This document shows, in pieces, positions 1 to 30,848 of a stretch of DNA of 30,848 bases (positions are counted from its first letter, which is position 1; each line of letters opens with the position of its first letter). A program made the position numbers and the translations under genes. Where the stretch lies: IMG/VR virus record IMGVR_UViG_3300001533_001096, positions 1-30,848 of that record. The stretch is one strand, 5' to 3'. Below the pieces are notes generated by a model. The model did no database searches and was not told the origin of the DNA. It worked only from the letters and a program-made list of their open reading frames with translations. The stretch is from a virus.

Positions 1-197
1 GCGGCGGCGGCGCGCTCCGCGTGGTCGTGTCCGCCAGCGGGGCGGGAGAATCGCCCGTTCGTCGCGTTGCAGGCCCGTACCGCATTGCCGCCGCGCAATG
101 CTACGCCGCCGGTGTTTCCGCCGGCTTGATACACACCGCTGGCCCTGAGGCCGCGCAGGTCCATTCCGCCGGCATTGAGGCCGGCATGATCGCGTAG
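1..197 (+). CDS. C-terminal end of an Ala/Gly-rich protein (5' partial)
   Basis: The frame is open from base 3 to a TAG at 195-197, giving about 64 residues of a protein whose start lies outside the window. It is rich in Ala and Gly, and short Ala-Gly turns (AAG, SAG, TAG, SAG, EAG) recur every few residues, which would suit a repetitive virion or tail component. No family is recognised. Its stop codon overlaps the Shine-Dalgarno (AGGAG, 196-200) of the next gene, so the two are probably cotranscribed. That the frame is coding is inferred from the open frame and the tight link to the next gene. Confidence 0.55.
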   Translation, partial: GGGALRVVVSASGAGESPVRRVAGPYRIAAAQCYAAGVSAGLIHTAGPEAAQVHSAGIEAGMIA

Positions 198-207
198 GAG
201 ATGCACG

Positions 208-603
208 ATGGGAATTCAGGTGCAAGGCTCGGTCAACGTGGGCGGCACGCTCACCTGCATGGCGCGTATCACGGGCCACCAAGGCGAGACGATCACGAGG
301 GCCGATATTGCGTCCATCGTCTACACGATCTACCTCTTGGCATCGCCTCCGAGCCGTGGCGAGCGCACGGCTGTTGCCGATCACGAGGCCGTGTCTGTTG
401 CGGTTGCGGACGCGATGCCGGCAGAGTTGACCGTACCTGACGCCTGGACGGAAGATTCCACGGGCGCGAATTTCCTCCACACGATTCCGATTGACGACGC
501 CGCGTTTACGCTGCCGTTGCGGCAGTACGCGGTAGACTACACGTTGACGCCGGTAAGCGGAGAGCCGATCGTGGCGTCGTTCCTGCCAAGGACGTTGCAT
601 TGA
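208..603 (+). CDS. Small probable phage structural protein, function unknown
   Basis: This 131-residue protein starts at the ATG at 208, seven bases after AGGAG at 196-200. An earlier ATG at 201 is in another frame and too close to that site. The protein has no signal peptide or membrane segment and looks beta-rich, with alternating hydrophobic stretches such as VDYTLTPVSG near its C-terminus. That pattern fits small adaptor or tail-accessory proteins, but no family is recognised. Its TGA overlaps the TTG start of the downstream nucleotidyltransferase-like gene, so expression of the two is likely coupled. The structural role is inference from position and composition. Confidence 0.75.
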   Translation: MGIQVQGSVNVGGTLTCMARITGHQGETITRADIASIVYTIYLLASPPSRGERTAVADHEAVSVAVADAMPAELTVPDAWTEDSTGANFLHTIPIDDAAFTLPLRQYAVDYTLTPVSGEPIVASFLPRTLH

Positions 604-1160
604 AGATCATCATCATGGCCGGCGGCCAACAGAAGCGTTACGCCCCGCCCACGCCGAAGCACTTCATCCGGATCGACGGCGAGCGGATCATCGAACGGTC
701 CATCCGCCTGTTCCGCGAACTGGGCGACGTGTGGGTCATCGCGGCCGATCCCGCCTACGATTACCTGCGCGACCTCGGGGCTAACGTCGCGCCGCCCAGC
801 GAGACCTCGCACGAACTCTCCAAGTTCACCAGCAGCCGGCATCTATGGGAGCATGACGACCAGGTGGCATTCATCTACGGCGACTGCTACTTGACGGACC
901 ATTGTGCTGGCAAGATTCGCACGGCGCGGCCCGACCGGGACTTCACTTTCTTCGGCGTCTGGGGCGAGATGCTCGCGCTCTGGCTTCACTCTCGCTGCTA
1001 TTCGAAATTTCTGGCCGGCGTTGATTACATCAAAGAACTGGAAGACCGGCACGAAGGCGGCCTTTGTGGGTCATGGACGCTTTACCGGCTCCTGCTGGGT
1101 AAGGACATTAGCGAGCACAAGACCTACACCAACTTCGTCGGAATCAAAGATGGACGATAG
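600..1160 (+). CDS. Nucleotidyltransferase-like protein (GT-A fold)
   Basis: The 186-residue protein opens with IIIMAGGQQKRYAPPTPKHF, the nucleotide-binding loop of sugar-phosphate and MobA/IspD-like nucleotidyltransferases (MAGG, a basic residue, then a PK pair). The DXD-like position expected near residue 90 is IYGDCYLTD. A TTG start at 600 is chosen: AAGGA (588-592) lies seven bases upstream, and starting at the next ATG (615) would remove the first beta-strand of the fold. It is somewhat shorter than typical sugar nucleotidyltransferases (about 230 residues). Its neighbours are a pyruvyltransferase-like protein and two glycosyltransferases, so it may activate a sugar for a glycan made by this cassette. 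The substrate is not known. Confidence 0.75.
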   Translation: MKIIIMAGGQQKRYAPPTPKHFIRIDGERIIERSIRLFRELGDVWVIAADPAYDYLRDLGANVAPPSETSHELSKFTSSRHLWEHDDQVAFIYGDCYLTDHCAGKIRTARPDRDFTFFGVWGEMLALWLHSRCYSKFLAGVDYIKELEDRHEGGLCGSWTLYRLLLGKDISEHKTYTNFVGIKDGR

Positions 1161-1926
1161 TCATTGGTCGCTCGAATCCTCCGTAGAGTGGTTGCGCGGC
1201 CGGCTGGCTGGCCGTGGGGGTCAGGTAGTGTTCCTAACAGCCGGCGGCAATGTTGGCGACCATCTAATCTGGGAAGGTACTCGGCGGCTTCTTCAGCTCG
1301 CCGGCGTGGATTACCGCGAGCACAGCCTGACCGACCCGGAAGGCATCAGCGCGGGCGAAACGGCGCTGGTGTGCGGTAGCGGTGGCTGGTGCCGATCGTT
1401 TCACGCGATGCCCGAGTGGGTTCGCCGAATCGAACAACGGACTTCGCAAGTTATCGTCCTCCCAAGTACTTTCGATCCGACATCCTTCGCAGTTCGCGAG
1501 TTTCTTCTCACTACAACGGCCCATGTGGTCGCGCGCGAGCAAGCAAGCCTCGACCTTATTCGCCCATTGTGCAATTCCGTAAGCCTCGCGCACGACACGG
1601 CCCTCTCGTTTGACTTCTCGCCGTGGAAGCGGATCGCGCCGCGATTTCACTTGCTCCGCGCGTTCCGGGTCGATTGCGAGTCGGGCGGCGGGCCGATTCC
1701 GGCCGGTAATCGAGACGTATCGCTGGAGTTTGGCGCCGTTGAGCCATGGCTCAACGCCATTGCCGACTACCATGCAATCCACACCGACCGTGCTCATGTG
1801 ATGATTGCCGCGGCTATGATGGGGCGAACCGTTCGCTACCGCGCAGGGAATTATTTTAAGCTGCCGGCCATCGCGGCACACAGCCTAAATAACCTCAACG
1901 TGGCCCCACTGGAGGAGTGCCCATGA
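1150..1926 (+). CDS. Polysaccharide pyruvyltransferase-like protein
   Basis: The ATG at 1150 overlaps the end of the preceding gene and gives 258 residues. Features of the polysaccharide pyruvyltransferase family (CsaB/EpsO type) are visible: an N-terminal GGNVGDHLIWEGTRRLL glycine loop, a central GSGGW loop, then VLPSTFDPTSF followed by VVAREQASLDLI and AHDTALSFDF. In known members these enzymes transfer pyruvate from phosphoenolpyruvate to a sugar hydroxyl, making an acidic ketal on a surface glycan. The gene is followed by an ATGA overlap with a family 2 glycosyltransferase. Whether pyruvate is really the donor here cannot be told from sequence. Confidence 0.75.
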   Translation: MDDSHWSLESSVEWLRGRLAGRGGQVVFLTAGGNVGDHLIWEGTRRLLQLAGVDYREHSLTDPEGISAGETALVCGSGGWCRSFHAMPEWVRRIEQRTSQVIVLPSTFDPTSFAVREFLLTTTAHVVAREQASLDLIRPLCNSVSLAHDTALSFDFSPWKRIAPRFHLLRAFRVDCESGGGPIPAGNRDVSLEFGAVEPWLNAIADYHAIHTDRAHVMIAAAMMGRTVRYRAGNYFKLPAIAAHSLNNLNVAPLEECP

Positions 1927-2570
1927 CAGTAACGGTGCTCACAGCATGTTACGACACGCCCGCGCGAATGATCCGCGACTATTGGGCCTCGCTCCTTGGG
2001 CAAACACTGGCCGACTGGCGGCTTGTGTTGGTGGATGATGGATCGACCGACCCGGAAACCGTCGCGGAGCTGGACCGCATTGCAGCCGACCCGCGGGCGT
2101 GCTTAATTCGGCTTCCGGAGAATCGCGGGTTGGCGGCCGCGCTCAATCGCGGGTTGGCCGAGTGCGTTACCGAATGGGCCGCGAGGCTCGATCCCGACGA
2201 CATCGCCCGGCCGGACTGGCTTGCCGCGCAGCTCGCGTATATCGCGGCCCACCCCGACGCCGACATCGTGGGTTGCCAACTAGAGCTGTTCGACGATGCG
2301 ACGGGCGCCGTGTTGCACGTGACCGGCCACGCCGAGGTGATCACGCAGGCGATTTTGGACGCACAGATCGCCCGCGAGTTTATTTGGTTCACCAACCACG
2401 GCGGTGTTTTCTACAGGCCCTCGCAAATCCTTGCCCTCGGTGGTTACAGCGAGTCGCCCGCGCACGTCCGCGCCGAAGACGGCGAACTATGGCTGCGAGC
2501 CTGGGCGGCCGGCCTGAACTTTCGCGTCAACCCGTCCGCGCTCCAAAGGTATCGACGATGGCCCCACTAA
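1923..2570 (+). CDS. Family 2 glycosyltransferase
   Basis: This 215-residue GT-A glycosyltransferase shows the nucleotide-sugar motif LVLVDDGSTD, the metal-binding LDPDD, a GGVFYRPSQILALGGYSE acceptor loop, the AEDGELWLRAW catalytic-base region and a C-terminal QRYRRW resembling the QxxRW motif. The ATG at 1923 is preferred over the one at 1917: GGAGGAG (about 1911-1917) is then correctly spaced, and the start overlaps the upstream TGA as ATGA. It has no membrane segments, so it should act in the cytoplasm. It belongs to the four-gene glycan cassette and overlaps the next glycosyltransferase by 13 bases. Confidence 0.9.
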   Translation: MTVTVLTACYDTPARMIRDYWASLLGQTLADWRLVLVDDGSTDPETVAELDRIAADPRACLIRLPENRGLAAALNRGLAECVTEWAARLDPDDIARPDWLAAQLAYIAAHPDADIVGCQLELFDDATGAVLHVTGHAEVITQAILDAQIAREFIWFTNHGGVFYRPSQILALGGYSESPAHVRAEDGELWLRAWAAGLNFRVNPSALQRYRRWPH

Positions 2571-3682
2571 CCCGCCGCCTTCGCGTAGGTTTCATCACTC
2601 CCGCCCTCTATTGGGGTGGCGCCGAACGCTGGATGCTCGATCTGGCACGCCTCTCTAGCCACGCGCTGGACTGGGTGGGCGTGGCGAGCGTCTCTCGCAT
2701 GAATCGCGACGACACCATGGCCTCGCTCTTCTCCGAGCTAATGCCCGTCGAGGAATACGGCCGGCCTGCGGTCCGCAAGGTGGCGCGACGCGCGGAAGTG
2801 CTCATCGCCTGGGGCTCGTATCCGCTCCGCCGCATGGTTGCCGGCTTCCATGGCCCCGTGGTGTTCTGCGGACACGGGCAAGGCGTATTCGACCGCAACG
2901 CGGCCATGGCGACCAGGCCCGGCGCTACGCATTGGGCGGCCGTTGCGGAGGCTGCTGTGCCGCCGATCGTCGAGGCGGGCGTGCCGCGCGAACAGATAGC
3001 GGTGATGCATAACGGCATCGATCCGGGGCGATGCATCCAGACCCGCACGCGTGAGGAAATGCGAGCCGAGTTGGGCGTAACTGACGAACAGTTCCTTGTC
3101 GGCTACGTCGGCAGAATGGTGCCGGAGAAAAACCCGCGCGGTGTGGCCGAAGCGGTTGCGATGTCGCCACGCCACTATCGAGCCGTGTTCGTGGGCGACG
3201 GGTGGGACCGCGACAGGCAGCGGGCAATGTGCCGCGGCGTGCTCGGCAAGCGGGCCATTTTCGTGGACCGCATCGAGGACGTGGGCAACTACTACCGGGC
3301 TCTGGATTGCTTCGCGCAAGCGAGCCCGGCCGAAGGCTTCTCCATGGGAATGCTGGAGGCCATGCTTTGCGGCGTACCGTGCGCGCTCACTTGCGTGGGC
3401 GTGCTGCCGGAACTGGAGCGACTCCACGGGCGACACTGGGAATCCGTGGAGCCGGGCACGAACCAAACCTCGCAGCAGCTCGGGCAGGCCATCCAGCGTA
3501 TCGCGGCCATGCCGCCGGCAGAGCGAGCGGCTCGCGCTAATGCCGCGCGGCGGATCGTGGAGGGCCGCTACATGGCCGCCCACATGGCGGAACGGTGGAT
3601 TGAGTACCTGGGGCGGATTCGACCTAGCCTCGGTACTTCGCCGCGTCCATCACGCACAGCAGCCACAATATCGGCGTCGTGA
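2558..3682 (+). CDS. Family 4 (GT-B fold) glycosyltransferase
   Basis: The 374-residue protein begins with VGFITPALYWGGAERWMLDL, the acceptor-side Gly-rich loop of GT4 enzymes. The C-terminal half has MHNGIDPGR, VGYVGRMVPEKNP and the EX7E motif EGFSMGMLE, which contacts the nucleotide-sugar donor. The start at 2558 overlaps the previous gene. The last 20 or so residues (Ser/Thr/Pro/Arg-rich) fall where the gene runs into the 3' end of the leftward TM2-like gene, giving a 59-base convergent overlap, so the natural C-terminus may have been extended by rearrangement. It is the last gene of the glycan cassette; donor and acceptor are unknown. Confidence 0.9.
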   Translation: MAPLTRRLRVGFITPALYWGGAERWMLDLARLSSHALDWVGVASVSRMNRDDTMASLFSELMPVEEYGRPAVRKVARRAEVLIAWGSYPLRRMVAGFHGPVVFCGHGQGVFDRNAAMATRPGATHWAAVAEAAVPPIVEAGVPREQIAVMHNGIDPGRCIQTRTREEMRAELGVTDEQFLVGYVGRMVPEKNPRGVAEAVAMSPRHYRAVFVGDGWDRDRQRAMCRGVLGKRAIFVDRIEDVGNYYRALDCFAQASPAEGFSMGMLEAMLCGVPCALTCVGVLPELERLHGRHWESVEPGTNQTSQQLGQAIQRIAAMPPAERAARANAARRIVEGRYMAAHMAERWIEYLGRIRPSLGTSPRPSRTAATISAS

Positions 3683-3869
3683 GGATGCCGATTCCTGCGA
3701 AGATCAACGCCACGCTCACCAGGTTGGCGACGAACCACGCCATCGCGGCCAACACTCTGCCCTGGATCAACTGCCCGAGGCCGGGGAAACAGAAACTCGC
3801 CAAGGCCGGCAATGCCTGGCTCTGACGCGGGGCCTGTACGATGATCGTTTGCGGTTGTTGGTAATTCAC
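3624..3869 (-). CDS. Small TM2-like membrane protein
   Basis: On the minus strand this encodes about 81 residues: a short Gln-rich N-terminus, then a FPGLGQLIQGR turn and two hydrophobic segments (about residues 37-52 and 54-70). That layout is the pattern of TM2-domain and related small membrane proteins. A GTG start at 3869 is preferred to the ATG at 3887, because AAGGAG lies between them, six bases before the GTG. The 3' end overlaps the convergent glycosyltransferase gene. A terminator at 3962-3987 separates it from the upstream leftward operon, so it probably has its own promoter. A role in altering the host membrane is a guess. Confidence 0.7.
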   Translation of the reverse strand: MNYQQPQTIIVQAPRQSQALPALASFCFPGLGQLIQGRVLAAMAWFVANLVSVALIFAGIGILTTPILWLLCVMDAAKYRG

Positions 3870-3894
3870 GCCGTTCTCCTTTTCCATGACGGGC

Positions 3895-3913
3895 GGCTGC
3901 CACCATGGCAGCC
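3895..3913 (-). promoter_or_regulatory. Hairpin upstream of the TM2-like gene
   Basis: GGCTGCC (3895-3901) and GGCAGCC (3907-3913) form a perfect 7-bp inverted repeat with a 5-base loop. It lies about 25 bases upstream of the leftward gene's GTG and could be an operator or a 5' leader hairpin. It is not followed by a T tract on either strand. Confidence 0.35.
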
Positions 3914-3961
3914 CATGCCATTGACCCTAATCTGGCTGCCGGCGGATTGCAAGAGCGCACG

Positions 3962-3987
3962 AAAAAACCCCGGCGGTTTGCCGGGGT
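3962..3987 (-). terminator. Intrinsic terminator of the leftward operon
   Basis: Read on the minus strand, CCCCGGC, a 5-base loop and GCCGGGG form a perfect 7-bp GC stem followed by six T residues (the A run at 3962-3967). It lies just past the stop codon of the XRE regulator at 4017, so it closes the leftward three-gene operon. Confidence 0.88.
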
Positions 3988-4016
3988 CGGGTGTGGGGTG
4001 TCGGTGGGATGTGGCG

Positions 4017-4220
4017 TCAGTCGCCGACAAGTTCGGCCAGCGTCACGCCGTACAGGTCAGCCAACCGCCGCAGGATCGCCAACGAGGGCTCGTGTACGCC
4101 CTGCTCCCAGCGGTAGATCGTGTCGGTGGTGCAGTCGATGGCGACGGCCACGGCGGCGATTTTGAGGCCGGCGGCGTGGCGGGCGGTGCGGAGGTTGGTG
4201 GCGAGAGTGGTGTCAGGCAT
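4017..4220 (-). CDS. XRE-family helix-turn-helix regulator
   Basis: The 67-residue protein is almost entirely an XRE/Cro-type HTH domain: ATNLRTARHAAGLKIAAVAV for helices 1-2, CTTDTIYRWEQGVHEPSLAI for the recognition helix and turn, then LRRLADLYGVTLAELVGD. The start at 4220 is chosen over the one at 4250, because GGAGG lies about six bases upstream and the ATG overlaps the stop of the preceding gene by eight bases. It is the last gene of a leftward operon running toward a terminator, opposite to the early genes, the position typical of a phage repressor or Cro-like regulator. Its likely targets are the palindromes in 4716-5400. It has no cleavage domain. Confidence 0.85.
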   Translation of the reverse strand: MPDTTLATNLRTARHAAGLKIAAVAVAIDCTTDTIYRWEQGVHEPSLAILRRLADLYGVTLAELVGD

Positions 4221-4455
4221 GGGCAGCCTCCACGTCAACCGGGGTACCATCCGGTCCCTGCACGGTCCGCACCTGCGGGTTCTCGCCGTTGGCGTCCACG
4301 CACACCGTAGCAGCGCGGCGACCGTCAGACAGGTAGATGCCGATCGTCGGGTAGCCGTAGGCGGTCACTCCGCGGTCGTGTTGGAATGTGCCGCCACGTC
4401 GAGCGGCGGCATCGCATGCGAGTTCAATCATTCGGGCATGGGTTGTTGCGTTCAT
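4213..4455 (-). CDS. Small protein of unknown function in the regulator operon
   Basis: This 80-residue protein on the minus strand has no recognised domain. It has a short helical N-terminus (MIELACDAAARRGG) followed by a beta-rich part with GYPTIGIYLSDGRRAATVCV, suggesting a compact alpha/beta fold. A GGAGAGAGACG leader precedes the ATG at 4455; nearly the same leader precedes the next gene upstream, so the two starts may derive from a duplication. It overlaps both neighbours (ATGA with the upstream gene, eight bases with the XRE gene), so the three are translated as a unit. Confidence 0.7.
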   Translation of the reverse strand: MNATTHARMIELACDAAARRGGTFQHDRGVTAYGYPTIGIYLSDGRRAATVCVDANGENPQVRTVQGPDGTPVDVEAAHA

Positions 4456-4715
4456 CGTCTCTCTCCAATTCTCGGGTTACTGCGTGCCGCCAGTCGGCCC
4501 GCTCCACCCCGGCGTCGCACTCGCCGGGAAGGCCGGGTCGGCCAGGCGGCGGTCTCGATCACCTCATAGTCGCCATCAGTCACCGTCACGTCGGCGAACT
4601 CCGGCCCGCAATCGCGGATCGTGGCCTGCATTACGGCAACCGCCTCGGCCAGCGTTTCGCCGGTGAACGTCTCGGGCATTCCGTAGCGGTCGTTCGTGCT
4701 TCGGATCGTAACCAT
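4452..4715 (-). CDS. Small protein of unknown function, first gene of the leftward operon
   Basis: The 87-residue protein starts at the ATG at 4715, after a GGAGAGAGACG leader, about 50 bases downstream of a leftward promoter. The N-terminal 55 residues look folded (GMPETFTGETLAEAVAVMQA, then VTVTDGDYEVIETAAWP) and resemble a small alpha/beta domain. The C-terminal 30 residues are Arg/Gly-rich and probably disordered. No family is recognised. It overlaps the next gene by ATGA. Its place as leader gene of the repressor operon suggests a regulatory or lysogeny accessory role, which is inference. Confidence 0.68.
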   Translation of the reverse strand: MVTIRSTNDRYGMPETFTGETLAEAVAVMQATIRDCGPEFADVTVTDGDYEVIETAAWPTRPSRRVRRRGGAGRLAARSNPRIGERR

Positions 4716-4765
4716 CGTCTCTCTCCTCGTTTCGTGGTTTCGTTTGCGTCACTCACTCTACCTAT

Positions 4766-4793
4766 AGTATACGCCATTCCGCCAGCCTATCAA
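4766..4793 (-). promoter_or_regulatory. Leftward sigma70-type promoter
   Basis: On the minus strand a -35 TTGATA (4793-4788) is separated by 16 bp from a -10 TATACT (4771-4766). Each matches the consensus at five of six positions. It points at the leftward operon beginning at 4715 and is the best housekeeping-type promoter in the window. Confidence 0.75.
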
Positions 4794-4812
4794 CAGCCAA
4801 ACCCCGATTCGG

Positions 4813-4826
4813 TTCGGAATTCCGAA
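4813..4826. promoter_or_regulatory. 14-bp perfect palindrome
   Basis: TTCGGAATTCCGAA is a perfect 14-bp palindrome about 20 bases upstream of the leftward -35 and just before the GCGC palindrome cluster. It is a plausible dimeric regulator site. Confidence 0.45.
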
Positions 4827-4830
4827 AATA

Positions 4831-4887
4831 GTTTTGCGCTTTGCGCAGGTTGCGCTTTGCGCAGGAAGGTTGCGCAAAGCGCAAAAC
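4831..4887. repeat. Triple TGCGC-NNN-GCGCA palindrome cluster (operator candidate)
   Basis: Three copies of a 13-bp palindrome lie at 4835-4847, 4851-4863 and 4871-4883. The first two have TTT at the centre and the third AAA. The outer copies extend to a perfect 17-bp inverted repeat (4831-4847 against 4871-4887). Start-to-start spacings are 16 and 20 bp. The cluster sits between the leftward promoter and the rightward HTH gene, as lambda-type tripartite operators do. The likely binder is the XRE protein or the small HTH protein encoded next door. Confidence 0.6.
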
Positions 4888-5077
4888 TTGCCGGGCTGCC
4901 CAGTTTTCGCCCCTTCCCAACCGGGTGGCCCCTCGGAAACGGCCATAGAATCGCGTCTGTTGCGTTCCGGCGTCCGGTCGCTCGTTGACGCCCCCGGGTT
5001 ATCTGCGCCACGCGGCGGCATGGCCTCGCGTTCCGTGGCCGTAGTGTTCCGGGGCGTGCGCTCGGCAATTTTCCCTA

Positions 5078-5113
5078 TTGCTTTCGACTGCCGCTACCGA
5101 TAGAGTAGCGGTA
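5078..5113 (+). promoter_or_regulatory. Promoter and dyad giving a probably leaderless mRNA
   Basis: TTGCTT (5078-5083), 17 bp, then TAGAGT (5101-5106) would place the transcription start at about 5113, the A of the ATG itself. The -10 lies inside a dyad CCGCTAC (5091-5097) / GTAGCGG (5105-5111). There is no Shine-Dalgarno before the gene. Both hexamers are weak matches, so activation or autorepression is plausible. Confidence 0.5.
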
Positions 5114-5325
5114 TGAGCATCGCGACGCCTCAGTTTCCGTATCTGTCAGTCGAGAAAGCAGCTGCCGCGCTCTCGGTCACGGAGGGCCGAGTTCGGCAGA
5201 TTCTCCGGGCCGGGGAGCTGCACGGCGAAAAGCTGGGCCGCCACGCCTGGGCCATTCCGGTGGCCGAAATCGAGCGCTACCAGGCGGTACGCCACGGTCC
5301 CGGGCGCCGCCCCTCTACTGCCTGA
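5113..5325 (+). CDS. Small MerR/excisionase-like HTH DNA-binding protein
   Basis: The 70-residue protein is a single winged-HTH domain of the excisionase (HTH_17) type: YLSVEKAAAALSVTEGRVRQ forms the helix-turn-helix and LHGEKLGRHAWAIPVAEIER the wing and following strand, with a short basic tail. Such proteins act as phage excisionases or as small repressors/antirepressors. No integrase is visible in the window, so the regulator role is as likely as excision. The gene lacks a ribosome binding site and has a dyad over its own -10, which suggests autoregulation of a leaderless transcript. It is divergent from the XRE operon. Confidence 0.82.
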   Translation: MSIATPQFPYLSVEKAAAALSVTEGRVRQILRAGELHGEKLGRHAWAIPVAEIERYQAVRHGPGRRPSTA

Positions 5326-5352
5326 TCGCCCTGTTTTAATTCAGCCAAAAGA

Positions 5353-5364
5353 ATTTCCGGAAAT
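5353..5364. promoter_or_regulatory. 12-bp perfect palindrome upstream of a promoter
   Basis: ATTTCCGGAAAT lies directly upstream of the -35 at 5370. Its TCCGGA core resembles the TACCGGAAACGGTA dyad 20 bp downstream, so it could be a second site for the same regulator. Confidence 0.4.
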
Positions 5365-5369
5365 CGCCG

Positions 5370-5398
5370 TTGACAGACGATACCGGAAACGGTAAGAT
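5370..5398 (+). promoter_or_regulatory. Rightward promoter with overlapping operator
   Basis: A perfect -35 TTGACA (5370-5375) is followed after 17 bp by TAAGAT (5393-5398). A dyad TACCG-GAAA-CGGTA (5381-5394) overlaps the spacer and the -10, so a bound protein would block RNA polymerase. The half-site TACCG also occurs at 5095-5099 with CGGTA at 5109-5113, suggesting one regulator for both rightward promoters. Confidence 0.7.
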
Positions 5399-5430
5399 TA
5401 CAGACGCCATGAAAAATCTAGGAGCCAACC

Positions 5431-5691
5431 ATGATTCGCTGCGTACCCTCGCTGGTCGAGTTGCCGCCGCTTCCTCCTCCACCACCGCGCGAGGACACCA
5501 ACGTGCTCGCGTTGGTCAAGGGAACGGAACGCTACGTGTTCCTGTACTGCGATTCCGAGCGAACGGAAACGCTGCGAGTCTTCGGGCGCTACGCGTCGAA
5601 TCCCGATCTGAGCTTCACCTGGTACGACGCCGCGATGCTGAGCCAGAAGGTGAAGGCTCCCAAAACAACACGCCAGCCGCACAGCTCGTAG
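5431..5691 (+). CDS. Small protein of unknown function with Pro-rich N-terminus
   Basis: The 86-residue protein starts after AGGAG (5420-5424) and is the first gene behind the 5370 promoter. Residues 1-20 are Pro/Leu-rich (LPPLPPPPPRED). The middle reads as a compact alpha/beta unit: NVLALVKGTERYVFLY, TETLRVFGRYASNPDL, FTWYDAAMLSQKV. No family is recognised. The last 14 codons plus the terminator that follows (5649-5742) are repeated about 790 bp downstream without the rest of the gene. The duplicated tail may be a mobile or recombinogenic module, or the remains of a second gene copy. Confidence 0.7.
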   Translation: MIRCVPSLVELPPLPPPPPREDTNVLALVKGTERYVFLYCDSERTETLRVFGRYASNPDLSFTWYDAAMLSQKVKAPKTTRQPHSS

Positions 5692-5742
5692 TCGGCGGCG
5701 AGCCCCGCCGATCCCACTGGGTGCAAGTCCGGCGGGGCCTTT
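5649..5742 (+). repeat. Gene-tail-plus-terminator module, copy 1
   Basis: This roughly 95-bp segment begins GGTGAAGGCTCCCAAAACAA, encodes the C-terminal end of the preceding gene, and runs through its TAG into a hairpin and T tract. Copy 2 is at 6436-6532, with about a dozen differences and two 1-base indels. Conserved elements include a small CTCG/CGAG hairpin and the terminator hairpin. Confidence 0.8.
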
Positions 5743-5745
5743 TCT
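5702..5745 (+). terminator. Intrinsic terminator in repeat copy 1
   Basis: GCCCCGCCG (5702-5710) and CGGCGGGGC (5730-5738) form a perfect 9-bp stem with an inner CCCA/TGGG mini-stem in the loop, followed by CTTTTCT. It lies 10 bases after the TAG of the 5431 gene. Confidence 0.75.
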
Positions 5746-5752
5746 ACACCGG

Positions 5753-5781
5753 GGGCGGCTGCCGTACGCAATCTGCCGCCC
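5753..5781. other. GC-rich hairpin without T tract
   Basis: GGGCGGC (5753-5759) and GCCGCCC (5775-5781) form a perfect 7-bp inverted repeat around a 15-base loop, between the terminator and the next gene. Its function is unknown; it could be a processing or protein-binding site. Confidence 0.35.
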
Positions 5782-5872
5782 TGGAGCATTCTTTCCGTAC
5801 CACAACCCTTTGCCCGCGCTGGGGGCGCGCCGTGCTCCTCGCGTTCCCGCCGGGCGTTTTTTGGAGGCAACC

Positions 5873-6184
5873 ATGAGAGAGATTATTGTCGATGGTGAGC
5901 GGTTTTTGCGGGCGTGCGATGCTGGCCCGATCAAGATCGTCGTGCTCGAACGTGGATTCGTTTACGTCGGGCGTGTGGACGAAGAGGAGGGCGCTCCGGT
6001 TGTAACGATCCACGGCGCGCGTGCGCTGATCCGGTGGGGCGCAAATAAACACCTCGGCCAGTTGGCGAACGGTCCGTTGCCGGAAACCAATCTGGGCGAT
6101 CCCTGTACAGTGCAGTGTCGCGTCAATCAGGTAATTCACATGATCGAGGTGAGCCAAGATGCCTGGACAACACACGTTGGTTAG
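5873..6184 (+). CDS. Small conserved-looking phage protein
   Basis: The ATG at 5873 follows GGAGG (5863-5867) and gives 103 residues. The core IVVLERGFVYVGRVDEEEGA, followed by VVTIHGARALIRWGANKHLG and GPLPETNLGDPC, resembles small phage proteins with an RGWVVVGR...RRWGT pattern (possibly the DUF6948 group; this is from memory and untested). Beta strands predominate, and there is no signal or membrane segment. The final 26 bases overlap the start of the dipeptide-repeat gene, so the two are translationally linked. Its role is unknown. Confidence 0.75.
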   Translation: MREIIVDGERFLRACDAGPIKIVVLERGFVYVGRVDEEEGAPVVTIHGARALIRWGANKHLGQLANGPLPETNLGDPCTVQCRVNQVIHMIEVSQDAWTTHVG

Positions 6185-6377
6185 CCTCGTGGACGGCGAC
6201 GGCTACGGCTACGGCGACGGCGACGGCTACGGCTACGGCTACGGCTACGGCTACGGCTACGGCGACGGCGACGGCTACGGCGACGGCTACGGCTACGGCT
6301 ACGGCTACGGCGACGGCGACGGCGACGGCTACGGCGACGGCTACGGCGACGGCGACGGCGACGGCTCTAACTCCTGA
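6159..6377 (+). CDS. Gly-Tyr/Gly-Asp dipeptide-repeat low-complexity protein
   Basis: The 72-residue protein has a 12-residue head (MPGQHTLVSLVD), then 28 consecutive dipeptides that are only Gly-Tyr (15) or Gly-Asp (13), then GSNS. It starts inside the end of the preceding gene with a GAGGTGA site at about 6144-6150. Every repeat codon pair is GGCTAC or GGCGAC, a single T/G choice. Tyr-Gly-rich low-complexity segments in other proteins drive phase separation or adhesion, and Gly-Asp runs can bind divalent cations; neither is shown here. Other frames across the repeat also stay open (Ala-Val and Thr-Ala runs), so coding rests on the good start, the overlap and the clean stop. Confidence 0.6.
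   Translation: MPGQHTLVSLVDGDGYGYGDGDGYGYGYGYGYGYGDGDGYGDGYGYGYGYGDGDGDGYGDGYGDGDGDGSNS
6195..6362. repeat. Hexanucleotide repeat GGCKAC, 28 units
   Basis: Twenty-eight uninterrupted 6-bp units GGC(T/G)AC cover 168 bp. Only the fourth base varies (15 T, 13 G), and the order of variants is irregular, so this is not a simple duplication of a longer unit. Confidence 0.95.
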
Positions 6378-6435
6378 CTCCCAAGAAAGGAAACCCCATG
6401 CGATGGTATCCATGAACCGCGAAGTTCATTCCGAC

Positions 6436-6532
6436 GGTGAAGGCTCCCAAAACAACCTGCCAGCCGCACGGCTCGTAGTCGGTGGCGAGTCCCGCCGATC
6501 CCAACTGGGTGCATGTTCGGCGGGGCTTTTTC
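6436..6532 (+). repeat. Gene-tail-plus-terminator module, copy 2
   Basis: This second copy of the 5649-5742 module lacks an intact upstream gene. The frame matching the coding tail of copy 1 (VKAPKTT.QPH.S, then TAG) is preceded by a stop at 6413-6415. It could be the 3' remnant of a decayed paralogue or a tail module copied on its own. Differences in the terminator stem keep pairing (a C to T change gives a G-U pair). Confidence 0.75.
6489..6532 (+). terminator. Intrinsic terminator in repeat copy 2
   Basis: GTCCCGCCG (6489-6497) pairs with CGGCGGGGC (6518-6526), with one G-U pair, followed by TTTTTCT. It separates the repeat-protein gene from the tRNA-like structure and the csrA-like gene, which therefore need another promoter or antitermination. 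Confidence 0.8.
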
Positions 6533-6536
6533 TCAC

Positions 6537-6612
6537 GCGGCGACGTGGCGGGACACGAACGCGGGCGCGGTCGTCGCCTGCGACTGTGCCGGTTCGACTC
6601 CGGTTCGCCGCA
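6537..6612 (+). tRNA. tRNA-like structure, degenerate or unusual (isotype unresolved)
   Basis: GCGGCGA (6537-6543) and TCGCCGC (6605-6611) form a perfect 7-bp acceptor-type stem, with A6612 as discriminator. Immediately inside the 3' strand lies a T arm, GCCGG / TTCGACT / CCGGT (6588-6604), with one G-U pair. A 5-bp anticodon-type stem CGCGG/CTGCG (6566-6570 and 6578-6582) can form, but its 7-base loop TCGTCGC lacks the universal U33. The D stem is imperfect and position 8 is C. Total length is 76 without CCA. It may be a decayed tRNA, a tRNA mimic, or the footprint of an attachment site; GTC would be the formal anticodon. Confidence 0.45.
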
Positions 6613-6702
6613 CTCTCATTTTCTGCTGCCGATGGTGCAATGAAGGAAACCGAGGAACCGAGACTGTTTTGAATTGGAACCCACAAACACGGAGGTGAAC
6701 GG

Positions 6703-7008
6703 ATGCTTTGTCTAGGAAGGAAAGTCGGCGAGAGAATCATCTGCGACCGACACGGAGAGCGGTTCTTGGAGCTCGTCGTGCTGCGAGCCAGTGACGGCAA
6801 AGTGCGGTTGGGATTCATTGGCGATCGGCACGTCCGCATTATGCGGGCCGAATTGCTGGACGATCAACCGACGCCGGCGGAAGCGGCCTGCGAAGAGGAT
6901 GACGCGGCGACGGGAGACAATGCGGTAGACAATGCGGTCGCGCCCGCGCCACTTTCGATGCCTCTGCCATCGTGGTACGCCAACCTGCCGTCGATCGGCG
7001 GGGAGTGA
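6703..7008 (+). CDS. csrA: CsrA-family RNA-binding regulator with C-terminal extension
   Basis: Residues 1-52 align with CsrA/RsmA: MLCLGRKVGERI at the start and KVRLGFIGDRHVRIMRAE later. Leu4, Arg6 and the Arg of IMRAE (residue 48, equivalent to Arg44 of E. coli CsrA) are present, so the RNA-binding edge strands look intact. CsrA dimers bind GGA in mRNA leaders and block or alter translation. This protein is 101 residues, against about 60 for CsrA; the extra 45 residues are acidic then Pro-rich, with a DNAVDNAV repeat. GGAGGTGA precedes the ATG at 6703, and GGA occurs both in this site and across the start codon (6701-6703), a usual autoregulatory arrangement. Six GGANN arrays further downstream may be ligands. 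Confidence 0.88.
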   Translation: MLCLGRKVGERIICDRHGERFLELVVLRASDGKVRLGFIGDRHVRIMRAELLDDQPTPAEAACEEDDAATGDNAVDNAVAPAPLSMPLPSWYANLPSIGGE

Positions 7009-7058
7009 ATCCACAACGAGTTTTGTCGCGGCCCAGGGAGGGCAACCGCTTATTTTTG

Positions 7059-7092
7059 TCCGATCGTTCAGCATGACGCACGAACGATCGGA
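7059..7092. promoter_or_regulatory. 11-bp perfect inverted repeat before the exonuclease gene
   Basis: TCCGATCGTTC (7059-7069) and GAACGATCGGA (7082-7092) are perfect arms around a 12-base loop, 37 bases upstream of the exonuclease ATG. No T run follows, so it is more likely an operator or a leader RNA hairpin than a terminator. Confidence 0.55.
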
Positions 7093-7128
7093 TTGAAACA
7101 CGCATGAAACGAAAGGTAATCAGAAGAA

Positions 7129-8109
7129 ATGCCGAACGCAACGAAGGAACTGACCAGCGACACGCCGTTCGACGCGGCGGACCTGTTCGGGGAAGAGCGG
7201 GTAGAGCGGGAGGAAACCGCACCGGCCGACAAGCCGGAAAAGCGAGAGCCTGCCAACGGTAAGGCCGAGAAGCCCAAGAAGGCGGTGGCCAAAGCCGAGA
7301 AGAAGCCGGAATGCCCAAGCGGCCCCTTGTGCTTCGATATCGAGACCGGACCGGAGCCGGAAGAGCGGCTGCGGGACTTCTTCGGGGTCGATTACACGAA
7401 GGTGAAGGACGCTGACCTGATTGATGCGGAGTTCGACGCGGCATCGGTCAAGCTCGGGAACCTCAAAGACAAGGCCAAGATCGACGCGAAGATCACGGCG
7501 GAGCGCGAGAAGTTCGACACCGCCAAGGCCGCTGCAATCGAAGCGAAGGCCAATGCGGCTACGGATCAGTGGCGGGAGTTCGTCGATCGGGCCGCCCTCT
7601 CGCCTATCACCGGCCGCGTGCTGGCGATCGGCTGGATTAGCACGAACGCTGAGATTCAGATTTGGAGCATTAACCCGGCCGATCCAGACGCCGAACAACA
7701 GATGCTTCATGCGTTCTGGGTGTCGTTCCGCGATTGCTGCAAGACCGACACGCCGATCATCGGCTTCAATTCGCACGGGTTCGACCTGCCGTTTTTGGTC
7801 CGCCGTTCGTGGTTTCTCGGGGTGGACGTCCCCGATGACGTGATCGCATCCGGCAGCTACGGACGCCTGCACCGGCTGTTCATCGACCTGATGAAAGTCT
7901 GGCAATGCGGTAATCATCAAGACCGCATTTCGCTCAACAACCTGTCCGCGTATTTCGGCATCGGTCAGAAAACCGAGGGCGTCGACGGCGGCGACTTCGC
8001 ACGGCTGTACCTGAGCGGGGAGCCGGAGCATCGGCAACTGGCGATCGAGTATCTGAGGCAAGACTGCCGGTTGACGCTGGCGGCGGCGAAGAGAATGGGG
8101 GTGGTGTGA
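7129..8109 (+). CDS. DnaQ-like 3'-5' exonuclease
   Basis: The 326-residue protein has the DEDDy motifs of RNase H-fold exonucleases: CFDIETG (D70, E72), GFNSHGFDLPFL (D219) and YLRQD (Y308, D312). The first 65 residues are a Lys/Glu/Ala-rich, probably disordered tail. Residues 90-150 between motifs I and II hold an unusual charged helical insertion (AEREKFDTAKAAAIEAKANA). It is followed closely by the RecT gene, so it may resect DNA ends to give the single strands that RecT anneals, as Red exonuclease does for Red beta. DEDDy enzymes degrade 3' ends, whereas lambda exonuclease degrades 5' ends, so the polarity would be opposite. Proofreading is an alternative. Confidence 0.85.
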   Translation: MPNATKELTSDTPFDAADLFGEERVEREETAPADKPEKREPANGKAEKPKKAVAKAEKKPECPSGPLCFDIETGPEPEERLRDFFGVDYTKVKDADLIDAEFDAASVKLGNLKDKAKIDAKITAEREKFDTAKAAAIEAKANAATDQWREFVDRAALSPITGRVLAIGWISTNAEIQIWSINPADPDAEQQMLHAFWVSFRDCCKTDTPIIGFNSHGFDLPFLVRRSWFLGVDVPDDVIASGSYGRLHRLFIDLMKVWQCGNHQDRISLNNLSAYFGIGQKTEGVDGGDFARLYLSGEPEHRQLAIEYLRQDCRLTLAAAKRMGVV

Positions 8110-8525
8110 TGTGGGAGGTAATCGAAAACCGTCGAGGCAACAACGACGACGTGTCGCCGCGATCAGTACGACTGTCACGATCACCGAAACACAAGGGGAT
8201 CGATGCAGTCCGCATCCGAATCGGGGAAGAGCTTTGCCGGGAATATCGCTTGCTGATCGGCGATCGGGTCCAGCCGGCGTTCGATTTCGAAGCCGGATTC
8301 GGACGATTGACGCGTACGACGACGAAGGAACGCTCGTACGCCGTGGCGGCGAGCGGCAAGCGAACGAAACATACGATCGGGAAGATTGCGACCGCCGTCG
8401 TCACGTTCAGCGTATCGGAGAAGCACCTCGAAGCGATCTTCCCGAACGGCATCAAGACATACGTGAGCCCCTCGGCTGAAGTGGCCGATGAAGGCATTTT
8501 GTTTGAGCTGGCAAAGGACAAATAG
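8109..8525 (+). CDS. Protein of unknown function in the recombination operon
   Basis: The ATG at 8109 overlaps the previous TGA (TGATG), giving 138 residues. The N-terminal 25 residues are polar. The rest looks like a mixed fold with KGIDAVRIRIGEELCREYRL, FEAGFGRLTRTTTKERSYAV and ATAVVTFSVSEKHLEAIFPN. No family, signal or membrane segment is seen. Coupling to the exonuclease gene and the distance to recT suggest a DNA recombination accessory, but this is by association only. About 190 bases without a gene follow, ending in the Shine-Dalgarno of recT. Confidence 0.7.
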   Translation: MWEVIENRRGNNDDVSPRSVRLSRSPKHKGIDAVRIRIGEELCREYRLLIGDRVQPAFDFEAGFGRLTRTTTKERSYAVAASGKRTKHTIGKIATAVVTFSVSEKHLEAIFPNGIKTYVSPSAEVADEGILFELAKDK

Positions 8526-8717
8526 GAAATACCCAAGAAGAAGGCTGGGCTCTGGAGGGTGTGGACCGACCGGGAAAACTCGTAACCGCCGGGAGGAAGT
8601 TTGCCGTGGCATCCGAAGACCAAATTGGACGAGAGCAACCCAGCCGCCACATGCGAGCGCCGGCGACCACGGACGCCGGCACGATTACAGACACTTTTTT
8701 CTCAGGGAGATTTACCA

Positions 8718-9935
8718 ATGACTACAAGTGCAACAAGCACGACCCAAGAAAAGCCCGGGACGAAACTCACCGTTTCGCAGCGTCGGGAAGTGGCGGTCTA
8801 CGACCGCATTACCAACGTCGGCGCGTTCGTCGACCAGTTGGGCCAAGCGATCTACCGTAGCGGCATGTTCGGCTGCGAATCGCCGGCACAGGGCAACGTG
8901 ATGGCCATGGAGTGCATGGCACGCCGGCAGCCGCCGCTGAGCCTCGCGGAGCGATACAACGTCATCAAAGGCAAGCTGTCGATGAAAGCCGATGCGATGT
9001 TGGCCGGCTTTCGGCAGGCGGGCGGCAAGACGAAGGTCGTCAAGCGGACCGAAGACGAGGCCTGCATTGAGCTGCGGCTGGACGGCGAGAAGGAGCGGTT
9101 TCGGTTCACGTGGGCCGAAGCGCAACGCGAGCCGTTCATCTACAACGGCAAGGAGGCCGACGTGCTGGCGAAGATGGAGGCCGGCAAGACGCCGGCGATC
9201 AAGCTCAAGTACGCCACACCTCGCAGCCGGATGCAGATGCTTTGGGCCCGGGTCGTTAGCGATGCGGTCCGCACGATGGCCCCCGAAGTGTGCGCTGGCA
9301 CCTACACGCCGGAGGAACAAGCGGATATCGCAGGGGTCGACCTGGCCGACCAGGGACCGGCAGACGATGCCGAAATGGAGACGGTTGGCGGGCCGGCTGC
9401 GGGCGTCCAGGACGCCGGCGACAACCAGCACGGCGAGGTGATCGACGCCAACTTCGAGTTCAAGGGCGATTGCGTGCCGGCCAACCAACGGAGCAAGGAG
9501 ACGATCGTCGTACCGCCGGAGGGATCGGTTGCCGAGGCGGAAGCCGCGGCGAATGCGGAGGGCAAGACGGTGCACCTGCAATCGGAGGCGGATATCGACC
9601 GGATGGCGGCCCAGAAGGCGGCGGCCGCGGCCAAAGCGGCCGAAGCCACGCCGGAGAAAATCCAGGCGATGCGGACGGACGGGTATGTGCCCGGCAGCAA
9701 CGGCAACGGGCAGGCATCCGGCAACGGGCAGGCGTCGAGTAACGGCAAGGCCACCAAGGCGCAGATCGAAGCAGCCAAAGCCCTCTGCAAAGAGCTAAAG
9801 GTTCCGACCGAACGGATCGCCGGGATGCTTGCAAAGGCCGGCGTGGCGAAGTTCTCCGAATTGGCAGCCTCGCACGCCGCAAAGCTGCTCGAGCTGCTCG
9901 AGGCCGAGCGGGAGCGGAGGACGGGAAAAAACTGA
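8718..9935 (+). CDS. recT: RecT-family single-strand annealing protein
   Basis: The ATG at 8718 follows AGGGAGA and gives 405 residues. The N-terminal 210 residues resemble RecT-like annealing proteins: a GNVMAMECMARRQPPLSLAE segment, YNVIKGKLSMKADAMLAGFR, FTWAEAQREPFIY, and the strongly conserved-looking YATPRSRMQMLWARVVSDAV with RTMAPEV. The long C-terminal half is Ala/Glu/Gly-rich, with SNGNGQASGNGQAS repeats, ending in a helical segment (about residues 350-403). RecT proteins coat ssDNA and promote strand annealing. The gene ends GGA AAA AAC TGA, a perfect A_AAA_AAC slippery site at the stop, and a 65-codon open frame continues in -1. Confidence 0.88.
   Translation: MTTSATSTTQEKPGTKLTVSQRREVAVYDRITNVGAFVDQLGQAIYRSGMFGCESPAQGNVMAMECMARRQPPLSLAERYNVIKGKLSMKADAMLAGFRQAGGKTKVVKRTEDEACIELRLDGEKERFRFTWAEAQREPFIYNGKEADVLAKMEAGKTPAIKLKYATPRSRMQMLWARVVSDAVRTMAPEVCAGTYTPEEQADIAGVDLADQGPADDAEMETVGGPAAGVQDAGDNQHGEVIDANFEFKGDCVPANQRSKETIVVPPEGSVAEAEAAANAEGKTVHLQSEADIDRMAAQKAAAAAKAAEATPEKIQAMRTDGYVPGSNGNGQASGNGQASSNGKATKAQIEAAKALCKELKVPTERIAGMLAKAGVAKFSELAASHAAKLLELLEAERERRTGKN
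9909..9935 (+). promoter_or_regulatory. Candidate -1 ribosomal frameshift site at the recT stop
   Basis: The heptamer A_AAA_AAC (9926-9932) is in the zero frame of recT and is followed at once by TGA (9933-9935). Shine-Dalgarno-like CGGGAG (9909-9914) and GGAGG (9916-9920) lie upstream, as in dnaX-type sites. A 5-bp hairpin GGTCC/GGGCC (9942-9946 and 9955-9959) begins nine bases downstream. A -1 slip enters the 65-codon frame ending at 10129. Confidence 0.6.
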
Positions 9936-10129
9936 CCGAGCGGTCCGCGGGCGAGGGCCAAAGCGCCGACCCGTGGGCCGATGGGTGGCCCGCCTGCCTG
10001 CATCGGCTCGTGGAAGAGTACGGCGCGGAGCAGGTCTGGGAGTGCGGGCTGCGAGTGCTGGGGTTCCCGCCGACGTTCGTCCATACGGCGGATGAGATGC
10101 GGCGGGTGAAGGCGGCGATTGCGAGTTGA
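9932..10129 (+). CDS. RecT -1 frame extension, or small separate protein with CTG start
   Basis: Sixty-five sense codons from CTG (9932) to TGA (10127-10129) read LTERSAGEGQSADPWADGWP and continue with a helical, coding-like part containing LHRLVEEYGAEQVWECGLRV and a GFPPTFVHTADEMRRVKAAI end. No in-frame ATG, GTG or TTG lies between the upstream stop (about 9740) and this point, so either CTG starts a separate protein or the frame is entered by -1 frameshift from recT. Frameshifting would give a roughly 470-residue RecT variant. The Trp/Pro-rich composition and absence of stops argue that the frame is real. Its function is unknown; a partner-binding tail is possible. Confidence 0.6.
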   Translation: MTERSAGEGQSADPWADGWPACLHRLVEEYGAEQVWECGLRVLGFPPTFVHTADEMRRVKAAIAS

Positions 10130-10149
10130 GTTGAGCAGAGTCTTTTACG

Positions 10150-10170
10150 TTTCACATTTCACGTTTCACA
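10150..10170 (+). repeat. Three TTTCACR heptads before the SSB-like gene
   Basis: TTTCACA, TTTCACG and TTTCACA follow one another at 10150-10170, directly before the GGGAG Shine-Dalgarno of the next gene. It is one of several phased short repeats in leaders of this gene block. Confidence 0.8.
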
Positions 10171-10184
10171 GGGAGTACCACATC

Positions 10185-10760
10185 ATGGCGAAGTACGCCA
10201 CACACAACGTCGACACGTCGAAGTTCGAAGGCTTGGACTTTCCCGAGCCGGGATCGTACCACTTCATTCTCGACCACGTAGTCGAGGAGAACGAACGGGG
10301 CTCGTTCGAGGCATACCTGACCATCCTGGCCGGCACGCCGAAAGAGCAGGAGGGGAAGAGCCATCGCGAGTATTTTTATCTGACGATCGACGCCATGCCG
10401 CGGCTGATCCAGTTCGCCGTCGCCCTCGGGCTCACCACAGCCAAGGAAATCGAGGCTCTCAAGGCGCAGGGGGATGACGTTGACATCGACTGGGACCAGG
10501 CGATCCGCGAAGGCCGGCAGTGCTGCGGAGTGCTGGCCCACGGCAAAAACAAGGACGGCGAGAAGAAGCAGTTCCTCGAACTCGGCTTCCGCTTCTTCCC
10601 TTGCGATGACAAGCGGGCGAAGTCGATTCCGCTCAACCGGAAGGCGCTGGACGAACTGGCCAAGCGATTGACCGGCAAGGCGCCGCTGAAGGGAACGCCC
10701 AACGAGGACAGCGGCGACGAGGAGGACGCGCCGTTCGACACGACCGAGCTGTTCGACTGA
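10185..10760 (+). CDS. Probable single-stranded DNA-binding protein (DUF669-like)
   Basis: The ATG at 10185 follows GGGAG (10171-10175) and gives 191 residues. The N-terminal domain has the strand pattern of phage ssDNA-binding-like proteins (DUF669 type): FPEPGSYHFILDHVVEENER, SFEAYLTILAGTPKEQEGKS and a later GRQCCGVLAHGKNK strand. The C-terminus is acidic and ends DTTELFD, like the protein-interaction tails of SSB proteins. An OB-fold ssDNA-binding role beside recT, the helicase and the primase would fit. The DUF assignment is from pattern memory. A 10-bp inverted repeat follows the gene. Confidence 0.7.
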   Translation: MAKYATHNVDTSKFEGLDFPEPGSYHFILDHVVEENERGSFEAYLTILAGTPKEQEGKSHREYFYLTIDAMPRLIQFAVALGLTTAKEIEALKAQGDDVDIDWDQAIREGRQCCGVLAHGKNKDGEKKQFLELGFRFFPCDDKRAKSIPLNRKALDELAKRLTGKAPLKGTPNEDSGDEEDAPFDTTELFD

Positions 10761-10795
10761 GAGACGGGGGTGGAAGCGCACGGAAGCGCACCGGT

Positions 10796-10838
10796 CCGCC
10801 GCGGGAGTTTTGCATCCTTTCGCCCGCGGCGGGCCGGG
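10796..10838 (+). terminator. Terminator-like hairpin after the SSB-like gene
   Basis: CCGCCGCGGG (10796-10805) and CCCGCGGCGG (10823-10832) are perfect 10-bp arms around a 17-base loop, followed by GCCGGGTTTTC. The T run is only four long and six bases away, so termination may be partial. Confidence 0.55.
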
Positions 10839-10849
10839 TTTTCATCTTG

Positions 10850-10898
10850 GATTTCTGATTTTTGATTTCTGATTTTTGATTTTTGATTGTTGATTCCA
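10850..10898 (+). repeat. Seven GATTNNN heptads in a leader
   Basis: Seven 7-bp units run in phase: GATTTCT, GATTTTT, GATTTCT, GATTTTT, GATTTTT, GATTGTT and GATTCCA. GATT is kept in all seven while the last three bases drift. The tract is AT-rich in a GC-rich genome and ends about 14 bases before the GGGAGG of the next gene. Confidence 0.85.
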
Positions 10899-10924
10899 AT
10901 TTCTAACACACGGGAGGTATCACG

Positions 10925-11626
10925 ATGGCGCGACGAAAAGCCAAAACGATGGAAGTGATTGAGGAGACGATGCCGGAAGAGGCACAAGAGCAGGAGCAGC
11001 CGCAAGAGGCGATTGCCGGAGATCAACCGATCGGTAAGCACCAGGCCGACCTGGACCGGGCGGCAGAGGCGGCATCGGAGGCGATGGAGATTTTATCCAG
11101 GATCGAGGACGCGACCCGAAACGTCGATGACGCCGCCCGGGAGGTCGCCAGCGCTAAGCAGGAGCTGAAGTTTCGCAAGGAGGTATACGAGAGTCACGTC
11201 GAGCGGCTGAAGGAGCTGTGCCGCACGCGGATGGAGGATCGGCCGCTGTTTCATGCAGGCGCAGAGCAGGCAGGAGCGGATGGCGAGGATGGCGACGAGG
11301 CAGAGGCAACGGACAAGGACGGCTGGAAGGAGCTGCCACTGGAGGAGATGGGGCTGCCGGCAAACCTGCTCAAGGCGCTCGACGAGGACGGCTTCGGCAC
11401 CATCGGCATGCTGGCCGACGAGATGGCCGCCGACCCGCTTTCGTGGCACGAGGATATCAAAGGGGTTGGACCGGCGGCGGTCGCGACGATTGCGGAGACG
11501 TTCGTGGCGTTCTGGCGGGAGCACCCCGAATGGGATGACGACGGGGATGACGGGGTGATTGAAGAGGAAGAGGACGAGGATACGGACGAAGACGAAGAGG
11601 ACGAGCGCCGGAAAGCAAGCGGATGA
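10925..11626 (+). CDS. Acidic coiled-coil protein with helix-hairpin-helix-like domain
   Basis: This 233-residue protein starts after GGGAGG. Residues 35-105 are a long charged helix likely to form a coiled coil (DLDRAAEAASEAMEILSRIE, then KQELKFRKEVYESHVERLKE). Residues 140-205 contain a helix-hairpin-helix-like unit with LLKALDEDGFGTIGMLADEM and IKGVGPAAVATIAETF, where GVGPAA is the DNA-binding hairpin pattern. The last 30 residues are almost all Asp/Glu. Such a protein could bind DNA non-specifically or act as a recombination or replication accessory. No named family is recognised. The first GGANN array starts 67 bases after its stop. Confidence 0.75.
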   Translation: MARRKAKTMEVIEETMPEEAQEQEQPQEAIAGDQPIGKHQADLDRAAEAASEAMEILSRIEDATRNVDDAAREVASAKQELKFRKEVYESHVERLKELCRTRMEDRPLFHAGAEQAGADGEDGDEAEATDKDGWKELPLEEMGLPANLLKALDEDGFGTIGMLADEMAADPLSWHEDIKGVGPAAVATIAETFVAFWREHPEWDDDGDDGVIEEEEDEDTDEDEEDERRKASG

Positions 11627-11692
11627 CCGCCCGAGTGCCGGAAGGCGGCTGGGTGTTCGGGAGAGGGGAGGAGCGGGAGACAAGTCATTAAG

Positions 11693-11875
11693 GGACCGGA
11701 CAGGACCGGAGCGGAGGGGAGTGGACTGGAAAGGACGGGAAAGGAGTGGAGAGGACAGGAGAGGAGCGGATCGGAGGGGATAGGAGAGGACCGGACGGGA
11801 GGGGAATGGAGAGGATGGGACCGGACGGGATCGGACGGGAGGGGATCGGATGGGATAGGAGCGGAATGGATTGGA
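11693..11875 (+). repeat. GGANN array A, 37 units
   Basis: GGA occurs at every fifth base from 11693 to 11873 without one exception (37 of 37), while the two bases between vary almost freely. The array ends GGATTGGATTTTT and is followed by an AT-rich leader and the gene at 11928. The rest of the 301-base gap (11627-11927) holds only irregular GGA-rich sequence at 11659-11680. Confidence 0.97.
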
Positions 11876-11927
11876 TTTTTATCACTAACACTTAGTTTTT
11901 TGTTACCAACAGGAAAGGGAGAAAGTC

Positions 11928-12503
11928 ATGTTTCAAACAATCGAGTTCGAGATTCGAGGCATCGCGCCCACGATTATGCACAACGGTCAGTTGTGCGACC
12001 CAATGAACACCATCGTTCGGAAGATGAAGGAGTTCACCGCGAAGAAGTCGAAGAAGACGGATGACGACTTCATTGAATTGGCCCGGCTGGAGTTCCTGGG
12101 GTCGCTCTACCTGACCGCCAAGGGGGAACCGTGCTGGCCCGGGGAAAACATTGAAACCATGATCCGGTCGGCCGCCAGGTCGGAGCGGCGGGGCAAGGAC
12201 GTGGAAAAGGCCATTCTGTGTGACGGGAATTGGCCCTTGATCTACGACGGCCCGAAGGACGCCGAGAAACTCTGGGAGAACGAACGCTTCCGGTTCGTCA
12301 AGGCCGTGAAGGTCGGTCCGTCTCGCGTGATGCGGACGCGGCCGATCTTCTCCGACTGGAGCCTGAAGTTCACCTTGCACTACGACCCGGAAATGGTCAA
12401 CCGCGACGACGTGCTGCGGTGGGTCGAAATTGCCGGCCGCGAGATCGGACTGAGCGAATGGCGGCCCAAGCACGGGAGATTCGAGGTTTTGAGTACGAAG
12501 TAG
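11928..12503 (+). CDS. Conserved-looking phage protein of unknown function
   Basis: The 191-residue protein starts after AAAGGGAGAAAG, at the end of the AT-rich leader behind GGANN array A. It has a beta-strand start (FEIRGIAPTIMHNGQLCDPM), a Lys-rich helix (FTAKKSKKTDDD), then LEFLGSLYLTAKGEPCWPGE, a short helical part, and MRTRPIFSDWSLKFTLHYDP. I recall similar phage proteins of unknown role, with IMHNGQL near the N-terminus and RTRPIF...W near the middle, but cannot name a family. Its TAG is immediately followed by array B, so arrays flank the gene on both sides. Confidence 0.75.
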   Translation: MFQTIEFEIRGIAPTIMHNGQLCDPMNTIVRKMKEFTAKKSKKTDDDFIELARLEFLGSLYLTAKGEPCWPGENIETMIRSAARSERRGKDVEKAILCDGNWPLIYDGPKDAEKLWENERFRFVKAVKVGPSRVMRTRPIFSDWSLKFTLHYDPEMVNRDDVLRWVEIAGREIGLSEWRPKHGRFEVLSTK

Positions 12504-12504
12504 G

Positions 12505-12662
12505 GGAGAGGAGTGGATGGGACCGGAGGGGAATGGACTGGAGAGGAGAGGAAGGGACTGGACTGGAGAGGAGTGGAAAGGAAAGGATCGGAAGGGACGG
12601 GAGCGGAAGGGACTGGAGGGGAGCGGACCGGAGGGGATTGGACTGGAAAGGATTGGATTGGA
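12505..12662 (+). repeat. GGANN array B, 32 units
   Basis: Thirty-two units in perfect phase (GGA at 12505 to 12660, every five bases) start one base after the stop codon of the 11928 gene. It runs into GGTTGTTTTCATCC, the start of a 28-bp element shared with arrays D and E. Confidence 0.97.
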
Positions 12663-12664
12663 AT

Positions 12665-12692
12665 GGTTGTTTTCATCCATTCATAACTAAAG
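12665..12692 (+). repeat. 28-bp inter-array element, copy 1
   Basis: The element runs from GGTTGTTTTCATCC to ATTCATAACTAAAG. An identical copy is at 13460-13487 and a third, with two differences, at 13567-13594. Each copy joins two GGANN arrays. Confidence 0.9.
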
Positions 12693-12774
12693 GAATGGAG
12701 TGGATTGGATGGGACGGGAGCGGAACGGAGTAGAGTGGATCGGAGCGGAACGGACCGGAGAGGAGCGGATTGGA
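12692..12774 (+). repeat. GGANN array C, 17 units
   Basis: Units run from 12692 to 12774 with one imperfect unit (AGA at 12732). The array ends GGATTGGATTTTTC, like array A, and is followed by an AT-rich leader to the gene at 12809. With array B and the 28-bp element it fills the 305-base gap 12504-12808. Confidence 0.95.
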
Positions 12775-12808
12775 TTTTTCTACAAATAAAACGAAAGGCT
12801 GAATCGCC

Positions 12809-13315
12809 ATGAAACCCATGAAAAGCACGGATATCGACCTAGAGTCCATCGGAATCGACATTGACGCCCTCAATAAGGGTGACTCTTTCTGCGTTGACCA
12901 ACTCGAAGACATGCTACACGAGCGCCGAGACACGGCACGATACGGGCTCGCGCTGCTTGCACTGCGAGACACCATCAGCCGAACGATGAAAGACCGAGGC
13001 AAGCCTGCCACCGTGGCGATCGTCAAGACGAAGCTGCGAATCCTGACGGACGAGGAAGCCGCAACCTACAACCACATGACCTTTCGCGTGGGGCTCCGCA
13101 AGGCACGGCGAGCCTTCGAGCGGCTCCTGACCGTCGATACCCGACTGTTCAGCAAGGACGAAACGCGAGAGCATCAGCGAAACATCGAAGTGGACGGCAA
13201 GATTCTTTCGGCCATTGCAAGCGAGCGGGCACGGTGCAGGAGGCTGCCGATGCCGCAAAGCAATGGCCATCAGCGAGTAACGCCCGGGCTGCCGAAAGAG
13301 CTTGTGGCGCGTTGA
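12809..13315 (+). CDS. Protein of unknown function between GGANN arrays
   Basis: The 168-residue protein starts at the ATG at 12809, with only a weak and distant GAAAGG upstream; an in-frame ATG at 12818 is an alternative. The N-terminus is acidic (TDIDLESIGIDIDALNKGDS), the middle is mainly helical and basic (RYGLALLALRDTISRTMKDR, FRVGLRKARRAFERLLTV), and the C-terminal 40 residues are Arg/Pro-rich. It is soluble, with no recognised family. Array C precedes it and arrays D-F follow it. A DNA- or RNA-binding role would suit its charge but is only a guess. Confidence 0.7.
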   Translation: MKPMKSTDIDLESIGIDIDALNKGDSFCVDQLEDMLHERRDTARYGLALLALRDTISRTMKDRGKPATVAIVKTKLRILTDEEAATYNHMTFRVGLRKARRAFERLLTVDTRLFSKDETREHQRNIEVDGKILSAIASERARCRRLPMPQSNGHQRVTPGLPKELVAR

Positions 13316-13324
13316 GTTGGTAGG

Positions 13325-13457
13325 GGAAGGGATGGGACGGGATGGGAGAGGAACGGACGGGAGAAGACGGGAAAGGAGGGGAGTGGATGGGAAAGGAATG
13401 GACTGGAACGGAGGGGATGGGAGAGGAACGGACCGGAGGGGAGCGGAAAGGATTGGA
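13325..13457 (+). repeat. GGANN array D, 27 units
   Basis: Units run in phase from 13325 to 13455 with one imperfect unit (AGA at 13365). The array begins ten bases after the stop of the 12809 gene and ends in the 28-bp element copy 2. Confidence 0.95.
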
Positions 13458-13459
13458 TT

Positions 13460-13487
13460 GGTTGTTTTCATCCATTCATAACTAAAG
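13460..13487 (+). repeat. 28-bp inter-array element, copy 2
   Basis: Identical to copy 1 over all 28 bases; it links arrays D and E. Confidence 0.9.
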
Positions 13488-13564
13488 GAGAGGATTGGAG
13501 CAGACGGGAAAGGAGTGGATGGGAAGGGAAGGGATAGGAATGGATGGGAAGGGAAGGGATAGGA
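13487..13564 (+). repeat. GGANN array E, 16 units
   Basis: Units run from 13487 to 13564 with one imperfect unit (AGA at 13502). Five consecutive units (13517-13541) are exactly repeated at 13542-13566, a 25-bp tandem duplication showing recent slippage within an otherwise diverse array. Confidence 0.95.
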
Positions 13565-13566
13565 AT

Positions 13567-13594
13567 GGTTGTTCTTATCCATTCATAACTAAAG
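13567..13594 (+). repeat. 28-bp inter-array element, copy 3
   Basis: It matches copies 1 and 2 at 26 of 28 positions and links arrays E and F. Confidence 0.88.
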
Positions 13595-13598
13595 AAAT

Positions 13599-13746
13599 GG
13601 AGAGGAGCGGAGGGGAACGGAGTGGAAAGGACAGGAAAGGATAGGAGTGGATGGGACCGGAGGGGAAAGGAAAGGAATGGACCGGAGTAAAGGGGATTGG
13701 ACCGGATGGGAGCGGAAGGGAAGGAAAAGGAACGGACCGGAAAGGA
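13599..13746 (+). repeat. GGANN array F, 30 units
   Basis: Thirty phased units run from 13599 to 13746 with two imperfect ones (AAA at 13689, GAA at 13724). The array ends GGATTGGTTTTTC. A C/A-rich leader without purines leads on to the helicase gene. Arrays D, E and F fill most of the 506-base gap 13316-13821. Confidence 0.95.
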
Positions 13747-13762
13747 TTGGTTTTTCTACTAC

Positions 13763-13821
13763 TTCACACACACACCTAAACTAACTCACCCATACCCATA
13801 CCCATAACACCACCCCACGCC
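13763..13821 (+). promoter_or_regulatory. C/A-rich helicase leader with three CCCATA hexads
   Basis: Between array F and the helicase ATG the sequence is nearly free of G: a short CA run (about 13765-13775) and CCCATA three times in tandem (13789-13806). There is no Shine-Dalgarno, so the start must rely on an unstructured leader or on upstream translation. Confidence 0.6.
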
Positions 13822-16176
13822 ATGCCACGCAACGAAGAACTAATCGCCGTCTTCACCCGCGAAGAATGGGTCTTCCAAGACGACGACCCGGAACGCCGGA
13901 CCATCATCGCTCGCCTGGACAACGGCCAGACCATCAAGGGCCGCGCCCCCGCCGGACACCTGGAGCCGGGGCTCACCTACCGTTTCTTGGGCCACTGGTC
14001 CACCCACCCGCGCCACGGCCGGCAGTTTCTTTTCAACAGCTTCACCCTCAGCTTGCCCCACGGCGAACAGGCGACGATCAAATATCTCGCCCGGATGGGG
14101 CAGGGTCACGGTCTCGGCAAGGCTCGCGCCCGTGCTATCTGGGACGCCTACCGCGAAGACGCCTGCGAGGTGATTCGGACCGACCCAGCGCGAGTAGCCG
14201 CCGACATCAAGGGCATCGATTTGGAAGCCGCCGAAAACTTGCAGCAGCAATTCGAGCGGAATGCCGCGCTGGAGTCAGTGACAATCGAGCTTGGCAACCT
14301 GCTCAGTAATCGCGGTTTCGGCCAGCGAATCGCCGCGCTGGCGATCAAAGAATGGGGCGAGAAGGCAACCGACACGATCATGCAGAACCCCTACGTGCTG
14401 ATGCGGTTTGGCGGGGCCGGCTTCATGCGGTGCGATGCGCTCTACCTGGAGCTGGGCCTCGACCCGGCGGCACTCCACCGGCAAGGCTACTGCCTGGCAC
14501 ACGCGATGCAGAGCGATTCTGAGGGCCATACGTGGTATCCGGTCGAGTTTTGCGCGGCCTACTTGCGACGGAGCGTAGCGGGGGCGAAGCTGCTGCTCGA
14601 TGAGGCAATCGAGTGGGCGATTGAACACGACCTGATTGCCCAGCGGACGTACAACGGGAAGCGGTACTTGGCGCCGTTGGCGGCGGTCGTTGCAGAAAGG
14701 CGGGTGGCGGAATACATCCATCAGGCGCAAGCGGAGAGCGAATGCACGCCGCTCAGGTGGCCAGACCTGACTGGATGCGTTGCGCGGTTCGACGGTCGGG
14801 AGGAAATCCCCGGGCTATCGGTCCACCAAGTCAATGAGGCGGCGAAAGCCACTGGAGGCATTCTCGGGATTCTGGCGGGCAGCCCAGGCACGGGAAAAAC
14901 TTTTGCTCTCGCCCAGATCGTCAAGATGATTCAATCGACCGAAGGCGCAGCCCGAATCGCTATTGCGGCCCCAACAGGCAAGGCGGCGGTGAGAGCAACA
15001 GAGAACCTCCAGAATCAGGGGCTCACCCTCGCGGCAACCACCATTCACCGACTGCTCAAAGTGGTGCAGCAAGATGGGGGAGACGGCGGTTGGGCTTTCG
15101 AGCGCAACGAGGCGAACCCCCTCGAACTTGACTTCCTGTTCATCGACGAAGTTTCGATGTGCGACACCTCCCTACTTGCCTCCCTTCTCGCTGCCCGACC
15201 AGCCGGCTGCCACGTGCTCTTGATAGGCGACCCCGACCAGTTGGCACCGGTCGGCCGCGGCGCCCCGCTGCGAGACCTGATTGCGGCGGGCATCCCGTGT
15301 GGACATCTCAAAGAGATTCGACGGAACGCCGGCCGGATCGTCGAGGAATGCGCCAGGATTCGCGATGACGGCCGGATACAGTTTGCCAAGCGTGCCAACG
15401 TCTCGGCCGGCGAGAACCTCGTGCTTGTACCGCGCGATTCGGCCGAGAGGCAGGCGGCAGAGTTGGAGGATATTTTGCAGCAGTTCATGCAGAAAGGTGG
15501 CGTCAAGGCGGCGGTGTGGGATTGCCAAGTCCTCGTGCCGCTGAATGAGAAGTCGGAATTGTCGAGGAAGCTGCTCAACAAGCGGCTGCAACGACTACTC
15601 AACCCGAACGGCGAAACGGCCGGAAACTGCCCGTTCAGAGTCAATGACAAAATAGTGTGCTTACAGAACGGCTCGCTCCCGCTGGTGGCCGGCGACAGCA
15701 ACGGCGGCGGCAAGGCCGGGGAAGCGTATGTGGCCAATGGTGAAATCGGGGAGGTTATCGAGGTCAACACCGGCTACCTGGTCGTGCAGTTGACCCTCCC
15801 CGACCGGCTCGTGCGGGTGCCGCGCGGGAAGCAATCCGAGAGCGAAGACGGGGAACCATCGGCCGGCTGCAACTTCGATTTGGCGTATGCGTTGTCTGTT
15901 CACAAAATGCAAGGGTCAGAGGCCAAGGTTGTAATTGTCATGCTTGATACACACGGCGGCGCCCGGTGGCTCTGCGACAAGCACTGGCTCTACACGGCCA
16001 TTTCACGCGCGAAGAAGCTCTGCCTTTGCATCGGCGAACAGGCGACGGCCGCGGCGATGGTCCGGAAGAGCAATATGTGGCTACGGAAGACGTTTTTGCG
16101 GGAGGATATCGAGGGGCTGCGGATGGATGTGGTGTTGGATGCGATGGATAAGGAATGGGAAAAGGTGTTGGTATGA
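13822..16176 (+). CDS. RecD2-like SF1B DNA helicase
   Basis: The 784-residue protein has the RecD/RecD2 layout: an N-terminal OB-like region, tandem helical units (GLGKARARAIWDAYREDACE, RGFGQRIAALAIKEWGEKAT), then the helicase core. Core motifs are Walker A GSPGTGKT (353-360), motif Ia APTGKAA (383-389), Walker B FIDEVSM (440-446), motif III GDPDQLAPVG (469-478), and C-terminal LSVHKMQGSE and YTAISRAKK. The length fits RecD2 (about 720-800). RecD2 enzymes move 5'-3' on ssDNA and act without RecBC; here it would serve phage replication or recombination. The start lacks a Shine-Dalgarno. The next gene overlaps the stop as ATGA. Confidence 0.92.
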   Translation: MPRNEELIAVFTREEWVFQDDDPERRTIIARLDNGQTIKGRAPAGHLEPGLTYRFLGHWSTHPRHGRQFLFNSFTLSLPHGEQATIKYLARMGQGHGLGKARARAIWDAYREDACEVIRTDPARVAADIKGIDLEAAENLQQQFERNAALESVTIELGNLLSNRGFGQRIAALAIKEWGEKATDTIMQNPYVLMRFGGAGFMRCDALYLELGLDPAALHRQGYCLAHAMQSDSEGHTWYPVEFCAAYLRRSVAGAKLLLDEAIEWAIEHDLIAQRTYNGKRYLAPLAAVVAERRVAEYIHQAQAESECTPLRWPDLTGCVARFDGREEIPGLSVHQVNEAAKATGGILGILAGSPGTGKTFALAQIVKMIQSTEGAARIAIAAPTGKAAVRATENLQNQGLTLAATTIHRLLKVVQQDGGDGGWAFERNEANPLELDFLFIDEVSMCDTSLLASLLAARPAGCHVLLIGDPDQLAPVGRGAPLRDLIAAGIPCGHLKEIRRNAGRIVEECARIRDDGRIQFAKRANVSAGENLVLVPRDSAERQAAELEDILQQFMQKGGVKAAVWDCQVLVPLNEKSELSRKLLNKRLQRLLNPNGETAGNCPFRVNDKIVCLQNGSLPLVAGDSNGGGKAGEAYVANGEIGEVIEVNTGYLVVQLTLPDRLVRVPRGKQSESEDGEPSAGCNFDLAYALSVHKMQGSEAKVVIVMLDTHGGARWLCDKHWLYTAISRAKKLCLCIGEQATAAAMVRKSNMWLRKTFLREDIEGLRMDVVLDAMDKEWEKVLV

Positions 16177-16454
16177 AAGAACCGTGGAAAACCGATTCGT
16201 GGAAGGAAGCCAACCTACTGTATCGCGTGGACGTGCCAATAGCAGAGCGGAAAATGCTGGACGATACGCCCGAGGAGTACGCTGTAGTTGACTTCCCGGA
16301 CGCAAAAGGTCCGCGTCCCGTTTGTATGATCTTTGGTCGGTACGGCAAGCGATGGGAAGCCAATGCAGGTGGGCGATGGCTGGTGGCCCATTTGCTTGGG
16401 ATGCTGCCTAAACAGACAGAAACCGCAGATGCAGCAGAAAGGCACAATCCATGA
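16173..16454 (+). CDS. Small protein of unknown function
   Basis: The ATG at 16173 overlaps the helicase stop (ATGA) and gives 93 residues; AAGGTG upstream is a fair binding site. The sequence has ANLLYRVDVPIAERKMLDDT, EEYAVVDFPD and GRYGKRWEANAGGRWLVAHL, suggesting a small beta-rich domain followed by a helix. There are no metal-binding cysteines and no membrane segment. No family is recognised. It starts a run of five genes, each overlapping the next, that ends with the methyltransferase. Confidence 0.68.
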   Translation: MKEPWKTDSWKEANLLYRVDVPIAERKMLDDTPEEYAVVDFPDAKGPRPVCMIFGRYGKRWEANAGGRWLVAHLLGMLPKQTETADAAERHNP

Positions 16455-16813
16455 TCGTAACAACAAAATGCCCGAAATGCGGGCATATCATCGAGATTAC
16501 CGACCAAATACATTCTGACGTGCAATTGATCTGCGATAGCTTGGCGGCGAAGGCCGATCAATTGAAATCCGAGATAGCTCCCTTGAAGATCATCAAGGAT
16601 GCACTTCCGTTGCAAGAAGACGTGCGATTGGCCGTGCTTGCAATCAATGACGGCAGCGGATGCAACTTCAGGGAAGACCTTTGTAGATGCGACGAAAGCA
16701 CGGGTTGCAGCCCGTGCCAATACTGTGCAATTTACACTGTGTTGCAGCGAGTATTGAGGGTCGTTCAATTCCAAAACGCGGACGAAAGGAAAGCAGATGA
16801 GCCAGGAACCTAA
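16451..16813 (+). CDS. Small zinc-ribbon protein
   Basis: The 120-residue protein begins MIVTTKCPKCGHIIEITD, half of a zinc ribbon, and has further Cys pairs late on (CRCDESTGCSPCQYC), so one or two zinc sites are possible. Between them lies a helical segment (LAAKADQLKSEIAPLKIIKD). Similar small phage zinc proteins exist, but no specific function is recognised. The start overlaps the previous TGA (ATGA), and its 3' end overlaps the next zinc protein by 17 bases. Nucleic-acid or protein binding is the usual use of such ribbons. Confidence 0.7.
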   Translation: MIVTTKCPKCGHIIEITDQIHSDVQLICDSLAAKADQLKSEIAPLKIIKDALPLQEDVRLAVLAINDGSGCNFREDLCRCDESTGCSPCQYCAIYTVLQRVLRVVQFQNADERKADEPGT

Positions 16814-16919
16814 AGCCACAACCACACGCTGCCATCTTTGCGGGCAGGTTCACAAGTGCGTTACGGGGCCAAGCGGCAAGCCGGTGTGCGCGGTGTGCTG
16901 GGCAAAGGGTGGGCAATGA
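16797..16919 (+). CDS. 40-residue zinc-finger microprotein
   Basis: An ATG at 16797 after AAAGGAAA opens a 40-residue frame with CHLC (Cys12, Cys15), Cys21, and CAVC (Cys31, Cys34). It is a minimal CxxC...CxxC zinc ribbon and little else. It overlaps the previous gene by 17 bases and the next by ATGA, so it sits exactly in the translational chain. That argues it is real despite its size. A role in binding nucleic acid or a partner such as the neighbouring nuclease is possible but unproven. Confidence 0.7.
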   Translation: MSQEPKATTTRCHLCGQVHKCVTGPSGKPVCAVCWAKGGQ

Positions 16920-17503
16920 AACTCAGCACGGAATCGCAGGCGGCGACGGTCCACCTCTGCCCCTTCGTGATCGTCATCGACAACCGGGAGAAGGCGCCGT
17001 ATTCCTTTACCGAGCTACCCCGAAAGAAGAAGTACAGCAAGAGCCGCAAGGGCAGCAAGAACTCCGTACCTGCCTCTCTCTACGTCCCCACCGAAACCCG
17101 CTACCTGCCAACCGGCGACTACTCAATCGACGGGCTGGAAGACCGATTCGCCATCGAACGGAAATCCCTCGAAGACCTCTACGGGACGATCGGCCAGCAT
17201 CGGGAGCGATTCGAGGCGGAATTGGAGAGGCTCAACGCGCTCGATTTCGCGGCCGTCGTGATCGAGGCGAATCAGCGGGAAATCTGGGCGCCCTCCCGGT
17301 ATCGGCCGGACTGGCGCAGCAAGCTCGATCCGCGAGCGGTCGAGGGGTCGATTGTAGCATGGTCGATTCGGTTTCCGCGGGTCCACTGGTGGGCGATGGG
17401 AGGCAAGCGGGAGGCGGAAGTGAGGGTATTCGAGGCGTGCGAGAAGTTTTGGAGGCAGGAAGAGAAGAAACGAAAGCAGGAGCCGACGGAGGCCACGGAA
17501 TGA
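16916..17503 (+). CDS. ERCC4/XPF-type nuclease domain protein
   Basis: The 195-residue protein contains the ERCC4 (XPF/MUS81) nuclease signature: VIVIDNREK (D22, R24), LPTGDYSI (G67, D68), FAIERKSLEDL (E81, R82, K83) and FEAELERLNALDFAAVVIEA. The active-site order D...GDY...ERKxxxDL is intact. Residues 35-55 between the first two motifs are a Lys/Ser-rich loop. Phage proteins with this domain are structure-specific endonucleases that can cut branched or flapped DNA, which fits the nearby recT and helicase genes. Start overlap is ATGA. It has no HhH domain of its own; the protein at 10925 could supply one. Confidence 0.85.
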   Translation: MKLSTESQAATVHLCPFVIVIDNREKAPYSFTELPRKKKYSKSRKGSKNSVPASLYVPTETRYLPTGDYSIDGLEDRFAIERKSLEDLYGTIGQHRERFEAELERLNALDFAAVVIEANQREIWAPSRYRPDWRSKLDPRAVEGSIVAWSIRFPRVHWWAMGGKREAEVRVFEACEKFWRQEEKKRKQEPTEATE

Positions 17504-18177
17504 AACCAGACTACGAACGTGATGGGATCAGGCTGTATAGGGGTGATTGCCTCGTGGTACTGCCGACATTTGAGGCGGGCTCAATTGCTGCGGTGGTGAC
17601 TGATCCGCCGTATGGGATTGGATACGTTAAGAGTACCGGCGGAAACAGCATCCACGCAAAACGCAAACGCAATATCATCCCGATTATCAATGACGATAAA
17701 CCGTTTGACCCTGCGCCGCTGCTGATGTTCTCGAATGTATTGACGTGGGGGGCTGACCATTATGCGCAACGGTTGCCTCACGGGCGGTTTCTGGCGTGGG
17801 ATAAATTGGGTGGAATCCATGAACCGTGGGATTCATTCAGCGATGTTGAATATGCTTGGCACAGCAGACCTGGCGCTTCGCGTATATTTCGTTTGATGTG
17901 GAAGGGCCTATGTCAAGGCACAGGGATGGACAAAGGTACCAAGCGGTTTCACCCAACGCAAAAGCCGGTTGCACTAATGATATGGTGCATAAAACAGTCA
18001 GGGGCAGCCGAGGGCACGACCATCCTCGATCCATTCATGGGCTCCGGCACAACCGCCATCGCCTGCATCCGCACCGGCCACCGCTTCATCGGTGTGGAGA
18101 TCGACCCACATTACTTCGACGTGGCCGTCGCCCGTATCGAATCCGAGTTCAACCGACACCCGCTATTCAAGGAGTAA
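17500..18177 (+). CDS. Site-specific DNA methyltransferase (N6-adenine or N4-cytosine, beta class)
   Basis: The 225-residue enzyme has the catalytic motif DPPYGIG (35-41) before the SAM-binding motif DPFMGSGTT (177-185), the beta-class order. HPTQKPVALM, GVEID and AWDK also match this class. It is short, with little target-recognition region, so specificity may be low. No restriction enzyme is next to it, so it is probably an orphan phage methylase protecting viral DNA or controlling expression. Start at 17500 overlaps the nuclease stop (ATGA), with a GGAGG upstream. Adenine and cytosine specificity cannot be told apart from the motif alone. Confidence 0.9.
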   Translation: MKPDYERDGIRLYRGDCLVVLPTFEAGSIAAVVTDPPYGIGYVKSTGGNSIHAKRKRNIIPIINDDKPFDPAPLLMFSNVLTWGADHYAQRLPHGRFLAWDKLGGIHEPWDSFSDVEYAWHSRPGASRIFRLMWKGLCQGTGMDKGTKRFHPTQKPVALMIWCIKQSGAAEGTTILDPFMGSGTTAIACIRTGHRFIGVEIDPHYFDVAVARIESEFNRHPLFKE

Positions 18178-18180
18178 CCC

Positions 18181-18282
18181 ATGAAAGTACAAATCTGCAA
18201 AACCATCGACATCGAAACCGAGGTAGACATCGACATCGACGACCTGCTGGCAGAACAATCGTCAGAAAGGACTCAATCATGA
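18181..18282 (+). CDS. 33-residue acidic microprotein
   Basis: AAGGAG (18169-18174) precedes an ATG at 18181 that opens a 33-residue frame, MKVQICKTIDIETEVDIDID followed by DLLAEQSSERTQS. The alternating Ile/Asp/Glu pattern suggests one beta strand or hairpin then a short helix. It lies between the methyltransferase stop and the next gene, which starts inside its stop (ATGA). Similar very short acidic phage proteins occur, but no function is known. Confidence 0.62.
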   Translation: MKVQICKTIDIETEVDIDIDDLLAEQSSERTQS

Positions 18283-18494
18283 AACCACCTGAACTGAACC
18301 GCTGGTCATTCCTGTTCGGATGGCAGCGAGATTACTGTCGACGCGAATCCGGCTGGCGAACCCTCGACCTGGCCATCATTCGGCTGCACACGATGCCCGA
18401 AGATGGTGAGGCAATGACGCATGGCAAACACTACCGAGGCGTGTGGTTTCACGCCTCGTTCTGGCTGCCGTGGGAGGTGTCGCAATGGCGGTGA
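18279..18494 (+). CDS. Small Trp/Arg-rich protein of unknown function
   Basis: The 71-residue protein starts at the ATGA overlap at 18279, behind AAAGGA. It is unusually rich in Trp and Arg (NRWSFLFGWQRDYCRRESGW, GVWFHASFWLPWEVSQWR). It looks amphipathic rather than transmembrane. No family is recognised. Its last ten bases overlap the next gene. Confidence 0.6.
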   Translation: MKPPELNRWSFLFGWQRDYCRRESGWRTLDLAIIRLHTMPEDGEAMTHGKHYRGVWFHASFWLPWEVSQWR

Positions 18495-18862
18495 CCACAA
18501 CCGAACATTTACGACGGCATTTACTCGACTCGCTCGGCTATCAGGAACCCGCCGAGCGACTACCTGATCTGCCGGAGATCATCGAGAGTGAATGCAACGC
18601 ACGGTTCGTGCGACTGATGCAAAACCGGCTCGTCATGGCGTGCTTCCGGTACGGGCGCCGTGATAGGCCGGATCGATGGCGGTACGACTTCCTGGCAGGG
18701 CTGGCCAAGAAGCTACAATCCTACCGGCAATCAGGGAACACCGAAAACTTGGTTGACGCATCCAACTACTGCATGTTGGAGTTCTCTCGCCCAAGTCATC
18801 CAGAAGCGCACTTCCGTGCGGAAGATGATCGCTGCCATTGCCCAGATCGAATCGACGAATAG
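18485..18862 (+). CDS. All-helical phage protein of unknown function
   Basis: The ATG at 18485 follows GGGAGG with good spacing and gives 125 residues. The sequence is helical, with FVRLMQNRLVMACFRYGRRD, KLQSYRQSGNTENLVDASNY, CMLEFSRPSHPEAHF and RAEDD. The TGNxEHLVDAANxCxLEF-like pattern is one I recall from several phage proteins of unknown function; some lie near nucleotide-metabolism genes and look like all-alpha nucleotide hydrolases, but the metal-binding residues needed for that are not clear. The gene ends 30 bases before the primase start and is the last short gene of the chain. Confidence 0.7.
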   Translation: MAVTTTEHLRRHLLDSLGYQEPAERLPDLPEIIESECNARFVRLMQNRLVMACFRYGRRDRPDRWRYDFLAGLAKKLQSYRQSGNTENLVDASNYCMLEFSRPSHPEAHFRAEDDRCHCPDRIDE

Positions 18863-18892
18863 CCAATCAAACACTCGCACGGAAGCACCGCC

Positions 18893-21832
18893 ATGCCTCG
18901 CACAACCCCCTCCGCAAAATCCACTTCCGATTGGCAGTCAGCCGCCCGTGCGATCCTTGAGACTCTCGACCTGGAAACTGAATACCGCGCTCTCGGGCTG
19001 GAGTTCCCAGCCAATGCCCATCCATCCCGGGCCGGCTGGGTGCGTTGCCACGTGTACGGCGCCGGGGCCGCCGGTGATCGAACACCCTCAGCAGGCGTCA
19101 ATCTCACTGGCGAGCACCCCCACCTCGGCCGATACAAAGAGTTCACCGGCGAGGGCCGCAACTGCTCGTTCTTTGAGTTCGCCTCTTCAGTCGCACACAA
19201 GTTCCCCACCTACAAGGAAGCCCGCAAGCACTACGCCAAACAAGCGGGCGTCAAGCTCCCGCGCAGCGAATCGAAAGAGCCGGCCGACCAGTTGGTCATG
19301 CGCGACTGGATCGAGCACCAGGTCAAGGCGTGGTGCGACAAAAAACCGCCGATCACCCCCGAAGCGGTCCAGGCGGCCGGTGGTCGGCTGGCCGGCTGGC
19401 CGGCATCGCAGCAGCATACGGTAATCGCCCTGCCGGTGTACGGCGAGCACCTGACGGGCGCCGACCCGACCGGGTACGTGATCTGGAACAAAAACGGCGG
19501 CAATCTCCCGCTCTGGCAAGGGCAGGGGCAACCGCCGCGGCCGGTGAAGATGCTGACCGTCTCGGGCAGCAAGTCGGGCTGGATGGGCAAGCACGCGATT
19601 GCACGGCTGGCGGAGGCGGCGGCCGGCGACGAAACGCCCGCGGAAGAGGATCCGTTCGGCTCGCCGGCAATCGAGGTGGCCTGGAAGGTGGAGGGGCCGG
19701 GCGACATGCTGGCTCTTTACTCAGCCATCCCGGCTGAACTGCGCGACACCCACCTCGTGGTCACCAACGCCGGAGGGGCCCGCGAGAAGCTCCATGCCGG
19801 CTTCTGGGATTGTCTATCCGGCCTCCATGTCAACATTCTCCACGACGCCGACGAGCCGGGACAACTCGGCGCGGCCGACCAGGCGGCCCTGGCGGCGGCC
19901 GTGGCCCGGGAAGTGCGAATCGTCCAGCTCCCCTACGAGGTGAGCGAGAAGGCCGGCAGTGATATCCGGGATTGGCTCAACGAGGGACACACCTACGCGG
20001 AATTGCTGGAATTGGCGGCCGAGTCGCCTGTGGTCGAATCCACCACAACCGACGTCCAATCTTCAAGAACCGACGTCCAATCGGCAGAAACAGACGTCCA
20101 TTCCGCCGATGCAACTCCGTCCACCTCCACCAACCACGACCCCGCCGACGCCGAGCGCCACCTGCTCAGCCTTCTCGGCCTGGACGTTTTGGGCGAGCGC
20201 GACAACCGGGAAATCCTGGTCTATTCGACCCGGACACACAAGCTCTCCGTCATCCCCCGAATCTCTCAATTCAAATATTGCGACCTCCTCCAGATTGCGG
20301 GCAACACCATCAAGCAATCCGTATCCCGGACCGCCGTAACCGAACCGGGTGGCTACAGCCTCGCCCAGGTGGTCGACGCCATCGCCGTGGCTGGCGGATC
20401 GACACGACTGTACGACAATCAGACACACGGTGACGGCATTTGGCCGGCGGAAGACGGTAGCAACCGCCTCGTGATCGTCAATGGCAACCGGGCTTCCGTC
20501 TACGATCCGGCTGCCCGGACGTTCGAGCCCGTCACTCGCCCCCGGGCCGCCGGCGTGCTCCTGGACCTCTCGCCTTCGGGTCGCTGGGTGGACTTCTCCC
20601 GCCTACCCGAGACGATTGCCGCGGCGGACTCGCCGGATTGGCGGCGGGATACGCTGGATGAAATCGACGGACTCCTCGCTCAGTGGAACTGGCAACCGTC
20701 CCGGGCGGTCGCTCAACTCCTCACCGGCGTCATTCTCGGCACTTGGCTCCAGTCATGTTGGCGATGGCGGCCGTTGGTGGCTTTGTCCTCGGAGTCTCGA
20801 GCCGGCAAATCCACCTTGCTCGAAATGATTGCTGGGCTATTTGGAGAACTCGCTCTCTCGACGGCAAAACCCTCTGAGGCGGGGTTACGGCAGGCGATTC
20901 GGGGCCGGTCGTGCGCGATCCTGATCGACGAATTGGAATCCGATTCCCACCGCAAACGTGTCTTGGAACTGCTCCGGACCTCGGGCAGCGGATCCAAAAT
21001 CGTCAGGGGCACAATGGGCCAGCACGGGATGCAATTCGGCCTGAAGCACATCGTTTGGATTGCGGCGATTGAATCTGGACTCGTTTCTCAGGCAGACGCC
21101 AACCGGTACATCGCCGTGGAGTTCAAGCCGCCGGAAGAGCGGCACAAGCTCAGCTTCCGGATGCCAACCGACGTTGAATTGCACGACCTGGGGCAGCGTC
21201 TTCTCGGCCTGGCACTCTGGGCGGCGCCAACTGCATTGGCACTCGCGGAGCGATTGAGACGCGTCAGAATGGTTGCCACGGACGCCCGAGCGATTGACTG
21301 CCTTTCGGTCCCGGCAGCCACGATGGCGGCGTGCGACGAAGCGGCAGGGACGGCAGGGGCGGCAGTGGGTAGCGGCGGGATCGACCACCGGACCGAATCG
21401 TACATGCGGCAATTTCTGGCACTGGCGACGGCCCACAATTTGGCCGAATCGCAATCCGACCAAGAGCAGCTACGCGAGGCGATCTTGGCCAGTATCACGA
21501 GCACGCCGGCCGGTCCCAAATCAATCTCTCAACTCCTAATGAAATCAATGGACGATGAAGGCGTCCAAGATACTCTGGAGCGAGTTGGATTGATCTGGAC
21601 GAATGGTTCCGGCAACACGTCGCCGATCGTGTCGGACACGTCTCGGCAGTCGCTATTCCTCATTCCGGGCAGGGTCCAAAGGCATCTATTAGGGGATACT
21701 GAATGGAAAGGGAGGTCGATTCAGCAGGTGTTGCTCCGGCTCGAAGGGGCTGAACTGACGCGGCGGCGGGTTGGCAGTTCAAGCATCCGAGGAGTCCTGG
21801 TTCCGCACGAAGCGCCAATCGGGGACTTTTGA
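18893..21832 (+). CDS. TOPRIM primase-helicase
   Basis: The 979-residue protein combines a primase half and an ATPase half. Residues 45-100 resemble a degraded CHC2-type zinc domain (GWVRCHVYGAG, few Cys left). A TOPRIM domain follows, with VEGPGDMLAL (E267, D271), TNAGG and LHDADEPG (D318, D320). Residues 384-406 are a linker of three TDVQS-type heptads. The C-terminal half has Walker A SESRAGKST (G638, K639) and Walker B ILIDELE (676-682). It would prime and unwind viral DNA, like other phage primase-helicase fusions. The loss of zinc cysteines is notable. The start has only GGAAG upstream. A repeat-rich candidate origin follows at once. Confidence 0.88.
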   Translation: MPRTTPSAKSTSDWQSAARAILETLDLETEYRALGLEFPANAHPSRAGWVRCHVYGAGAAGDRTPSAGVNLTGEHPHLGRYKEFTGEGRNCSFFEFASSVAHKFPTYKEARKHYAKQAGVKLPRSESKEPADQLVMRDWIEHQVKAWCDKKPPITPEAVQAAGGRLAGWPASQQHTVIALPVYGEHLTGADPTGYVIWNKNGGNLPLWQGQGQPPRPVKMLTVSGSKSGWMGKHAIARLAEAAAGDETPAEEDPFGSPAIEVAWKVEGPGDMLALYSAIPAELRDTHLVVTNAGGAREKLHAGFWDCLSGLHVNILHDADEPGQLGAADQAALAAAVAREVRIVQLPYEVSEKAGSDIRDWLNEGHTYAELLELAAESPVVESTTTDVQSSRTDVQSAETDVHSADATPSTSTNHDPADAERHLLSLLGLDVLGERDNREILVYSTRTHKLSVIPRISQFKYCDLLQIAGNTIKQSVSRTAVTEPGGYSLAQVVDAIAVAGGSTRLYDNQTHGDGIWPAEDGSNRLVIVNGNRASVYDPAARTFEPVTRPRAAGVLLDLSPSGRWVDFSRLPETIAAADSPDWRRDTLDEIDGLLAQWNWQPSRAVAQLLTGVILGTWLQSCWRWRPLVALSSESRAGKSTLLEMIAGLFGELALSTAKPSEAGLRQAIRGRSCAILIDELESDSHRKRVLELLRTSGSGSKIVRGTMGQHGMQFGLKHIVWIAAIESGLVSQADANRYIAVEFKPPEERHKLSFRMPTDVELHDLGQRLLGLALWAAPTALALAERLRRVRMVATDARAIDCLSVPAATMAACDEAAGTAGAAVGSGGIDHRTESYMRQFLALATAHNLAESQSDQEQLREAILASITSTPAGPKSISQLLMKSMDDEGVQDTLERVGLIWTNGSGNTSPIVSDTSRQSLFLIPGRVQRHLLGDTEWKGRSIQQVLLRLEGAELTRRRVGSSSIRGVLVPHEAPIGDF

Positions 21833-21845
21833 GCGTAGTTACTAC

Positions 21846-22191
21846 GGGGTATTTCGTGGTAACAGTGGTAACAGTCGTGGAACAGTAGAAGTAATGTAAA
21901 CCCTTATGTATCAATCATTTATAACTACTGTTACCACTGTTACCAGTTATTTCGCTATGTATCCCATACGCGCGTGCGCACGCGCACACGTGCGCGCACA
22001 CGCATGCACGCGCACATGTGAGCGTATGCAAAAACGTGGTAACAGTGGTATCAGTGGTCACAGTTGCCGCAAACTATTGCAGCTACTTGAGTTAAGTGTG
22101 TCGGGGGGTATGTTTACTGTTACCACCTCTACCATCGAATACCCCACAGTATGTAATTTACAAGCGTTTTTCAGACATTTTTGGTCACAGT
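21846..22191. other. Candidate replication origin: iterons and Z-DNA-prone tract
   Basis: Nine-bp iterons of consensus GGTNACAGT occur at 21858, 21867, 22038, 22047 (GGTATCAGT), 22056 and 22183 on the plus strand and at 21927, 21936 and 22116 on the minus strand; a shortened copy (GGAACAGT) lies at 21879. The first pair and the minus pair make a perfect 18-bp inverted repeat. The outer 30 bp (21846-21875 and 22116-22145) form an imperfect inverted repeat with 26 matches. The 413-base gap 21833-22245 has no convincing gene and directly follows the primase-helicase, as phage origins often do. Confidence 0.65.
21966..22020. repeat. 55-bp alternating purine-pyrimidine tract
   Basis: Every base from 21966 to 22020 alternates purine and pyrimidine, mostly CG and CA/TG steps. 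Such tracts readily adopt left-handed Z-DNA under negative supercoiling and could aid melting at an origin. The tract lies between the two iteron clusters. Confidence 0.92.
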
Positions 22192-22245
22192 TGCCACTTA
22201 TGGCAAACGACCAAACACCTAACATCTACTAGAATGGAGAAAATC

Positions 22246-22620
22246 ATGGGATTGATGGGGGCAACACAACACGAACGACTGTTGATTGCAGAAGCGGTGC
22301 GGTTGGATGGGAAAGCGTTTCAGCAGCCGCCTTCAACACTTTCGCGCACACCACCCAGCGACCCATTCAGTGACCAGTCACCTGACCAGTCACCCGACCA
22401 GTCACCACTCACCGACCCATCGCAACTCGCCGCGCTCTACGACACCGTCCACTTCCTCGTTGGCCGTGTGGCCTTTCTGGAATCACGATTGGCGACGGCG
22501 GAAGATCGCCTTGCGAAGCACACGGAGTTGCCGTCTGCACCGACTGCACTAAGACCGCCATCGCTTGCGAGACTCCGGCTTTGCAACTGCAGCGCGCACC
22601 GAACACTCCATCGGCCCTGA
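22246..22620 (+). CDS. Small coiled-coil protein with SPDQ repeats
   Basis: The ATG at 22246 follows GGAGA and gives 124 residues; an in-frame ATG at 22234 has no binding site. After a helical start (GATQHERLLIAEAVRLDGKA) comes a linker of DQSPDQSPDQSP repeats, encoded by three 12-bp units GACCAGTCACCN (22372-22407). Next comes a probable coiled coil, LAALYDTVHFLVGRVAFLES followed by RLATAEDRLAKH. The C-terminal 30 residues are basic. No family is recognised. Lying just past the putative origin and before the packaging genes, it may be a scaffold- or replication-associated protein. Confidence 0.62.
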   Translation: MGLMGATQHERLLIAEAVRLDGKAFQQPPSTLSRTPPSDPFSDQSPDQSPDQSPLTDPSQLAALYDTVHFLVGRVAFLESRLATAEDRLAKHTELPSAPTALRPPSLARLRLCNCSAHRTLHRP

Positions 22621-22731
22621 ATTGCCATTGACATTAAACACCCCACCCGCCAGCATGGACAACATCCACCAGCAACGAGTGACATTCAACTCAATCGACA
22701 ACCAGCATCTCTTACCCGGGAGGTCTCGAAC

Positions 22732-23772
22732 ATGATGCTACCGATCGTCGACGCACTCATTCACGCGTACGACCAGTGGCTGGCGACCAGCGATTCGAAA
22801 TTGCCGCGCTCGCTCTGCCTGGCACTGGACTGTCTCGCCGAAGACAACGGCGAGTCAACCCCTGCGAACATACGGCCTGCAATCCGGACACTGACGGCGG
22901 CATGGACGTCTGCAAGACCGACCGTAGAGCCTGGCAGCATGGCCGCGGACGTCCCGCACGACGTTTGGCGGGCCATGGACAAGCTCGAAGACGCCCACGC
23001 AGAATGGGCACGCCGGCAAATACCGGAACTCGAGTCGATCCAGGAACTTCTCGACCAGCGGGTGTCCGAGCGGCAAATCTGTCGCATCTACGGGTTCGTG
23101 CTCTCGAATGGGACGGAAGACCTCGACCGGCTGGCGGAAGAGATTGCCGAGCCTGGCAAGCACACCGGCAACGGATGGATGGCGCCGTCGATGGCTGCAA
23201 GGCGGCGAAAGGTGGATGAAGCGGTTGCGCAATCGGAACGCCGTAAAGAGCACCGGGCACGATTGACGGCCGACAAGACAAGTGCATCGGCCGAAGACCT
23301 CTCGCAGCTTGTCTCCGAAGGGGTGAGTGCCCGGCAGATCGCACTGATGATGGGCGTCTCAATCAACGAGGTGATTCAACTCTGCGACGAACAGGGAATC
23401 CCACACCCTGACCTCGACTACGCATCGGCCCACGCAAGTCGCGGAGCGTTCGAGCCGGAACTGCTGGAAGCGGCGGCACGGTCCATGGACGCCGCAATCG
23501 CACGTCCGACGCATCCAGAGAACGTCGGGCGGATGATTCGGGCCGATCCCGGGGCTGAGGGCAGGAACGTAACAGGCGACGTTCTAGGGGCCTCTGACGC
23601 GATGGCGAGTGAGGCAGGCGAGAAGCGGCGGCCGGCGGCGGCTCATCTGCTGGGCGACGTGGTGAAACTGACTGCTGATGGGATGCAACCCGGGCAGGTC
23701 GCGAGAGCACTGAGGAAGTCGGGGCACAGTGTCACGGCGGCCGAGGTGCGAGAACTGATTGCAAAGGCGTGA
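22732..23772 (+). CDS. Helix-turn-helix protein upstream of the terminase genes
   Basis: The 346-residue protein starts after GGGAGG at 22732 (ATGATG; either codon possible). It is mostly helical and shows two or three HTH-like segments: LLDQRVSERQICRIYGFVLS, VSEGVSARQIALMMGVSINE and LTADGMQPGQVARALRKSGH. These repeated GVSARQIA-type units suggest a DNA-binding protein with several HTH domains. Its position next to the small terminase gene makes a role in packaging-site recognition or late-gene control possible. No named family is recognised. The stop is one base before the next ATG. Confidence 0.7.
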   Translation: MMLPIVDALIHAYDQWLATSDSKLPRSLCLALDCLAEDNGESTPANIRPAIRTLTAAWTSARPTVEPGSMAADVPHDVWRAMDKLEDAHAEWARRQIPELESIQELLDQRVSERQICRIYGFVLSNGTEDLDRLAEEIAEPGKHTGNGWMAPSMAARRRKVDEAVAQSERRKEHRARLTADKTSASAEDLSQLVSEGVSARQIALMMGVSINEVIQLCDEQGIPHPDLDYASAHASRGAFEPELLEAAARSMDAAIARPTHPENVGRMIRADPGAEGRNVTGDVLGASDAMASEAGEKRRPAAAHLLGDVVKLTADGMQPGQVARALRKSGHSVTAAEVRELIAKA

Positions 23773-23773
23773 T

Positions 23774-24367
23774 ATGGCAAAAAAAGTGGTTGGAAAATCG
23801 CGCCGGATGGGTCGACCACGGGCAGACAACCCGGTTATCGGCGCGACCGAATTGGAGCGAATGGGCAATCTCTGGCTACGCGGGTGGGGTTTTTCGGCCA
23901 TCGCCAAGGATTTGGGGGTTGACAGAAAGACGGTCTACAAGCACATTCGCGAAACGATTGAGCCAGCCTGGGAGCGGGAACAATCGTTATCACGAGCGGC
24001 CGACTTGCGGCGGGTAACTCTCCTGGAGTCGCTGGCCTGGAAGCACCTGGAGACTGGCGACACTGGCAGCCTGGACGATCTTCGCAAGGCGGTCGGCCGG
24101 TCGAAGAAGCGGTCGGCCATTCTGGAAGGACTGATTGAGCAGGCGGAAGCATCATCGGACGCCAATGTCTGGCTGGCCACCATTCGGTGGGCGATCGAGT
24201 TCAGGGCGAAGGTCGGCAATTACTTCGCGAGCCGGGATGACGGGCAGGGTGCCGAGTTCCGGAGGGCGGGGCAGGACGAGAAGAGCCTGGCCGAACAGGC
24301 GATTGAGCGGTTGGAGGCGGCGCTGGCGGTCAAACGGAGGCAACGGGAACAAGAGGTCGAGGGCTAG
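23774..24367 (+). CDS. Probable small terminase subunit
   Basis: The 197-residue protein has an N-terminal HTH (WGFSAIAKDLGVDRKTVYKH), a central helical region (LESLAWKHLETGDTGSLDDL, LEGLIEQAEASSDANVWLAT) likely to drive oligomerisation, and a basic, helical C-terminus rich in Arg/Gln (AIERLEAALAVKRRQREQEV). This is the usual layout of small terminases, which bind the packaging site as rings and hand DNA to the motor. The gene ends six bases before the large terminase. The call rests on layout and position rather than on a clear family match. Confidence 0.72.
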   Translation: MAKKVVGKSRRMGRPRADNPVIGATELERMGNLWLRGWGFSAIAKDLGVDRKTVYKHIRETIEPAWEREQSLSRAADLRRVTLLESLAWKHLETGDTGSLDDLRKAVGRSKKRSAILEGLIEQAEASSDANVWLATIRWAIEFRAKVGNYFASRDDGQGAEFRRAGQDEKSLAEQAIERLEAALAVKRRQREQEVEG

Positions 24368-24373
24368 CTGCCC

Positions 24374-25981
24374 ATGGTCGCCACCGCCATCGCTGCCGAT
24401 CTGGACCTGGACGCCCGCCTGGCCGTTATCCTTCGCGATCCGGACGCCGAGTCCATTCTGGAATCCGATCCGTTCCTGCGCAGCTACATGGAGTCGGCCA
24501 AGTGGGGCCTGCACTCCTGGATCCCACGCCCGGATAAGCCCGAAGAGTTCGACGAGCAAGAGGGGTTCGTCAACAACCGTGATAGGTGCGCCTTCTTGGT
24601 TGGCGGCAATGCCTCAGGAACTACCACTGCGGCCTGCATGAAGCTGGCGAAGTTCGTTTTGGAACAGCAGCCCCCCCCGCGCCGCAACACGCCATTCTGG
24701 ATCGTCTCGAACACCTACGAACAGGTGTGTTCCGCCATCTGGGACGAGAAGCTCGACGGGATGCAGTTCATCCCCGAATGCGAGGTCGAATGGTCGAAGG
24801 TGCGCTGGAATCGCCGGTCGCAGAATTGGCCTTTCTCCGTGCCCTTGAAGCCATGGCCGGACCATCCTGGCAAGAATTGGGTATTGGAGTTCAAGTCGTT
24901 CGAACAGGGCCGCGGCGCCATGCAGGCGCGTAGCATCGGCGGCTTCTTCTTCTCGGAGCAGTTTCCGCTCAAAATCTTCCTGGAAGTGCTCCGCGGTTGT
25001 CGCGAGTGCATGTTCCCGGGTGGGCAGTTCGCCGAGTTCACGCCGATCGATCCGGAGTTGTGTATCTGGGTCGAACAAGTCCAGCAGCAGATTCCGGACG
25101 GCTGGCGGTTCTACAGGTGCAATACGGAGCTGAACCGGCAGAACCTAGCGGCCGGCTGGTACGAGGATTTCCTGGCGGTCATCCCCGATGAAATGCGGGC
25201 GACTCGCATCACGGGCGCTCTGGCGACGTTCGAGGGCGTCATCTACCCGAGCTTCCAGCCGGCGATTCACGTCTTCGACGATGCGACCGAGCCGCCTCTT
25301 GGCGTCCAGCACTACCGCGGCATCGACTGGGGCGCGTCGAAGGAACACCCGTTTGTGTGTCTGTGGGGCTATCGTGACGGCATGGGCGACTGGACGATTT
25401 ATGACGAATACTGGAGCGCCAGCCAGACGCTCATCACGGAAGATCACGCCATGGAGATTCTCGAACGATCGGCCGGCTGGGGCTGGCCATGGCCGGAACA
25501 CGTCGAGCGACCTCCCGACAATCCCGACCAGTACAAGAGCTTTGAGTCCCCTTGGCACCTGGAAACCTTTGCGGACCCGTCACGGCCGGGCGAGATTGCC
25601 GAGTTCAATCAGCGCGGCATCGACACCTCGCGGGCGTCCAACGAGGTCTACGCCGGCATCGACACAATCCGCACGATGCTCAAGGTGCATCCGGCCAGGC
25701 GCCGGCCCAGGCTGCGGATCCACGCCCGATGCAAACACACGATTGAGGAAATGCGGAAGTATCGCTGGAAGCGAGGGCGACGGCCGGAGCAGGGAACGAT
25801 CATGAACCCGCAAGTTGCGGCGCCTACCCCGCTCAAGCTGGAGGATGACTGCCCGGATGCTTTGCGGTATCTTATTCATTCCGTCGAAAAGCGAATCGGC
25901 ATTAAGCCTGGTTCATCTACCAGCAAGCCAGCGGAGACAAGGAAGTCCGTTCAACTGGCGACAGGCTCGGCACGGAGGTAA
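24374..25981 (+). CDS. terL: Large terminase subunit with deviant ATPase motifs
   Basis: The 535-residue protein has the large-terminase layout. The C-terminal nuclease has its three acids in GIDWG (D318), FADPSRPGEI (D401) and DCPDALRY (D495), the RNase H-like pattern. The N-terminal ATPase is unusual: the P-loop position reads LVGGNASGTTTAA (77-84), with Thr where GGNxxGKT has Lys, and the Walker B position reads GGFFFSEQFP, with Ser where Asp is usual but Glu195 kept. Terminases pump viral DNA into proheads and cut it. Either this lineage uses another Lys or Arg, or the ATPase is weakened. The protein is full length, with no sign of decay. Confidence 0.88.
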   Translation: MVATAIAADLDLDARLAVILRDPDAESILESDPFLRSYMESAKWGLHSWIPRPDKPEEFDEQEGFVNNRDRCAFLVGGNASGTTTAACMKLAKFVLEQQPPPRRNTPFWIVSNTYEQVCSAIWDEKLDGMQFIPECEVEWSKVRWNRRSQNWPFSVPLKPWPDHPGKNWVLEFKSFEQGRGAMQARSIGGFFFSEQFPLKIFLEVLRGCRECMFPGGQFAEFTPIDPELCIWVEQVQQQIPDGWRFYRCNTELNRQNLAAGWYEDFLAVIPDEMRATRITGALATFEGVIYPSFQPAIHVFDDATEPPLGVQHYRGIDWGASKEHPFVCLWGYRDGMGDWTIYDEYWSASQTLITEDHAMEILERSAGWGWPWPEHVERPPDNPDQYKSFESPWHLETFADPSRPGEIAEFNQRGIDTSRASNEVYAGIDTIRTMLKVHPARRRPRLRIHARCKHTIEEMRKYRWKRGRRPEQGTIMNPQVAAPTPLKLEDDCPDALRYLIHSVEKRIGIKPGSSTSKPAETRKSVQLATGSARR

Positions 25982-25987
25982 TTGAAG

Positions 25988-26281
25988 ATGGCGATTCCAA
26001 GAGGATTGGCAATCAAAGCGGCATCGATGCACGTAGCTGGCATTTCGCAGCGGCGGATTGCTCGCGAGATTCGTCTGTCTCGAACGTCTTGCAGTCAGAT
26101 CGAGGCACGGGCAGCAAAGCCGCCTGTTGCGTCGGAGGGACCGCCGGAGTTTGCGCCACGGAAGTGTGCGGGGTACTACTGCCCGACGTGCGATAGAACG
26201 GTCTATCTTCGGCCGTGCGTGGCGTGCGCGGCAAGACGGATGCTCAGGGCCACAAGCGAAGCCGCAAGATCGAGCGGTTAG
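25988..26281 (+). CDS. Small HTH plus zinc-ribbon protein
   Basis: GGAGGT (25975-25980) points to the ATG at 25988 rather than the TTG at 25982, giving 97 residues. The N-terminal half is an HTH (MHVAGISQRRIAREIRLSRT) and the C-terminal half a zinc ribbon with Cys pairs CAGYYCPTC and CVACAAR. The two joined DNA/zinc modules look like a small regulator. Its position right after the large terminase could make it a late-gene regulator. No specific family is recognised. Confidence 0.75.
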   Translation: MAIPRGLAIKAASMHVAGISQRRIAREIRLSRTSCSQIEARAAKPPVASEGPPEFAPRKCAGYYCPTCDRTVYLRPCVACAARRMLRATSEAARSSG

Positions 26282-26350
26282 CAGGGTTGCCTACGCTCAT
26301 TTGGGTGGCCTAATTTTCCGGTGGTCGGCTTTCCCCTGCTTCTGGTGTAA

Positions 26351-26388
26351 TGGGCGAGACTGACGTATCGCAGTTCTCGCATTGCCCA
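26351..26388 (+). other. Hairpin upstream of the KTSC-domain gene
   Basis: TGGGC (26351-26355) and GCCCA (26384-26388) enclose GAGACTG and CAGTTCTC, which also pair with a one-base bulge, making a 38-base extended stem. It lies in a 135-base gap without a gene, about 30 bases before the ATG at 26417. It could be a leader structure or operator. Confidence 0.4.
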
Positions 26389-26416
26389 GGTTGATCCGGT
26401 TGGACCGGTCTTTCGC

Positions 26417-27529
26417 ATGGCCGCCATTACCTCCCCACTGTTCCAGACTGCCGCCCGGACCGTTCGGGCCGCGGCTGCGCGCGAGTTCGAGGCGACGGAG
26501 TTCGGCCAACTGCTCAAGCAGGTGCGGAAGGGGTCGATTTCTCCCTCGGTGCAAAGGCGACTTGCGGCTCTGAAGACTGGCAATGTTCGCCGGATGACCC
26601 GTCAGTTCATGAACAAGCCGTTCGGGGATACGGTCCGAAACCTCGAGCGCTACGCCAAGATGGGCAGCCAGCCCCGCCGGCTGGTCGACCAGTTTCTCGG
26701 GAGCCTCGGGCCCACGGGCACGCTGATCCGGAGTCTTTTCGGCGCCGGCAACGGCCTGGGGGGGTCGCTGCGCGCGGCGTCGGCTCTGATTCGTGCCTTC
26801 GGTGGGGAGGTCATGCTGCCGCGCGGCATGGAGGACGTAGGCGATTGGGATCGTGGCACCTCGGCGGCGATCGAGCGGCTTCAGTCACTCGGATATCAGG
26901 TCATGCCGCCGGAAGAAGAGGAAACGGGTGGCGTGCCCAAGCCGCGGCGGGCCCGGAAGACGGTGGACGTGCCGACACCGTGGGGGACTCGCCGGGTTCG
27001 TCGCGATGATCCCGCCGTTACCGGCGAAATGGTCACTGCGAACAGCTCAAACGTCCATTCGTACGGTTACGACCACGAGCACGGCTACCTCTACATTCGG
27101 TTTCTCGATTCCCTTCCGGACGGCAGCCGGGCCGGTCCCGGGCCGCTCTACCGCTACGCCGGCGTCGACGTCGACGAGTTCCGAGCCCTTCACCGGGCAG
27201 GCAGCAAGGGTGACTGGGTATGGGATTACCTGCGCGTTCGCGGTACGATCTCGGGGCACAAGAAGGACTACGAGCTGGTTGGGGTTGTCCGGGGTTATGT
27301 CCCCCGCAAGGCAACCTTGGATCCAGCCTACGGCGGTGAGGCGTACATCAAGCGGAAGGTGCTCACCAACAAAGGGCGTTGGCTCGAATCGCAACGGCCC
27401 AACTCGGCCGCCGGCGGTGGCGTGGTGATTGCCCGTGCAGGCACGGCTGGAATGCCGAATCGAGGGGCGCCCAACCGTGGAGCGCCAAGGACTGGTCGGC
27501 CTGGCAGCCCGAATCGAGGGCGACAATGA
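26417..27529 (+). CDS. KTSC-domain protein
   Basis: The 370-residue protein has an N-terminal helical, basic part (residues 1-110; FQTAARTVRAAAAREFEATE, then Arg-rich MKs and a Gly-rich FGAGNGLGGSL). A middle linker is followed by a KTSC domain at about 205-300: NSSNVHSYGYDHEHGYLYIR, YRYAGVDVDEFRALHRAGSK and the final IR-like DYLRVRG. The tail has NRGAPNRGAP repeats. KTSC is a small domain of unclear role common in phage and bacterial proteins, sometimes near lysyl-tRNA synthetase domains. The size and place suggest a virion-associated or DNA-injection protein. The start lacks a good Shine-Dalgarno. An ATGA overlap joins it to the next gene. Confidence 0.75.
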   Translation: MAAITSPLFQTAARTVRAAAAREFEATEFGQLLKQVRKGSISPSVQRRLAALKTGNVRRMTRQFMNKPFGDTVRNLERYAKMGSQPRRLVDQFLGSLGPTGTLIRSLFGAGNGLGGSLRAASALIRAFGGEVMLPRGMEDVGDWDRGTSAAIERLQSLGYQVMPPEEEETGGVPKPRRARKTVDVPTPWGTRRVRRDDPAVTGEMVTANSSNVHSYGYDHEHGYLYIRFLDSLPDGSRAGPGPLYRYAGVDVDEFRALHRAGSKGDWVWDYLRVRGTISGHKKDYELVGVVRGYVPRKATLDPAYGGEAYIKRKVLTNKGRWLESQRPNSAAGGGVVIARAGTAGMPNRGAPNRGAPRTGRPGSPNRGRQ

Positions 27530-27840
27530 CGAAAGGTGACAATCGCGATAAGCGAGGCAAGGCAATGGGCGCGGACAACCAATTCCTGCGACTGACAGCC
27601 ATGGCCGAAACGGCGCGAGAAGCGGACCGGCTGGACGGCGCTTCATGCCGGCTTGACGGTGCTTTGTGTGCCGGGTTATTGGCGGCCTGGCTGGCGGTGG
27701 TTGCCGAGATTGCGAGAGACGTGTTGGACCCGACTGAGGAAACGGACGTGCGAGAGGGGCAAGAAATGCTCCTGGAGAGCTTTCAGCGGTTGACGCAGGC
27801 AGTGGGAGTCGATCAAGGTAAATCGCGAGGGGCAGCATGA
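27526..27840 (+). CDS. Small helical protein, possible membrane-associated
   Basis: The 104-residue protein starts at the ATGA overlap at 27526. It has a basic N-terminus, a helix with repeated DRLDGASCRLDGALCAG, then LLAAWLAVVAEIARDVL, hydrophobic enough to touch a membrane but with charged residues nearby. No family is recognised. It overlaps the next gene (ATGA) and lies in a late cluster with a hydrolase, a protease and a holin-like gene, so an accessory role in exit or lysis is possible. Confidence 0.65.
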   Translation: MTKGDNRDKRGKAMGADNQFLRLTAMAETAREADRLDGASCRLDGALCAGLLAAWLAVVAEIARDVLDPTEETDVREGQEMLLESFQRLTQAVGVDQGKSRGAA

Positions 27841-28424
27841 ATGTACGCGGTATTTCCCTCATTCAGCCCGGCGACGTGATTGGCTTTTCGGCCTGCAACC
27901 CGAAGGGGACGCTCATCCGCGTCTGTACGGGCGGGCTGATTTGTACGGGTGGTCTGAGCCATGTGGGGATAGCCGTGGACTGGCCGGGGTTCCGAAAGCC
28001 GCTGATTTGTGAGTCAACGTCGCTGTGTCGGGAGCCGTGCGTTGTGGCCGGCGAGACGATCCGAGGTGTCCAGTTGCACCGGCTGCGGTCGAGGATTCTG
28101 ATCTATCCTGGGTTGGTGTGGCATTACCCGTTGGCCGATGTATTGCTACCGAACGGCAGTCGAATGCTAACAGATTTTGCCAGGCACTATCTCGGTCGGC
28201 CCTACGACCGCAAGGGTGCGATTGCCGCAAGACATACGCCGCTTGCGAGGCTGTTTCGTAAGCCAGAGAATCTTGATGAATTGATGTGCTCTGAGTTGGT
28301 CGCGGTCTGTTTGCAGCGGCTGGGATTGTTGGATACGGACAATGCGAGTGCGTGGAGCCCGAATGGACTGATGCGGCATTTGGTGCGGCAGGGAGTCTGC
28401 CGCAAGCCAACGAGGATCAAATGA
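27837..28424 (+). CDS. Permuted NlpC/P60-like cysteine hydrolase
   Basis: The 195-residue protein matches the circularly permuted papain-fold pattern (YiiX/YaeF-like, NlpC/P60 superfamily): IQPGDVIGFSA at the start, GLSHVGIAVD with His42, and late CSELVAVCLQRLGLL with Cys151 as probable nucleophile. Such enzymes cleave amide bonds in peptidoglycan peptides or act on lipids. No signal peptide is seen, so it may be a virion part or need a holin. The start overlaps the previous stop (ATGA). Its neighbours, an exported protease and a holin-like protein, support a lysis or entry role, which is inference. Confidence 0.78.
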   Translation: MNVRGISLIQPGDVIGFSACNPKGTLIRVCTGGLICTGGLSHVGIAVDWPGFRKPLICESTSLCREPCVVAGETIRGVQLHRLRSRILIYPGLVWHYPLADVLLPNGSRMLTDFARHYLGRPYDRKGAIAARHTPLARLFRKPENLDELMCSELVAVCLQRLGLLDTDNASAWSPNGLMRHLVRQGVCRKPTRIK

Positions 28425-28462
28425 GACACACTTTACCGGGGCACGGCTCCAGGAGGCTTTCG

Positions 28463-30043
28463 ATGAGAGGTCGAGTTTGGTATCCGGTGTTTCTGGCCGT
28501 GCTATTGACGGCTGCGAGTGTTGTTGCGGCTGAGCAGTACGCGGCCCCGCAACTGGAGCAAGCGATCGAAGCGAGTTGCAAGGTGTCGGTCGATGTTGGC
28601 GGCGGCCAGTTCGCCAGTGGGTCCGGGTGCTTGTATCAGTACGATGGCGAGCGTGGAATTGTCGTTACTGCCGCGCACGTGCTCGAAGGCAGACGGGGCA
28701 GCATTGTGCTGCGGTTCGGCCGGCGCGGGGTCCGGGTTGCGGCTCGGGTGATCGTCGCAGCGGTACGCAGGGTCCGGCAGGTTGGCGGCTACCGGGTCGA
28801 AACGTACGAACCGAGCGACATTGCCGCGTTGTCATTCGAGACGCGAGACTGGCCGGCTGGGGAGCGACTCCCCCGACCGGTGCGGTTCATGCGACGTGAC
28901 TGGGGCGTACCGAAGGGGCATACCGTTTACAGCTTGGGGTTCCCCGGCGGCGGCGAACACATGCAACTGTTGATGTCTCGCGCTCAGGGGTACGAAAAAG
29001 ACGGGCATCTATCGATCTATCCCGGCCCGGAACACGGCCGTAGTGGGTCGGCTGTATTCGTTACGATGGCCGACGAGCCGGTCATTGTTGGCGTCGTGAG
29101 TACCGTCACGCTGGAACAGACCCGCGATGGTCGCACGTACCGCGATTGGAAAAAGGCACAAGGCAGGCTCGTGACTCCCGCCATGATCTGGCCAGACAAG
29201 CCGACGCAAGGCACGGCAATGGTTGGACAGCCTACGCAATGCGGTCCTGGCGGTTGTCCGGTTCCGGGGTTTGGCGGCGGCTACATGCTTCCGTATCGCG
29301 GTGAAATGGACAAACGCATGGAGGGCATGGAGAAGCAGAACAAGGATCAAAGTCCTGGTACTGTCCCCCTGCCGCCCATGGCCCCGCCGGTCGACCTCGC
29401 ACCGCTCGACGCACGCCTTGCCGCCGTGGAGGCGAGCCTCACCGAGGCAATCAACCGCAGCAACGAGCACTCTGAGGCGATCACCAAGTTGAACGCAACG
29501 GCTGAAAAGGCTGTGGCGTTGGCCGAAATGGTAGCGAAGCGGGACGAGGCGTTCGGTGCGGACTTGGCGACGATTCGAGCAGACGCTGCGAAGGCGGAGC
29601 AGGCGATTGCGATTGCCTCGGACGCACAGGGCCGTGCCGCCAATGTTGCGGCCGACGTTGCCGAGGCGATGGACGAAGAGAATCCCCGCAGTCTGATTGG
29701 GCGAGTACGGGACCGCATTGAGGCCAGAGTCGAAGAGCGAATCGGCGGGCTGAAGGAAACGCTCAGTGGCATGATTGGCCTGCCGACGTTTTTGGGCGGG
29801 ACCGGCTTAGGGCTGGGTGGCATCGCTCTGATTGTGGCTGCGATCGCATTGCTTAGGCGCGGCGCGTCGAATGCGGCGCTGGGTCAGCAGACCACGACCC
29901 AGTGGCTAGCTAGCAAGACGAGCAACCCCTACGACGACATGGCGGCTGACTTCCTGGCCGAGAAGATTCTATCGCGGGTTGGCGACGTGTTGCCGAGCGT
30001 ACAGCGGCGTAAGGCGGCGGCAACGAAGACGGCGAAGAAATAG
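28463..30043 (+). CDS. Exported trypsin-like serine protease with C-terminal membrane anchor
   Basis: AGGAGG (28451-28456) points to the ATG at 28463 rather than the overlapping ATG at 28421, giving 526 residues. Residues 1-23 are a signal peptide (MRGRVWYPVFLAVLLTAASV, cut after VAA). A trypsin-fold domain follows with VVTAAHVLEG (His72), EPSDIAALSF (Asp119) and HGRSGSAVF (Ser194), so the triad is complete. Then come a Pro/Gly linker, a long Ala-rich coiled coil (310-435) and a hydrophobic helix (about 444-465) before a basic tail. It may act at the host envelope or process virion proteins. An exported, anchored protease of this layout is unusual for a phage. Confidence 0.82.
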   Translation: MRGRVWYPVFLAVLLTAASVVAAEQYAAPQLEQAIEASCKVSVDVGGGQFASGSGCLYQYDGERGIVVTAAHVLEGRRGSIVLRFGRRGVRVAARVIVAAVRRVRQVGGYRVETYEPSDIAALSFETRDWPAGERLPRPVRFMRRDWGVPKGHTVYSLGFPGGGEHMQLLMSRAQGYEKDGHLSIYPGPEHGRSGSAVFVTMADEPVIVGVVSTVTLEQTRDGRTYRDWKKAQGRLVTPAMIWPDKPTQGTAMVGQPTQCGPGGCPVPGFGGGYMLPYRGEMDKRMEGMEKQNKDQSPGTVPLPPMAPPVDLAPLDARLAAVEASLTEAINRSNEHSEAITKLNATAEKAVALAEMVAKRDEAFGADLATIRADAAKAEQAIAIASDAQGRAANVAADVAEAMDEENPRSLIGRVRDRIEARVEERIGGLKETLSGMIGLPTFLGGTGLGLGGIALIVAAIALLRRGASNAALGQQTTTQWLASKTSNPYDDMAADFLAEKILSRVGDVLPSVQRRKAAATKTAKK

Positions 30044-30053
30044 GAGCCGTAGC

Positions 30054-30371
30054 ATGACGCAAGCCGACTTCAACCGTTTGCATGAACGCATGGACCAAAT
30101 ACTTGGGATCGTGCAGGCGCTAGAGCGGGAGTCATCCAGCCGGTTGACGACACTGGAGACGCAGAGGGTGGCTTGTCGCGTGGACGTACAGCGGATGCAC
30201 GAATGCCTATTCGGCAACGGCAAGCCGGGACTGGTGGCGGAACTCCGTGAGATGCGGACGTTGAGCAGCCTCAAGAGCAAGTGGTTCTGGATGCTCGCCA
30301 CCGCCATCCCTGCCACGGCGAGCGGGCTGTTGGGTGCGATCTTCGGGGCCGTGGCAGCGAGGGTGTTCTGA
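30054..30371 (+). CDS. Holin-like coiled-coil membrane protein
   Basis: AGGAG lies seven bases before the ATG at 30054. The 105-residue protein has an N-terminal coiled coil (FNRLHERMDQILGIVQALER, LTTLETQ), a short middle part, and one C-terminal membrane helix (about 82-103; WFWMLATAIPATASGLLGAI). That layout resembles XhlA-like and other small phage lysis accessory proteins. It follows the protease gene closely. A tail or membrane anchor role is an alternative. Confidence 0.7.
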   Translation: MTQADFNRLHERMDQILGIVQALERESSSRLTTLETQRVACRVDVQRMHECLFGNGKPGLVAELREMRTLSSLKSKWFWMLATAIPATASGLLGAIFGAVAARVF

Positions 30372-30423
30372 TGACCCTCACCATTCTGACCGACTGAAAC
30401 AACGAGACTGGGAGTAGAACATA

Positions 30424-30848
30424 ATGGCCGACAGCCAAGTAAAAGACCTGACCGCCCTAACCGCACCCGCGATGACGGACCTAGTGTACGTGCAGGCCGA
30501 CCCGAGCGGCACACCCGTTGACCGCAAGGTGACGATAGGGAACCTTCGTGGCTGCATATCGTCCAACACAACGCTCTACGTCTCACCGTCGGGCAATGAC
30601 ACGACCGGCGACGGTTCGAGCGGTACACCGTGGCGAACCGTCACCAAGGCACTGGCTTACCTCAAGGACAAGTGGATTAACACCGATGTCACGGTGACGA
30701 TTTCACTTGCAGACGGCAACAACGGGGACCACGTATACACGAGTGAGATTGCACCAACGCATCCGTGCGGAAGCCAAATCACCATCAAGGGCGCGAATAC
30801 TCACAGCAAGTCCATGACGAGCGTACAGAGTTCGTCGGGCTCAGCGGG
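30424..30848 (+). CDS. N-terminal part of a beta-helix tail protein (3' partial)
   Basis: The frame is open from the ATG at 30424 (GGGAG about 11 bases upstream) to the window end, 141 residues. Residues 1-45 (VKDLTALTAPAMTDLVYVQA, DRKVTIGNL) are the short N-terminal attachment pattern of phage tail fibres and spikes. From about residue 52, TLYVSPSGNDTTGDGSSGTP followed by WRTVTKALAYL is the typical entry to a right-handed parallel beta-helix of the pectate-lyase type. Such proteins bind and often cut host surface polysaccharide. The rest lies outside the window. Confidence 0.85.
   Translation, partial: MADSQVKDLTALTAPAMTDLVYVQADPSGTPVDRKVTIGNLRGCISSNTTLYVSPSGNDTTGDGSSGTPWRTVTKALAYLKDKWINTDVTVTISLADGNNGDHVYTSEIAPTHPCGSQITIKGANTHSKSMTSVQSSSGSA

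Follow-up and report, generated by a model that had tools for sequence, protein, structure and literature searches.

Organization of the array locus

The window analyzed here, a 30,848-nt stretch of viral DNA (IMG/VR record IMGVR_UViG_3300001533_001096, positions 1 to 30,848), carries within one operon six arrays (A–F) of a strictly phased GGANN pentanucleotide. The arrays and the genes and tails that accompany them are listed below, with the gene and RNA names following the assignments made in the subsequent sections.

11693–11877, + strand: array A, 37 GGANN units in front of vipr, taken as a putative long vrRNA, with a T-rich end after it and without the GGTTG tail
11928–12503, + strand: vipr, encoding a RAMP/Cas7-like protein of 191 aa, PHROG 4652 (phrog_4652, E = 3.6e-55)
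12505–12664, + strand: array B, 32 GGANN units, beginning 2 bases past the vipr stop codon; putative vrRNA
12665–12691, + strand: 3′ tail of B, GGTTGTTTTCATCCATTCATAACTAAA; the element recurs behind D and E, with a diverged form in locus L098; weak fold (z −1.2)
12692–12776, + strand: array C, 17 GGANN units, 16 of them intact
12809–13315, + strand: vap-like accessory gene, 168 aa, next gene after vipr
13325–13459, + strand: array D, 27 GGANN units
13460–13486, + strand: 3′ tail of D, a copy of the element behind B and E
13487–13566, + strand: array E, 16 GGANN units, among them a 5-unit block present twice
13567–13598, + strand: 3′ tail of E, the best fold among the tails (z −2.5)
13599–13748, + strand: array F, 30 GGANN units, ending in GGTTTTT

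A recount at the coordinates of the original prediction was exact, yielding 159 five-base units in which GGA was intact in 154 and the third base of the triplet was A in all 159; two extra spacer bases finish each array, so that the units end at 11877, 12664, 12776, 13459, 13566 and 13748 (A–F). When the NN positions of the six arrays were pooled, all 16 dinucleotides occurred, with an entropy of 3.90 out of 4 bits and base counts of A41 C32 G51 T35 at unit position 4 and A37 C36 G45 T41 at position 5. In 300 Markov-1 shuffles of 11500–13900, phased GGA runs reached 4 at most, against real runs of up to 37. The phasing and the near-random NN that had been described were borne out. Equally in agreement with the earlier description, all arrays lie on the + strand and are confined to three gaps of the operon, at 11627–11927 (A), 12504–12808 (B, C) and 13316–13821 (D, E, F). 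No longer period was found in arrays A–F apart from the repeated block of array E, whose spacers AG AG TA AT TG in tandem constitute the sole internal NN repeat of the window. Two tandem repeats of other kinds occur elsewhere in the window, namely the hexanucleotide ACGGCT at 6193–6366 (29 copies, 92% matches) and the heptanucleotide TTTTGAT at 10839–10895 (8 copies), which precedes the gene at 10925. Slippage does create tandem pentanucleotides, and a neutral microsatellite or an assembly artefact has to be weighed for the arrays on this account; near-maximal NN entropy beside a constant GGA already speaks against either.

Analysis of the array ends revealed that a GGTT-type end closes four of the six arrays (B, D, E and F), and GGYT closes many arrays across the systems considered below. 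Behind B, D and E follows a near-identical tail of 27–32 nt, GGTTGTTYTYATCCATTCATAACTAAA, from which the tails after A, C and F differ, and the fold was clearly better than chance in just one of the six tails. No promoter was recognized for the window arrays, and Rfam gave no match. In the systems L044 (8469–8510) and L074, the last array is followed directly by an intrinsic terminator (AAAGCCCGCTG...CAGCGGGCTTTTTTT), which is consistent with array transcription. These features bear on the possibility that the arrays act at the level of DNA, with phased GGA forming a double-stranded binding array (an origin, partition or packaging site) that is read once per half helical turn. The 5-bp phase does correspond to half a helical turn, and the window arrays adjoin replication genes; the arrays, however, follow the vipr strand, they are succeeded by conserved 3′ tails and in some cases by an intrinsic terminator, they are spread over several gaps of one operon, and their NN are replaced wholesale, and we regard a DNA-level element as very improbable.

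The gene between the arrays encodes a Vipr homolog

The original prediction knew of no described phage element like this, a claim that has been overtaken, since a homolog of vipr lies between the arrays and the VIPR system was described in April 2026 in a preprint (PMC13142463); the comparison with eukaryotic (GGAAT)n satellites proved irrelevant. In a phmmer search against the PDB, the vipr product gave one sequence match only, 36pp_D, 'SUSP1 Vipr protein' (E = 2.9e-34, residues 5–187). Its AlphaFold2 model reached a pLDDT of 95.2, and the best 50 Foldseek matches of this model were all CRISPR effector subunits, mostly Csm3/Cas7, which supports the RAMP fold independently of the preprint. The annotation of PHROG 4652 has so far been 'unknown function'.

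According to the main text of the preprint, VIPR combines a RAMP protein encoded by the phage with a vap gene and with vrRNAs that hold 9–16 YNNGG repeats and a 3′ tail; the repeats of its types follow GGY/NN 'or a related consensus (fig. S17)' (PMC13142463). In the guide RNAs, which alternate GGY and NN, the NN dinucleotides pair with dsDNA while one target base is skipped between pairs, usually the codon wobble base; the natural targets are satellites and prophages, and binding represses transcription. For the GGY relatives, the same text reports RNA expression, RNP formation, the one-base skip and repression.

Comparison of these features with the window revealed the RAMP homolog (by sequence, model and Foldseek), a vap-like gene beside vipr with weak homology to the neighbor gene of GGY phages, and hypervariable NN against a constant anchor, the latter both within the window and between relatives in other GGA systems. 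The GGY anchor as such is absent, its place being taken by GGA. Only array E falls inside the range of 9–16 repeats and C lies just outside it; this range, which the preprint gives as a description of the analyzed vrRNAs, was treated as a variable, non-defining trait. With respect to the VIPR systems in the part of the preprint considered here, the GGA anchor in place of GGY and the four arrays of 27–37 units, far beyond 9–16, are new. The VIPR of Escherichia phage SUSP1 (type II in PMC13142463) shares with the window a Vipr homolog, there with a solved structure (36pp), a vap gene after vipr, and vrRNA arrays, putative in the window, that both precede and follow the genes on the gene strand, built from 5-base units of a constant triplet plus NN and followed by a 3′ tail. 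The window differs from it in its GGA anchor, its arrays of 16–37 units, its only remotely related vap and its different tail.

Two further systems resemble the locus in part. The class 1 CRISPR-Cas backbone (Cas7/Csm3) has in common with it the RAMP fold, a repeated protein–RNA register and the inferred guide function, but the window has a 5-base rather than a 6-base register, holds its information in NN alone and is without CRISPR repeats or cas genes: no CRISPR-type repeat was listed for the window, and no cas match in Pfam or PHROG was obtained among the window proteins scanned. The binding sites of TRAP (MtrB) are about 11 repeats of (G/U)AGNN, likewise a pentanucleotide with a constant triplet and free NN that is read by a protein oligomer; Vipr, however, has a RAMP fold, which TRAP does not, and NN of the window type is set apart by its turnover and its coding signature.

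Six GGA systems (L242, L096, L078, L044, L240 and L241) carry homologs of the vap-like gene close behind vipr, and the profile of this gene gave a remote, weak match to the neighbor that follows vipr in the GGY phages LittleE and Trine (hhalign E = 2.3e-4, probability 45%). A fold search with the predicted structure of its product (pLDDT 79) returned no significant match. Directly behind array F lies a RecD2-like helicase gene (13822–16176), whose best PADLOC match was RecD of type IV-D CRISPR (E = 3e-47). Since no relative of it was present in the other VIPR loci compared, this helicase probably belongs to ordinary phage replication.

The array pattern recurs beside vipr in other genomes

The genome search that had been proposed was run with the array pattern alone against IMG/VR and GTDB genomes, retaining loci with an NN entropy of at least 2.8 bits, and the loci were examined with a Vipr profile seeded with the window gene. 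Beside many simple repeats, this revealed 40 other loci with high NN diversity, 34 of which encode a Vipr relative; the pattern thus recurs in other viruses. GGANN repeats of low diversity were mostly without vipr. In all 34 loci with vipr, arrays and vipr share one strand, with one additional array of L084 on the opposite strand, and two of the six loci without vipr are pieces of vipr-bearing systems (L104 is a fragment nearly identical to L098, and L075 is on the same contig as L076). Cultured relatives with GGC/GGT arrays beside vipr comprise Trine, LittleE, wV8, LESphi2, MakoManhole, Medea1 and Azospirillum and Bradyrhizobium plasmids, and they share the vipr–array layout of the window. 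In the annotation of Gordonia phage Trine, the start of gp40 runs through its GGC vrRNA arrays (L233, 4585–5385), and the true start probably lies later.

Arrays of more than 16 units made up 26 of 165 GGA arrays versus none of 16 GGY arrays. On the Vipr tree, where many branches are weak, the GGA and GGY labels require about four changes, and the anchor base therefore seems, from these sequences, to have switched more than once. The clade of the window holds 15 members (support 90/99), nine of them GGA, two GGY and four unclassified. Two loci carry vipr and vap-like genes of this clade (L240, 9155–10481; L241, 10001–11089), and no 5-base arrays were detected within about 20 kb around them. 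Inspection of alignment A2 by eye gave no Vipr residue that cleanly divides GGA from GGY readers.

Several VIPR systems display a tRNA T-arm hairpin (GGTTCGANTCC plus a paired stem) 24–56 nt past an array, in the stretches L235 3724–3900 and 5304–5365, L233 4688–4850, L469 2954–3020, L064 6832–7010 and L037 6887–6956; those of L037 and L233 scored as odd tRNAs. The hairpin was not seen in the window. The vrRNA tail may act as a tRNA mimic, perhaps for RNase P/Z processing, and the main text of the preprint makes no mention of a T-arm hairpin behind arrays (PMC13142463).

NN turns over while GGA is maintained

Relatives were compared within other GGA systems (L044/L074, L034/L071 and L056/L099/L100). 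Between L044 and L074 the flanks differed by 3.1%, GGA by 1.4% and NN by 50%, with NN changed in every array and all guides exchanged. The corresponding values were 2.4%, 2.0% and 31.7% for L034/L071 and 5.3%, 1.2% and 13.8% for L056/L099, in which some guides were identical and others partly replaced; the overall pattern among L056, L099 and L100 was similar to that of L044/L074. Across the four comparisons of relatives, NN was thus 50%, 32%, 14% and 23% different, against 1–2% for GGA and 2–6% for the flanks. NN that changes faster than the flanks is expected of guides and not of slippage or drift. The comparison of GGA with NN between relatives accordingly came out as the original prediction had it, with GGA under selection, decaying more slowly than NN, and NN free to vary in a manner that simple slippage does not produce. 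Together with the co-occurrence of diverse arrays and vipr in 34 of 40 loci, the excess of NN over flank divergence refutes the neutral microsatellite or artefact, which also recurs too widely, in independent contigs and in cultured phages, and to which we attach a practically negligible probability.

CsrA/RsmA binds ANGGA motifs, with GGA as the core motif. The array RNA might on these grounds serve as a sponge that titrates such a GGA-binding regulator and leaves NN free, for which up to 37 copies of the core per array, as well as the unconstrained NN inside one genome, could be adduced. CsrA, however, has no need of a strict 5-base phase, and the GGA core is absent from the GGY relatives; NN moreover changes far faster than the flanks and as whole arrays, unlike neutral drift, and the arrays are linked to a RAMP gene and carry a codon signature in NN. 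A sponge is accordingly highly unlikely.

A codon-position signature in GGA guides

Provided that the skip falls on the wobble base, each NN should correspond to codon positions 1–2 of a target gene, on either strand. We evaluated this premise with codon models built from the genes of each contig, phage codon usage being a stand-in for that of the targets. As the first codon test favored positions 1–2 partly via composition, permutation, swap and uniform controls were added. Over 27 GGA systems (2077 units), placing NN at codon positions 1–2 gained 37.4 nats over a phase-free null, a value attained in none of 500 permutations of N2 within arrays (mean 7.9, sd 5.6), whereas the other phases yielded 0.9 (2–3) and −137.6 (3–1). 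Skips of 0, 2 or 3 bases gave no gain, swapping N1 and N2 abolished the signal, and shuffling units among the arrays of one system lowered it. For the window alone, too small a sample, the test was not significant (0.96 versus 0.28, with 25% of permutations as good), and four GGY systems were uninformative. The result across the 27 systems supports the published one-base-skip/wobble rule for GGA systems, without recourse to known targets.

Direct target searches yielded nothing beyond chance, whether the window guides were compared with 1.8 Mb of DNA (skips 0–3) and 3.7 Mb (skip 1) for exact and near matches, guides were read as peptides in tblastn against 50,697 phage records, guides were sought as degenerate patterns in IMG/VR, or two L120 guides were compared with 21 genomes of the host family of L120 with 3 mismatches allowed. 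An L056 guide whose reading resembles a primase motif gave matches by chance only. In the search for a host via the terminase, the only relatives in Planctomycetota were distant.

Proposed function and significance

The homology and fold of Vipr, the co-occurrence of arrays and vipr, the turnover of NN with constancy of GGA and the codon signature across GGA systems lead us to conclude that the arrays are, with high probability, guide-RNA (vrRNA) genes of a phage VIPR system. Each array would be transcribed from the + strand together with its 3′ tail, and Vipr subunits (RAMP/Cas7-like) would polymerize along this RNA, one per five bases, gripping GGA and presenting NN. Successive NN would then base-pair with dsDNA reading NNxNNxNNx, in which x is unread and usually a codon wobble base, and binding would silence the recognized DNA. 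The most likely targets are competing phages, prophages or satellites, and the vap-like protein may assist in silencing them. The constant GGA would represent the protein-binding scaffold and NN the information, swapped when targets change. Against this reading stand the departure from the published GGY anchor and 9–16 units (16–37 in the window), the negative target searches for the window guides, the non-significant codon test in the window alone, the lack of a recognized promoter, a clear fold in only one of six tails, and the loci L240 and L241, with vipr and vap but no detectable arrays. We regard the window system as a GGA-anchored, long-array VIPR variant, probably used against competing mobile elements.

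We consider it about as likely as not that GGA constitutes a dialect of its own within the VIPR code, with switches between GGY and GGA more than once (in the clade of the window and elsewhere), and that some GGA phages build guides of 27–43 units reading 80–130 bp of target, either in a single long filament or through several vrRNAs that overlap. Such long guides go unreported in the preprint's main text and figure legends (PMC13142463).

VIPR recognizes DNA by RNA guidance, was described only very recently and has been proposed as a precursor of CRISPR. The present observations indicate that a search by array pattern is enough to recover Vipr systems from uncultivated phages, independently of the discoverers of VIPR, that the anchor can be GGA and that arrays can pass 30 units. 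In nature, guides are exchanged wholesale while the scaffold and the genes are kept, and a codon signature of the wobble-skip rule can be measured in GGA guides without reference to their targets. The window also suggests a function for PHROG 4652.
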